Below, piece by piece: positions 1 to 64,000 of a DNA stretch of 64,000 nt (within the stretch, counting starts at the first letter, position 1; each line of letters starts with the position of its first letter). Both the position numbers and the translations under genes were made by a program. The stretch is from Cladopsammia gracilis. Taxonomy: Eukaryota > Cnidaria > Anthozoa > Scleractinia > Dendrophylliidae. The notes beneath the pieces were generated by a model. That model was not told the DNA's origin, did no database searches, and worked only from the letters and a program-made list of their open reading frames with translations. The stretch lies in assembly GCA_022457155.1 (NCBI GenBank), contig JAJGOT010000020.1, positions 576,001-640,000 of the forward strand, written 5' to 3'.

Positions 1-447
1 TTTTACGCTTTTGATACCAGTTATATGGACATCATCGCCAAGAAAATACTAATATTATCAGTAAGATTAAATTATCTTCACCGTAAACGATTTCCTTTAA
101 TGGTGCCAAAATACACGTGTCATATAGCTCACGATTAAACCTGCAGCAAGGAAACAGTGAGATCGTTTAGTACTTCTCTTAATAAAAAGAAAAAGTTGGC
201 GTATTGTTCTCCAAACTATGCTGATTACTGCATTCTCCATTGATTTGCTTTAATTTGTTAAACTTCTTGTTGATTGAGACACGAAGATGATGACGTTTAC
301 TTCCTTACTAGCTTGTTGGTCAATTTAAATAATCACTGGAAAAATGATCAAATAATACCTTTATTTGGAAAACGAGCGGGTTTACGAGGCTACAGTTATA
401 AGTTTTTAATTAAACGCATGAGACGTTTAATCCAAAAAATCCCTTAG
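1..447. other. Upstream intron or flank, no gene seen
   Basis: AT-rich DNA with no coding frame I can support. It is probably intron or upstream flank of the ROC-COR gene, because the first ROC exon lacks its P-loop and must have exons further upstream. The reading frame is open back to 414, and an AG at 446-447 is the best acceptor. Confidence 0.4.
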
Positions 448-1249
448 TCGTTAAAGCGGCACCATTTGTGTATGTACAACTACAACAGGTTAACTATGAA
501 CTACTTTTGATACAGATTGAGGAAGAAAACAACACGAAAACAAAAGAAGCTCCAGTTAGTCATCATATTGTTAGCCCCACTGAAAGTGCAGCTAGTCAAA
601 CTGTCATTCCTGAATTGAAGATCGATGCTGCTTTACCTCCAGAAGAATTCACAGATCTTCTTGTCCGGCATTTGAAAGGTTTAAAATTGCAAAGTGAAGC
701 CTCAACAGTTGAGCATCACATGAGTCTCGATCTGTGGGACTTTGCCGGACAGCATGTGTATTACGCTAGCTATCCAGTGTTCTTATCATTGCGAGCAGTT
801 TATCTGTTGGTCTACGACCTCGGCAAAGGATTAAAGAACATTGCACAGCCCAGTGTCAGACAAGGAATTCATGACATTCTTCTCAGCAACCCAAATCACG
901 AAACAAATTTAGAAAATTTGTTGTCGTGGCTGGTTACAGTTAGTACTATGTGTTCAACGAAATCAGAAATGTATGAAAGCAAAGCGACAAGGAAAGAACT
1001 GCCGCATCTTCGTCCTCCAATATTCATCGTAGGAACACATGCAGATGAACCATATCAGGATATCAAGGAGATGGAATTGCAAATTCAGAAAGAAATTTCT
1101 GACAAGGACTACGAACTTCACGTAATCCGTCCTTTCTATTCAGTTGATAATACACAAAGATCATCTGGTGAGGGAGTTACTGCTCTACAGAAACGAATGA
1201 TTGAAGTGTTGAAGCAGGAGCCATACATGGGGGAAGAGGTACCACTTCG
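448..1249 (+). CDS. ROC (Ras-of-complex) GTPase exon of a ROCO-family protein
   Basis: This exon encodes the later part of a ROC small-GTPase domain. WDFAGQ (G3, the DxxG-type motif) is near 739 and GTHAD (G4-like guanine-specificity motif) is near 1031; hydrophobic strands of a Ras-like fold lie between them. The P-loop (G1) is absent and should lie on an exon left of the window. The donor at 1250 (CG|GTAAGA) leaves a split Arg codon that is completed by the acceptor before 1728. The start at 448 is tentative, as the polypyrimidine tract is weak. ROCO proteins use the ROC-COR pair as a GTP-dependent dimerisation switch; the exact role of this member is unknown. Confidence 0.75.
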
Positions 1250-1429
1250 GTAAGATCTGCAATAAAAAAAACAATAATTTATGCTTAATTCCTATTTCAT
1301 TAATGTATGGTAATTTTAAAGAGTAATTATCTATTGACAGCCTTCGGATTGTAACCAATAAAATTGCCAGAAATTTGAGCAACTAAAGATGGTCGCTCAC
1401 CAGAGTCCTCTTGTACGCGTGTACAAATT

Positions 1430-1542
1430 CACATGAACGTCGAAAACTCGCTTGGTAACCCTGCCTCGTATTCAAACTAAGCCTCATTGGGATACCACGA
1501 CGAGGCAGGGTTACCAAGCTCGTTTTCAACTGTCGTGTTCAT
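1430..1542. repeat. Imperfect inverted repeat in intron
   Basis: Arms of about 45 bp (…CTTGGTAACCCTGCCTCG… and its complement) flank a spacer of about 16 bp. It looks like a small foldback element in the intron between ROC and COR exons. No coding content. Confidence 0.6.
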
Positions 1543-1727
1543 TCAGACCAAAAAGGCTCATAAACAAAAATTATTATACCTTTATTGAGTGGCACATCTG
1601 TTTTGATCTTGGCATGTATAATTGATACAGAGAAACACACACCTGGCTTAAATTCATACCTTCAAGCTTTTATGTGCTTTTATGTGTTTTTTTGCTTTTG
1701 AAAAATACTTTGATATTTGCTTTTTAG

Positions 1728-1977
1728 GTGGTTCAACTTCGAGAAGGTTGTCCAAGCTTTGGTTTCCGAGAAAGTGTATTATTTGAACCTCGAACAACTT
1801 CAAGGCATTATCCAGGAAGTGTGCTTCGTTGAAAATGAGAATGAGGCCGCCACCATGTTGGATTTCTACCATGATCTTGGCATGATTGTCAAACACCGCA
1901 ACACAGTTGTACTTCGGGCTCAATGGCTCATTGACGTCTTCAAACAACTCATTACTATTCGTTCTTTCAGTGACGCG
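1728..1977 (+). CDS. COR domain exon (N-terminal part)
   Basis: A 250-bp exon bounded by TTTTTAG at 1727 and GCG|GTAAGA at 1978. It continues the ROC frame in phase: the split codon gives Arg and the exon then opens with WFNFEKVVQ. The product has the winged-helix-like, Leu-rich character of the start of COR (C-terminal of ROC) regions, including a LDFYHDLGMI segment and an aromatic QWLIDVFKQL stretch. It ends in phase 0. I see no frameshift or stop. Confidence 0.7.
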
Positions 1978-3010
1978 GTAAGAAAAAAACGTCTAGTGCA
2001 TAATTACAGTTAGTTAAAAGGATTACTTGTAGCGAACAGACTTATACCCACTGCCGGACTTAACGACTGACTCGGCTCGTAGCGATCTGTCTTAAACCAG
2101 ACCAGTGCCCATCAAGCCCACAAGCCTGAATCAACTTGACTTGTACAGTCTAATTCCCAATCGGACAGTCGGACTTGTACCTGTCTGCTTCATACAGATT
2201 TCACTTCACAAATTTTACTTGCACCAGTCTTGTACCGGCTTCAGTCATCTAGCAGTTCAATAGCAGATCGTGAACACACAGTGATCTCAATATATATCTA
2301 CATGGTTAGCGGTTACATGTCGTTGTTTTGTTCGTGTGGGCCCTGGTGAGATTACTCTAGCATGGTAACTTAAACCGGTGGTATCAGTTGTCACATACAC
2401 CATCTGTTCAGTTTAACAACTTATTCCGAGGTCCGATTGACACCATTTCGCCTTATATTGTTTGACAAGTTTTAATCTGACTGGTCTGATTTGCACCTGT
2501 ATCACTTCTCATGGTGTGATTTGATCCGGCCGCGTTTCCCCCGCACCAGTCTCAGATTCGAACTGGTCTCATGTTATCACCACTTATGCTCATCATTATC
2601 AATTGTAACATCACATTTAACTGCCACTATGCATTCTTAGTATTGTATTGTAATGTATGATCGAATGTGTCCCCTTGCCTGTCATTTCAACACGTACTGA
2701 GTGACTTGAGTAAGCGCGCCATGCAGAGTGATTATACCGAACAGTTAATCTCTGGAACATTCTGGAACAAATATAAAAAAAAAACAATTTTTGTTTAATG
2801 TTGGCTTTCGTCGTGAACATTTTGCTTCCAACAAAACGCGTTTAAATTCTTTATTTGATTGGTACAGTAGCAGTACCTCAATACAATAACTAAGGACAGT
2901 TCTTTTGACTTTTGACATGTGTAAAATGTTTTTGTAGAAAGTTAAAGTGATATCATTTTAATAACTAAACGTGTAGAGGCGTTTATTTGTTCCATTTCGC
3001 TTTTTATCAG
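1978..3010. other. Intron, no gene seen
   Basis: About 1 kb between COR exons. It holds degenerate short repeats built on CTGGTCT/ACTTGTACC-like words (about 2090-2570), but no supported coding frame. Confidence 0.5.
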
Positions 3011-3797
3011 GAACCAATACATTCCAAGTTATGGAAGGAAATGGAGACAACAGGTGTCCTCAATATGGAACTTGTTGACCATGTGTTCTCAAAGTTTTGT
3101 CAGCAAGGCCTAATCAAAGACGACATCCTGGACTTGATGGAGCATTTCGGATTAATCGTCAAGTTTGCCACCTCGCCAACAGATGAAATGTACTTTGTCC
3201 CCTGTCAACTGAAGACACCGCCTGAACCCCTTTGTAAAATTGAGCCATCGCCTTCAGATCCATGTCCATTGTATCTTCACTTTCTCGGGGGTTTTGTGCC
3301 TCATGGTCTTTTTTCACAGCTCGTGTCACGATGTACCAGATGGTGCTCTATCAGTGGATTCAAGCAGCCGCCTAACTTGTTTGATGGTGCATTCCGGTTT
3401 ATCATTGAAAAGGAGCTCACTCATCACATGATTCTTCTTTGCAAGAAAAGATTCATCAAGATCGTCTTGAAGCAAACACAACCAATCCATGGAGCGTCAT
3501 TCCCTGAAAGAAAAGAAGTAGCAATTCATGTGCGAACGTTTTTGCTCAAAACAATGCAAAACTTAACCTGTGAGCTGCCCTGGTTGACTAACTTGAAATT
3601 TGACTTGTGTGTCGCATGTCCCGATTGTCCGAAGAAGGAAAACATGTGTTCTAACCACGGCCAGGTCTCTTGTACCAACGAGGACTGTCTTTGTCTACTT
3701 AAAATTCTAGAGGACGGGAAACTAAGCCACTGCCCAAACAGCTTCTGTGCTGAAAAAACGATGGTTCTCGGACTGGAAAAATGGTTCTCAATCAAAG
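3011..3797 (+). CDS. COR domain exon (C-terminal part) with Cys-rich tail
   Basis: A 787-bp exon after a clear acceptor (CTTTTTATCAG|GAACC). It starts in phase 0, matching the previous exon. It encodes the rest of the COR region (LWKEMETTG…, DLMEHFGLIVKF, FVPCQL). A cysteine-rich stretch near the end (about 3610-3760; CVACPDCPKKENMC, CTNEDCLC) may bind zinc. The donor AAAG|GTGAGA at 3798 leaves phase 1. The open frame runs on to 3889, but the good donor makes read-through less likely. The next in-phase acceptor I find is at 5014, before the caspase exon. Confidence 0.65.
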
Positions 3798-4601
3798 GTG
3801 AGATCATTTGTACGAAATATCGTACAAAGGTGAGGAAGGTGGATAAGTTTCTAGTGATAACAATGAATTTCGTATACGCCTATCAGTAAAGTTTGTTAAA
3901 ATTTCCAGCGTACGATGTCTTCACGGAGTAAACCCATTTCCCAGAAGTGAAATCCGAGCCTGAGTCAAATATCCTAGCCTCTGTTAAGCTTTTATTTTTC
4001 AAACCAAGATTGAACCTGTCAAACGCAACTCCCATTACTAGTCGTAAAATACATGTATGTGTAATAGTTCAGAACGTAGCTTTTCAAACTATGTTGCCAG
4101 ATAATTGTCTCTTTTCATCAAATCTAGGTTGTGGTAAGTCACAATCAGTTCCTATGTGTGATTTCAACGATCCCCAGAGCCGTTTGAATTATGTTTTTTA
4201 TATATTCCGTCCGTCGTTTGTGAGCTGGCTTTTAGTATAATTATATTGCAGTACGTGAGGATCAGTAGTGTTATAGTCTAGTTATAGCCGCTGGAAAGTG
4301 TATGTTAATTGCTGTGATTTAAGCCCCGTTTATACCTAGCGTTTTGGCACGGCTCGACACGTTAAAAGCGTTTACACTTTACTTTTATTGTCTTTCATCG
4401 AAGTAGGTTGGCACGGGTAATTTTGATCTTGCTATCAGTGACAGTCTAAATGCACGGCATGCGCAAACTGCTTACAAGTCTGATTTTCTGCAAGCTCAGA
4501 ATTACATGTACACTCTTACTGAATAAGTTCAAAATAACGGTGACTAGGAGAAACCCCTAGACATTATCCATTTGCACCATCAATTAAAAGCTGTCAATTA
4601 A

Positions 4602-4747
4602 CAATTATTGGATGAGGTTGAGCATGATAGCGATAATTATCAAGGCCTCAGTTTGTGTTATCCGCCTCAGCCTTCGGCTTCGGCAGATAACACAAACTTT
4701 GGCCTTGATAATTATCGCTATCATGCGAAAACCGAATCCAATAATTG
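4602..4747. repeat. Palindromic MITE-like foldback
   Basis: Two arms of about 65 bp (starting CAATTATTGGATGAGG and ending CCAATAATTG) flank a short GC-rich loop, CAGCCTTCGGCTTC. Mismatches are few. It lies in the 3798-5014 intron; the rest of that intron shows nothing codable. Short ORFs on both strands here are by-products of the palindrome. Confidence 0.75.
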
Positions 4748-5014
4748 TTTTATTATGCAATTTCCTGAGCTGCACTTGTAAAGACAAGAGCGTGCACAAA
4801 AAAGTGATCAATGCACAGCAGACAAACTATTGTCTGTAGGTATGACGTCACATTTCTACATATAAAATTCATTGTCTGTAGGTATGACGTAACAGAAACA
4901 GCAAGCAATAATTAGCTGCGTGCTTATAGCCAGTCAAAATCGAGCTAGTGACACCAATGTATAATAATTATCATTTATTAGTATGTATTTATCTAGCTAT
5001 GCTTCTTTATGTAG

Positions 5015-5844
5015 CTGTCCACCCTGGCCATCATCCTGGCACAGACGATTTATACAACATGACAGCCCGCCCAAGAGGAATAACGCTGATTATAAATAAC
5101 AAACTGTTTGATTCTCAGCTTCTTCAACACATCGCGATCGAGGATCCAACTCGCCACGGGTCGGAAGAAGATGTCCGTCAGGTTAAAGCGTTGTTTGATG
5201 CCCTCGGTTTTGACGTACACACGAAAGAGAACCTTACAAGACTACAACTCTTGAACGAACTGGATTCGTTTGCCTGCCAGGATCACAGTGGGTATGATTG
5301 CTTCGTGCTGTGGCTTATGAGTCATGGCAAGAATGGTGAAGTGTTCTGTTCTGACGGTGTCACAGTACCTATTCAGACAGCACAGGATATGTTCAGCAAG
5401 TGCGCCACGCTTAGTGGAAAACCAAAGCTCTTTTTTATACAAGCGTGCAGAGGTTATGAAGAAGACGAGGGGGTTGCTGTAAAGGTTGATATCTCCACTC
5501 CCATTCCCCTTTCTTCAAGCCATGTTGATTCTCCAATTGATACAGTTAAACCATCTGCCTCTAAAGTTCCTACACATGCAGATTTCCTGTATTCATTTTC
5601 CACAGTCGATGAGCATGTGTCCTACAGACACAAAGCCCAGGGAAGCTACTATGTTCGCGCTCTTGTGGACGTCTTCCGAGATCGTGTTGTATTTGACCAT
5701 CTTCTCGACATCTTAACGGCAGTCAACCAGAAAGTCAGCGACATGGAAGCGACCCTGTCATCGGTTGAGAACCGAACTGACATCAAAACCTATAAACAAA
5801 TGCCTGAGGTTAAGCATACTTTGCGGAAAAAGGTTCGTTTTTAG
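5015..5844 (+). CDS. Caspase (peptidase C14A) exon, C-terminal end of the gene
   Basis: This exon encodes a complete caspase catalytic unit. The p20 part runs from TARPRGITLIINN (about 5060) through the catalytic His in LMSHGKNG (about 5323) to the catalytic Cys in FIQACRGYEED (about 5445). The p10 part begins near HADFLYSFST (about 5575) and holds the substrate-pocket segment HVSYRHKAQGSYYVRAL. The stop at 5842-5844 follows KKVRF, a normal caspase C-terminus. Asp residues in the linker (about 5510-5560) could be processing sites. An acceptor at 5011-5014 (GTAG|CT) joins in phase 1 to the COR exon at 3797, giving a split Ala codon. The product could therefore be a ROC-COR-caspase fusion. The alternative is a separate caspase gene with an unseen 5' exon. 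Confidence 0.85.
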
Positions 5845-8800
5845 ATACAATACTTTGAATTCTAAATTTGTCCTGAGTATTGTAAGCTAACCCAAGAGTA
5901 CTCCATGAGCGCTTTAATTTGAATAGTCACACTTAAATATTTCATCTACAGACTCCAATGGAACGAGAACTACCTTCTACCAAATAATTATATAGCAGCA
6001 GCACAAAAAATACTACTCAAGGACTTTAATTTGAATGATCATACTGTAGAATCACCTTGCACAACAGAATAAAAAGCACCACAGGGCACGCTTAGCGCAT
6101 CTTTCATTTAAAGGGACGACACTGTCCCGGCTGAAATAGCGTGTTTTCATGATTATTGATTATTGTGTAATCTATTTTTTTTAGAAAAGAATGTTTTTTA
6201 TATGTTATTTCGTATTTATATTTTAACTTATTCAAACTTTCTCGTCGCTAGTAAAGTCTTAACTGTTTTAGCGCAAACTGATTGAAGATTAAAGATGACC
6301 AGAAGCTTACTTTATTATCTTAAAATAAGAAGAAAAAATCGCTAAAAGTGATAAACTAAAAAGACAAAGTAACGAATAAAAACTCAAAATTCCGCCAGAA
6401 TGAAGACTTTGATTTCTTGACCGCCTGTCATTGATCAGGAAATCAAAATTGATGAACTGTGATCCACTTCCATCCTTGCAATCCTGCTGACTTTTCCCCC
6501 AAATTTAACTCCTTCTGTTTTGCTCTACAGAACCTTTTTACCCAATTTAGCTGTATATTAAGTGATATTTGACGACATAACATGGAAATTAACTAAACAC
6601 AATGTCGTTATATATTTTAACGGGACAGTGTCTCATTAAAGAAAGTATCTGATAATTTTGGGTCCAAAGTTAAATGAATCGTAGACCCGAAAATTGCAAT
6701 TAAAGTGTCTTTTATTAGTGTTACACTTGTGTGGCCAAAACACAAAAAGGAAAACAGGCATTTGTGTTAAATACTGTTTAAGCTGTAGCTTTTTGCCTCA
6801 AAGAGGCAACTGTTCGAGGGAAATGTAAATAAAATGTAAATAAAATGTAAATGTTGAAAAAAAAGAAGCATGATTAAAGTTTTAGTCAAAACACAGGCGT
6901 GCTTTTATGTGTAAATTCTTGGTTTGCACATGACATCATAAAAAATTCAAAATTCTAAACTATACATCATACATTTTTACTAAAGATGTGTAATACTCAT
7001 TCGTCTATAACTCTGGAAGGAAATGCTCTTTCGCTTTCAAATTTGGCCCAAATGTGCAGATTTAAACTCTCTACAATTCTATAAACGTATTGGAATCAAA
7101 TATACTGTATTATATGCTTCTGAATTTTGATTCGACGTATGTGCAAACCAAGAATTGTTATAATTGAATGATTTATCTCTCCAGCAACGACCCTTACAAA
7201 AGATCGATCTGCAGTCAAAACCATTTCTTATTCCTGACCGGTACTCTTCACCGAACATAATTTTTCGGAATTTATGGTACTTCTGACAAGTTGTGTGTGA
7301 AATGTAACAAATGAATTATTTCCTATTTAACATGTAGTCAAATTGAAAATGGTGTCAGGTTTTAAAGCGATTCACAGTATACAGCCGTGAACCTTCTAGC
7401 TCCTTCTGTAAGCGGCCACCCAAAATGGTGGTCGCTTACGAGACCTCAGACCACAGAGGGGTCTTAACTTTGAATCTTATAAACCATTATAAAATAACTG
7501 AGATACTACGCGCGATCTGATTGGTCAAAAACCTATTAACTATTGTGCCGGTAAACTCATAGAAAACAGCGCAAGAGAAACTGTAAAGTAAACAAAGTTC
7601 AATTTTCCGTTACCGCATCAATACAAGCGTGAGGAAAAAGAATTTCAAAACTCAAAACTTGTGGTCTGTTAGAAGATGAGAACAGAAGATATGTTTCTTG
7701 AAAACAATAAGTTGCTGCTCAAACCTACATGTAAGACAAAAATTTCCCACGCACGCAAGCAAAAAATGGCTTATCGCCAAAAGACACTAAGCTTATTTTT
7801 AAAACTGATATCAACAACAAGAATATATTTTCATTAACATTGGCTTGGAAGACCTTGGAAAGGCTTACATGCAGCGATAAAGGACAATCAAAACAACTTC
7901 GATAATACTTTATGAAGTTCACTGAGCTGAAGGTTTAGTGAAAAGCTCAAAAATGGATCCCAAACAAGCAAACAAATGGCTCTCAAACTGAAGAAATTTT
8001 CGATTGAAATTCAACTCAAGTTTATAAATGTAACCCTAAGATAACTTTTACATAAGACAGATTTGCACAGCAGAAATAAAAAGTATAGCTTTGTTGTTTA
8101 GGAGAATTATTTTACGCCGATTCCATTTATACGCTTTATCGTGTTTTGTTTTTTTAGAGCACTTTGCTTTCTATGGAATACTTTTGTACCGGATGCAGTT
8201 TAAATTCTGATTTAATATGTGTCCAAGCAAGGATAATCAATTAGCAAGAAGAAAATTAAACTAACAAACATTATAGGTTTATCAGTGGTTAAACAAATTA
8301 TTTGCATGAAATGATCAGTCTTTTCCATCAAACCAATCAAACTCTCAGAACTGTAGGCTTAAAAACAATGAGCTTAGTTTTCATTCAGGACTTAAAATGT
8401 AGAGAAGTACGAGCTTCGAAAACAGTTTCAGAAGCTGAGTTTCTGGAACTAACCTTTATTCCAATTGAAAAATTCTTGACAAGAAGGCAATCTTTGAATC
8501 CAAAATACGCCATAAAAATTGCAGGTTTCCAAACTTGGACACAATTCAGTCTGGATTTCCCATTCAAAGAACTTTTGAATCATTGAATATATTTTCTTTT
8601 TTCAGCTGATAAATTTCAACTGACGAATTTCAAAGCGTTAAAACTTTTCATCACTTTCGTTGAACCCGTGAATTTGTCAGTGCAGCTTTGTCAGTGGCAT
8701 CGAGTAAAGTTCACTCTTTCAGCCGCTTTGATTGGTTTTCCCGCGTCATCCGATGAATGTTATGAGAATAAGCTACTTGATCGGCACAAAACTACAACAA

Positions 8801-8853
8801 AGTTCTCTCTTTCCAAACGCTTTTCATAGTTATTTCATTAATTAAAGCAATAA
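5845..8853. other. Intergenic, no gene seen
   Basis: AT-rich DNA without a convincing coding frame. A possible old transposon of about 530 bp lies at 6104-6640: its ends share GGGAC…CACTGTCCCG in inverted orientation. An 11-bp unit (AAATGTAAATA) repeats three times near 6825-6855. At 7411-7441 there is a short palindrome around the word GGTCGCTTACG, which recurs elsewhere. A 94-codon frame at 8302-8586 has no recognisable features. Confidence 0.4.
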
Positions 8854-9024
8854 AACACATTTTCTATGAGTTTACCGGCGTGATAAACCCACTTGGGATA
8901 TTGGGAGAACACTCGAAAAGCTTGTAAATCACTCGCTTGCGGCTCGTGATTTACAAGCTTTTCTCGTGTTCTTCCAACATCCCGCGTGGGTTTATCACGC
9001 CGGTAAACTCATAGAAAATGTGTT
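8854..9024. repeat. Palindromic foldback element
   Basis: Two arms of about 80 bp (AACACATTTTCTATGAGTTT… and its complement) surround a GC-rich centre near 8937-8950. A diverged piece of the same arm (CCGGTAAACTCATAGAAAA) occurs near 7549-7566, so this is a dispersed family. Confidence 0.75.
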
Positions 9025-9309
9025 CTATTACTTAAATATTAATTTCAATGCACTTACCTACATGTTTGTTCCATCATGTACTGATCTTGTGAGGAGAAAT
9101 TAGATGTTGATCACCATTGGTGCTTGAGACTGCAAGCATCATTAATCACTAAGCAGCCATCATATTAAGTGGATTTTACAGGTTACACTATTTAATAGGT
9201 TACACTATTTTATCGTCTACGGGGAATACACCCTTGGTGTACTTGGTGGGGATAAAGTGCTCCCATACAGGTCTCCCGTTAACCCATAGACTCTTATTTC
9301 AACGCTTAA

Positions 9310-9661
9310 CCTGGGGGATTCACCCCCTATTGAGGATTATCACCTCTCACTTAGTAGCATGAGGATTATCACCCCCTAGAGAGGATTATTACCTCTCACT
9401 GAGTACCCTGAGGGATTATCACCCCCTAGAGAGGATACTTACCTCTCACTGAGTACCCTGGGGGATTATCACCCCCTAGAGAGGATAATTACCTCTCACT
9501 GAGTATCCTGGGGGATTATCACCCCCTAGAGGATTATCACCTCTTACTCAGTACCCTGGGGGATTATCACACCCTAGACCTCTTACTCAGTACCCTGGGA
9601 GATTATCACCCCCTTGAGGTTTATCACCTCGGACTGAGTACCCTGGGGGGGGGGGGGGGGG
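9310..9661. repeat. Minisatellite ending in a 17-G run
   Basis: About six degenerate units of roughly 50-60 bp built on GGATTATCACCCCCTAGAG and CTCTCACTGAGTACCCTGG. The array ends in an uninterrupted run of 17 G at 9645-9661. Non-coding. Confidence 0.8.
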
Positions 9662-10229
9662 ATTAGAAAAAGTGACCTAATGTCCTCTGTTGGAGTACTT
9701 CATCCCTTACCCCTTTCCCCACATATGTTCTTGTTGAGTTGCTTACTTATTAGGCTATGAAGGGGATGTGGGTCAGGAACATTAACAACGCTAAATATTG
9801 TATTATATTAAACTTTTAATGCAAGGGACAAAATTTGCGTTTTATTGAACTTTTTCTGTATCATATTATTCATTTTCGTTTGTACAGACATTGGAATATA
9901 GGCGAGTGGTCGCTTACCAGAGGTTAAAAACAATAGAATAATTCAACTCACCAGTGTTGAAAGTGGTCACGGTCGCTTACGAGGGGTGTGGACTATTATA
10001 GTGATTTTACTGGGAAAATTTGGTGGTCGCTTACGGGAGGTGGTCGCACATAGAGGTTTCAAGCGATATAAAGTTGTCAAAAGACGCACGGAACAAAGAG
10101 AGAATATATACATCTACAGACTAAGGAGAATATTTGATGACGTCATTGTTAACATTTTGCTTATTTTTCATAAGCATAAATAAAAAATCATAAATCAAGT
10201 TACGTATTAATGTAAATAATGGATTGCCC
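9662..10229. other. Intergenic with GGTCGCTTACG words
   Basis: No gene. The word GTGGTCGCTTAC(C/G) occurs three times (near 9907, 9967 and 10022). It also occurs in dispersed repeats at about 34040, 55125 and 61855. Confidence 0.4.
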
Positions 10230-10524
10230 TTAAGGCGCCGTTACGCGATGCAACTTTTTCCTGCAACTTGCAACGCAATGCTGACGAGAGCCGTTGCGAG
10301 ACAAATTGCGGATGAAATTGCGCGAGTAATTCCTTCTCTGTGCAACTTTTTTCGCAATGAAAAATTGCGTTGCTAGTTGCAGAGAAACGTTTTGCAATTG
10401 CGAGACAAGTTGCAAACGTGTAACATGTAATCAACAACTTGTCTCGCAACATGTCGCAACGGGTGTCGTTAGCGTTGCGTGGCAAGTTGCAGGAAAAAAT
10501 TGCCTCGTGTAACAGCACCTTTAG
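10230..10524. mobile_element. MITE with long subterminal inverted repeats
   Basis: About 295 bp. The left end, TTAAGGCGCCGTTACGCGA, pairs imperfectly with the complement of the right end. Both are followed by TTTTTCCTGCAACTTGC in inverted orientation. The interior is rich in TTGCAAC/GTTGCGA words. The minus-strand ORF across it (10207-10584) is a by-product. No clear target duplication was found. Confidence 0.7.
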
Positions 10525-12696
10525 GCAGAAATTCTCTTTAACACGGCACATAGCAAGACCGTATCTGACATGATTATTGCTCAAAACTAGAAAGCAGACG
10601 CGGACAGCTGTTTCTTCTTATGAACAGATCAATCTTTGGCCATTTTCCACTGATGTTTTATGCACGTGCACATAAGTAAATACCGATCCTTGCCCACAGC
10701 TCTTTGCTAGATCGAATTTAGCAGCATATGTGATATATGTTTCGATCACCTATCTAGGAGCCCTAACTAAGAAGGGCGAAACAGCTGTCTGCGAGTGCGT
10801 TCTAGTTTTGAGCGGTAGACATGTCATACGGTCTGCAAGCTGCACAGTGGACTAGCCCGCAAGTCGACTTATGATAGCTTCCAACTGCCGCCAAAGCGAG
10901 CGACCAGCATTATGTCTGACCAGGAACTCAAAGAAAACGGGCTTTGAGAAAGTAAATAAAATAAGAAAGTAAATAATTAAGTACTTTATTAATTTGTATT
11001 TACATTTTTGACTTATAAAATCATTTTTAGATCCTATGTACACCAGCAGCGGTTTCGTTCCCTGTCCTTTGCCACTTATTCAATTTGAGAAAGTCTAGCC
11101 GCACAGCTGTGTTATTGGAGTGTACAGTGCCTTTATTGGCATTCCTTCTTTATATCAATCGCGCTGGCGACTTGCACCACTTTCAAACTACTATTTCGAA
11201 CTCATTAACAATTCATGAAGAAAACACAAAGGAAATTAATGTTTAATGAGTGTTTGAAAATCAGAGAAAACACTCCTCATTTTTGCATCCTTAATTTCTC
11301 CTTCTAAAATCATTGTTTGAGAAGTAATATCAAACATTCGACACAGTATTTCATCACAAGATCAAACACCTCAAAGTTCGTCAAAAATACTCCGCTGCGC
11401 GTCGTATTTTCAACTCACTTCTCAGTGTTTGTTCTTGTGATGAAACGTTGTCTCATGTTTGATACTTTAACAATTTGATAAGGTCGACTTGAAATTTTGC
11501 AACAATATAAACTCGCCATTTCCTAAAAAATTACCTTTTTGATTTTAAACTTTTAGCATTTTTGGCGGGAAAATGACGTCACGAATTTGGCGCTAAATGT
11601 TTTCTCGTATTATGAAGAACCATTTTAAACAAAATGGCGTCTTGTTTACGCCACTCACTGATCACAAGACGTGAATGTCCCATTACCGGAATGAATACAC
11701 AAGTTGCAAGACTTCAAAAGGTCAAGAAAAAGGCTTAAAGAAGATTTGTTCCGGCTTTAAAAGTGGAATTTAGAAAGCTGAAAGCGATGATATCGATGGA
11801 GTCGCGGGGCCTGTCTGCAATCGAAGTGGCGAAGCGAAGAAGCGGAATTTTCGAGCAGTCTTGGGACATTAGGGTAAAGAAAATTACATTTTTTAATGTG
11901 AATTTATGTTGATTTATCTATTTGATTGATTTTTACTTTTTGTTATTGTTAGCTTTCGAGAAATGTTATTACTTTATAAAACGTGCCCAAATTCAGTCAA
12001 ATTGACTCCTTGAATTTCGCCATGTGCTCAGCCAATGTCACAGTAGACGAATACAGTTTCTCGATGTGTTTATTAATGTTACGCGTTTTGTTTCAGTAAA
12101 GATAAACTATGTGCTTGGATAAAATTTTCGAAAAGACTAACTTGTCTTTTTGTCTGTGTTTGTTCTTTTACAACATAAGTAGGTTAAAAAGTGATTTTAT
12201 GTAAACAATATTTACTTTGTGGCAGGCCTTTATTAAAATTGTGTTTATGCTGTTTATCACTGGCTTTTGGCTCGCGCGAATCTTTGTTGATTCTTGTCCC
12301 GCCCAGCCCGCCCAGCACTAATCACGAATGATGACAGGTAAGTGTCGGGGTTAGGTAAGCATTATTTCCACTGAGTCATCAGTTTGACGGTGCCTAGTGG
12401 GGCTGCTTGTAGTGGGGTTGGGTTACGGTCATGTTGCAAGGGACAACGTTTACGTCATATCCCGGTTGCACATGTAAACCTTAAGCATAAATTATGACTC
12501 CAGCAAGGTAAGGATTCTTTTCCCATCGCAGTCTCGAGACTTGACTCGATGAAACATTCAATTAACTTGCATTCGCTATCGGGTGATGCAAAATCCTTTG
12601 ATGCTCCTTTACAGAAGTTATTTTCTATTCACAAAATAAATGCCGAAGTACTTATATAGCCTCTGCACATTTGGTGTACTAGAGCGTTTCATAAGA
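10525..12696. other. Intergenic, with a foldback and a paralogous empty site
   Basis: No supported gene. An imperfect palindrome occupies about 11320-11466 (arms containing ATCAAACATTCGACA and TGTCTCATGTTTGAT around a CGCTGCGCG centre). The stretch at about 11960-12210 resembles the joined flanks of the large element at 37755-52422. It contains ATAAAACGTGC…AAATTCAGT, then GTTTTGTTTCAGTAAAGATA, and it serves as a likely empty-site paralogue. Confidence 0.45.
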
Positions 12697-12917
12697 GGGA
12701 ACTTTAGATCCGACTACGAGTACGAGATTGAGTACGAGTACGACTTTTCAAACCTATTTCGTGCGCTTTAGATAACCATTTATCACACCAATTTAGAGTT
12801 TCCTTATCTTCTGGTCTGCAACAGGAAGAACCGACAGCTCTCGGGGTGTGTCTGGCTTTAAATTCAGAAGTCGTTCTCGTATTCAATCTCATACTCGTAC
12901 TCAAATCTAAAGCTCCC
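12697..12917. mobile_element. MITE with about 50-bp terminal inverted repeats
   Basis: The left end, GGGAACTTTAGATCCGACTA, is followed by CGAGTACGAG words. The right end is the near-perfect complement and ends GATTTAGA/GGGAG-like. The length is about 221 bp. A 71-codon minus-strand frame inside it is a by-product. Confidence 0.75.
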
Positions 12918-13064
12918 AATTCACGAGTTGGCTCGCTGAGGAGCCTTTGATTGTAATGATGGGTCGCTCAAATATGAGCCAGCGATGTGTAGAGCATTTC
13001 TTATTCACGGGTTTGTTCACAGGAGACTTTGATTTTTTAAAATCAATTTAAACCGTTATTTGAA

Positions 13065-13070
13065 CCTTTT
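13065..13070. repeat. Polinton target-site duplication, left (CCTTTT)
   Basis: CCTTTT directly precedes the element's AGTAGTTGATATT end and is repeated exactly at 33561-33566. Six-bp duplications are typical of Polinton integration. Confidence 0.93.
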
Positions 13071-13347
13071 AGTAGTTGATATTAGCCACTTTTGAGACAG
13101 TCCAAATTTCTCCCAGTTTAAGCAGTTCACAAGAATTCTAAAAAATCCTCAAAAATTCGTCGAGTTCCGCCATTTTTCACACAATTGATAATTTCTTCAA
13201 ATCTGCTCAATCTATCAGAATTGTGATGATTCTGCTGAATTTAGCTGGTGAAAAATTCTTTGTTAATTGCCTAAATCAGCAGGAAATGAATTGTGTGAAA
13301 ACTGGGAGAAATTTGGGCTGTCTCAAAAGTGGCTAATATCAACTACT
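13071..13347 (+). repeat. Polinton terminal unit, left (277 bp, palindromic tips)
   Basis: The outer and inner 49 or so bases of this unit are inverted complements (AGTAGTTGATATTAGCCACT… and …AGTGGCTAATATCAACTACT) with one mismatch. The middle of about 180 bp is unique. The same unit occurs at the right end in direct, not inverted, orientation. Confidence 0.93.
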
Positions 13348-13390
13348 GACTGCTAAAAATGAGCACAAAAAATAATCTTGAAATTAGGCA
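13348..13390 (+). repeat. Inner inverted repeat, left
   Basis: Begins GACTGCTAAAAATGAGCAC; its complement lies at 33241-33283 with a few differences. This is the true inverted part of the terminal repeat. Confidence 0.88.
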
Positions 13391-13468
13391 TTCTGAAAAA
13401 ATCTTTCCCTAAATTCTGCAGCGGCCAAATTCCATCCAAAACTCAAAAAAATCTCTTCCGGCAAGAAA

Positions 13469-14058
13469 ATGTCTGATTCCGAAGAAGAAGAAATCGATTT
13501 CACTCCTGAAATTATTCGAGAAACCCTCACAACATGGCATTCTCCCAAAAATGACAGGCTGGAACATTTCAAAGATATCATTCGGCAAAATCAGGGAAAC
13601 GTCAGGGGAAAAAAAATGAAATTTCACTCAAAGATCTCGAATTTTATGAAAAAGAAATTCTCTCCCAAATTCCCCGTGACGAAATCACAAGAAAAAAAGT
13701 CAGGGATTTCGTCAAAGCTTCCAAATGGAAAAAAGTCAATGGCCGCGATCATGAAATTTTCAATCATATAACAGGCCACGACGGAAATGATTATGAGCAC
13801 CTGGAAAAATTCCTCATCGACGACTTTAAATATTTTTCACTTGCATATAATGACCTTCATCTCAGCAGAGACAAGTTTCTCAGCAGAGACAAGTTTCTCA
13901 ATTGCAATCAAGTTCTTTTCGCCCTGTTGAAGAAGAACGGTTTCAACCCCAATGAAGATGATTTCAAACTGCTCAAAACTCCATCCAGCCGGGCGAAACA
14001 AGAAAAAATAATCCAAACAATCTTCAAAAAATGTCATTGGAAAGAAAATGGATCTTGA
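13469..14058 (+). CDS. VLTF3-like late transcription factor (frame-shifted)
   Basis: Translation starts at 13469 (GAAAATG context) with an acidic N-terminus (MSDSEEEE). The frame must move by -1 at the 8-A run 13609-13616 to continue to the stop at 14056-14058. The downstream part resembles the C-terminal region of poxvirus/NCLDV VLTF3-like factors, with the pattern SRDKFLNCNQVLFALLKKNG, then LLK, then a terminal KKCHW. VLTF3 proteins act in late viral transcription. The 8-A run is in frame as A_AAA_AAA, so programmed slippage is possible, but I see no strong downstream structure. A one-base loss is equally likely. An 18-bp tandem duplication at 13861-13896 repeats LSRDKF. Family call is by pattern only. 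Confidence 0.6.
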
Positions 14059-14398
14059 AAAAGCATTTTCCAGTGAAGCCGAGCGAAGCGAAGCGAGCGA
14101 AGCGAGTGACCATGAAGATTGTTCCACATGCTCAGAGGAAGAAATAAGAAGCGACGATGAAACTCCCACCACTTCAGACGAGGAATTCATTGTGTCTGAT
14201 TCGGAGATGGAGGAAGCTGAGCGAAGCGACGAAATCGAAGACTCAATTGAACTCCTTTTTGAGTCATTTGTCAATCTCCAGGAGGAACACAAGATTCTCA
14301 AAAAGGAACTCCAAAAGCAAAGTTGCCTCCTGTGGGAAATCCACCGGGAATTGAAAGAAAGTAAAGCGAGCGAGCCGAGCCGTGCGAAGCGATGCTAA
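14048..14398 (+). CDS. Acidic protein with C-terminal coiled coil, unknown function
   Basis: A 116-residue frame overlapping the VLTF3-like stop by 11 bp. The first 75 residues are dominated by Glu, Asp and Ser, the composition of an activation-like or disordered acidic tail. Residues about 75-105 (LFESFVNLQEEHKILKKEL) look like a coiled coil. Three stretches of GAGCGAAGC-type repeats lie inside the gene (14077-14110, 14217-14231, 14363-14395). They encode the Ala-Glu-Arg-Ser runs and were probably acquired as DNA repeats. No family recognised. Confidence 0.6.
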   Translation: MDLEKAFSSEAERSEASEASDHEDCSTCSEEEIRSDDETPTTSDEEFIVSDSEMEEAERSDEIEDSIELLFESFVNLQEEHKILKKELQKQSCLLWEIHRELKESKASEPSRAKRC

Positions 14399-14509
14399 GC
14401 GGTGTTTTGAAATAACAGACTTTGTGAATATTAATGTAGAATATTCTTGAAAGGGGGTTTTCCCTTAAAAAGCATTGTTGACATATGGTTACTATAGCTT
14501 TGGCTTTAA

Positions 14510-14537
14510 TTTTATGCAAGACGCGTCTTGCATAAAA
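14510..14537. terminator. 28-bp perfect palindrome
   Basis: Arms TTTTATGCAAG around the centre ACGCGT. It lies downstream of the acidic gene and upstream of the convergent integrase end, so a transcript-end hairpin is a reasonable guess. Confidence 0.5.
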
Positions 14538-14608
14538 ATGAAACTTCAGAAAAGTGATTAACGTGTTTTTCGCCATCATGAACAAGAAGAGATTTACAGA
14601 ATAATTTT

Positions 14609-14624
14609 GTCTAACGCGTTAGAC
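14609..14624. repeat. 16-bp palindrome GTCTAACGCGTTAGAC, left of the minisatellite
   Basis: A perfect palindrome; an extended copy at 15085-15104 brackets the minisatellite on the other side. Confidence 0.85.
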
Positions 14625-14639
14625 AGTTTTTCGGGGAAT

Positions 14640-15084
14640 AAATGGAATTTTCCCAAGATTTTTTTCAGCGGAATATTTTTTTAGTCAAAAAAATATTTCC
14701 CTCAGATTTCAGCGGAATATTTTTTTCCAGAATTTTTTCAGCGGAATATTTTTTCCAGAATTTTTCAGCGGAATGTTTTTTCCAGAATTTTTCAGCGGAA
14801 TATTTTTTCAGCGGAATATTTTTTTCCAGAATTTTTTTCAGCGGAATATTTCTTCCAGAATTTTTTCAGCGGAATATTTTTTCCAGAATTTTTCAGCGGA
14901 ATATGTTTTTCCAGAATTTTTCAGCGGAATATTTTTTTCAGCGGAATGTTTTTTCCAGAATTTTTCAGCGGAATATTTTTTTCAGCGGAATATTTTTTCC
15001 AGAATTTTTTTCAGCGGAATATTTCTTCCAGAATTTTTTCAGCGGAATATTTTTTCCAGAATTTTTTTCAGCGGAATATTTTTT
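14640..15084. repeat. T-rich minisatellite (TTCAGCGGAATATTTTTTCC units)
   Basis: About 15 units of roughly 28 bp, alternating TTTTTTCAGCGGAATATT and TTTTCCAGAA. Some units are shortened to the GCGGAATAT half. Long plus-strand frames (FFQNFSAEY repeats) result from stop-free units and are not supported as genes. It separates the convergent left gene pair from the integrase. Confidence 0.88.
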
Positions 15085-15104
15085 GTGTCTAACGCGTTAG
15101 ACAC
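15085..15104. terminator. 20-bp perfect palindrome overlapping the integrase stop
   Basis: GTGTCTAACGCGTTAGACAC. The integrase stop codon (15097-15099 on the minus strand) lies inside it, so the transcript would end in a hairpin. It is the extended twin of 14609-14624. Confidence 0.7.
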
Positions 15105-16197
15105 CAAGCTTTTCCACATCGCTCAATGGAACCCAAGAATTAAATTTGTCAGGGTAACTTTTCCATTTTACAAGCGCGAGTTTTCGCTTATTATCGCGGC
15201 GAATAACTTTTTCAATTCGAAACACATCTTGCGTTGTCTTTTGAAGTTCCGCCTCGTAAAATGATCCGGTGATTGATTCTCCCAACAGATCAACTAATTT
15301 ATACGTTACAGGGTTTGTGTTCTTTATTTCGTCAATCACAAATATCTCCTCTGTCCAATTCGGGGTGAAACCCTTGTCAAATAATTGCCGTTTAAACTTT
15401 GAAATTCTCACCCTGTCGCCAACCCTGAATTTTGCTGGGTTGTGTTTAGCATAAATTAAATCTCCGTATAAATTAGCGAAAACCTTTTTCTCATTTTCCT
15501 GTTTGCTCGCCTCTGCGGGAGTCATCCGAATGCTCGAATGAAAACAGTGGTTATATTCATCCAGTAATTTGCCAAGTTTGTCCCAGTATATTGTTTTGTT
15601 GTTAGCAGAAAACATCCGGAAGAGTTTCTCCTTAAAAGACCTGTTCCAGCGCTCAACAACAGATGCCTTTTCTTCGTTTTGTGTTGTGTACAATTTTACC
15701 CCATTCTTATCAAGCAGATTTTTCATTGTTGCGTTGAAAAATTCAGACCCTTTGTCACTCCAAAGCATCTTCGGTTTTCGCCCCTTGAATATATCTCGGA
15801 AAGCATCAGCCACTGTTTGACCTCGCTTGTCTTTCAGGGGGCGAATCCAACCGAATTTTGAGAAAACATCGATCACCATCAGCAGGTATCTGATCCCTTT
15901 ATTCCACCTCGAAAATTTCCCCATCTCGACCAGATCAGCCGCCCAGATGTTGTCAATCCCATATGCTATGACTCGCCTCATTGGAAAGCGCCGCCTGATT
16001 GGCCGGTGTAATTCGTTTGCCAGATTTTGAGTCCACTGGCCTTCACTCAAAATCTTTTCCCGTTTTTTGGAGCGCCGAGACCCAGTTTTTGTTTTGCTTG
16101 AATTGTGTTTCTCGCCAAAGCATGACCCCACTGTCTTTCTTTCCAGGGAATGGCATCCAAAGCGGCAACCATTTTCCTGTCTGCTTCGTTCTTGCAT
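15097..16197 (-). CDS. Polinton integrase (retroviral-type DDE) with C-terminal chromodomain
   Basis: Catalyses integration of the element. In the ORF counted from the ATG at 16197, the catalytic acids are D88 (WAADLVEM), D148 (LWSDKGSEF) and E182 (VERWNRS). A C-terminal chromodomain at about 325-364 (FRIEKVI…VKWKSYPDKFNSWVP) may guide target choice. Conserved Polinton sequence (LANELHRPIRRRFP) begins only after the PLA2 gene's stop, so residues 1-45 are out-of-frame PLA2 coding DNA and that ATG may not be used. The integrase lies in the -1 frame of PLA2 and is joined to it by a canonical slippery site. I favour synthesis as a PLA2-integrase fusion by frameshifting. The next internal Met, at 15981, would drop the conserved N-terminal piece. 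Confidence 0.93.
   Translation of the reverse strand: MQERSRQENGCRFGCHSLERKTVGSCFGEKHNSSKTKTGSRRSKKREKILSEGQWTQNLANELHRPIRRRFPMRRVIAYGIDNIWAADLVEMGKFSRWNKGIRYLLMVIDVFSKFGWIRPLKDKRGQTVADAFRDIFKGRKPKMLWSDKGSEFFNATMKNLLDKNGVKLYTTQNEEKASVVERWNRSFKEKLFRMFSANNKTIYWDKLGKLLDEYNHCFHSSIRMTPAEASKQENEKKVFANLYGDLIYAKHNPAKFRVGDRVRISKFKRQLFDKGFTPNWTEEIFVIDEIKNTNPVTYKLVDLLGESITGSFYEAELQKTTQDVFRIEKVIRRDNKRKLALVKWKSYPDKFNSWVPLSDVEKLGV
16045..16068 (-). promoter_or_regulatory. Candidate -1 ribosomal frameshift signal, PLA2 to integrase
   Basis: Read on the minus strand: the heptamer AAAAAAC (16068-16062) is in frame as A_AAA_AAC at the end of the PLA2 gene. A 6-nt spacer (GGGAAA) follows. Then comes a stem with perfect 11-bp arms, AGATTTTGAGT (16055-16045) and ACTCAAAATCT (16032-16022), around a 12-nt loop. 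The PLA2 stop lies inside the stem. A -1 slip enters exactly the integrase frame (Lys-Lys-Arg). The layout matches known retroviral signals; function is inferred. Confidence 0.8.
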
Positions 16198-16841
16198 TTG
16201 CGCGGATCCGCTTTCTTTGCGCAGACTGAATAATCAACATCGTGCTGCATAGCAACTGCGTCTGTTTTTCCTGTGGGCTGCTGCATAATTTCGAGAATTT
16301 TTCCCTTTTCATCAAATCTGACTTGCTTATCCAATGGGTTCCAGGGGCCTGTATAATTATGCCCTGGGAGGGTGAAACCTTTCTTTGGTCTTGGCAGCTT
16401 TCCAATCAGGGAATGAACATCTAAAGCACCCCCATCCAAATCTGCTCGATCTGTTTTATATTTTCTGTTTGGCCTAATCGCCGTGGACAGCTCATTCATC
16501 ATATCAGCAGAGGTTTTGGCAAGAAATGGTTTCATCTTGTCCAGGGCAAAATCCAATGCTTTCTTTTGAGTGTTTTTATTTCGCAACAATTCACTGGCTC
16601 CATAACGACCCATTTCAACTGTCTTTTTTCCCAACCAAGGCAGCGCATGCGCGACGCCAGTCAGCGCAAGTTCACCGATGCCCTCACCTTGTGAGGGCCG
16701 ACTCAGTTTCCCGACACCGCTCCGCGGGTCGCTCCGCTCGCTTTCACAAATCTTGTTTTTTTGATTCCGCAGGAAGCGCAATGGCAAAACCACATCTTTC
16801 TGCCATTTTTTGCAGTCTGGAATCCAGTTGGTTTCACGCAT
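16047..16841 (-). CDS. PLA2-domain virion protein (parvovirus VP1u-like)
   Basis: 264 residues from the ATG at 16841, which directly follows an in-frame TGA. Residues about 155-225 match the secreted-type phospholipase A2 fold shared by parvovirus and Polinton/adintovirus proteins. A calcium-loop-like segment, LPGHNYTGPWNPLDKQ (158-173), is followed by the catalytic pair His200-Asp201 in MQHDVDYS. Residues 54-82 are amphipathic (GIGELALTGVAHALPWLG). The family releases virions across endosomal membranes; that role here is inferred. The first 46 or so codons overlap the small Cys-rich gene in another frame, so the real N-terminus is uncertain. The 3' end holds the frameshift signal to integrase. 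Confidence 0.85.
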   Translation of the reverse strand: MRETNWIPDCKKWQKDVVLPLRFLRNQKNKICESERSDPRSGVGKLSRPSQGEGIGELALTGVAHALPWLGKKTVEMGRYGASELLRNKNTQKKALDFALDKMKPFLAKTSADMMNELSTAIRPNRKYKTDRADLDGGALDVHSLIGKLPRPKKGFTLPGHNYTGPWNPLDKQVRFDEKGKILEIMQQPTGKTDAVAMQHDVDYSVCAKKADPRKCKNEADRKMVAALDAIPWKERQWGHALARNTIQAKQKLGLGAPKNGKRF

Positions 16842-16879
16842 TCAGTTTGTTTTTTCTCCTTCACGCAATATGATTTCAT
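16703..16879 (-). CDS. Small Cys-rich protein, DUF5679-like zinc ribbon
   Basis: 58 residues from the ATG at 16879 (GAAAATG context). The product starts MKSYCVKEKKQTEC and has a second knuckle, WFCHCASCGIKKTRF. This resembles small DUF5679-type zinc ribbons that begin MKxYCVKC. The second Cys of the first knuckle is Glu here, so metal binding may be altered. It overlaps the PLA2 start by 139 bp. Function unknown; it may be a distinct gene between protease and PLA2. Confidence 0.5.
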   Translation of the reverse strand: MKSYCVKEKKQTECVKPTGFQTAKNGRKMWFCHCASCGIKKTRFVKASGATRGAVSGN

Positions 16880-16881
16880 TT

Positions 16882-17316
16882 TCAATCGAAATATTCTTTT
16901 ATGAATTTCTCATTCTCCCCCGAGTCAGTCAGACTGAGAGGCTGGAGAATATCATAGAAATCTTTCCCCTGCGACCATTGATGGAGGAAGAAGAGGCAAT
17001 AATACCCGCAAAGAACGCTGTCTATGTTTTGATATTGACTGCTGTTCCAAATCACCGGTTTGGAACTTTTGAATTCCTGGGGAAATCCCATCCCAAAAGA
17101 GTCGAAATACCACGTGAATTTCTGTCCGGGGGCGCAGCACACCCAGTGAGTTCCGGCATTTTCAAGCGAATCAAGATTGATAATGCAGGGGCTGTGTTCT
17201 CGGGGCATGGCTTCATCCCTGGCGAAAATCCCTTTGAAATTGGGAATTTTCAGAAAATCAATCCACTGGAGAAGATCAAGGTTGCTCAGGGGTTTGTTCA
17301 CGAATTTAGGTTTCAC
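16882..17316 (-). CDS. Adenain-type cysteine protease
   Basis: Virion maturation protease of the adenovirus/Polinton family (C5-like, Ulp1 fold). Numbered from 17316, the catalytic set is His57 (GTHWVCC), Asp72 (YFDSFG), Gln94 or 96 (SSQYQN) and Cys103 (VLCGYYC). The conserved N-terminal segment (LSNLDLLQWIDFLKI) is present but has no ATG ahead of it. The first candidate codon is GTG at 17316, overlapping the pX stop, and the frame stays open upstream inside pX. The protease is in the -1 frame of pX, where a 7-A heptamer is in frame (17397-17391). Expression as a pX-protease fusion is therefore likely; a non-AUG start is the alternative. Confidence 0.92.
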   Translation of the reverse strand: MKPKFVNKPLSNLDLLQWIDFLKIPNFKGIFARDEAMPREHSPCIINLDSLENAGTHWVCCAPGQKFTWYFDSFGMGFPQEFKSSKPVIWNSSQYQNIDSVLCGYYCLFFLHQWSQGKDFYDILQPLSLTDSGENEKFIKEYFD

Positions 17317-18185
17317 AATATTGCCTCGAGAACTGGGATGTTGTTGAATGGACTTTTCGATCCCAGCAGAAGTCCCGTTCCTTTTTTGGATTTTTTTCCC
17401 ATCCCAATTTTTCGTCCCCAGGTTCCGATGAATGGAGGCGGGCGTTGGAAGGGAGCTCCCAATCTTGGAGCTCCTTTTCCTTTGGGGCGACCAACTCTTG
17501 GCGCTCCTTTTCCCTTTGGGCGACCAACTCTTGGAGCGCCTTCTCCTTTCAGTCGAGGTCGCGGCTGCGCCGCTCCCTTCCCAAACAAATTTTTCACCAT
17601 GTCCAGCGCCAGTGGAATTCCGATGGAAGCCAGCACAGTTCCCAACAATCCACCAGATTGTTTTGCTGATGGTTTTATCGTCAGTTGTCCTCCTGATTTC
17701 AGGGCAGTCAAAATATCCTGTTTCTGCTTATTTGTCAACAAATGTTTATTGTCAATCAGTTTCTGAATTTTATCTGGGGGAATGAGAAACCCCCCCGTTT
17801 GCCCGCCTCCCTTCCCGCTTATCTTTTTCACGACTTGACTCGCTCCTTCACTCGCCAAACCAGCCAATGCTGACAGTCCAAGTGTCTTTGCCAGGGTAGG
17901 CGCCAGGGAACGAGCCAGGGGAACAATAGCAGAGAAAAGACTTCCGCCTTGCTTCATTACCTTTCGGATTTGCGTTTTTGATATCTTGATTTCAACTCCC
18001 TTTCCCTGAGATGCGGCTTTGCCGATTCGTTTTATTTGATTGGCTGTCAGCATCAGTTCATCATTTCCGCTTGTTTGTTTGCCACCCAATCTCAGGGTGA
18101 TAGGGCTTTTTGTTCGGAATGCTCTTCCAAGCTTCTTTTTTTGCCCTTCCGACAGATTTACTTTATATGGGTGATATGTTGTCAT
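17313..18185 (-). CDS. Basic pX-like virion protein
   Basis: Starts at 18185 (TTTAAAATG); an upstream ATG at 18200 lacks that context. About 290 residues. The N-terminal part (LSEGQKKKLGRAF…ITLRLGG…LTANQIKRI) is typical of a conserved Polinton virion protein. A hydrophobic Ala/Leu-rich segment (IVPLARSLAPTLAKTLGLSA) follows at about 90-110. A Lys/Arg/Gly/Pro-rich tail has a triplicated GRPKGKGAPR-type repeat. It could bind DNA or membranes, like adenovirus core or minor proteins; this is inference. It lies directly after the capsid gene. Its 3' end overlaps protease in the -1 frame. Confidence 0.8.
   Translation of the reverse strand: MTTYHPYKVNLSEGQKKKLGRAFRTKSPITLRLGGKQTSGNDELMLTANQIKRIGKAASQGKGVEIKISKTQIRKVMKQGGSLFSAIVPLARSLAPTLAKTLGLSALAGLASEGASQVVKKISGKGGGQTGGFLIPPDKIQKLIDNKHLLTNKQKQDILTALKSGGQLTIKPSAKQSGGLLGTVLASIGIPLALDMVKNLFGKGAAQPRPRLKGEGAPRVGRPKGKGAPRVGRPKGKGAPRLGAPFQRPPPFIGTWGRKIGMGKKSKKGTGLLLGSKSPFNNIPVLEAIL
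17333..17397 (-). promoter_or_regulatory. Candidate -1 frameshift signal with H-type pseudoknot, pX to protease
   Basis: Minus strand: AAAAAAA (17397-17391) in frame as A_AAA_AAA, preceded by GG. Downstream, stem 1 is GGACTT (17375-17370) with AAGTCC (17355-17350). Stem 2 is CTGGGAT (17366-17360) with ATCCCAG (17339-17333). These interleave as an H-type pseudoknot. The heptamer-to-stem gap is 15 nt, longer than the usual 5-9. Supports a fusion, less cleanly than the PLA2-integrase site. Confidence 0.6.
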
Positions 18186-18218
18186 TTTAAATGATAACAT
18201 ATGTTTTCAGATCACACG

Positions 18219-19499
18219 TCACACGATAACCAGCTCATTTCCAATCTTATCGATTTTCACTTCTTCTTCATAGAGAACAATGGCATGTACATTGAAGTTT
18301 GCAGCTGCATCTGCGTTCAATCGATATCTGAATATCAACTGCTTGGGATCTCTTGCTGGTTTTTCAGTTTGATAAGTCAGATCGAAATAGATCAACGGGA
18401 AAAGAGAATTGAAATTGGCCAGATTCAGTTGCGTTCCAGTGTTGTAGTCATTTTTCCTCATTGCATAAGCCATGACATCCTGGAAAATCCTTACTTTTGA
18501 TTCACTGTCGTACTCTTTTTCCGGGTGGAAAACTCCGTTTCCATATTCCAGCCGGCAGTTCAACAAGGATGAGTTTTCATTGTCCGCATTCAGCTTGAAA
18601 GTGTCCATCAGATAAGGGCTATCTTCTTCTTTAGCGGCATCATTGGTTCTTTTAAGATAAACAAAAATATGCTTAACATTGTCAATACTTGCGGATATCT
18701 GGAAGAATCCTGATGACTGCGTAGGAGCTGATTCTGCATATATCTCCCTCAGATATTTCCATTGCGTTTCTTTCAGGAATGAACTGACAAATTTGTCATA
18801 AAGAGAATCTTTCGGTGTCAATCTGGGGACCCAAAGCAAAAACCTATTCACAACAACTCTTCCAGCATCAGTGCCATTAGCCATATGAATTAATTCATTA
18901 TCCTGTTGAATCTTAATCTCAAATTGCAGCTGCATGGACACAAGCATCTTATCCTCCAACTCTTCGAAAAAGGAAAAGCGATTCAGGGAAATGATTGTGT
19001 TAATGTTCTTTGCACCGTGGGTTCCATCGTCTCTCACTGCTTGCGATTGTATCCTGCGAGCTTCAAATCCTGCATTCGTATTAGCGGTTGTTGCATCAGT
19101 ATCCAAATACCAGAAACTGTTCTTGGCGACTGATCTGCTGAAGTCATCGGAGTATTCTAGCAAATTTTTAATAAAAGTAACGTTGTGCAGATTATCAGTC
19201 TCATAAACAATCTTTCCAGCAGAACTAATCTTCAGGTGATTAATCAGGGAATGAGCGCCATTGATCACTGTGATTCTGTCAGCTGCGGCATACCCAGCGC
19301 CGTCTGCTATTTTCTGGAGTTGAAATTGCACTTCAAAATAAGCATTATACCAATCATAGAATGCGGATCGGTCATTAATCGTGAATTTATAACCACTTTT
19401 TTGTTGATGTTGCCCATTAGCTGGAGCTCGGATTGTGTCATTCAGCTGGAAGCGCACTAATTCATTTCTTTGAAGATATTCATTCGATCGAAAAGCCAT
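18219..19499 (-). CDS. Polinton major capsid protein (double jelly-roll, hexon-like)
   Basis: 426 residues from a TATAAAATG start. The sequence matches the widely conserved Polinton family often annotated in animals as F54H12.2-like. It has a RSAFYDWYNAYFEVQF segment near 50-65, INGAHSLINHLKISSAGKIVYE near 80-100, and FIKNLLEYSDDFSRS near 108-122. The alternating beta-rich pattern without membrane segments fits a capsomer protein. Polinton capsid proteins of this kind are double jelly-rolls forming the icosahedral shell. It lies between the small basic protein (6-bp gap) and pX (33-bp gap to the preferred start). Intact. Confidence 0.85.
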   Translation of the reverse strand: MAFRSNEYLQRNELVRFQLNDTIRAPANGQHQQKSGYKFTINDRSAFYDWYNAYFEVQFQLQKIADGAGYAAADRITVINGAHSLINHLKISSAGKIVYETDNLHNVTFIKNLLEYSDDFSRSVAKNSFWYLDTDATTANTNAGFEARRIQSQAVRDDGTHGAKNINTIISLNRFSFFEELEDKMLVSMQLQFEIKIQQDNELIHMANGTDAGRVVVNRFLLWVPRLTPKDSLYDKFVSSFLKETQWKYLREIYAESAPTQSSGFFQISASIDNVKHIFVYLKRTNDAAKEEDSPYLMDTFKLNADNENSSLLNCRLEYGNGVFHPEKEYDSESKVRIFQDVMAYAMRKNDYNTGTQLNLANFNSLFPLIYFDLTYQTEKPARDPKQLIFRYRLNADAAANFNVHAIVLYEEEVKIDKIGNELVIV

Positions 19500-19505
19500 T
19501 TTATA

Positions 19506-19898
19506 TTATTTTTTTCTTTTTCGGATGCCTTGCCCAGAGATCAACCTGTTCAATATGGCATCAGAACTTTCTCCGGAGGTTGACGCAGGGGCTGATTGTG
19601 GTCGAGCTGGTGGCTTTGTTTTGCCTGGTGGCTTCCCCTTTCTCATGTTTTCCAGTTTTTTCATGATCAAATCGCCAGATTTTTCAACTGCTTTTTTGCC
19701 GAGTTTATCCCCAGCGTGAGAAATTCCTGATTCCAAGGCTTTTTTCGCAATGGGTTTCGCGAATTTATTGAAGACGACTGATGCGACCTTCCTCATTGGT
19801 TTGAAAATATTATCTACAATGACACCTGTTCCTTTGTGCCGATAAACAAACCGTCCCAGCTGGGGGTGGAAAAAACGAGAGAATTCATAACTTTTCAT
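19506..19898 (-). CDS. Small basic virion-associated protein, unknown function
   Basis: 130 residues from an AATAAAATG start; the ATG overlaps the penton-like stop (ATGA). The start MKSYEFSRFFHPQLGRF is followed by a Lys/Ala-rich amphipathic helix region (about 35-85). A Pro/Lys-rich linker and a basic end (GIRKRKK) that could be a nuclear-localisation signal complete it. The position between the two capsid genes suggests a virion or assembly role. No family recognised. Confidence 0.75.
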   Translation of the reverse strand: MKSYEFSRFFHPQLGRFVYRHKGTGVIVDNIFKPMRKVASVVFNKFAKPIAKKALESGISHAGDKLGKKAVEKSGDLIMKKLENMRKGKPPGKTKPPARPQSAPASTSGESSDAILNRLISGQGIRKRKK

Positions 19899-20671
19899 TT
19901 TATTTGTTTTTTCAAGATAAGCGAGAACGCTGTATCGGCTCCATTCAAATCAACAACCCGCCTTTTCCCATCGGTGATATAAATCCGAATGGAGCTTATT
20001 CTGTTTTTATTCACAGGGCTGAACATCACTCTCATGGGTTCAAGAGTGAAACTATAGGAGGCCTGCAGAACAGATGTGGAAAAGGAGAAGATGATATCGC
20101 TCTCTTCCCCATCCACAAGCGAATCACTTGTGAGATCGCAATGAACGTTCAACATATCAGTATCTTGGCTGAGGTTTGGAACTCTGGGGCCAATGTTGAC
20201 TTTGTCTTTCAGAATCTTTTTATCGAAACCAATGAGATCGCCAAAGTTGGATTTCTCGAGATCAAGTTGCCAATTTTCTTCCAGTGTGATTGTTACTCTG
20301 AAAGTTGTGGGAGAGAAAGCAAGATTGATTGGGAATTTTTCATTCTTTCCTGGGGTGGATCCTGCGAGGGGGCCTGTTGCGTTTCGAATTGCCGCATTCA
20401 AAGTGGAATAATCCCAAACCCCAGCGGGAAAGGCGATATCGGAAAATGTTTTCCCACCGTCAGAGCTGAATCTGATCAGCTGATTTTTCAATGCCGCATT
20501 GATGTTATACCACGTAAAACTCATATTGATAATTCTGTTCAACCCAACAACATATTGGGAATTTGGATCCAAAACAATGGGCCGATTGAATTTTGTTGTG
20601 AAATTTTCTGGTTTGTTTCCCCCAGTCTTGACGGAAAAGGATGACAGGACAATTTCTCTTTCGATTTCCAT
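19895..20671 (-). CDS. Polinton minor capsid protein (penton-like, single jelly-roll)
   Basis: 258 residues from the ATG at 20671 (CTAAAATG), just 2 bp after the upstream PPxY gene stop; an upstream in-frame start at 20707 lies inside that gene. Recognisable Polinton penton-like features are LDPNSQYVVGLNRIINMSFT near 35-55, the FPAGVWDYSTLNAAI block near 80-95, and a beta-rich C-terminal half. It would cap the five-fold vertices. Tight spacing on both sides suggests one transcription unit or very compact late genes. Confidence 0.85.
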   Translation of the reverse strand: MEIEREIVLSSFSVKTGGNKPENFTTKFNRPIVLDPNSQYVVGLNRIINMSFTWYNINAALKNQLIRFSSDGGKTFSDIAFPAGVWDYSTLNAAIRNATGPLAGSTPGKNEKFPINLAFSPTTFRVTITLEENWQLDLEKSNFGDLIGFDKKILKDKVNIGPRVPNLSQDTDMLNVHCDLTSDSLVDGEESDIIFSFSTSVLQASYSFTLEPMRVMFSPVNKNRISSIRIYITDGKRRVVDLNGADTAFSLILKKQIK

Positions 20672-20672
20672 T

Positions 20673-21647
20673 TTAGAGTTTGAAATACTTTCTGAAAAGC
20701 TTCTCATGCTGGGAACGATTGGTGACTCCCTCTTTCAGGAGAAGATCAAGAATACCAACCCCGGTATTTCTGATGCCTGAATTCGTATTCCCAGCAAGGA
20801 TGGAGCCAACAATGACCTCAAGTTTCTGGAGGAGATCTGCGGGGTTGGAGAAAAAACGGATGGATCCGCCTTTTTTCCTGATTCCCGAACCCATCTGTGA
20901 AAATTTCTTTTTGTAATGCTTTATGTATTCATTCAGAGTTCTCATTGACCAATTTATGCTTTTATGTTTTAGTTCCATTTGCTCTTTCGTTATTTCACCT
21001 CTTTTACACTTTTTGGTCCAAGAAGCTTTATAACCTTTCATTTGATTTCTTCTAAACCCCGCATTGTGTAAAACATTCTTCATAAGAAAGTCTTTTTTCT
21101 GTCTTGGTGAAAGATTTGGAGAATTCAGGGTTTGTTCTACTATATTATAATTATGAAGATATAAGCTATCTAGTATTCTATTAGCGGTTGATTCTTTCTC
21201 CTTCTCCTCTTCATCGTCTGATGCTAGAGCATAATCAGGATATTCCTCTTCTTCATATTCAGGCGGTGGATCTTCCCCTATCTCTTTCCTAATTTCCTCA
21301 TAACTTGGAGGAGCTGCTGGAATTTGCTTCTCAGGTTGAGGTGAAATGATCTCATCATCAAACAGGCCTTCGACATCCATATCTTCAAATGGGTCGACTT
21401 CGGGGAGATAATCAATCTCCGCCAGTTTGGCTTTTTTCTTTTTCCGGGGAAGTGGCCGAAGCGGCCCCAAATTCGACTCAATCACCTCATCCAGTTTCGC
21501 TGTGATGGGTTTGAATGTTTTTTCAAGTCCGATTTGACTTGTTTCTTCACCCAACTTTTTCTGGGTGATAGCATTGTGAACAAAGTTGATTTTTTTCCCC
21601 AAAGCAGATTTGCTTTTAGCCATTTCTTGCCATTTCAATAAACTCAT
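20673..21647 (-). CDS. PPxY-bearing virion protein, entry/egress candidate
   Basis: 324 residues from the ATG at 21647 (ATATAAAATG); an upstream in-frame start region is not convincing. An acidic central stretch carries PPSY and PPEY within 20 residues. These are PPxY late-domain motifs that recruit WW-domain ubiquitin ligases in many viruses, including adenovirus pVI. The C-terminal half is basic (NQMKGYKASWTKKCKRGEIT, then GSGIRKKGGSIRFFSNPADL) and ends KLFRKYFKL. First gene of the minus-strand block, divergent from the ATPase. Function inferred from the motifs and position. Confidence 0.75.
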   Translation of the reverse strand: MSLLKWQEMAKSKSALGKKINFVHNAITQKKLGEETSQIGLEKTFKPITAKLDEVIESNLGPLRPLPRKKKKAKLAEIDYLPEVDPFEDMDVEGLFDDEIISPQPEKQIPAAPPSYEEIRKEIGEDPPPEYEEEEYPDYALASDDEEEKEKESTANRILDSLYLHNYNIVEQTLNSPNLSPRQKKDFLMKNVLHNAGFRRNQMKGYKASWTKKCKRGEITKEQMELKHKSINWSMRTLNEYIKHYKKKFSQMGSGIRKKGGSIRFFSNPADLLQKLEVIVGSILAGNTNSGIRNTGVGILDLLLKEGVTNRSQHEKLFRKYFKL

Positions 21648-21713
21648 TTTATATCCCAGAAACACAAATTTGGGATGTAGAGCAAGATAAAGAACGCCAT
21701 GTTCATTAATAAA
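21648..21713. promoter_or_regulatory. Divergent start region between virion blocks
   Basis: A 66-bp spacer between two oppositely oriented TAAAATG starts. It contains an ATCCCA…TGGGAT inverted pair (21654-21675) and AT-rich steps on each side. Probably two back-to-back promoters. Confidence 0.55.
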
Positions 21714-22331
21714 ATGAAGATTCCAAATTATGATTGTCAGGATCCAATCACAAATTTCAAACAACTTCACCCTTTCATGCCGGATCGAACTTTCAGAATG
21801 TTGATCTGTGGCCCTTCAGGATCGGGGAAAACAAATGTTCTCCTGGATATGATCCTCCGCCCGCTGCTCTTCTACGATAAAATTTATCTCTATGCGAAAA
21901 ATCTTGACCAAACCAAATATCAACATCTGCTGAAAACATTTCGCCCATTCAGCAAAGAAGCGGGGTATGACGTCGTGGAAGCATCCCCGGATGAAATCAT
22001 CCCAGTTTCTGAATTGTCAGGGGAGAATCAAAAGCTGGTTGTTTTCGATGATTTTGTTTCCGAAAAAAAACAAAAGCCATTGATTGATTATTTCATTCAG
22101 GGCAGGCACAAGAAATGTTCTGTGATTTATCTTTCGCAAAGTTATTTCGGAACACCAAAAGATATCCGTCTGAATTGCTCGCATTTTTGCATCTTTGAAT
22201 TCCCCAGCAACAAAGAAATTACGGCGATCTGCAGGGAGAACAATGTCAGCAAAGAAGATTATCGGAAAGCAACGCATGATCCGTTCTCTTTCCTGTATGT
22301 GGATAAGCCGAGGAAATTCATTGCCAATTGA
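21714..22331 (+). CDS. A32/FtsK-type genome-packaging ATPase
   Basis: 205 residues from the ATG at 21714, chosen over 21699 because it has the AATAAAATG context. Walker A is GPSGSGKT (33-40) and Walker B is KLVVFDDF (107-114). A sensor-like SVIYLSQSYF follows at about 137. This is the packaging ATPase of Polintons and NCLDV-type viruses, which drives DNA into preformed capsids. The stop overlaps the first in-frame ATG of the fibre gene (TGATG). Intact. Confidence 0.93.
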   Translation: MKIPNYDCQDPITNFKQLHPFMPDRTFRMLICGPSGSGKTNVLLDMILRPLLFYDKIYLYAKNLDQTKYQHLLKTFRPFSKEAGYDVVEASPDEIIPVSELSGENQKLVVFDDFVSEKKQKPLIDYFIQGRHKKCSVIYLSQSYFGTPKDIRLNCSHFCIFEFPSNKEITAICRENNVSKEDYRKATHDPFSFLYVDKPRKFIAN

Positions 22332-22345
22332 TGAAAGCATTTAAA

Positions 22346-24175
22346 ATGAGTTATTCAAATGGATTGCTGTCTGAAACAAGCACCCGCACCCATGGCGCGA
22401 CAGATGGAAAAGATGGAAAAGATGGATTGCCAGGAGTTGGTTTCAAGCTAACGCCAGCAGGGGACTTCGACCTGCAAAGGAAACGCCTGACAAATGTCGC
22501 TGAAGGAACGGGGAATTCGGATGCAATCACAAAGCTACAAGTTGACACGCTTGCAACGCAATTGCGGGCAGATTCTCTCCAGGTGGATGGTTCCTCGCAT
22601 ATGACTGGGGATCTTGATCTCAGGGGACAAAAACTCATCAACCCCGGGGAAATAGAAATGAATCGCAAATTGATCGTCAATCTGGACACGGATGAAAACC
22701 AGGATTTGTCAGCGGTGAATATGGTCACTCTGAAAAAATTCCACCCTGCTGCTCCGGCTCACACTCATGAAGTCACGAAGGATATTGATTTAAAAGAACT
22801 TTTCAACGTGAAAAACTCAAAACAACAAACATGGCATGATTTGGGAGCGCATTATAACAACCTGGTTTCTTATAATGACACCAAAAATATCTTTCTCAGC
22901 CGCAAAGAGACGTTTCCAATGGAGACGGCTTTGGATATGGGAAATCACACCATTTTTAACGTGAAAGATCCCGAAGTTGCCGATCAGGGCGCAAATATGC
23001 GATATGTGGATGCCCAATCCGCGAAAAAGCTTTCGTTGGAAGGCGGGACAATGACCGGAAACCTGGATATGAACTCGCAACAAATCAACAATATTGCAAC
23101 GCCAACTCTGAAGCGACAACCCACGTCAAAATCTTATGTGGATAACCAGATAGGAGGTGTGGTAGCCCACACGATGGAATTAGAAGAGAAGATCAAAAAA
23201 TACGTAAATGAATCGCATATCACGTCAACCTCTCACCCAAAGGATGCATTCCGCTATCTGATGGAAGATGTGGATGAATCCAGCTCTGAACATCATATGA
23301 CAGTGACTGGGATAAGTGATTTTCCAGATTCGCCGCATCATTTCAACAAGAAGGCTTATGACTTGGAAATCACAAAAGATCTTTTCAATGAATACTCTGG
23401 GAGACTTGGATTCAATATGTTCAAACTCCCAGAGGGAGAATACACCGTGTGCGTGGAATTCTTCCCCGCGTCAATGGATGGCGTGAGCGTCAACGTTGTG
23501 AGCGCCAGTCTGAATATCAATCAGCAATCAACTAAGAAGTTTTCGGGGTATTCCAGATCCATCATCCACATGCACAAATGGAGGATTTCCCCACCTGAAT
23601 TTATTTTCCTGGATTTGAAATGGCGAGGCACTGCCGAGTCAGCTGCAGAAGGATCCGCAAAGTTGATCATATATGGCATTGCTGGTTCTCAACCTGATGT
23701 TGAAAGCAGCGTTTATTATTCCCCTTTCGTTTTCCAAGCGGGGAAGATGGTCATGGAGACTAACTTGGATTTGAATTCGCACTCCTTGTTGAATTTGCCG
23801 CTTCGCCCGTCAAAACACTTCATTTTTGCAAGATTTGTGAAAGGAAAACACGGTGATTGTTTGATCTTCCCAAATGAAGCGGAAGATGAAACAAATTATT
23901 GGCAACAATTTGGATCTGACTTCCGGATTTTGAATGTCACGGTTTTCATTCTTCAACGCGGTTCCAACCCAGTGAGTGGAGCAACCATCATCATGACAAG
24001 TGTTGTTAAAGGAGATCGCATCACTCGGAAAGCAGTCAGACCTTCCACCAATTCATTTGGTTCACTGCAGTTCACCTTCAAACTCCATGTTGGGCAGGAA
24101 GAAGCTTTCTATCTGGCTCTCTCGGATGGAAATGCCATTCAAAGAGCAAAAGCGACAATTCTGATTGAAAAATGA
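22346..24175 (+). CDS. Fibre/adhesin-like virion protein with collagen-like tip
   Basis: About 609 residues from the ATG at 22346 (TTTAAAATG); another ATG at 22331 overlaps the ATPase stop. Near the N-terminus is a collagen-like G-x-y stretch (DGKDGKDGLPG). At least four degenerate shaft-type repeats follow (MTGDLDLRGQKLIN, METALDMGNHTIFNVKDP, MTGNLDMNSQQINNIATP, METNLDLNSHSLLNLPLRPS). They recall tail-fibre and virus-fibre repeats, with YVD motifs between them. The C-terminal third is beta-rich and could be a receptor-binding head. A host-attachment role is inferred. Intact. Confidence 0.75.
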   Translation: MSYSNGLLSETSTRTHGATDGKDGKDGLPGVGFKLTPAGDFDLQRKRLTNVAEGTGNSDAITKLQVDTLATQLRADSLQVDGSSHMTGDLDLRGQKLINPGEIEMNRKLIVNLDTDENQDLSAVNMVTLKKFHPAAPAHTHEVTKDIDLKELFNVKNSKQQTWHDLGAHYNNLVSYNDTKNIFLSRKETFPMETALDMGNHTIFNVKDPEVADQGANMRYVDAQSAKKLSLEGGTMTGNLDMNSQQINNIATPTLKRQPTSKSYVDNQIGGVVAHTMELEEKIKKYVNESHITSTSHPKDAFRYLMEDVDESSSEHHMTVTGISDFPDSPHHFNKKAYDLEITKDLFNEYSGRLGFNMFKLPEGEYTVCVEFFPASMDGVSVNVVSASLNINQQSTKKFSGYSRSIIHMHKWRISPPEFIFLDLKWRGTAESAAEGSAKLIIYGIAGSQPDVESSVYYSPFVFQAGKMVMETNLDLNSHSLLNLPLRPSKHFIFARFVKGKHGDCLIFPNEAEDETNYWQQFGSDFRILNVTVFILQRGSNPVSGATIIMTSVVKGDRITRKAVRPSTNSFGSLQFTFKLHVGQEEAFYLALSDGNAIQRAKATILIEK

Positions 24176-24190
24176 TTTTCTCCCTGAAAA

Positions 24191-24694
24191 ATGAAGCGAG
24201 CGAAGCGAGCCGAGCGAAAACAAAGCATTTTTGCTTTCAATCACATCAACCCCGCAATTCGGGAAGAAGAACTGGAAGAGATCAAAAAACTTTTTCGATT
24301 TTATCACAAAAGATTTTGGTGCCTGAAACGACTTTACAGTCGATTCAAGAAGTTGAATCTTTCCCTGAATTTGACTTCCACTGGATTGGTGGCAATCGGC
24401 ACGATTGCTGGAGCCGCGACTTTGAACCCAATCATTTTGGGAGTTATCTCCGGAGTGGGATTGCTTGTGAAAACGGTTCACGAGATGAAGAACCTGAAAT
24501 CAAAGATTGACATGGCCAAGTTCGCCTTCACCACTTATGAAAAAACTCTGACTGAGTTGAGATTTGCTTTGAGATCAGGAAAATTCGACAGGGACGAATT
24601 TCTCCCTGCGATGGAAGCGATTGACGGGATCGTGATCGACTTGGGGTTGAATCTGGAGAGATTTGAGAGGGAATATGACACTCTCTTTGATTAA
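24191..24694 (+). CDS. Putative membrane protein, unknown function
   Basis: 167 residues. The first codons (MKRAKRAERK) are encoded by a GAGCGAAGC-type DNA repeat at 24194-24216. A long hydrophobic Gly/Ala-rich hairpin at about 62-92 (STGLVAIGTIAGAATLNPII and on) could span or insert into a membrane. Flanking parts are helical and charged. It follows the fibre by 15 bp and ends at a palindrome. Similar hydrophobic-hairpin proteins accompany cnidarian Polintons as far as I recall, but no function is known to me. Confidence 0.65.
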   Translation: MKRAKRAERKQSIFAFNHINPAIREEELEEIKKLFRFYHKRFWCLKRLYSRFKKLNLSLNLTSTGLVAIGTIAGAATLNPIILGVISGVGLLVKTVHEMKNLKSKIDMAKFAFTTYEKTLTELRFALRSGKFDRDEFLPAMEAIDGIVIDLGLNLERFEREYDTLFD

Positions 24695-24718
24695 TTTCAT
24701 TTCCACTGGAAATGAAAT
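24694..24718. terminator. 25-bp palindrome between convergent genes
   Basis: Arms ATTTCATTTCCA and TGGAAATGAAAT around one C. It lies between the stop of the membrane-protein gene (24694) and the stop of the convergent minus-strand gene (24725). Confidence 0.6.
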
Positions 24719-24724
24719 CACAGC

Positions 24725-25153
24725 TCATTTAGGAACGATCTGAACTCTCCAATACCATTCCCCAGCAAACTCCCTAACATCCAGGGGAAAGATCGGCATC
24801 CAGAGATCGGTTTCCAGGATTTCGCGCGGCGGGGCAGGAAAAGGAAAACCAACCTCCAACGAGGCGGGAGTCGACCCCATCGCCACGCAATTATCAAAAT
24901 GCTCACTGACCACCAGAAACTGCATTTCGTCGTTGTCTTTTTCAACCAAACCTTTCACCCGAAATCCCGGGGGAAGAATTTGGCGCATATTTCTGAGGAA
25001 GGCAAATTCTGGATCCATTGGCGCACTTTCGCAACGCTTCCAAATATCTGGATGGAATGGATTTCGCTCACTCTCGATGAGTTTCACGCGCTTCTTTTCA
25101 TTTTTCCCCCATTCCTCTTCCGCCTTTTCCTCAGGAGAGGGTATGTCTCGCAT
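24725..25153 (-). CDS. Hypothetical protein, 142 residues
   Basis: Start chosen at the ATG 25153 (GGAAAATG), which overlaps the end of the helix-turn-helix gene by 23 bp; the frame is open further upstream inside that gene. The N-terminus is charged (SPEEKAEEEWGKNEKKRVKL). The rest is mixed and Pro-rich, with Trp residues near the end (EWYWRVQIVPK). No motif recognised. Its position suggests co-expression with the upstream regulator. Confidence 0.55.
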   Translation of the reverse strand: MRDIPSPEEKAEEEWGKNEKKRVKLIESERNPFHPDIWKRCESAPMDPEFAFLRNMRQILPPGFRVKGLVEKDNDEMQFLVVSEHFDNCVAMGSTPASLEVGFPFPAPPREILETDLWMPIFPLDVREFAGEWYWRVQIVPK

Positions 25154-26219
25154 TTTCCTCTGCCCAAGCCGCCATTTTTTCCTCATCTTCCAGTGCATGT
25201 TTTTCGCGGTCCGTGACAGGTGTTTCCATCCTGGTTGGTTTCTCCTGGCCTTGCAAAACAAAACAAAACCAGGGCTCAAATTCAGTCTCGCTGATTCTCG
25301 CTGAGAACTTCCAGACCCCTTCTTCGAAATAATTCACAAAGTCTGTTTCATAGGGATAATCCCAATACCGCTTGTCAAAATGATCTATAAAATCCTTCCA
25401 GACTTTCACGGGAAAATTGCTGCCGGTGTTGGGGTTGAAAAGCACCCGCTTTGTTTGAAACTTTTCCATGTCGGGGGTCAAAGTCACATTCCACCCCGGA
25501 TAGCGATTTTTCATCCACTGAAACTTCATTCCCCAATTTCGCTGCACATCATCCAGCGCCTTCTGTCCCACCACATCTTCGGGGCAGGGAAGAGATTTCT
25601 TCTGCGGTTGCAGCGATGCTTTCTCAACTTGGAATTTGACCCCATCGCTTCTCCGAGTGAAGGAATTTCTCCCGCTTTTCAATGCATCATGAATTGTTCT
25701 CGCATCTATCCCCAACTCAGATGTTGCCGCCGAAACATTGGGATAAATCTTGGTTGAACTTGGGGAAGTAACTCTGACGGGAATCGCATGCGGTTTTTGG
25801 ACGATGGCCGGGATTTTTCCAGCCGCTTCGGGAAGAGAACCCACCGGTTCCTTGTCGGCAATTCGTTTCATGAAATAATCTTTTCCATTTTTCCTGATTT
25901 TCCAACTCTGGCACCAGCCAGTTCTTTTGAAAGCGCAAGAAACGGCTTGCCTTGTGACTCCGATCCATGCTGCCATTTCGGTTTCGGTTTCAAATTTCGC
26001 CAGCGGAGGATCGCTGGGAGATTCATGAACTGAAAAACGAGTGACTTTTTGGTCGACAATTGTCACTTCCCTCCCGCGAAACTGAAATTTGTTTCTTCCT
26101 TCATTGATTGCTTTGTTCAAAGTTTTAGGAGAAAAATTCATGAATTCTGCCAACTTCGCCTGGGACGAAAATCGCTCTCTGAGCCTTTCTTTAGAAACTG
26201 TATCTATCAAAACCCACAT
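25131..26219 (-). CDS. Three-repeat helix-turn-helix (NUMOD-like) DNA-binding protein
   Basis: 362 residues from the ATG at 26219 (TCAAAATG). Three segments have the small HTH pattern of NUMOD-type motifs. They are about 17-55 (KLAEFMNFSPKTLNKAINEG), about 80-118 (EMAAWIGVTRQAVSCAFKR) and about 158-200 (YPNVSAATSELGIDARTIHD, then FTRRSDGVKF). A C-terminal domain of about 130 residues follows (WGMKFQWMKNRYPGWNVTL). It is likely a sequence-specific DNA-binding factor. The iteron array directly upstream (26340-26565) is the obvious candidate target. A smaller relative is at 28862-29374. Confidence 0.65.
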   Translation of the reverse strand: MWVLIDTVSKERLRERFSSQAKLAEFMNFSPKTLNKAINEGRNKFQFRGREVTIVDQKVTRFSVHESPSDPPLAKFETETEMAAWIGVTRQAVSCAFKRTGWCQSWKIRKNGKDYFMKRIADKEPVGSLPEAAGKIPAIVQKPHAIPVRVTSPSSTKIYPNVSAATSELGIDARTIHDALKSGRNSFTRRSDGVKFQVEKASLQPQKKSLPCPEDVVGQKALDDVQRNWGMKFQWMKNRYPGWNVTLTPDMEKFQTKRVLFNPNTGSNFPVKVWKDFIDHFDKRYWDYPYETDFVNYFEEGVWKFSARISETEFEPWFCFVLQGQEKPTRMETPVTDREKHALEDEEKMAAWAEENARHTLS

Positions 26220-26339
26220 TTTGATAGGTGGAAAAAAATAAATGATTTTCGGAATCTTCTGGGGAACTTTGTTTTGTGGATTCTCAGGAGAAATGCCAAC
26301 GTCGCAAATCTCAGGAAAAAATCAGGAATTTCTTGACGA

Positions 26340-26565
26340 ATCCGAATTCTCCGGCGAATTCAGTGGAAAATCTTGACAAATTCAGGGGGCAAATGACAAA
26401 ATGCAAATTCAGGAGGACAAATTCTGGCGAATTCAGGGGAAAAATCTTGACAAATTCAGAGGGACAAATTCTGATGAATTCAGGGGAACAAAATGCAAAT
26501 TCAGAGGGATAAAATGCAAATTCAGGGGGAAAAATTCACAATTGACAAAATTCAGGGGAAAAAAT
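26340..26565. repeat. Iteron-like array of (A/G)AATTCAGGGG
   Basis: About nine irregularly spaced, same-orientation copies of (A/G)AATTCAG(G/A)GGG within 226 bp. It lies upstream of the helix-turn-helix gene, in the only long non-coding stretch of the element. Could be binding sites for replication or regulation. Not coding. Confidence 0.7.
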
Positions 26566-27060
26566 GAAACTTTCCTGAATTTTTGAGTTCATTTTCGCAG
26601 GAAAATGAACTCCAAAAAAGTTGACTTCCCCCATCACGTGGGTGGGGAAGCTGAAATCATTTTTCTGGAAGAATTTTTTGATTTTATTTTGATTGAAATT
26701 TTATAAAATCTTTTGGAGAAATAATTCCCAGAGAAAACCTGGGAATGGATAAAATGCAACGAATTTACTGGAGAAAAAGAACATAAAAAAACACTCCCAA
26801 CAATGTTTTTATTTGTAAAACATGTTCAACGATGGGGGTCAGAAATAGCGCGCCTTTTTTCTCCGGGAAAATAGAATTTCGCCAAACCCACAGACAGTTG
26901 TGGGGTTTTTTGCCATTTTCTCCTGAGTTCAGCAGAAAAGCAGGGCACAGAGGGCAGTTTTTTCCCCACAATGGCCCAAAATAGACCCCGGATTGCAAGG
27001 AATTCTCCCCGGATTCATTTTTCCATTTGAGAATCGTTGATTTCCCCAGTGTTTTTTCCC
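26566..27060. promoter_or_regulatory. Hairpin-rich non-coding region
   Basis: Several separate hairpins: GAGTTCATTTTC/GAAAATGAACTC with a GCAG loop (about 26584), CTTCCCC/GGGGAAG around CACGTG (about 26626), ATTCCCAG/CTGGGAAT (about 26726), and AACCCACA/TTGTGGGGTT followed by TTTT (about 26885). No coding frame is supported. With the flanking repeats it is a candidate origin or control region. Confidence 0.5.
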
Positions 27061-27067
27061 CGGGAAT

Positions 27068-27950
27068 CTATTCCAGAAAAATGAATTTTTCTGGAACAGA
27101 TATCTGTTTCAGAAAAATGGATTTTTTCCAGAGCAAAAAAATACAGAGCAAAAATGGATTTTTTCCAGAGCAAAAAAATACAGAGCAAAAATGGATTTTT
27201 TCCAGAGCAAAAAAATACAGAGCAAAAATGGATTTTTCTGGAACAGATATCTGTTTCAGAAAAATGGATTTTTTCCAGAGCAAAAAAATCCAAAGCAAAA
27301 ATGGATTTTTCTGGAACAGATATCTATTCCAGAAAAATGGATTTTTTCCAGAGTAAAAATGGATTTTTCTGGAACAGATATCTGTTTCAGAAAAATCTAT
27401 TTTTTCCAGAGCAAAAAAATACAGAGCAAAAATGGATTTTCCTGGAACAGATATCTGTTTCAGAAAAATGGATTTTTTCCAGAGCAAAAAAATCCAAAGC
27501 AAAAATGGATTTTTCTGGAACAGATATCTATTCCAGAAAAATGGATTTTTTCCAGAGCAAAAATGGATTTTTCTGAAACAGATATCTATTCCAGAAAAAT
27601 GGATTTTTTCCAGAGTAAAAATGGATTTTTCTGGAACAGATATCTATTCCAGAAAAATGGATTTTTTCCAGAGCAAAAATGGATTTTTCTGGAACAGATA
27701 TCTATTCCAGAAAAATCTATTTTTTCCAAAGCAAAAAAATCCAAAGCAAAAATGGATTTTTCTGGAACAGATATCTATTCCAGAAAAATCTATTTTTTCC
27801 AAAGTAAAAAAATCCAAAGCAAAAATGGATTTTTCTGGAACAGATATCTATTCCAGAAAAATGGATTTTTTCCAGAGTAAAAAAATCCAAAGCAAAAATG
27901 GATTTTTCTGGAACAGATATCTATTCCAGAAAAATAATTTTTTTCCAGAG
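27068..27950. repeat. Palindromic minisatellite, 12 copies of a GATATC-centred dyad
   Basis: Units of about 60-75 bp combine a dyad (TTTTCTGGAACAGATATCTG, then TTCCAGAAAA) with TTTTTTCCAGAGCAAAAA spacers. Twelve dyad copies lie between about 27090 and 27930. Long ORFs on both strands (for example 27191-27880 +) come from stop-free units and are not supported as genes. Confidence 0.88.
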
Positions 27951-27963
27951 CAAAAAATCACAA

Positions 27964-27994
27964 AAATTTTTCAGAATCAAATTCTGAAAAATTT
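27964..27994. terminator. 14-bp perfect stem-loop
   Basis: Arms AAATTTTTCAGAAT and ATTCTGAAAAATTT with a CAA loop. It lies just past the stop of the minus-strand gene ending at 28004, followed by a second 8-bp hairpin (TGAAGTTT/AAACTTCA) that overlaps that stop. Confidence 0.6.
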
Positions 27995-28003
27995 GAAGTT
28001 TCC

Positions 28004-28627
28004 TCAAACTTCATCGTCCTCATTTTTGTCCTCAAACTCATCGAATTCCGAGGCAGCCTGCACTATTTCCTCCACCAAAACTTCGTCCACAATGCATGTG
28101 ATTGCTTTCACATTTCCGCAGAAAAGATGTTTGATGGAAAAAACGACTTGCCCGCGGAGAGGACAGCCAATGAGTTCTTTTTGCTTCAAGATGGGTTTCT
28201 TTTTCCCATCCGCGCACAGCTCCCAAAATCTGCAGGAGAAATCCGTTGTGGGAATTTTGGAGGGATAGATTTTTGCGTAAATCTTTTTCTGCTCGGATTT
28301 GTCAGTTTTCACGAGAATGAAATCTCCCTCCTGAAATCGAGCAAAAGACGGGGAAATCTCTTTGATTGCCTGCTTCTTTTTCATCGCAGCAGAGTTGAAA
28401 TGTTTTTCCAGATTGTTGAAGAAACTAATGAACTCGCTCGGAATAGTGATGCCCGTAGAAAACGATTCACCCTCATGAAGGAAAATCTTGAATTTGGTTT
28501 GGAGTTTCACTTTGAGCCGTGAGTCCATGTGGAGGCAGGGGAGAAGGCAGAAATTAATTTTTCCAGAAGATTTCTTACAGGGGTCTCCGAGAGAGCAGTC
28601 GGGGATAGATATTTTCGCGGGATTCAT
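28004..28627 (-). CDS. Hypothetical protein, 207 residues
   Basis: Start at the ATG 28627 (AAAAAATG). The longer open frame to 28849 overlaps the small upstream gene and looks like read-through of it. Cys residues cluster near the N-terminus (PDCSLGDPCKK, FCLLPCLHM). A mixed alpha/beta middle and a very acidic tail (FDEFEDKNEDDEV) follow. Acidic tails are common in DNA-binding replication proteins, so an accessory replication role is possible, but I recognise no family. Confidence 0.55.
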   Translation of the reverse strand: MNPAKISIPDCSLGDPCKKSSGKINFCLLPCLHMDSRLKVKLQTKFKIFLHEGESFSTGITIPSEFISFFNNLEKHFNSAAMKKKQAIKEISPSFARFQEGDFILVKTDKSEQKKIYAKIYPSKIPTTDFSCRFWELCADGKKKPILKQKELIGCPLRGQVVFSIKHLFCGNVKAITCIVDEVLVEEIVQAASEFDEFEDKNEDDEV

Positions 28628-28652
28628 TTTTTGGGAGGAGATAAAAAATGAA

Positions 28653-28838
28653 TTAAATCGCGAAAATCCATTTTTCCATGAACTTGCGATCCTCTTCCGA
28701 TCGGACTGGGAGAAAACCAGTGGCCATGTCAACCGCTTTTTGGAAGTTTCTCTCTGCGTCACACGCTTTTTCCCAGTCCGTTTCCTCTTTGATTTTTTCA
28801 GCCTCTTTCGGAGGAGTGGATTTGTTTTCACTTGACAT
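28653..28838 (-). CDS. Small hypothetical protein, 61 residues
   Basis: From the ATG at 28838 (GAAAAAATG). Charged, probably helical (PPKEAEKIKEETDWEKACDA). It sits 25 bp upstream of the 207-residue gene and 23 bp downstream of the helix-turn-helix gene on the same strand, so it fits the compact layout. Function unknown. Confidence 0.45.
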   Translation of the reverse strand: MSSENKSTPPKEAEKIKEETDWEKACDAERNFQKAVDMATGFLPVRSEEDRKFMEKWIFAI

Positions 28839-28861
28839 TTTTTCTCCAATGAAGAAAAAAT

Positions 28862-29374
28862 TCAAAACGCATTTTGCAAATCCACAAGGGCGTCGTTCAT
28901 CTCAGCCTGGCAGAGGTTATGATGTTTATAAAGCCCTTTTTTGGGGTGCGCGTGCATCGCCGTTTCCAATGCAGCTTTCTTTTTCATGAGATAGATAAAT
29001 TCTTGCAATCTGGGAGAAACCCAAGTGTCTTCGTGCGATTTTTCCCCTGAATCCAGAAAATGAGTTTTTTTCTTGCAGAGTTGATTGAAAAAAACTGTGC
29101 GTGATAACCCAAATCGTTCCCGAATTTCCTCTGCGGTGAAAAATTCTTCCCCATCAATCTGGATGAATGGTGTGTCTTCTTCCTCCCGAATCCAGAACAC
29201 TTTTTGGTCGGTTCTTCTGGTATATTTAGTGTTGCCCGATTTGAGAACTCGCAAAATCGTTTTGGAGGGAAGCCCCGTTTTTTCGCTGGCTTCTTTGAAT
29301 GTGAAAAAAGTTTGCTTTTCTTTTCCTTCCCCTCCGGGGTTCGCTTCGCTCACTTCCTGAATTGAAAACTTCAT
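28862..29374 (-). CDS. Two-repeat helix-turn-helix (NUMOD-like) protein
   Basis: 170 residues from the ATG at 29374 (TTTAAAATG). Two HTH-like segments are present: FFTFKEASEKTGLPSKTILR with a following YTRRTDQKVFWI strand pair (about 22-64), and FFTAEEIRERFGLSRTVFFN (about 75-97). The FTRR/YTRR-type wing is shared with the larger protein at 25131-26219, so the two are probably related. It is divergent from the polymerase across a 30-bp palindrome. A GAGCGAAGC-type repeat is near its start (29338-29352). Likely a DNA-binding regulator. Confidence 0.6.
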   Translation of the reverse strand: MKFSIQEVSEANPGGEGKEKQTFFTFKEASEKTGLPSKTILRVLKSGNTKYTRRTDQKVFWIREEEDTPFIQIDGEEFFTAEEIRERFGLSRTVFFNQLCKKKTHFLDSGEKSHEDTWVSPRLQEFIYLMKKKAALETAMHAHPKKGLYKHHNLCQAEMNDALVDLQNAF

Positions 29375-29378
29375 TTTA

Positions 29379-29408
29379 AATGGGGAAAAAAGATTTTTTT
29401 TCCCCATT
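29379..29408. promoter_or_regulatory. Inverted repeat between divergent genes
   Basis: Arms AATGGGGAAAAAA and TTTTTTCCCCATT (13 bp, perfect), 4-nt loop. It lies between the starts of the helix-turn-helix gene (29374, -) and the polymerase (29413, +), so it may be a shared promoter or operator. Confidence 0.55.
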
Positions 29409-29412
29409 AAAA

Positions 29413-32400
29413 ATGTCTTTAGCTGCATGGCAATCATTTGCGCGATCGACAAATTTGCGAGGTTGGTCGCGATTGAAGAAAAATGACTTAATGAAATTTT
29501 TAGTTGAAAATCTTTGGCAAGGTGGAGGCATTGATCAGCCCAAAATGAACAAAGCAGCTCGTTTGAGAACTCGGAAAAAAACGAAAAGCCAACCCTCTAG
29601 ATGCCGAAAATGAAAAAATTGATGTGCCTATTTTGATTCCGGAAAGAAGAATTTTTCCTTCCAGAGCCATTCCCAGAGTGATTGAAGAAAACACAGGAAC
29701 GGTTTCGGATTGGCTGAATTGGTTGGAAAATGTGGATGATGTTGATATTCGGAGAAGAGCCAATCCCGCGGTGGAAAGATTGAAAAAGCAAATCGCTGAA
29801 TTGTGGAAACAAAGGTTGGTCGTGGAAGAAGAAAAATCCGCTTTGAAAGGATTCGCGAAACAATTTATAATTCAAGGAGATGATTCCCCAACTCCCCAAG
29901 AATTTTTTCCGGAAAGCAAGATGGCATATTCTCAGACTCCTGCGAGAAAATCCACAAACAAAAGTGAAATGCGTTCTGAATGTAGAAATGTCCCAAACCA
30001 GTTTGGCTTCTGGAGAGGAAATAATTGATGACCCATTTTTCCATTCCCGGCAGAAAAAGAATCTGGGAAACAACCCGGAGATTGTGGATGAAATGGAAAG
30101 AGAAATAATTGAAAATTTGGAAAACTTCAATCGCAAGGGAAGTAATTGGATGTTTGAAAAAGTTTTGCGTTTGGAAATTCATTTTGTGCGCTGGAACCCA
30201 CTGCGAGGGTCTTCTTGGATTGCTTTGCTCCCAGACTTGGAGAACAAGAAAGCCGTGATCAACATGAAAAATGAAGATAACATGTGCTTCAAATGGTGCT
30301 TGGGCAGAGCCGCAAATATGGTTGAAGTCCACCCAGAAAGAATCACACCGGATTTGCGAAAACAAGCGGAAGACATGAACTGGGATGGTTGCGAATTCCC
30401 CATGGCCGTGGACAAAATCAAGTTTTTTGAAGCAAGAAATCCGACAATTTCAGTGAATGTTTTTGGCTGGAATGGATCTGTTTTTCCCCTGAGGATTACC
30501 GAGGAAGAAAAGGCATTTCACGTGGATTTGATTCTGCTGACAGAGGAATTCAAAACGCACTATTGCCTGGTGAAGAATTTCTCTCGCCTGGCATCCTCTC
30601 AAGTTTCACGCCATGGGCATGAAAGATTTTTCTGCAAAAGATGCCTCAATTCATTTCCCAGCGTGGAAAGTTTGAAGAAACATAAAGCCATTTGCGGAGA
30701 CTTTGAGGCGGCAAGGATTGAAGTTCTAGGAGGCGAATGCTCTTTCCAAAACTATGGGAAAATGCTGCATGTGCCTGTGGTGGGTTATGCGGATTTTGAA
30801 TCTATTCTGAAACCTTTGGGGAAAACTCACGAGCATATTCCTTGTGGATTTGCGTTTCATCTCGTTTCCCATTTTTGCAAATGGAACCCGTGTTGAAAAG
30901 AGCAAAAGATGAAAACGAAGAACTCCCCAAAGATTTCATTCGGGAATTGATTTCCCATGTGAGGCAAGCTCACCTGAGTTTGCCGAAAAAGGAAATGTCC
31001 CCCATGACCAGCCAAGAATGGAAATCATTTCGAGAAGCCACGGTATGCTGGTTGTGCCGAGAAGAATTCGGAGAAGAAGACCTGTCCAAAGTCAGAGATC
31101 ACTGCCATTTCTCCGGAAAATTCAGGGGAGCAGCGCACAGATCTTGCAACAGAAAGTTTCAGCGGCCAAAATTCACCCCTGTGTTTTTCCACAATCTCCA
31201 AAATTATGACGCGCATCTTTTTGTGCGAGCTTTGGGAACAATGGATGAAGTTTTGAGCGTGACATGCATCCCCAACAACGAGGAGAAATATATTTCCTTC
31301 TCCCTAAAGTTTGAGTTGAAAAAAGAACGAAGAGAGGTAGAAGAGGGGAAATGGAGAGAATTTTCCGTGAAACATGAAATTCGATTTCTGGATTCCTTCA
31401 AATTCACGCTGATGGGATTGGAATCGCTGGTGAAGAATCTCCCCAAAGAAGAACTGAAAGAAACCACCAGATTTTTTGGAGAACGCAGCGAGTTGATGCG
31501 CCGAAAAGGAGTTTATCCCTATGAATTCATGGATGGGTTTGATAAGTTTGAGAAAAAACTGCCAAAGAAAGCCGCTTTTTTCTCCCGATTAAATCAGGAG
31601 AAAGTGAAGAAAAAAGATTTTCAACACGCTCAGAAAGTCTGGAAAGAATTTGAAGTGAAAAACATGGGAGAATATCACGATCTTTATTTGAAAACGGATG
31701 TGTTGCTGCTTGCTGATGTCATGGAAAGTTTCAGAAAACTTTGCGAAGAAAACTATGAACTGGATCCAGCTCACTTCTTCACTGCCCCCGGAATGGCTTG
31801 GGACGCAATGTTGAAAATGACCGGAGTGAAATTGGAACTTCTGGAAGATGTGGATCAGTTGTTAATGATTGAAAAAGGAATCAGAGGGGGAAACGCAAAT
31901 GCATTCAAGCGATTTGCAAAAGCAAACAATAAATATTTGAAGAATTTCAACCCCGATAAAGCTTGTCGTTTTCTGGTTTATTTGGATGCAAACAACCTTT
32001 ATGGGTGGGCAATGTCACAGCCTCTTCCAGTTGGGGAATTCCAATGGATGAGCGAGGAAGATTTGCAAAACTGGGAAAACTTTGTGAATGCTGAAGGTCA
32101 AGGTTGTATTCTTGAAGTTGATCTCATTTATCCCAAAGAACTGCATGACGACCATAATGATTTTCCCCTGGCTCCAGAAAGTTTGAAACTGGGTGGAGTG
32201 GAAAAGTTGACGCAAAATCTGAGGGACAAAGAAGGCATGGTTTTGCATGGAAAAAACCTGCAACTCTATCTTTCCCTGGGAATGAAACTGAAAGCCATCA
32301 GGCGAGGAATTTCATTCAAAGAGGAACCTTTCATGAAATGTTACATTGACAAAAACACAGCCCTGAGAGCCAAGGCAAAAAATGCATTTGAAAAAGAGTT

Positions 32401-33247
32401 CTTCAAACTGATGAACAACTCCGTGTTTGGGAAAACCATGGAAAACTTGAGAAAACGAGTTTCGATTGAACTGGTGAAAGATGTTGAAAGGGCAGAAAAA
32501 TTGATTAACAAGCCCAACTTCGCAGACGTGAAGATTTTTGATGAATTTCTGATTGCGGTCAAGATGAGGAAAACGCGAGTGGTCATGAACAAACCCATCT
32601 TCGCTGGGATGTCAATCTTGGATCTCTCCAAAACTTTGATGTATGATTTCCATTATGGGTATGCGAAGAAAAAGTGGGAAAATTGTTCTGTTCTGTATAC
32701 CGACACAGATTCTTTGGTGTTGGAGATTAAAACGGCAGATTTCTTCGCTGATATTACCGCAGATGTACCAAAGTGGTTTGACACAAATGATTTCCCAGAA
32801 AATCACCCAGCTGTTCTGAATGGATTGCCAATTGTGAAAGAAAACAAGAAAAAGATTGGGCTGATGAAAGATGAATGCGGGGGTGCCATTCTGAAAGAAT
32901 TTGTCGCCCTGAAACCGAAACTGTATTCTTTCCTGATGGAGAAAAATGCAAAAACCACGGAGGAACAAAAGGCAAAAGGAGTGAAAAAATGCATGATCAA
33001 AAAGAGTTTGAGGCATGAAAATTTTGTGAAATGTTTGAAGACAAAAGAAAAGCAACTCAGGAGGCAAAGTATCTTCCGCAGCAGGGGGCATCATTTGTTT
33101 ACGGAAAACATGGCCAAAATTGCGCTGAGTGCGGAAGATGACAAAAGAGTGATTCTGGGAAATGGAATTGACACGCTGGCTTTGGGGCATTGGAGACTGG
33201 GAGAAATCTTTACCCCGACAGAGCGTGAAGTTTTGGAAAGTGCCTAA
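29413..33247 (+). CDS. Protein-primed family-B DNA polymerase (pPolB), three frame breaks
   Basis: Replicates the element. The N-terminus is SAP-like (LRGWSRLKKNDLMKFL). Further on are a C2H2-type finger (FFCKRCLNSF, about 30633), the exonuclease motif YADFES (about 30786) and an HNH/endonuclease VII-like Cys-His cluster (CWLC…DHCHFSGKFRGAAHRSCN, about 31048-31155). Polymerase motifs follow: A (LDANNLYGWAMS, about 31983), B (KLMNNSVFGKTMEN, about 32406) and C (YTDTDS, about 32697). The frame changes at A7 (about 29576), T6 (about 29905) and a T5 run (about 30872), the last between the exonuclease and HNH regions. All three are homopolymers, and no slippery heptamer fits. Assembly error or recent decay is likely. 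The catalytic core 30899-33247 is uninterrupted. Confidence 0.9.
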
Positions 33248-33283
33248 TTTCAAATTATTTTTTTGTGCTCATTTTTAGCAGTC
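33241..33283 (-). repeat. Inner inverted repeat, right
   Basis: Complement of 13348-13390 with a few differences; overlaps the end of the polymerase gene by 7 bp. Confidence 0.88.
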
Positions 33284-33560
33284 AGTAGTTGATGTTAGCC
33301 ACTTTTGAGACAGTCCAAATTTCTCCCAGTTTAAGCAGTTCACAAGAATTCTAAAAAATCCTCAAAAATTCGTCGAGTTCCGCCATTTTTCACACAATTG
33401 ATAATTTCTTCAAATCTGCTCAATCTATCAGAATTGTGATGATTCTGCTGAATTTAGCTGGTGAAAAATTCTTTGTTAATTGCCTAAATCAGCAGGAAAT
33501 GAATTGTGTGAAAACTGGGAGAAATTTGGGCTGTCTCAAAAGTGGCTAATATCAACTACT
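33284..33560 (+). repeat. Polinton terminal unit, right (277 bp, direct copy of left)
   Basis: Identical to 13071-13347 in the same orientation, except one base (GATGTTAGCC here, GATATTAGCC on the left). Only its palindromic tips make the element's outer ends inverted. Confidence 0.93.
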
Positions 33561-33566
33561 CCTTTT
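33561..33566. repeat. Polinton target-site duplication, right (CCTTTT)
   Basis: Exact match to 13065-13070. Confidence 0.93.
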
Positions 33567-34400
33567 GTTTGCTTTCAAGAACATTTTTAAAGTGATTTTG
33601 CCCTAAACAGTTGCTTGACTATAAATAGCGTGTTGTTTTGTTGAAATATGTTTATTCCACTTCATGCCCTGTTAAACAAAGAATGTTTTTTACTAGCAAG
33701 CACGAGCAAAACATGTCGGTAAACGAGGATTATAATGAAAACGAACAGATTTATGTTAAGTGTAAACGAGCTTAACGCAAGCAATAGTGCAACCACAAGA
33801 AAATGAAATTGTTTGATCTTGTGATGCTCATGCGTATGCTTTTAAATATGCTTGCATTGTTCTAATGTCACTAGCGAAGGACGCGGCCCATTCGGTAACT
33901 GTTGGAGTGCGGCCGGGGGAGTGAGAAAACGGGAGAGATTAGAAGAAGTAATAATGCAATGGCAAAGTTTTCGTCATATCGGATTGTAGTGTTTCACATT
34001 TTCCATTGGTAATTTAGACGCAAAGGGAATTCGAGTCGTTGTGGTCGCTTACGTCATGGTTACTATTAATAACGAATTCACTACACGATTGCACACGAAT
34101 TTCCGGGTTGAGAAACGTATGTTCTTTTCAGTTATTTTGCCATACGAAGCACTTCATGTCTTCAACTCTTCGTGTTTCTCGTTTGTCGCCAGGTTACAAA
34201 TCGAGAGAGCAGATTTCACATTGTGGTAGCTGAAGTAAAGTGTCGTTAATAGGAGTACTGGTACGTACAAATTTTTGTTATTAAAAGCTGAGTAGGGTGA
34301 TAAAGCGATCGAGTCTGAATAAGTCGATCGTGATACGTCTGCATATTAATTGCCGAGAACTTGCATACACTGTGGCATTTTTTATTTTTGTCTGACACAA
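33567..34400 (+). repeat. Dispersed host repeat, copy A (split by the Polinton)
   Basis: Continues the sequence ending at 13064. Landmarks shared with other copies are CTTGACTATAAATAGCGTG, TAGTGCAACCACAAGAAAAT, GATTAGAAGAAGTAAT, CACACGAATTTCCG, GTCGCCAGGTTACAAAT and GCCGAGAACTTGCATACACT. Further copies start near 53300, 54800 and 61300. Non-coding; class unknown. Confidence 0.7.
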
Positions 34401-34502
34401 TTTCGAACATTTGCAACCTTAAAACTGTGTTTTTGTGTTCTATTTCTGCCTTGTCAATTTTTTTTTTTATTATTTCGCGCATTTGATTTGGAGTTTTAAT
34501 TT

Positions 34503-34793
34503 TTCGGGGTTTGCATTTATCGGGGCTTGCAGTTATCGGGGGTTCGAGTTATCGGGGTAAAAAGGGAGTTATCGGGGTTTGCTACAGTTATCGGGGTTTC
34601 GAGTTATGGGGATTTGAGTTATCGGCCGCCGGGTTTGGAGTTATCGGGGTTTCAAGTTACCTGAAGTTATTGGGGTTTTCAGTTATATATCAGGGCTCGA
34701 ATTATCGGGTTTGCAGTTATCGGGGTTTCTAGTTATCGGGATTTGCAGTTATCAGGGGTTCGAACTATCGGGGTTTCCATTTATCGGGACATG
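34503..34793. repeat. Degenerate GTTATCGGGGTTT minisatellite
   Basis: About 17 imperfect units of 14-17 bp (AGTTATCGGGGTTTCG-like). The short plus-strand frame across part of it is a by-product. Confidence 0.8.
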
Positions 34794-37750
34794 AGTTGAC
34801 CTGTAGCAACAATATCACAATAAAACAATAACAATAACAATATCACATACACCATATAAAACGGTCCTATTTCATTTTTTAAATATGTGGTTTAGACAAC
34901 AGGAATCCATTACCTACCGATTTTCATGCAGTAGTAATTTGAAAAGACACAAACCACTTGTTTACTTTCAAAAAAACGTTTTTGTGACAGAACATTTTGA
35001 ACCTCGTACCTTCTTCAACTTGTGCAACTGTATGTATGTCAAGAGAAAATGAGGTCTTGATGTAGTTGTCAGTATTGGATCTACACACAATTTGATCTCG
35101 ACGATCGAGGCAATAGTAGCGCGGGATATAACAGTTAAGCCAGAAATGCATGATTGCACAAAATGTTTCGGGTAGTGTAGTCTGCATTTCAATCAGTATA
35201 AGATATTAATACGTACAAAGCTTAATTCGCTATATGTTTACTCGCCTATTTTTACATTGTGGAGACAGATTTTACCTTGTTGTAGCTTCAACAATTCTCA
35301 GTGTTTTTTATTGAAGTACCAGGTACGTATAAAACTGATATTTCAATCGAGTTGTGTTCCATCGAGAAACGTCTGCATATTTTAAATTACCTAGAACGCA
35401 CACACACAGCGGTTGTCTGACACGATTTATGTGTGGCATGTTTTACGTTACAATAATAATGGCCAGAGGTTTCTATTGCCTACCGATTTTCATGCGAAGC
35501 AATTTGAAAAGACACAAACCACTTGTTTACTTCCAAAAATCATATCTTGTTTTGATAATATATTTTTAACCTCACTCCTTTTTTTGTGCAACTGAGTGTA
35601 TATCAAGAGAAAATGTGATCTTGTATTGGATCTACACACAATTTGATCTCCACGATCAAGGCAATGTACTTTTCTTGAAATTGAAATCGTTAAATAAGGA
35701 AAAATCGTGATGATCCGCCAGTAGCGATATTAGCGCGGGAACCCGTGTACTACTTAAACGCAGTCAGAAATGCATGACTGCACAAAATGTTTCGGGTTGG
35801 GGAGTCTGCATTTCAATTAGAACATTAATGCATACGAGAAGTCGCTGTCTTCGCTATATGTTTACTCGCCTGGTTTTACATTGTGAAGGCAGATTTCACC
35901 TTGTTTTAGACGCAGCAAATTTCAGTATCGTTTATTGAAGTACTGGTACGTATAAAAGTTATATTTAACATATTTGAAACATGTAGTTGGAAAGGGTGTG
36001 AAAATCAGTCGAGCTGAAATGTTCCATCGAGAAACGTCTGCATGTTATAAATTACCTAGAACGCGCGCGCACACACAGCGGTCAGTTGTCTTAGCTTTGT
36101 CTTACACGATTTTTGAGTTTAACGTTGCAAACTATAATGGGCAGAGTTTCTGTCTTTCTTCTCACTTTCTAATCTGACCCAGTTTTAAAATAAACGGTAT
36201 GAAAAGATATGACTACGGTCATTTGCATTTAAGTAATGCTTCACATAAGAACTATAGTAAACTTCATTGTTCTGCGGCAATGGCTCTTTCCCACATAGGA
36301 TATCTTTAATTTTAAGAATAGAGGAGGGGCTGGTGGTTCATAATTATATTTCATTATAAAAATACAGAAAATCCATTTGCGTCAAATATATTTTAGGAAA
36401 TGTTCGTGCTTAACCAATCAGAATAGCAGAAGACAATAGCTACTAATTTTGCTTCTTTGATGAAGTTCCCCAATTACAATATCTTTTAAAAATTGCATGT
36501 TGTGTGATTGGGTCTCAAAATACTTGAAACCTTAAAAAATGTAGACTTTATGCACCTTGATCATTAAATTTTTAGCGGTTTTTGAGTCTAGGCCAATGAG
36601 ATCACTAGCTGAAACAATGAAAATAGTTAACATTTCATCGTGCATTGCCGTTCAGCACTATCCTTCTTATGCGGATCATTACTTAATCTTTATAAATATC
36701 TGTCTTCCTGGAATAACCATTTACAAGTACTTTGTTTTGATTTAACGGTTACTCGAACATTACGTAGACCCTACGTAGCTGATCATGAGTTGAACTGTTA
36801 TTATTACTAGTGACTTTATCATAACAGCGAAGAAAGTGCTCGACAAACCTTGGGAAACATAACATTTTGAAAACAGAGTTCTGACATCAAACGCAGTTTT
36901 GTTTGAAACACAAAGAAGATAACACGCTATTTATAATCAAGCAATTTATGGGGAAAATCACTTTCAAAATGTTATTGAAAGCAAACGAACATTCAAATAA
37001 CGGTTTAAATTGATTTTAAAAAAAGGCAATGGATACTAGAAAGTCACAGTGCAAAATTGTTGAAAAATTATCCACAGTTGAAAACAAGGCTATTTTTTAC
37101 CAAGCAAGCACGACAAAAAACATCAGGATAAGCCGAGAAATTTATGTTAGTGTAAACGAGGATAATAGCGGAGCTCTGCGGGCCGAAGGCCCGCACGGAG
37201 CGCCATACTCATAGAACCCATGCCGTCATTTTTCATGGTCATGGCCAGCGGAATGTTTCGCGGGCGGCGTCTGTCATGTCTGTCCGTACGAACGTTTTTC
37301 GCGCGGCTACACAGCCGAATGTCACGTCAGCTGTACGCTCAACACTATTGTTGAGTCAGTGGTTAATCGTTGAGTTTAGCCGAGAAAACCATTTGCAAAG
37401 TTGTTTTTCTCGGCATTTATCCGCGGTTTGCTATTCAAGACAGGTTTCACATTTCTTAAACAGTGGTCAAGACCGCATTTCAGGCTACGTAATTCTGCAA
37501 GACAAGCGTTTTGGAGGAATATAGAGCTAAGTGCTTAAGCTTATTTTTAAACCTGATTTCGTCTTAACTTGAAGCTAGTATCATTACTTTACTGTTATAT
37601 ATTGTGCAATTTTGGCTTGCATTTAAAAAGGTCTCAATTTTGAATAATTAGGTTATATAAAACGTGCTTAAATTCAGTTGTCAATTCATGATTTCTTTCA
37701 TCGAAGACAATCATCTCGGCCTCGATGACCTATAAATGGTACGTTTTGCT
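34794..37750. other. Repeat-rich intergenic region, no gene seen
   Basis: No supported coding frame. The blocks at about 34900-35200, 35350-35850 and 35860-36180 are related to each other: GAAAAGACACAAACCACTTG, ATCGAGAAACGTCTGCAT and GCACAAAATGTTTCGGGTT recur. They are also related to 57390-57790. An inverted copy of the Polinton target repeat lies at about 36915-37020. A GC-rich hairpin (GCGGGCCGAAGGCCCGC) is at about 37178-37194. Confidence 0.5.
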
Positions 37751-37766
37751 TTTACACTGTAAAAAT

Positions 37767-38068
37767 GGACTAGTTAAAATAACTATTTTAATTAGTTGTA
37801 ACTAAAAATAATGGTCATTTTAACCGTTCTTAATAGTCAAAATTGTCGACAAAAGAAAACAGTTAAAATAACTTTTATAAAAGGTTATTGTTACCATTTA
37901 CATTAGTCATAAACATGGACTAGTTAAAATAACCAATATGATTGGTTGTGACTAATAAGAATGGTCATTTTGACCATTCTTAAGAGGCGAAAATATTAAC
38001 TAAAGAAAAAAGGTCAGAATAACTTGGAACGAAAAGTTGTTTTGACTTACTGTATTAGTTACAATCAG
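37767..38068. repeat. Subterminal tandem duplication with GTTAAAATAAC words
   Basis: Two related units of about 150 bp, each beginning TGGACTAGTTAAAATAAC and holding AATGGTCATTTT(A/G)ACC. Related sequence returns at about 40020-40230 and, inverted, near 51950-52400. Confidence 0.7.
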
Positions 38069-38195
38069 TTATAATATATTAGAGTGATTTTACTTCATCT
38101 GTGAAATAGTTAGTAGAATAGTACGCACTATTAGACTATAATTCCATTGTTTCCTTTTGTTTAATTTGGACTATCACAAACTAATTGTTAGATAG

Positions 38196-39984
38196 ATGGG
38201 GTTAGTTTCTAGAGAAACTGTGGTGCTGCGTCGGTGGGGGTGGAGCACAAGAATTTGGTTTTATCGACTGAGTCGATAAGGTAAATTAGCCACCGTAAAA
38301 AGATTCGAGAAAGCTGACGTTTCGAGCGCTAGCCCTTCGTCGGAGCGAATCAAGGGATTGTGGGTAGTGTGTGGTTTTATATAGTAGGAGGAGCTCCGCC
38401 ATTGGTGGAAATTTTGTGACGTGAAAAACAAATGTAAATTAGTTGAATGAAAAGCGTTCGTTAATTCCGTGGGGTTTGAGAGTGCCGATTCGAAAGATGA
38501 TTTTTTGTTCTAAGTTTTTACGGCTTTCTGTGTTGCCCTGGTGTAGGGAAACGCCACGAATTGTCATGTGTTGCTTAGAATGGTTAGCAAGATTGAAATG
38601 ACGCACGACTGGTTTGGATGCGTCTTTGTCATTTTTTTCAACGTCTCGGAGATGTTCTCGAAAACGTACCTACCTACCTTTTTGTAGGCTACGTCGAAAA
38701 GAAATTTTTCGATCAGTACCAAGGAACTAAACCCGAGCTCTACGGCCGCTACATCGATGACTGCATTGGCGCTACCTCTTCCAGTAAAGAAGAACTTAAT
38801 CAGTTCATAACTTCTGTCAATACTTTTCATCCGGCTCTAAAATACACCTGGGAAATTTCTGAAACCTCTGTCGCTTTTCTTGACATCAATATTTCGATCA
38901 ACGGCAACAGTTTATCCACAAGTGTGCACTACAAACCTACAGATTCCCACAGTTATCTGTTACATTCATCCTCACATCCATCACACGTTAAAAACGCCAT
39001 TCCGTATTCTCAATTTCTCAGACTTCGACGTCTTTGTAGTGATGACTCCGATTTTTCCAACAAATCGGAAGAAATGTTCTAGTTTTTCAAGAAACGTGGG
39101 TACCCTGACTCTGTTGTTAAAACGGGCCAACAACGTGCACAACAGGTCGACAGGCAATCAGCACTACAAACATCACAAAAGGAAGAGAACGAGAGAATTC
39201 CATTCACCCTCACTTTCCACCCACACAATCACACAGTCAAAAGCATCATTTTAAAAAATTTCAAATTGCTCCAAAACGACCCAGAAACTGGCAGAATTTT
39301 TTCACAACCCCCACTAATTTCATTCAAACGTGACAAAAATATAGGCAACTTTCTAGTTACGAGTACACTGAAATCTGACGATGAACCGGGAACTTTTAAA
39401 TGCGCACGCACACGATGCAACACTTGTCCTTTCATTCACAACGCCAACAAAATAACGGGACCTAAACGATCTATTAAAATCACTGATCGTTTTACATGCA
39501 CCTCCGTAAATTTTATCTACTGCATAACATGTACTTTTTGCAAAAAGATATACATTGGCGAAACAGGGAGGAGACTGGGCGACCGTTTTCGAGAACATCT
39601 CCGAGACGTTGAAAAAAATGACGCATCCAAACCAGTCGCGCGTCATTTCAATCTTGCTAACCATTCTAAGCAACACATGAAAATCTGTGGCGTTTCCCTA
39701 CACCAGGGCAACACAGAAAGCCGTAAAAAAATCATCTTTCGAATCGGCACTCTCAAACCCCACGGAATTAACGAACGCTTTTCATTCAACTAATTTACAT
39801 TTGTTTTTCACGTCACAAAATTTCCACCAATGGCGGAGCTCCTCCTACTATATAAAACCACACACTACCCACAATCCCTTGATTCGCTCCGACGAAGGGC
39901 TAGCGCTCGAAACGTCAGCTTTCTCGAATCTTTTTACGGTGGCTAATTTACCTTATCGACTCAGTCGATAAAACCAAATTCTTG
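38196..39984 (+). mobile_element. Penelope-like element with inverted flanking repeats
   Basis: Bounded by a perfect 14-bp duplication TAATTGTTAGATAG (38182-38195 and 39985-39998). An approximately 400-bp segment at the right end (39584-39984) is present inverted at the left (38247-38666). This arrangement is known for Penelope-like elements. The element is 5'-truncated; only the C-terminal RT and the endonuclease remain. Confidence 0.88.
38668..39793 (+). pseudogene. Penelope-like RT fragment plus GIY-YIG endonuclease, one nonsense codon
   Basis: One open frame except for TAG at 39080-39082. The upstream piece holds the end of the reverse transcriptase with the YIDD catalytic motif (ELYGRYIDDCIG, about 38735). 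Downstream is a Cys-containing linker (RTRCNTCPFIHNA) and a GIY-YIG nuclease (FIYCITCTFCKKIYIGETGR, with DRFREHL, about 39510-39605). The family copies RNA into DNA and nicks target DNA. Earlier RT motifs are missing, so this copy is dead. The frame before 38668 is read from the inverted flank and is not RT. Confidence 0.85.
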
Positions 39985-40342
39985 TAATTGTTAGATAGTG
40001 TTTCACAGATGAAGTAAAATCACTATAAGAGGCGAAAATATTAACTTAAGGAAAAAGGTCAGAATAACCTTGAATGAGTAGTTGTTTTGACTTATTGTAT
40101 TAGTTACAATCAGTTACAATGGTCATTTTGACCATTCTTAAGAGGCGAAAATATTAACTAAAGAAAAAAGGTCAGAATAATCTTGAATGAATAGTTGCTT
40201 TGACTTACTGTATTAGTTTCAGTCCGTTAGACTTTATTATTTCAGTAACAGCTGATGCCATATGTCAAACTGACATTTTAACTATTATTACGTGGTTATA
40301 ATTTTAAGAAAAACGACAAAACGTTTTAGTTTGAAAAACATG

Positions 40343-40370
40343 TTTCGACAGCAACTTCTGTCATCTTCAG
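40343..40370 (-). ncRNA. Hammerhead-ribozyme-like core in Penelope 3' region
   Basis: On the minus strand CTGAAGA, a stem (TGACAG/CTGTC) and GAAAC are arranged as in a hammerhead catalytic core. Penelope-like elements are known to carry hammerhead motifs. Cleavage-site stems were not fully verified. Confidence 0.45.
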
Positions 40371-40473
40371 TTAATTAGTAGTGTACAAAGCGTTGACAAT
40401 GAATATATAAGTGGGAACAAATGTTAATTATGCTAGTAACAACAATGTAAATAAAAGCGTGACAATGTGAGAA

Positions 40474-41091
40474 TTATAAGGATAGTTTCAAATTTACATG
40501 ATGTAATTGTTGATTCAAAGACGGTTTTTCTCTATGAATATGAAAAGCCTCTTTTATCTTAAGTTGGAAACTCGTAGAAGCGTGATCTAAAATATGAAAG
40601 CAATCTTGTGAACACAAGGTACGGCAATGTTCAGAATTCAGTAGATGTTTGAAAATGTGCGAGGTCCTGTCATTGACTAAGTGCTCACGCACGCGTGTGG
40701 AAAAATGCCGGGTTGTTTCGCCGACATAACAGGCATTACAGCCCGCACATACAAACTTATAAACCACACGCGAACGAAGCCCGTCAGGGACAGGGTCTTT
40801 CACGCTAAACATGTTGCCTATCTTAAAGGAAGAAAAAACTAATTTTATATCCAAATCATTACAATAGTGCTTGATAAATTGACGAATCTTTTTCTGAGTA
40901 ACGACAGAAAAATGGCCTGTATAGGGCAGCTTAAAGTAAAATGTAGGTGAAGTGGGAAGAGAATCCCGGGGACAATGATTACTTAGGGTCCCAGTAATGT
41001 AGCGGTTTACAACTCTTTCAATTAAATGGGCAGGGAAAATATTCTTTTTTAGGATTTCCATAAGCTTAGTAATGTCCTCGTGTAGCCCCAA
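40474..41091 (-). pseudogene. Penelope-like linker and GIY-YIG endonuclease, 5'-truncated
   Basis: 205 residues with no RT core. It opens with the region that follows RT in these proteins (LHEDITKLMEILKKNIFP…RVVNRYI). It continues into RVVYKFVCAGCNACYVGETT and FSTRVREHL, the GIY-YIG motif with the Cys pair typical of Penelope-like endonucleases. It ends KPSLNQQLHHVNLKLSL. No RT active site, so non-autonomous or dead. Confidence 0.8.
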
Positions 41092-41149
41092 CCAGGTGTT
41101 ATTAATCTTATAGGCCCTATCAACCTTTCAACCACGTGGTTGAAACAAA

Positions 41150-42620
41150 TATTTAAAAAACACCATTGTAAAAATTTCTAACAACCCTCTACTCAAGACA
41201 AAGTGAAACAATTAGTCTTAAATAAAGGTGTTGTGTAAAAGCGCTTTGATTCGACAACGAGTCACGTAAACTCATCTTGATACTGCATTTTATTAACTAT
41301 AATTCTAGGTCAGGGCAAAATTAACTAATTCATCAAAGTGATATTAACCAATTCGGGGTAATATGACTATAATTGTTACCGCGATTGATTTAAATTTATA
41401 CGAATTAGTCGAACTAATTCTTTATTTAGAGAATCATGATTACTGGTAATGTCTGTCGTGGGATTGCTTGATGTACTGACTGTTTTATTTCAAGTCACAC
41501 TTCCTTTGGGATTAAAAACTTTTTATCAAGGAATATATATATTTGTTTACTTTATATTTGAGCTGGCAGTTTGTCAAACACGGTTATTGCAGTATGCAAG
41601 GAATCCGCCTATACAATAGTGGTGACGTTTTCGCGGTCTGATAGAAGTTGACATAAAACAATAGCTCCATTCAATTCAATTCAGTTCAACACAGCGCGCG
41701 GGCCGGAATGGGTCCTTTTGAAATGATCCAGCCAAGAACTTTGCTGTTTCAGTCGCACATGGAGTTCAGAGCCATGGAAAATTTATATAAGAGTAAGTGC
41801 GACTTTGAACTGTGACTCTCTCTTGTCAGTTGCTTTTTTGAATTTCTTATTAATTTTTAGAGTGGAGAAACGAGAACTGAATCGAACAAGGGTTTACAAA
41901 TGCCGCTGTTTGGTCTGGTCTTTTGTGCAAGCTTATGTTTTTCGTTTCTTCTTGTTTCAGTTTTGTTTTTTTCACGGCAAGTACGACTAAACTCGCCTGG
42001 CCGAATTCGTCAGAAAGCTGAAGAAAATCTAGAACTGAAATCCACTCTGGCCTAGAACGGACCTTCATGTTGTTAGCCATGGTCGCGGTCGGCGTAGTAA
42101 CAGGTAAGTGCCGCAAATAAAATATATGTAACTATAAAAGTAGCACAAACCCTTCTTTCAACTGTCTCAATTTCACGTTTCAAACATCACAAGACGGAGC
42201 TATTATCATTAGCAGAATCATGATTATTTTGTATGCAACGACTTCAATTCTATATATAATCCAAGATGCCGTTGAAATAGAATCTTCCCGCCAAAACTTT
42301 CATGCCACGCGATGTCCGTACCAAATATCTTTTTGTGTCTGCATCTCTAACCAGACCAAATATGAGCATGTTTACAATAAAACCGACCATTTTATGTGCG
42401 ACATATCGGTGCAGTTTTGCGTTTTTATTTGAATGGTAAAGCGTTGCCCGCGTAAATTAAACCGACATGAATCGCCTTTGTTAAAGACTATCACGCATGC
42501 CATGCGTTATCAGTTCGCTTGTAGCGGAAATCGGCACATGAGCTTTCTGTCATTTAAAACCAATTTCCATAAAATTCTAAGTATTAACCCCTGATTGAAT
42601 ATTAAATAAACCGAAGTTCA
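41150..42620. other. AT-rich region, possible exon-like stretch, no firm gene
   Basis: Nothing firmly codable. At 42067-42102 a short ATG-led hydrophobic stretch (MLLAMVAVGVVT) ends at a good donor (ACAG|GTAAGTG). It follows a TATA-like ATTTATATAAG at about 41778. This could be a signal-peptide first exon, but no partner exon was found. Confidence 0.25.
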
Positions 42621-42626
42621 ACTGAC

Positions 42627-42779
42627 AACAGCAAAGGAAAGTTCACTTATGTTAGCTCGGGGCCGTAGTTTTGTCAAGGCAAAACATGTGCTTGCCTACT
42701 GGCAATTTCCTCGCTGAGGTTGTCTGTAATGGCAGCCTTGCTTGGGCTCATCCTGCTTAATAGAAGTTGACACTTCTCC
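42627..42779 (+). repeat. Direct repeat flanking the foldback, left copy
   Basis: Begins AGCAAAGGAAAGTTCACTT and ends with AATAGAAGTTGACACTTCT; a similar copy in the same orientation is at 51119-51272. Confidence 0.8.
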
Positions 42780-42937
42780 TTTTGACCCAAATGGATCAGA
42801 TATCAATTGAAAGCTAATACAACTGACTTAATCAACAATTGTCTCAGTCACAGTTTACAAATATTACTTTTGCCACAGCTGAGTTTAATAAAACGTTCAC
42901 TGATCATTGATTTGTGTATTGTTTTAACGAGAATTCT

Positions 42938-44700
42938 TGTGTTAGCACACCATATAGTCGCCCTCTATTGTAGTGCTACAGTGATGTGTACTATATTATG
43001 TTGTATCCGTTTTATTCTTGTTTATACCCACACACCCATCACTGACCTTACCTGTCCTTATTCGTCCTTATCTGTCCTTATTCATCCATTTTTGTCCTTA
43101 TTCGTCCTTATATGTCCTTTTCTGTCCTTATTCGTCCTTTTCTGTCCTTTGCTGTCCTTATTCGTCCTCATTTGTCCTTATTCGTCCTTTGCTGTCCTTT
43201 TCTGTCCTATTCTGTCCTTTTTCGTCCTTATCTGTCCTCATCTGTCCTTATTCGTCCTTATCTGTCCTTTTTCTGTCCTTATTCGTCCTTTTCTGTCCTT
43301 ATCTGTCCTTATTCGTACTTATCTGTCCTATTCTGTCCTCATCTGTCCTTATTCGTCCTTATCTGTCCTTTACTGTCCTTATTCGTCCTTTTCTGTCCTT
43401 ATCTGTCCTTATTCGTCCTTATCTGTCCTTTTCTGTCCTTATCTGTCCTTATTCGTCCTTATCTGTCCTTTGCTGTCCTTATTCGTCCTTATCTGTCCTT
43501 TGCTGTCCTTATTCGTCCTTATCTGTCCTTTTCTGTCCTTTTTCGTCCTTATTTGTCCTTATTCGTCCTTATCTGTCCTCATCTGTCCTTTTCTGTCCTT
43601 ATTCGTACTTATCTGTCCTTATTCGTCCTTATATGTCCTTTTCTGTCCTTATTCGTCCTTATCTGTCCTTTTCTATCCTTATTCGTCCTTTTCTGTCCTT
43701 ATATGTCCTTATTCGTCCTTATCTGTCCTTTGCTGTCCTTATTCGTCCTTATTTGTCCTTATTCGTCCTTTGCTGTCCTTGTCTGTCCCTTTCTGTCCTT
43801 ATTCGTCCTTATCTGTCCTTTTCTATCCTTATTCGTCCTTTTCTGTCCTTATATGTCCTTATTCGTCCTTATCTGTCCTTTGCTGTCCTTATTCGTCCTT
43901 ATTTGTCCTTATTCGTCCTTTGCTGTCCTTTTCTGTCCCTTTCTGTCCTTATTCGTCCTTATCTGTCCTATTTTGTCCTCATCTGTCCTTATTCGTCCTT
44001 ATCTGTCCTTTGCTGTCCTTATTCGTCCTTATTTGTCCTTATTCGTCCTTATTCGTCCTTTTCTGTCCTTATTCGTCCTTATCTTTCCTTTTCTATCCTT
44101 ATTCGTCCTTTTCTGTCCTTATCTGTCCTTATTCGTCCTTATCTCTCCTTTGCTGTCCTTTATTTGTCCTTGTTCGTCCTTTTCTGTCCTTATTCGTCCT
44201 TATCTGTCCTGTTCTGTCCTTATTCGTCCTTTTCTGTCCTTTTCTGTCCTTATTCATCCTTATCTGTCCTTATTCGTCCTTATCTGTCCTTTTCTGTCCT
44301 TATTCGTCCTTATCTGTCCTTTTCTGTCCTTTTCTGTCCTTATTCGTCCTTTCTGTCCTTTTCTGTCCTTATTCCTTCATTGTCTGTCCTTTTCTGTCCT
44401 TATTTATCCTTTTATGTCGTTATTCGTCCTCAACTGTCCTTATTCGCATTTATTTGTCCTTATTCTACCTGAACCGTCCATTTCTGACCTTACCGTTTCT
44501 GTCCTTACATGTCCTTTTTTCTACTTATACATCGTTTTCGTTATTTCTCGTTCTTTTCTTTACTTAATCTTCCTTTTTTTTATCCTTGTTCGTCTTTTTT
44601 GTAACTATTCCTTATTTTATGTTCCTACTAATCTTTTTCTTACCCTTTTCTTTTCTTTTTTCCCTACTCGTATTTTTCACACTTATACGCAAAAACGCTT
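42938..44700 (+). repeat. Foldback left arm, including a forward 10-bp satellite
   Basis: Begins TGTGTTAGCACACCATATAG; the complement ends the right arm at 50839. From 43045 to about 44520 it is a tandem array of TCCTTATCTG/TCCTTATTCG/TCCTTTTCTG 10-mers. A diverged inner flank up to 44700 also pairs with 46880-47160. The 10-bp unit has no stops in any of three frames, giving long false ORFs. Confidence 0.92.
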
Positions 44701-46880
44701 CAAATGCCTCTAAAGTGCATGCGCGCCACTGATTTTAGCCGAGCCTGCGAGTTGTTTGTGGCTTTTCATCGCTTTCATCGCATGCGCAGTGGACTGAATT
44801 CTACCTCTTGACGTCATCGTTTTCGAAAAGTTCCGTTTTCGGGTGTCCACACGAGAACGCGAAAACACCGTTTTCAAAAGTTTTCACTTTCGAAAGCGTT
44901 TTCAAAAGTTTCCGTTTTCGGTGACCGTTTTCATCGGATAGGTGTGGACGGGAAGCGAAAACGGAAAAAAAACTTTTGCGTTTTCAAACGAAAACGGATA
45001 TGTGTGGACGGGGCCTAAGTTGAAGTAATAGTGCCGCAAATACTACATCATTCAACCAACCCCTTGATGTTTCCGTTAACCGCCCTTGCAAACATTTCAT
45101 GCCAGAAAAGTTCGAAGGGTGGAAAAGAAGTTGGCAGCTGGCAATGTTAACCTTTGTAAAAATTATTTCTAAGGCTCCCAGTTAAGGTGGCTCCCAATAG
45201 TTTTATAGCCATGTGCGCTCTGCTGACGCGGTTTGTATACACCCACTCGAAAGCGCAATGTTTTCCCCGATTTTATTATGTCATCAAAGGCAAAAAAATA
45301 GAAAATTAACAGCGAATTTTCAGGCGTTTTCTTCGGTGAATGTTACTAAAACTTCGCAAAAAGTACCTTTAAATATTATTCTTAAAAAAAGAACTTAGGA
45401 GGAATTTACTTACATAGGTGAATCTAATAACTTGCGTGATATCGGGAAAGTAATCTGAATGACCCAATGCTTTTTCCTTCCGAAAGTGTTAGTATAACCA
45501 TTGCCGCAAGATAGCTTTCACCAAGGGAAACTGGGAATATAACAAAATAAAGGTCAATTTTTGGAAAATATATGAATACTTTAGATGTCGTGTTGCCACG
45601 GCAACGACTTATACATAAAATGTGTCAAATTATTAAAAAAAACTATTTGGTTAACTTAATTTTGTAACTCATGACCGTGAGTGGAGGTGTTTTTGTTATA
45701 ACTCCAGGGACCCACCTTACTGAGAATTTCGTTTTCTAACGGCAAGGTTATTTTATTGAGGTGCTTCATACGACTATTCAAATGAAAAAGAAGCAGCCAG
45801 TTTTCGTTACAAAACATACACTTATCGGTTAAAAATATTCATGCTGTCATAAAATATTTACAAATATTTTTTTTCATTTTATTTTTTTTTGATAGAATTT
45901 TAAATAAATAATTTTTTTAAAATATATTTAAATCAACGTATCAATAACGAAGGCTATAAATACTCGTTAACTATTCCTCGAATATGACCTAACTTCATTT
46001 TATAGTGAAACGACCAGAAACAATTGGAAAACATTTCTGAATTTTAATTTTATTAATTGTATAATATTTGAATTTTAATTTATTATATCTGATAACGCAA
46101 ATATTTTAACGTTTGTAATTGTAATTCAATTGTAATAAAAGGCAATTTACACACCTGCATTAAAAACTTTGAGACATAGTATTTAGCATGTCACGAGCAT
46201 GGGACAAAAAAGAAAATCTGAAAAGGAAACCAGGTTATTTGTACCCAGAATTTACATAATGACTTCTTTTAAAATAATCACGAGCGATAGCTAAAACAGT
46301 AATTGCTAATGGATGGACCATGTTATGTTTGTGGGGTGGGGGGAGGGGGGGCGGGGATGGGGTAATTTTTCTAAGCATGAATTTTTTTTCCCGTCTTGAG
46401 ATTGTGCAATAATTGTTTTTCGGGATTTTTCTATACTTTTTTTCCTTTGGTTCACCGTGCATGGTTATTTTGGTTGTTTAGTTTTGCTGAGCAGGAATTT
46501 TTTTTGGCAATTATACCCCCCCCCCCTAAAAATAAAATGGTCGGTTCCTAACGTAAGCCATTTTGCGGATGGGGCCTTTCCTATTACTGCCCTAACGTCC
46601 CCCCTTACCACCCCCACCCCCACCCCATCCCCTCCAACAAACAAACCTTTCTGTAGCATATAAGTGATAACGCATATTAATATTTCGTACCCAATACAAC
46701 ATACAACAATATTCCATACCTGTTTAATTCACGTTACCTCGCCGCTTCGCCGCTCGGCAAATATCCACCACTTTCACCGACACTGAGGTGAATAATTGTT
46801 TTAGTATATACCAGAGAAGCTGTATAACTATCTGACTTAAAATTTACTTTATTTTTTGACAATATACCGACAAATAGACG
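44701..46880. other. Foldback spacer, no gene seen
   Basis: About 2.2 kb between the arms. A stretch at about 44820-45015 repeats GTTTTCG/CGAAAAC words with GTGTGGACGGG near its end and may be a separate MITE. About 45850-46150 is very AT-rich. Poly-G and poly-C tracts lie at 46336-46358 and 46518-46527. No supported coding frame. Confidence 0.45.
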
Positions 46881-49800
46881 AACATTTATAAATAAAACAG
46901 AACAGAACGAGTAAATAACAAAAAAGGACGAGAAAGTACTGAAAAATACGAAAAAGAAGGGGAAAAAGAAAAGAAAAAGGTAAAAAAAGGATTAGTAGGA
47001 ACATAAAATAACAAATAGTTACAAAAAAGACGAACAAGGATAAAAAAGGAAGACTCAGTAAAGAAAAGAACGAGAAATAACGAAAACGATGAATAAGTAG
47101 AAAAAAAAGGACATGTACGGACAGAAACGGTAAGGTCTAAAATGGACGGTTCAGGTAGAATAAGGACAGATTATGTCAAATAAGGACCAATAAGGACAGA
47201 TAAGGACGAATAAGGACAGATGAGGACGAATAAGGACAGATTAGGACGAGTAAGGACAAAAAAGGACGAATAAGGACAGAAAAGGACAGATAAATAAGGA
47301 ATAAGGACAGATAAGGACAGATAAGGACGAATAAGGACAGATAAGGACGAATAAGGACAGATAAGGACAAAAAAAGGACGAATAAGGACAGATAAGGACG
47401 AATAAGGACGAATAAGGACGAATAAGGACAGAAGAGGACGGATAAGGACGAATAAGGACAGAAAAGGACAGATAAGGACGAATAAGGACAGAAAAGGACA
47501 GAAAAGGACAAATAACAACAGATAAGGACAGAAAAGGACGAATAAGGACAGAAAAGGACAGATAAGGACGAATAAGGACAGGTAAGGACAGATAAGGACA
47601 GATAAGGACGAATAAGGACAGAAAAGGACAGATAAGGACAGCAAAGGACAGATAAGGACGAATAAGGACAGATAAGGACAGAAAAGGACGAGTAAGGACT
47701 GAAAAGGACAGATAAGGACGAATAAGGACAGCAAAGGACAGATAAGGACGAATGAGGACAGAAAAGGACAGATAAGGACGAATAAGGACAGCAAAAGACA
47801 GATGAGGACGAATGAGGACAGAAAAGGACAGATAAGGACGAATAAGGACAGAAAAGGACAGATAAGGACAGCAAAGGACAGATAAGGACGAATAAGGACA
47901 GATAAGGACAGAAAAGGACGAGTAAGGACTGAAAAGAACAGATAAGGACGAATAAGGACAGCAAAGGACAGATGAGGACGAATGAGGACAGAAAGGGACA
48001 GATAAGGACGAATAAGGACAGAAAAGGACAGATAAGGACGAATAAGGACAGCAAAGGACAGATAAGGACGAATAAGGACAGATAAGGACAGAAAAGGACG
48101 AATAAGGACAGAAAAAGACAGATAAGGACGAATAAGGACAGAAAACGACAGATAAGGACGAATAAGGACATGTAAGGACGGATAAGGACAGAAAAGGACG
48201 AATAAGGACAGAAAAGGACAGATAACGACGAATATGGACAGCAAAGGACAGATAAGGACGAATAAGGACAGATAAGGACAGTAAAGGACGAATAAGGACA
48301 GAAAGGGACAGATAAGGACGAATAAGGACAGAAAACGACAGATAAGGACGAATAAGGACAGATAAGGACAGATAAGGACGAATAAGGACTGATAAGGACA
48401 GAAAAGGACGAATAAGGACAGATAAGGACGAATAAGGACAGCAAAGGACAGATAAGGACAGATAAAGAAGAATAACGACAGCAAAGGACAGAAAAGGACG
48501 AATAAGGACAGAAAAGGACAGATAAGGACGAATAAGGACAGAAAAGGACAGACAAGGACGAATAAGGACAGGTAAGGACAGATAAGGACAGAAAAGGACG
48601 AATAAGGACAGAAAAGGACAGATAAGGACGAATAAGGACAGCAAAGGACATATAAGGACGAATAAGGACAGATAAGGACAGTAAAGGACGAATAAGGACA
48701 GAAAGGGACAGATAAGGACGAATAAGGACAGAAAAGGACAGATAAGGACGAATAAGGACAGGTAAGGACAGATAAGGACAGTTAAGGACAGATAAGGACG
48801 AATAAGGAAAGAAAAGGACAGATAAGGACAGCAAAAGACAGATAAGGACGAATAAGGACAGATAAGGACAGAAAAGGACGAATAAGGACAGAAAAGGACG
48901 AATAAGGACAGAAAAGGACAGATATGGACGAATAAGGACAGCAAAGGACAGATAAGGACGAATAAAGACAGCAAAGGACAGATAAGGACAGATAAGGACA
49001 GAAAAGGACGAATAAGGACAGAAAAGGACAGATAAGGACGAATAAGGACGAATAAGGACAGCAAAGGACAGATAAGGATGAATAAGGACAGATAAGGACA
49101 GAAAAGGACGAATAAGGACAGAAAAGGACAGATAAGGACGAATAAGGACGAATAAGGACAGAAAAGGACAGATAAGGACGAAAAGGGACAGCAAAGGACA
49201 GATAAGGACGAATAAGGACAGCAAAGGACAGATAAGGACAGATAAGGACAGATAAGGACAGATAAGGACAGAAAAGGACGAATAAGGACAGAAAAGGACA
49301 GATAAGGACGAATAAGGACGAATAAGGACAGAAAAGGACAGATAAGGACGAATATGGACGAAGAAGTACAGCAAAGGACAGATAAGGATGAATAAGGACA
49401 GATAAGGACAGAAAAGGACGAATAAGGACAGAAAAGGACAGATAAGGACGAAATAAGGACAGAAAAATACAGATAAGGACGAATAAGGACAGCAAAGGAC
49501 AGATAAGGACGAAAAAGGACAGCAAAGGACAGATAAGGACAGATAAGGACAGATAAGGACAGAAAAGGACAGACAAGGACGAATAAGGACAGGTAAGGAC
49601 AGATAACGACAGAAAAGGACGAATAAGGACAGAAAAGGACAGATAAGGACGAATAAGGACAGAAAAGGGCGAATAAGGACAGAAAAGGACAGATAAGGAG
49701 GAATAAGGACAGCAAAGGACAGAAAAGGACAGAAAAGGACGAATAAGGACAGATAAGGACAGATAAGGACGAATAAGGACAGATAAGGACAGAAAAGGAC

Positions 49801-50839
49801 GAATAAGGACAGATAAGGACGAATAAGGACGAATAAGGACAGAAAAGGACAGATAAAGGCGAATAACGACATCAAAGGACAGAAAAGGACGAATAAGGAC
49901 AGAAAAGGACAGATAAGGACGAATAAGGACAGAAAAGGACAGATAAGGACGAATAAGGACAGGTAAGGACAGATAAGGACAGAAAAGGACGAATAAGGAC
50001 AGAAAAGGACAGATAAGGACGAATAAGGACAGCAAAGGACAGATAAGGACGAATAAGGACAGATAAGGACAGAAAAGGACGAATAAGGACAGAAAGGGAC
50101 AGATAAGGACGAATAAGGACGAATAAGGACAGAAAAGGACAGATAAGGACGAATAGGGACAGGTAAGGACAGATAAGGATAGTTAAGGACAGATAAGGAC
50201 GAATAAGGAAAGAAAAGGACAGATAAGTACAGCAAAGGACAGATAAGGACGAATAAGGACAGATAAGGACAGAAAAGGACGAATAAGGACAGAAAAGGAC
50301 GAATAAGGACAGAAAAGGACGAATAAGGACAGAAAAGGACAGATAAGGACGAATAAGGACGAATAAGGACAGCAAAGGACAGATAAGGATGAATAAGGAC
50401 AGATAAGGACAGAAAAGGACGAATAAGGACAGAAAAGGACAGATAAGGACGAATAAGGACTAATAAGGACAGCAAAGGACAGATAAGGACGAATAAGGAC
50501 AGCAAAGGACAGATATGGACAGATAAGGACAGAAAAGGACGAATAAGGACAGAAAAGGACATATAAGGACGAATAAGGACGAATAAGGACAGCAAAGGAC
50601 AGATAAGGATGAATAAGGACAGATAAGGACAGAAAAGGACGAATAAGGACAGAAAAGGACAGATAAGGACGAATAAGAACGAATAAGGACAGAAAAGGAC
50701 AGATAAGGACGAATAAGGACAGCAAAGGACAGTGATGGGTGTGTGGGTATAAACAAGAATAAAACGGATACAACATAATATAGTACACAACATCACTGTA
50801 GCACTACAATAGAGGGCGACTATATGGTGTGCTAACACA
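46881..50839 (-). repeat. Foldback right arm, including a reverse 10-bp satellite (3.6 kb)
   Basis: Inverted partner of 42938-44700. The array at 47165-50730 consists of AAGGACAGAT/AAGGACGAAT/AAGGACAGAA 10-mers with a higher-order pattern of about 30-60 bp. It is about 2.5 times longer than the left array. The single-copy outer edge 50731-50839 pairs almost perfectly with 42938-43045. Confidence 0.92.
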
Positions 50840-51949
50840 GAGTATATACCCAGATACGTCGTTTCCAATAAGTAGGAGGAAAATAAAGAAATGGGAAATT
50901 TGCTAATTGTGTTTCTCTTTTCAGAACTGAAGCAAACACTCGCTGCTACCGTACAAACTGTGAGTAGAACAAATTTTATGGCATCACAAAAAAGAAAAAC
51001 ATTAGAGCGCAAAAAACGGTCCTTTTTACCCGAACTTACCTGTCTAACTCGTGAAATTTAAATAATAAAATAGTTGTAAGTTACTTTTCATCGTGCAGAT
51101 TATGTTGATTTAATGGCCAGCAAAGGAAAGTTCACTTCTGTCAGTTTATTGTGGGCCGTAGTTTTGTCAAGGCAAGGCATGTGCTTTCCTCCTGGCAATT
51201 TCCTTGCTGAGGTTGTCTGTATGGCAGCCTTGCTTGGGCTCACTGCTGATTAATAGAAGTTGATACTTCTTCGTTTATTGGCTAACATTTCGAAAGAACC
51301 TTATTCAGTCCAAATCACCATTTAGAGTGCTAATCTATGAGAGTATTTTGGAAAGTTTAGCACCATTTGTTTCATAACTTGTTTTACCACTCTTTACCTG
51401 GCTACTAAAGTGATCTAAACTACAGATATTGTCGTTTTTCGTTGTTGTGTTCTTCATTAACCGTTAGTCGTTAACCGTTAGTTTGTTAAAACTGCTTTTC
51501 CTAAAATGTGGAATTTGTAAGCCAAGGAAAAAGCACTTGCTTATACCTAGGTTTTATTACTATCATGCAGGTTTAAGGAGTTCCGGCAAAGAGCGTGACA
51601 TCCTTATATCAAGATGGTTCAAATTGAGACATCATGCATGAGGATCGACCGGCAACGAACGGGCGAATATAAGTGAAAGAGAGCTAAGAAAGCCACCACA
51701 TATGATAACCAACAAAATGAAATTGTAAAACATTTTGTTTTTCAGTCAAGTATGCATTCATGCAAACAGTGAAATATAGCTCCTTTATAGTTTATACGAA
51801 TATAAGCAAATGAAATAGAAAGAAAAGTTTTCTAAAAAAAAAAACATTCATTGTGAAGTTACTCCGTAGAATTGTACATTTGACGGTAAGTTTAATAAAG
51901 ACATAACCAAAACTGTTTGTCAATATGATCCTTTTTAAAGTGTTGTTTT
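50840..51949. other. Right flank of foldback, includes a direct repeat
   Basis: No gene. The 51119-51272 copy of the direct repeat lies here. The remainder is AT-rich and plain. Confidence 0.4.
51119..51272 (+). repeat. Direct repeat flanking the foldback, right copy
   Basis: Same orientation as 42627-42779, about 85% alike by eye. It shares GCCGTAGTTTTGTCAAGGCA and GAGGTTGTCTGTA. Confidence 0.8.
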
Positions 51950-52426
51950 AACTTTCTGAAGGGGTTAAATCTACTTATTATTTTGGGTTAAAATAACAGT
52001 TTTTTTAACCCATTTGTTTAGTCAAAATAACAAAAAGTAACTAAAAAAAATGTGTTGTCTCAGATGCACCCCGGGTACTTTTTTAAATAGTTAAATTAAC
52101 AAATTTCAATGGTTAGCAACCAAATGAATTAAGTTAATTTAACCAAAGATATTGGTTATTCTAACTAAAAATAAAGTAGTTAAAACTACTATTATTAATA
52201 GTTAAATCAACATAAATATTGAAGTCATAACAACTAAAAAGAAAAGTCAAAATAACCAATCAATAGTTATTTTAACTCATAATAATAAGTTATTTCAAAC
52301 CAAAATAAATCAGTCATTTTAAACCATTTAAAACGGGTCAAAGTGACTAAAAAAATGGGTTCTCTCAGATGCATTTGGCAACAATTTTAATTGGCTATTT
52401 TAACTAGTCAATTTTTACAGTGTAAA

Positions 52427-53240
52427 CATAAACTAATGGAGATTTGAACAAATGTTTTCGAAAGAAGATTGTGTTATCCATTTTTATGTGCTTGTTCATT
52501 CATTACATTGGTTGAAAAGTGATTTATGTAAACAAAACAAGACTTTGATTTTATGGTACCATTCTATCTTCACTCGCGTCGCCTTATGTAAAAATGTTTG
52601 TGTATTTTTTTGCAATTTTGATTTTCAAATCAGTTTCTCGGGTAATTTTTGACAAGCAACAAGTGTATTTTATTCGGGAAGTAGTCGTACTAGTTATTCT
52701 AGACGGAGAAAAAGTTGTTTTTTGTGAACTTTTGTACGGTCTAAATGTACTGTGCAGACGGTCGCCTAATACTGTTTTTGAGAATTGCTAAAATTGAAAA
52801 ATAGCCCTCGTCAATCTTAATTCTAGTGCTTTTTAACATAAATTAATGGAGATTTGAATAACTTTTTTAGAAGGAAGATTGTGTTGTCCATTTTTGTGTG
52901 CTTGTTCATTCATTACATAGGTTGAAAAGCGATTTTATGTAAACAAAACAAGACTTTGATTTTATAGTACAGTTCTATCTTCACTCGCATCGCCTTATGC
53001 AAATGTGTTTGTGTATTTTTTCAATTTTGATTTTCAAATTAGTTTCGCGGGCAATTTCTGACAAGCAACAAGTGTATTTTATTCGGAAAATAGTCGTACT
53101 AGTTATTCTAGACGGAGAAAAAGTTGTTTTTGTGAACTTTTGTACGGTCTGAATGTACTGTGCAGACGGTCGCGTAATAAGCTTACTGTTTTAGAGAATT
53201 GCTCAAATTGAAAAATAGCTTTCGTCAATCTTAATTCTAG
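52427..53240 (+). repeat. Tandem duplication of about 400 bp
   Basis: Two units (about 52427-52828 and 52829-53240) both start near CATAAA(C/T)TAATGGAGATTTGAA. They share ATTCTAGACGGAGAAAAAGT and ACTGTGCAGACGGTCGC. Short frames in both are not conserved between units, so they are non-coding. Confidence 0.85.
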
Positions 53241-53289
53241 TGCTTCCGACCTTTCACCTTAGTTAAGCTTGTTCACAGAGCGACGCTGT

Positions 53290-54170
53290 TAGGCTAAGCC
53301 TATCTATATATATTAATGCAAACATAAAAGATTTATGTTAAGTGTAAACGACCTTAATGCAAGCGATAGTGCAACCACAAGAAAATGATTTTTTTTAATC
53401 TGACTTGTTAATCTTTTTAATATGTTTGCATTGTGCGTTATCACAAGTAAAGGTAAGGTTGAGGTGCAGGGGGGGGGGGGGAGAGAGAAACGAAGAGATT
53501 AGTAGAAGTAATGATGCAAGGAAAGAAGTTCTGCTCATATCGGGATTGCAGTGTTTCACATTTTCCATTTGTAATTTAGGCATGAACTGAAATCAAGTGT
53601 TCGCGGTCTCTTACGACATGGTTCAACTATAGCGATTTCACTGCACGATTTCACTGCACGATTGCACACGAATTTCCGGGTGTAGAAACGAATCGTCTTT
53701 TCAATTTTGTTTGCCAGACGAAGCACTTGCTGTCTTCAACTCTTCAAGTTTCTTGTTTGTCGCCAGGTTACAATTTCACTTTGTGGTAGCTGAAGTAAAG
53801 TATAGTTTATTTATAGGAGTACTGGTACGTACAAAAGTGTGGTTATTAAAAGTTTCAACTCTTCAATTTTCTCGTTTGTCGCTAGGTTACAAATTGAGAG
53901 AGCAGATTTCACGTTATGGTAGCTGAAGTAAAGTGTCGTTAATAGGAGTACTGGTACGCACAAAAGTTTTGTTATAAAAAGCTGAGTTGGGTGTAAAGCG
54001 ATCGAGTCTGAATAAGTTGACCGTGATACGGTCTGCATATTAATTACCGAGAACTTGCATACACTGTGGCTTGTTGTATTGGCTTTGTCTGACAACATTT
54101 ATGACATTTGCAACCTTAAAACTGTGTTTTTGTGTGCAATTTCTGCCTTGCCAAGTTCTTTATCATATAT
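53290..54170 (+). repeat. Dispersed host repeat, copy B
   Basis: Same landmarks as copy A (TAGTGCAACCACAAGAAAAT, ATTGCACACGAATTTCCGGG, TACCGAGAACTTGCATACAC). It contains an internal partial duplication near 53720-53900. No gene. Confidence 0.7.
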
Positions 54171-54739
54171 TGCACTGCTTTTCTTGGGTAAACTGTAGAA
54201 TACCCGTCCACTTATTTGCATCTCAATGAATAAGAATGGTTCCTTTTGTTTTCATATGCTTCGTTCTTTAAAACGTTTAGGGATATATAAATAAGAAGAC
54301 GTGTAATCGACGTAGACGTAGTTGACAATTTTTGAATTTTACGTTGAAATATAATGGCCAGAGTATCCAATCTGACTCACTTCTAAAGATAAGCAGTTTG
54401 AAAAGATATGATTACGGTCAACTGAATTTAATCTTAATAAATATATCTGTTTTCGTGGAATAATTATTACAAGTACTTTGTTGACTGCACAGTTACTGGA
54501 ACATAACGTAGCTAAAATATCTTGAGTTGAACTGTTTTTCTATTAGTGTGCTTTGTCACAATAAAAATGTGCTCGAGAAACCTTGAAAACAGAGTTCTGA
54601 CATTGAACGGCGCAGTTTTAATCAAAGAAATAACCCTAAAACAATTTGCATGAAATTTCACGAAAAGCTGCCAGAATGTTAGGAAGCCAAAAACGCAACA
54701 AAACAACACATAACTATTACTGAATTTGAATTGCCTTTT

Positions 54740-56530
54740 CCGTTATTTTATTTTATTTTTTTTAAAATGCTGGGAAAAACTTTTAAACCTGCATTGAAGG
54801 ATTAACGCCACAGTCATAGCTTATTTATAAACATAAGAACAAGCATAACAAAGAAATTTATGTAAACAAGATTGACACGAGAAATAGTGCAATCACAAGA
54901 AGATGAAATTTGTTGATCTGCTCATGTTATGCTGATGCTTATCCTTTTTAATATGCATACATTGTAGTGAAGGACCCGGGCATTCGATAGCTGTTGGGGT
55001 GCGCAGAGGAGGAGTGAAAAATATAAGCGGAGAAATTAGTAGAAGTAATGATGTTTTCGTCTTATCGGGATGTAGTGTTTAACATTTTCCATTGGCAAAT
55101 TAGGTGTGAAGGAAATCAAGTGATCACGGTCGCTTACAACATGGTTACTATAGCGTTTTCACGGCACGATTGCACACAAAGTTCCGTGTTGAGAAATGTA
55201 TGTACATTTTAATTATTTTGCCATACAAAGCACTTGCTATCTTCAACTCTTCAAGTTTCTCATTTGTTACCAGGTTACAAATTGAGAGAGCATAGGAGTA
55301 CTGGTACGTACAAAAATTTTGTTATAAAAAGCTGAGTCGGGTGTAAAGCGATCTAGTCTAAATAAGTTGACCGTGATACGTCTGCATATTAATAACCGAG
55401 AACTTGCACACACTGTCCCTTGTTGTATCGCTTTGAAAATAACTTATGTTTTGTATGCAATTTCTGTCTTGCCAAGTTCTTTATCAGTTTGCGCAGTTTG
55501 ATATAAACGTTTTCAGATATAACGCGGTTGTTGGTGATAACGCTAATGTCAGTCTTCCAGGAAAAGCCGCAAGATTACAGTTGAGTGATTCCACCCAATT
55601 AAAACTTAGCTGAAGTAAATCATGTTCCGCTGTCATCGTATTAGTGCCTTATTATTTTAACTAAGCGTTTTAGAAATCTCGGAAAACGGCAAATTGGGAG
55701 ACATAGATCGAATATGAATAACAGTTTTGGTGATTAAGGGAAAAGTACCTAAATAAATGAATAAATAAGACCTGCATGTGTGACGTTTAATTGCTCGGCA
55801 ATCGTAAAGAAGACAAAGAAGCATATAAAAAGTTGTTGCTTTTGAATGGCCTTTAATAAGTCTTAGGAAGAAAACAGTTTTAGATCGGATATAGAATACT
55901 GTATAGTGGAACAAGTAAGAAGGGAAATCTGCTAGCCGTCGTGAAAAATATTGAAAAGATCAGTTACCTTTCGTTCGAGCTTTAGCCCTTCGAATTCGCT
56001 CTGACGAAGGAACTCGAAACGTCAGCTTATTTTAATAATCTTTTAACGGTGGCCATCTTACCTTATCAACTCAGTCGACAAAACGGCAAATTATCATACT
56101 CATATTGTCATATTGAACGCGTATTCTTATTTTGTCGTCAGTGGGGGCACTGAACCACAACATTGTTGGCCCAAAAGACCTTTTTTAAAAAATAATATAG
56201 GTTATGTCACGTCACTCTGCCATTTCTTCTCCACAAAAACGATACCGTTGTTGAACTGAACTCGTAAATGAAAAGGAATTATTGACCATCAAATTATTAC
56301 TTGAGCCACACCGTGCCACCTTAATCTTTGCGCATGAAACATGTAATTCATGTTCTCTCTTCCAATAAGATTTTAAAATCGAATTCGGCTTCGTTCAGAT
56401 TTTGCCATTTCTGCACTTCACATTTTTGTTTCTTTGGCGTTTTTCTCTATAGTCTATCCAAACCGTTATTTAAATGTTTCAACATATTTTTTAGTCCGCT
56501 TCTAAAGTGACAGAATTTCTTAATAGCGTA
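54740..56530 (+). repeat. Dispersed host repeat, copy C, with hammerhead-like tail
   Basis: The repeat landmarks are followed by a segment (about 55980-56530) that is paralogous to about 62490-63190. It includes CTGACGAAGG…CGAAACGTCAGC at 56001-56026 and CTTATCAACTCAGTCGACAA. No gene is supported. Confidence 0.65.
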
Positions 56531-58200
56531 ACTGACTGCATGCACATATCGTGCATTTCGCTTTTGGATTGCAGATAAAAATATTCCAGAATTGAAGTCA
56601 CGGAAAAAAAACAAAGCTCGGTTCTAAATTTCTCTCTTTCTGTTACTCTTGTCGATTATAGCGGCCGGTATCTTAAGTAATGGTGCTACAACTTCTTCAG
56701 CGTCAACAAACATCAACAAATCCCCCTCCCCATCCCCCGTCCAATGTTGTTGTGTTAAAAAAAATTGCTGATTCAAATGCACTAATACCAAAAACAACAT
56801 TAGAAGAGGGGAGGGGGAGGCGCATATTTATTTAATGGTGTGGGAATTTTTTTTTTTTAGAAGCATACAAAAATGTCGGCATGATTTAAATTTGTCTCTA
56901 TTAGTTTTGTCCGGATATGTAGATACAAATTCATTATTCAACGCAATCTCTATCCAGTTAAAAATAAACAAAGCTCGTCATTCGGTTCTAAAATTTCTCT
57001 CTTTCTGTTACTCGTGTCGATTATAGCGGCCGGGTTTTATAAAAGTAATTGTGCCGGGCTACAAATTAATTATTCAACGCAGTCTCTGTTAGCATTGCAA
57101 AAGTTTAAATTAGTGTTTTGATGAAGAAAATTTAACAGAGACCTTACACGCGACAATTTGTAGAATCGGCTCTGCCTGACAGGATATATGAGTTACAACC
57201 TAAAAATTAAATACATTAAAATTCGTTTAGCTTGAAGGTCATGTCTCTTTCTTACATGATGTAATTGTTTTACAGGTAAAGTCAGGAAACGAAATGACTT
57301 GGTCAGTATTTATTAAATATGGCCTGACTTTTCTTTGACGTACAAGTCACTATAAATTACCTAAGTTAAGATATTGTTCGATTAGTACTCTAGAAGTTTT
57401 GAGAAGACACAAACCACTTGTTTACTTAGGAAAAAAAAAAAACACAGCGATAGTAGCGTGGGAACGCGCGCGATTCTAAACGCCGTCTACGCGGGATATA
57501 ACAGTAGCCAGAAATGCATGAATGCACAAAATGTTTCGGGTTGAGGAGTCTGCATTTCAATTAGATGTCATTGCGTACGAAGCAGTCGCTGTCTTAATTC
57601 GCTATATGTTTACTTGCCTGGAGGCAGATTTCACCTTGTTGTAGCCGTAGCAAATTTCAATATCGTTTGTTGAAGTATTGGTACGTATAAAAGTTACATT
57701 TAACGCATCATGCATGTGGTTGCGTAATAAGGTGTGAAAATCGATCAACTGAGTTGTGTTCCATCGAGAAACGTCTGCATGTTCATTGACAAATTAGGGC
57801 TATTGTTATTAAAACCGCACTGGGATTACAAAATTTAAATAAGAAAGGAAAAACGAAATGAATTCTGGTAGTAGTAGTCAAATGACGTCATCGTGCAAAT
57901 GGCCTATTACAAGTGGCTTTGTTGACTGAACGGTTACTGGAATATAACGTAGCTGAATCGAAATACGTTGAGTTAAACTGTTATTCTACGAGTGTGATTT
58001 GTCCTAATAAGAAAGTGTTATAGAAACCACGGGGAACAGAACATTTATAGACAGTTCTGACATCAAACGCAATTTTGATCAACATTGAGGGAAAAGTCCC
58101 GAAACAATAATTTGCATGAAGTTCCACGAAAACCTTCGAGAATTTTAAATTACCAGTACGTAACAAAACAACATAAAACTGTTACCGGATTTGAACTGCC
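56531..58200. other. Repeat-rich, no gene seen
   Basis: TTCTAAA…TTTCTCTCTTTCTGTTACT occurs twice (about 56620 and 56983). About 57390-57790 resembles the repeats at 35350-36060. No supported coding frame. Confidence 0.4.
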
Positions 58201-58206
58201 TTTTCC

Positions 58207-58207
<1 letters not shown>

Positions 58208-58262
<55 letters not shown>
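58208..58262. repeat. TA microsatellite
   Basis: Uninterrupted (TA)n of about 55 bp. Confidence 0.95.
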
Positions 58263-58263
<1 letters not shown>

Positions 58264-58264
<1 letters not shown>

Positions 58265-58383
58265 TTGTCACAAATGAAGACAAACCAATACTTTTTTGTC
58301 TGACACCTATATTTCGACCACATTTAGTGGTCTTCTTCAGGGTGACAAAAAAGTATTGGTTTGTCTTCATTTGTGACAAATTT
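58264..58383. repeat. Palindrome with hammerhead-like loop
   Basis: Arms TTTGTCACAAATGAAGACAA… and its complement, about 45 bp. The centre on the minus strand reads CTGAAGA, a GACCAC/GTGGTC stem, GAAATAT, i.e. a hammerhead-like core at 58312-58340. Probably a Penelope-like terminal repeat in head-to-head form. Confidence 0.6.
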
Positions 58384-58487
58384 ATATTATTTTTATGAAA
58401 GACTGGATAAGTGGATGCTTGTGACAAGTTTATATATATATAATGTTTCAAAAACATCCTTTGTCTGGATCTTTCTTCCAAAAAGGT

Positions 58488-58645
58488 TAATTAATATTCT
58501 TCAAAATATGGAAATAAAGACAATAAACTTCTTGCCGATATTTCGTTTTTATTATAAAAGACTTCGTCAGCCCTGACGAAGTCTTTTATAATAAAGACGA
58601 AATATTGGCAAGGAGTTTATTGTCTTTATTTCCATATTTTGAAGA

Positions 58646-58650
<5 letters not shown>
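58488..58650. repeat. Near-perfect palindrome of about 160 bp with hammerhead-like cores
   Basis: Arms of about 80 bp meet at CAGCCCTG (about 58568-58575). Each arm reads outward as CTGACGA, a GTCTTT/AAAGAC stem, then GAAATAT (58573-58602 on +, mirror on -). It is AT-rich at the outer ends and abuts a long TA tract. Confidence 0.75.

Positions 58651-58651
<1 letters not shown>

Positions 58652-58735
<84 letters not shown>
58652..58735. repeat. TA microsatellite
   Basis: (TA)n of about 84 bp with minor interruption at the left. Confidence 0.95.
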
Positions 58736-58736
<1 letters not shown>

Positions 58737-59101
58737 AATATGTATACAATGTGCCCTCCCGGTTATTACCATAATGGCTTTATGGCAACTCCTGAACTTG
58801 GGCACAGGAAGTACGGTTACACATTGTTGGATTGCATTGTGGAGTCACGAGAGTGCTCAAACTGCGAGCAGTGAGCGAAGCAATATGCCAATAGTGAACA
58901 CCTCTTACGAGGCTCTCCACCCAATCCAGAGAGTGCTCAAACTGTATGAACAGTGAGCGTAACATACAAATATGTATACAATGTGCCCTCCCGGTTATTA
59001 CCATAATGGCTTTATGGCAACTCCTGAACTTGGGCACAGGAAGTACGGTTACACATTGTTGGATTGCATTGTGGAGTCACGAGAGTGCTCAAACTGCGAG
59101 C
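58736..59101 (+). repeat. Direct duplication of a TA-associated segment
   Basis: About 135 bp starting ACAAATATGTATACAATGTG is present at 58736-58870 and again, identical over most of its length, at 58967-59101. A diverged third copy is at about 63828-63935. The last two also end in TA tracts. Small ORFs inside are duplicated with it and not supported. Confidence 0.85.
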
Positions 59102-59375
59102 ATATATATATATAAATGTTGTGAAGAATGTTTAAACCCGCATTGAAGGAAAGGGAAAGAAAAATCCTAAAATACATGGTCATACATGTCCGCGTTCCAA
59201 AATTGTTATCAAATTTTTGGCCATGACACTGAAATAACTTTCCTTTTTTACCTTAAATAAAGCATGTTACATGACGGTGTCAAAATTCGTAACCATGAGT
59301 TACTCCTTCATTGAATCTTACAGAGCCATACATTCAATAAATCAGTACTATTCGACTAAATCACGCATAAAACCT

Positions 59376-59618
59376 ACAATCTTGGTCAGAAGTTTTGGGA
59401 CACAACCTTTATTCCCACAAATTGACTTTGTCGTTACCTCCCCCTCCCCACCCCCAATACAATGTTGAGTTTGATGCATATAACGAAGCCACAATGTCTC
59501 AACTTTGTATTGGGGGGAAGGGGGGACTAGGAAATGGAACGATAGTTTCTCTCGTCGAAAAAAATTGTCATTGTGTAGTATTTTCTTAAGTGTCCCAAAC
59601 TATTTCGTCCACGGTTGT
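59376..59618 (+). mobile_element. MITE, copy 1 (GGGACAC-ended)
   Basis: Starts ACAATCTTGGTC and ends with the imperfect complement; TTTGGGACAC and GTGTCCCAAA form the core of the inverted ends. Nearly identical to 60928-61172. An inner inverted pair (CCCAATACAATGTTGAG and CTCAACTTTGTATTGGG) adds a second stem. Confidence 0.75.
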
Positions 59619-60927
59619 CCGAGAGAGAATTTTGAAAGAGACAGGTCCATCGCTTGAAAAAAAGCCTTTAGCGGCGTAAATAGAGAGCCGGTGGTGGCAG
59701 TAGGTGCCGCAAGTGATCATGAACGTAAGTACTATAGTTTTGGGTCACATAAAGCATAGTTTTTGGGTGTTTTTTAATTCAAATTTTAAGCATCGCGTTC
59801 CGTGAACTTTGTATAGTTTGTTTTTGAGCCATAAGAAGCGCAAATATGGAACTGTTCCTATTACGGATGAAAAGCAAGTTGTCTATATGATGAAAGAAGT
59901 GTGTTTTTCCAGTAGCAGTGCGATTGAAAAGAAAAAAAGACCTCTAAATGTTGAAAAAATACACATTTGTGTTAGCACCGGAAGTGCCTTGTGAACAGTT
60001 CTCCACTGAAATTCGACAGTGCTCACACGAATTTTCAAGCCGAACAACGGGAAATGCGCACGTTTACTAACGTTTTCTATTGCAATATATGAGAAATAGT
60101 CTATTCAATGTAATTACATTCGAAACTCTCGAACAGTTGTTGAATTTGTAATTTTATCAACAGTGCTCCCTCATAACAAAGATGAGAAATATTTGATTTC
60201 TTGTTTACTTTAACGCAAAAGTGCTGGAGCACTGTTGAAAATTGAATAAAACGTGCAGTACTGATACAAACTACCTCCGTAAACAATTCTTCTAACAAGA
60301 TTGAAACATTTTAACTGCTTTCGTGGCTATCTTTCGGTGCTCGAGCAAGAGAAAAGAAGAAAATGCTGGTGGAGTACTGTTGCGGAGCACTATTGTCGTT
60401 ACTCATTAATAATAATACATGATGTGCGTGACTTTAAATCCGGTTTCAAATTTCCGGTAAGCTAGCATGTTAAATTGTGTTTCAGAGAAAACGAAACTCT
60501 TTTAATTGAAGCCTGAATTTAGGCTCATAGAGACAAAAAATAGTGACTCTTTATCTTTTGGGGGGATTCTTACAACAAAAATCCGTTTACAACCTTACCC
60601 ATGTAGAGCGTTTGCTTGGTCAAATAGGCATAACATTTATTGCCAATTCATCATTTCTCTTCTTAGAGTGATATGGTGATCACTAGCCATAAGGTCGACT
60701 TTAAAAAATGAAAGACTGATGGCATTATATCAAACCAAGACCTGTTTCTGTTACAATGTCACTTACATATAACTAACCCACCCCTCCCCCCATATTTTGT
60801 TATGTCACCTTTATTTTGATAATGCTAAACACCCTAACGCACATTTAAACCAGTAGATCTCCACTTCAGTCACAATATTTGGTTATTTTCTAGCGAAAAT
60901 GAGCAATTTAAACAGAAACACATTCCG
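59619..60927. other. Intergenic, no gene seen
   Basis: AT-rich. A 61-codon frame at 59809-59994 has no recognisable domain. Nothing else supported. Confidence 0.35.
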
Positions 60928-61172
60928 ACAATCTTGGTCAGAAGTTTTGGGACACTTAACGTTTATTCCCACAAATTGACTTTGTCGTTACCTCCCCCTC
61001 CCCACCCCCAATACAATGTTGAGTTTGATGCATATAACGAAGCCACAATGTCTCAACTTTGTATTGGGGGGAAGGGGGGACTAGGAAATGGAACGATAGT
61101 TTCTCTCGTCGAAAAAAATTGTCATTGTGTAGTATTTTCTTAAGTGTCCCAAACTATTTCGTCCACGGTTGT
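60928..61172 (+). mobile_element. MITE, copy 2 (GGGACAC-ended)
   Basis: Differs from 59376-59618 by a few bases near the left end (GGGACACTTAACG versus GGGACACAACC); flanks are unrelated, so it is a mobile family. Confidence 0.75.
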
Positions 61173-61299
61173 AGGCATGCTCTCACGCAAATTTTATAAA
61201 ACTTTTGTTTGTCTGCACATGGCCACTGGGCAAGTTATGTCAGTTATGTGATTTAATAAATCTGTTTTCAACTGTGGACAATTTTGCACTGTGGCGTTC

Positions 61300-63190
61300 T
61301 AGAATCCATATTCTTTTTCTTTTTAAAACCGATTTAAACCGTTATTTGAATGTTTCGTTTGCTTGCAAGGACATTTTTAAAGTGATTTTTTCCCAATAAT
61401 TTGCTTGACTATAAATAGCGTGTTATCTCATTTGTGTTCATTTCACTTCATGCTCTGGCAAATAAAGACTGTTTTGCACGAGCAAGAACACAAGGGCAAG
61501 CATATTAAGAAATTTATGTTAAATGTAAACGTGGATAATGATGCAAACATAAGACATTTATGTCAAGCTAGTGTAAACGACCTTAACACAAGCAATAGTG
61601 CAACCATAAGAAAATATATATATTTTTATCTTGTTATGCTCATGCTTATGCTTTTAAATATGTTTGCATTGTGCTTTATTTGTCACTTGTGAAGGACACG
61701 GCCCTATCTGTTGAGGTGCGGGGAACGAGAGTGAGAAAACGGGAAAGATTAGAAGAAGTAATGATACAAGGGACAAAGTTCTCCTCATATCGGGATTGCA
61801 GTGTTTCACATTTCCATTGAAACTGTTAGGCGTGAACTGAAATCAAGTAATTGCCGTCGCTTACGTCATGGTTACTATAGCGATTTCACTGCACGATTGC
61901 ACACGAATTTCCGTGTTGAGAAATGTATGTACATTTCAATTTTTTGCCATGCGAAGCACTTGCTATTTTCAACTCTTCGAGTTTCTCGTTTGTCCCCAGG
62001 TTACAAATTGAGAGAGCAGATTACACCTCATGGTAGCCGAAGTAAAGTATCGTTAATAGGAGCACTGGTATGTACAAAAGTTTTGTTGTTAAAAGCTGAG
62101 TAGGGTGAAAAGCGATCGACTCTAAATAAGTTGACCGTGATACGGTCTGCATGTTAATTGCCGAGAACTTGCATACACTGTGGCTTGTTGTATTGGCTTT
62201 GTCTGACATTATTTAATATGAGATTTGCAACCATAAAACTGTGTTTTGTGTACAATTTCTGTCTAGCCGAGTTCTTTATCATTTTTGGCAGTTTTATATG
62301 AACATTTCCCGATATAACTCGGTTGTTTGTGATAACGCTAATGTCTGTCTTCCAGAAAAAGCCGCGTGATTTATACAGTTGACTGATTCCACCCGATAAG
62401 GGGCTAATAACATGGCGAATTTCAGCCCGATTAGGCGGGTTGAAATCTGCTAGCCAAATCTGCTAGCCATCGTAAACAAATATTAGAAAAGCTGACATTT
62501 CGAGCGCTCGCCATTCGGATTTACTCTGACGAAGGGCGCTCAAAACGTCAGCTTTTTTAATCCTTTTTACGGTGGCCATTTTACCTTATCAACTCAGTCG
62601 ACAAAACCAAATTGTCATATTGTCATATTGAACGCGTGTTCTTTTTTGTCGTTGGGGCATTTAACCTCTACATATCATTGGCCCAAAAGACTTTTTTTAA
62701 AAAATGATATAGGTTATTGTACGCCACTTTGCCTTTTCTAGTCCACAAAAACGGTTGTTGAACTGAACTCGAAAATGACTGGGAGTTAGTAGTAGTAATG
62801 TTGACCATCAAATTATTGCTTGTGCCACACAACTACCTTAATCTTTATCCATTATACGACCAATTTATTATTCTTTTATATGCATTTTAATTAGCCCTCC
62901 TGGTCTCATTTTCACTTGAATGTACTTTGGATTTTGCACATGCTGACTAGGCCAAGAGGGCTAATTAAAATGCATATCAGAAAGAATAATAAATTGGCCG
63001 CCATTTTGGAATAAAATGTCTATTAGACTTTTAAAATCAAATTCAGCTTTGTTCCGATTTTGTCATTTTTGCACTCCACCTTTTGTTCCCCTGGCGTTTT
63101 TCTCTTTGGTCTGTTCAAACCGTTATTTAAATGTTTTACCCTATTTTTTAGTCCACTTCTAAAGGGACAGAATTTCTTAATAACGTGACT
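61300..63190 (+). repeat. Dispersed host repeat, copy D (uninterrupted Polinton target)
   Basis: Contains AAACCGTTATTTGAATGTTT followed directly by CGTTTGCTTGCAAGGACA, i.e. the Polinton target region without insertion. Copy-A landmarks follow, then the segment shared with 55980-56530. A palindrome at 62859-62999 (arms GACCAATTTATTATTCTTT… and complement) is a nested foldback. Confidence 0.7.
62859..62999. repeat. Palindromic foldback element
   Basis: Arms of about 48 bp (…TTTTAATTAGCCCTC and GAGGGCTAATTAAAA…) around a unique centre of about 40 bp. Confidence 0.75.
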
Positions 63191-63827
63191 GACTGCACAT
63201 AGCATGTCTTACATGTGAATTGATACTATACAAGACTAGTGTCTAACTAGAAAACTGTATGGTTAACTTAGACGCTAGACATTTTCTCAAATGTTATTTA
63301 TATTTAGTTATTCGTCCTATTGTTTTAGTAATTTTAGTTTAGCTAGATATGTATTTTCTTGTAAAAAAATGTCATGGAAATGTGAAAATAAAGTATTGTT
63401 GTTGTTGTTTGAGAAAGTGGTGCCTTTGATGTTATTTCGCATTTCGCCTTTGCTTTCAAGTTCAAGTTCAAGTTTATTCCCATATAATTGAAAACACTTA
63501 CATAAATATAAATATTAGTGGCAAGGAAGCCCAAAGGAAACCACTGGGCTTATAAATACCATAGGCTCCCTCAATTGCAGAATTAAAGTCACGAAAAATA
63601 AACAAGGCTCGTCAATCGATTCTAAATTTCTCTCCGCTTTCTGTGGGCTTGTCTATTATAGTGGCCAGGTTTTATAAAAGTAATGGTGCCGAGCTACAAA
63701 TTCATTATTCAACGCAATCTCTGTCCAGTTAGCATTGTAAAAGGTTTCAATTAGTGTTTCGTCATATCCTAATGCTCACTCAAGAACATTTACCAGAGAT
63801 CTTACATGCGACAGTTTGTTGAATCGG
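63191..63827. other. Intergenic, no gene seen
   Basis: A TTGTTGTTG tract near 63395 and an AAGTTCAAGTTC tract near 63458 precede AGTGGCAAGGAAGCCCAAAG, which looks like the tail of a dispersed repeat. No coding frame is supported. Confidence 0.35.
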
Positions 63828-63930
63828 CTTTATGGCAACTCCTGAACTTGGGCACAGGATGTACGGTTACACATTGCTGGATTGCGTTGTAGAGACACAA
63901 AAGTGCTCAAACCGCAATCAGTGACCGAAG

Positions 63931-63931
<1 letters not shown>

Positions 63932-64000
<69 letters not shown>
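63932..64000. repeat. TA microsatellite at the window end
   Basis: (TA)n running off the window, directly after the third copy of the 58736-type segment. Confidence 0.95.

Follow-up and report, generated by a model that had tools for sequence, protein, structure and literature searches.

A probable -1 ribosomal frameshift signal, with a conserved heptamer and a predicted pseudoknot, between the phospholipase A2 and integrase genes of a coral Polinton

How is the integrase of a Polinton made when its reading frame is the -1 frame of the phospholipase A2 (PLA2) gene that precedes it? The question arose from a stretch of 64,000 nucleotides of the coral Cladopsammia gracilis (contig JAJGOT010000020.1, positions 576,001 to 640,000), hereafter termed the window, in which both ORFs lie on the minus strand. 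Polintons are thought to stand near the root of many eukaryotic double-stranded DNA viruses, and we know of no established route for the expression and delivery of their integrase.

The element extends from approximately 13.3 to 33.3 kb of the window and is bounded by 102-nt inverted repeats; it has both the terminal inverted repeats and the length of about 15-20 kb that characterize Polintons/Mavericks. The name Polinton is sound, because PolB, an A32-like ATPase, PLA2 and an rve-chromodomain integrase are all present. Its main features are the following.

13299-13400: left terminal inverted repeat, 102 nt, 90% complementary to 33231-33332
33231-33332: right terminal inverted repeat, partner of 13299-13400
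30800-33247, plus strand: type B DNA polymerase ORF (PF03175, E 2.7e-26)
21681-22331, plus strand: A32-like packaging ATPase ORF (PF04665, FtsK/A32-type, E 6.8e-15)
16047-16841, minus strand: PLA2 ORF, the upstream 0 frame, a parvoviral VP1u-type phospholipase A2 (PF08398, E 2.1e-9), with its ATG at 16841
15097-16233, minus strand: integrase open frame, -1 frame (rve PF00665 and Chromo PF00385); the part from the heptamer is 15097-16062, stop included
17313-18206, minus strand: pX ORF, a possible second -1 frameshift donor
16882-17727, minus strand: adenain-like protease ORF, in the -1 frame of pX

Apart from two weak matches of the protease ORF, to PF00770 (E 0.012, below the cut-off) and, in the company of antibody hits, to 1avp (E 0.0033), we use pX and adenain as presumed names. 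A double jelly-roll capsid gene was not recognized by profile, the ORF at 18219-19505 having no Pfam or PHROGs match. An ORF of 341 aa (29871-30896, plus strand), also without a Pfam match, overlaps the start of the PolB ORF in a different frame and could represent damage in the window copy, an intron or something else. Within the element, a long repeat array occupies 27041-28268, with units such as FFPEQKWIFLEQISIPEK and several frames open on both strands; beyond it, a perfect inverted repeat of 260 nt, with arms 1.2 kb apart, spans 38247-39985.

At the junction of PLA2 and integrase, the following elements were located.

16062-16068, minus strand: slippery heptamer A_AAA_AAC (AAAAAAC), of the X_XXY_YYZ form, read CCA AAA AAC in the PLA2 frame
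16056-16061, minus strand: 6-nt spacer GGGAAA
16045-16055, minus strand: 5' arm of pseudoknot stem 1, AGATTTTGAGT, exactly complementary to the 3' arm (11 bp)
16033-16044, minus strand: 12-nt loop of stem 1
16022-16032, minus strand: 3' arm of stem 1, ACTCAAAATCT
16034-16041, minus strand: 5' strand of pseudoknot stem 2, GGCCAGTG, with one A.C mismatch to its partner (by eye)
16001-16008, minus strand: 3' strand of stem 2, CACCGGCC
16047-16049, minus strand: PLA2 stop TGA, overlapping the TTG at 16050-16048, where homologous proteins receive their start Met

The heptamer, 6-nt spacer, 11-bp stem, 12-nt loop and -1 relation had been described in an earlier, sequence-only reading of the window, and their coordinates proved exact. 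Its statement that conserved integrase sequence begins only after the overlap was likewise borne out, the end of the overlap being the point at which the integrase starts to align with its homologues (alignment A1). The stem is indeed perfect in the window. By plain minimum free energy the 77-nt fragment was not unusual (z -0.52; 49 of 200 shuffles folded equally well). That reading had not noticed that the stem is one half of a predicted H-type pseudoknot.

We consider it highly probable (about 0.9) that programmed -1 ribosomal frameshifting yields the integrase, as a PLA2-integrase fusion; the geometry, with its conservation and covariation, supports this, as does the absence of any start codon that is conserved. 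A ribosome on the PLA2 mRNA would arrive at CCA AAA AAC, where the H-type pseudoknot 6 nt downstream would hold it back and permit a backward slip of one base. The slipped ribosome would pass the PLA2 stop in the integrase frame and produce PLA2-...PKKREKILSEG...-integrase, and the majority of ribosomes, unslipped, would produce PLA2 alone. Slippage in vivo, and its rate, are what we infer here. In parvoviruses PLA2 is a domain of the capsid protein (VP1u), and the PLA2 of the Polinton might carry integrase into virions at low stoichiometry; that the integrase is perhaps packaged by way of the fusion is a tentative proposal, to which we give odds well short of even.

The evidence that we regard as decisive for the putative frameshift signal is its conservation across copies. 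The genome searched (878 Mb) yielded at least 124 close integrase matches (124 scored of 4857 candidates). Loci were integrase matches taken from the search lists irrespective of their junctions, with the exception of L101-L114, picked as integrase-only matches, L115-L120, picked as fused frames, and L157-L160, picked with long or fused frames in view; two duplicates (L081 of L072, L082 of L064) were removed before counting. In the window's lineage the heptamer was kept in integrase phase in 131 of 134 copies, a count that excludes L157 (no match) and L158-L160 (fused, in frame with PLA2) and includes L046, where an upstream indel places PLA2 in the integrase frame. It was present in this phase in all 98 of the distinct copies, which form 44 distinct 78-nt junctions, and was followed by TTTTGAGT in all of the first 60 loci. 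Among 36 further copies (L121-L156) it was found in 33, being lost in L140 and L155 and altered to AAAAAAT in L150. The integrase is nonetheless open in L140 and L150, which counts against the frameshift reading.

Within the window's lineage, the heptamer was unchanged throughout 97 of the first 98 copies (the other had incomplete flanks), as were 2 of 64 upstream third codon positions of PLA2. On a tree of 133 copies, which includes L140 and L150 and omits L155, AAAAAAC was present in 131, and by parsimony the seven heptamer sites showed 0, 0, 0, 0, 1, 0 and 1 changes, two in all; 34 upstream third codon positions of PLA2 averaged 9.8 changes in the same copies, with 2 of the 34 at zero. Could the arrangement be the relic of a single ancestral ORF, broken by an indel and amplified in its broken form as a dead lineage? 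Fused proteins are common in relatives and the copies are very numerous, as would then be expected. However, the integrase shows a dN/dS of 0.114 at a dS of 1.22 between the window and the diverged copy L081, indicating continued purifying selection and, therefore, more than recent copying alone. The same split and heptamer also occur in two deeply separated lineages, and the heptamer is frozen while its neighbours vary, so that we hold this explanation to be extremely improbable.

The sequence-only reading had named copies whose integrase has its own conserved ATG and no heptamer as evidence against itself. Ahead of its conserved part, the integrase frame proved to lack an ATG in 43 of 98 copies (an upstream stop is in view in 96 of the 98). 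Elsewhere, upstream ATGs occur at -129 only (26 of 98) or at both -63 and -129 (17 of 98), and in the window at about 16197, as would suit an ordinary overlapping gene that starts at its own -1-frame ATG inside PLA2. The 43 copies refute such a gene in their own case, and in 30 of 98 copies a stop in the integrase frame lies just 33 nt before the heptamer; we give this explanation scarcely any credence.

Integrase synthesis could instead begin on the TTG overlapping the PLA2 stop, by stop-start reinitiation in which TTGA takes the role of ATGA; the -1 relation would then be a by-product. Homologous proteins begin MSEGW.. at this place, TTG was present in 90 of 98 copies and in 2 of 14 of the second lineage described below, and a 4-base NTGA overlap always yields a -1 frame. 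This overlap was in fact our first idea, and it was dropped once copies with TCG appeared. TCG stands at the place of the homologous start in the other 8 of the 98 copies; 6 of the 98 have neither ATG nor TTG, and their integrases are without internal stops. In a later batch of 33 heptamer-bearing copies the codon was TCG in 26, TCA in 2 and TTG in 5, and the PLA2 stop was lost or moved in the 26 TCG and 2 TCA copies; the 14 second-lineage copies comprise 11 with TCG, 2 with TTG and 1 with TAG. The tail of PLA2 past the heptamer is itself variable: counted from the heptamer start, the stop lies at 19 nt in 90 of 98 copies and at 25, 43 or 184 in the others. Database proteins may owe their Met to a TTG that a gene finder took for a start, and initiation at TTG leaves the frozen heptamer and pseudoknot unexplained. 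We consider it very unlikely.

Two further processes could join the frames at the level of the transcript, and we rate both as most improbable. Splicing of another exon to the integrase frame is possible for nuclear DNA elements and would account for the missing ATG, but no tract resembling a 3' splice site was seen at the junction by eye, and the heptamer, its spacing, the pseudoknot and the natural PLA2-integrase open frames would have no explanation. Polymerase slippage on the A6 run could add an A to some transcripts and give the same fusion, just as L115 and L160, with one more A in the run, are in-frame fusions. Against this, A6 is short for slippage by Pol II, the codon ahead of the run varies (CCA, TCA, CAA) and the RNA pseudoknot would have no role.

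Copies with the integrase in frame with PLA2 had been named in the sequence-only reading as a finding that would tell against a programmed frameshift. Such copies do exist: open frames longer than 500 aa made up 3 of the 124 genomic matches scored, and L115-L120 have fused frames. A PLA2-integrase fusion is therefore tolerated. Yet the in-frame copies that were examined look like secondary products of indels; by eye, the joining indel differs among the six, that of L115 being in the A-run.

The spacer measures 6 nt in the window's lineage, within the range of about 5-9 nt that is usual for -1 sites. The RNA structure predicted for the commoner copies, which lack a CAG codon in the loop, is formed by pairing of GGCTGG in the stem-1 loop with a downstream CCAGCC or CCGGCC. 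Stem 2 of these copies mostly has 6-8 contiguous pairs (5 in L068, 10 in L144). The extra CAG codon marks the window's own subfamily, in which the window's stem 2, read by eye as GGCC.A.GTG with CAC.C.GGCC, consists of 4 bp, one A.C mismatch and 3 bp, and in which L018 forms all 8 pairs. A group of 39 copies (27 distinct) has CATAAACCA downstream. In most of these copies stem 1 is AGGTTTCGAG with CTCGAAACCT or CCCGAAGCCT, and stem 2 is GATTGG-CCAATC, which some copies lengthen to CGGATTGG-CCAATCCG or CTGATTGG-CCAATCAG; stem-2 variants were GACTGG-CCAGTC in L064 and GGCTGG-CCAGTC in L083. The stems of L130 (loop insertion) and of L133, L135 and L138 (substitutions) were read by eye. L130 and L140 carry an insertion of about 27 nt with an inverted repeat, AAACCGCC..GGCGGTTT, inside the pseudoknot loop, which leaves the integrase frame unshifted.

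Compensatory change in the stem had been suggested as a check on the signal, and the outcome favours it: changes on both sides of pairs were detected for both stems in the window's lineage. In 24 close rows, 99.3% of cells were paired and there was no covariation past one wobble pair. For stem 1, 98.8% of 484 cells were paired across the 44 distinct junctions (9-55% in slid controls), and two pairs (A-U/G-C and U-A/C-G) had changed on both sides. For both stems together, 7 rows gave 96.6% of 119 cells paired and 3 double-changed pairs (slid controls 13-51%). The 27 rows with an 8-bp stem 2 gave 90.8% of 513 cells paired and 5 double-changed pairs (slid controls 13-51%), figures to be read with the 3 double-changed pairs of the +1 slid control and with one stem-1 pair that is open in 20 of the 27 rows. 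When partners were shuffled in the 44-, 7- and 27-row sets, the double-changed cells and the covariation score were never reached (0 of 500); the number of double-changed pairs was reached in 129, 75 and 16 of 500 shuffles, respectively, and further pair types were not raised over shuffled partners in any of the three sets. The covariation probably reflects, for the most part, few independent events.

To estimate chance formation of the stems, 6 junctions were each shuffled 20,000 times with their dinucleotide content kept. A rightly placed contiguous 10-bp stem appeared 31-86 times per junction, and such a stem together with a contiguous 6-bp stem 2 appeared 0-9 times. This double stem is present in 4 of the 6 real junctions and absent from the window copy L001, whose stem 2 has 4 contiguous pairs, and from L127, whose stem 1 has 8.

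A second lineage was found in the same genome with the fused protein P0127 as query; its integrases are closest to P0127, which is 61% identical to the window's integrase. All 14 of its integrase-only copies (L101-L114) carry the heptamer in integrase phase, and in 13 of the 14 PLA2 stands in the -1 relation, the PLA2 match of L104 lying in another frame. Conservation of the heptamer and of the -1 relation in other copies, which had been proposed as a test of the signal, thus holds in both lineages. Stops in the integrase frame occur in some of the second-lineage copies (L106, L112). In 11 of the 14, 13-14 bp are possible between GCCGTCGAGTGAAG and CTTCACTCGGCGGC, with a loop of 52-55 nt, 7 nt past the heptamer; in 12 rows, including L112, 97% of 168 cells were paired, a value that shuffled partners equalled in 272 of 500 cases. 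We therefore put this long stem forward as a suggestion; it does not amount to a compact pseudoknot. In L106 and L107 the spacer is 10 nt and the stem 7 bp, and GATTGG-CCAATC was also seen by eye. The 125 best-scored genome matches to another query, P0018, were all at most 70% identical, and a P0018-like lineage was not found among them.

Scans of IMG/VR with the integrase and with alignment A1 yielded no relatives, and the evidence from other species is therefore at the protein level only. Among 232 listed integrase homologues (the best 120 of each search), a script detected a PLA2 motif alongside the integrase in 31 proteins, and P0103, P0122, P0125, P0129 and P0215 were recognized by eye as further fusions. 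The fusion P0146 stands for 98 members, and Oculina patagonica is named for P0129, P0212 and P0215. These are predicted proteins, in which exon structure is invisible. Four PLA2-integrase proteins (P0132, P0140, P0158 and P0176), of about 430-450 aa and with shorter linkers, are perhaps a separate group; at least three come from jgi or lgn sources.

Another 21 homologues have an N-terminal extension without a PLA2 motif, which looks like the -1 frame of PLA2, and 13 of the 21 read KKR at the junction (by eye). KN lies within 14 residues of the LGLG motif in 87 of 120 listed PLA2 homologues, with two more found by eye, and LGLGLN was seen by eye in 25 of these 120. Should KKR and KN be translations of a single stretch in two frames, its sequence would be AAAAAAC. 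For P0196 and P0218, which read FKL, pairing with LN-stop would give TTTAAAC or TTTAAAT, provided that the frames belong together.

The pX and protease ORFs stand in a -1 relation as well (overlap 17313-17727, minus strand), and the overlap contains one further feature.

17382-17400, minus strand: A-rich run GGGAAAAAAATCCAAAAAA, a candidate slippery stretch

Of 60 loci, 14 were dropped for a short flank or lack of a match; among the remaining 46, 41 show no ATG in the protease frame ahead of the conserved part, as far as the frame is visible, and 5 show at least one. Sixteen other loci included 13 (L161-L165, L167, L170-L176) with pX in the corresponding frame and, upstream, an A-run of slippery type; an upstream ATG is present in three of the 13 (L170, L172, L173), and L166, L168 and L169 were not evaluable. 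By eye, a possible pseudoknot (GGACTT-AAGTCC, CTGGGA-TCCCAG) is present in the overlap in the window's lineage. We regard the putative pX-protease frameshift site as a lead. It may be, at odds that we place a little below even, that Polintons express two enzymes of a single late gene block in the retroviral manner: -1 slips would fuse protease to pX and integrase to PLA2, and each enzyme would reach the capsid as the extension of a minor virion protein, at a ratio both low and fixed. Families of Polintons would exchange one canonical heptamer for another (A_AAA_AAC, U_UUA_AAY), as the protein ends suggest.

No published report of a PLA2-integrase frameshift site was found in literature searches. 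The available text of PMC3671162 does not mention the word frameshift, and that of PMC8097293 mentions frameshift mutations only; neither text describes a PLA2-integrase site. One close precedent comes from the same virus group: slippery sites for -1 frameshifting were predicted by KnotInFrame at the 3' end of the adintovirus Penton gene, and a similar relation was noted for Hexon-Adenain fusions, whereas in the available text no site is named for integrase or PLA2 and no conservation test is given (PMC11071296).

The conserved signal ties the integrase to a virion-type PLA2 and would offer a testable route for integrase packaging. It would mean that a lineage of DNA viruses arrived at the Gag-Pol strategy independently. 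On the practical side, gene finders may mis-annotate the Polinton integrase, giving it a false start or calling it a pseudogene.

Three known systems invite comparison. In bacterial IS3-type elements, OrfA-OrfB is made by -1 frameshifting; there, as proposed here for the Polinton, slippage at an A-run gives a mobile element its DDE enzyme in the form of a -1 fusion. In contrast to the Polinton, IS3 is bacterial, its OrfA is the DNA-binding part and there is no virion. The 1a/1b site of the coronavirus IBV has an H-type pseudoknot and a UUUAAAC slippery site. The likeness extends to a stem 1 of about 11 bp, a short loop 1, a 6-bp stem 2 and a 6-nt spacer, but the IBV site joins parts of a replicase, at UUUAAAC. 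The retroviral gag-pro and gag-pol frameshifts of MMTV and EIAV use A_AAA_AAC, and with these the Polinton junction shares the heptamer, a putative stimulatory RNA structure, the -1 frame and the order of a capsid-type protein followed by an integrase-bearing one. Unlike these retroviruses, the Polinton is a double-stranded DNA element with PolB, in which a phospholipase rather than Gag lies upstream and the integrase comes without reverse transcriptase. The junction appears to be a translational device that is already known, here in a genome of a new kind, and the comparison of copies supports it well.
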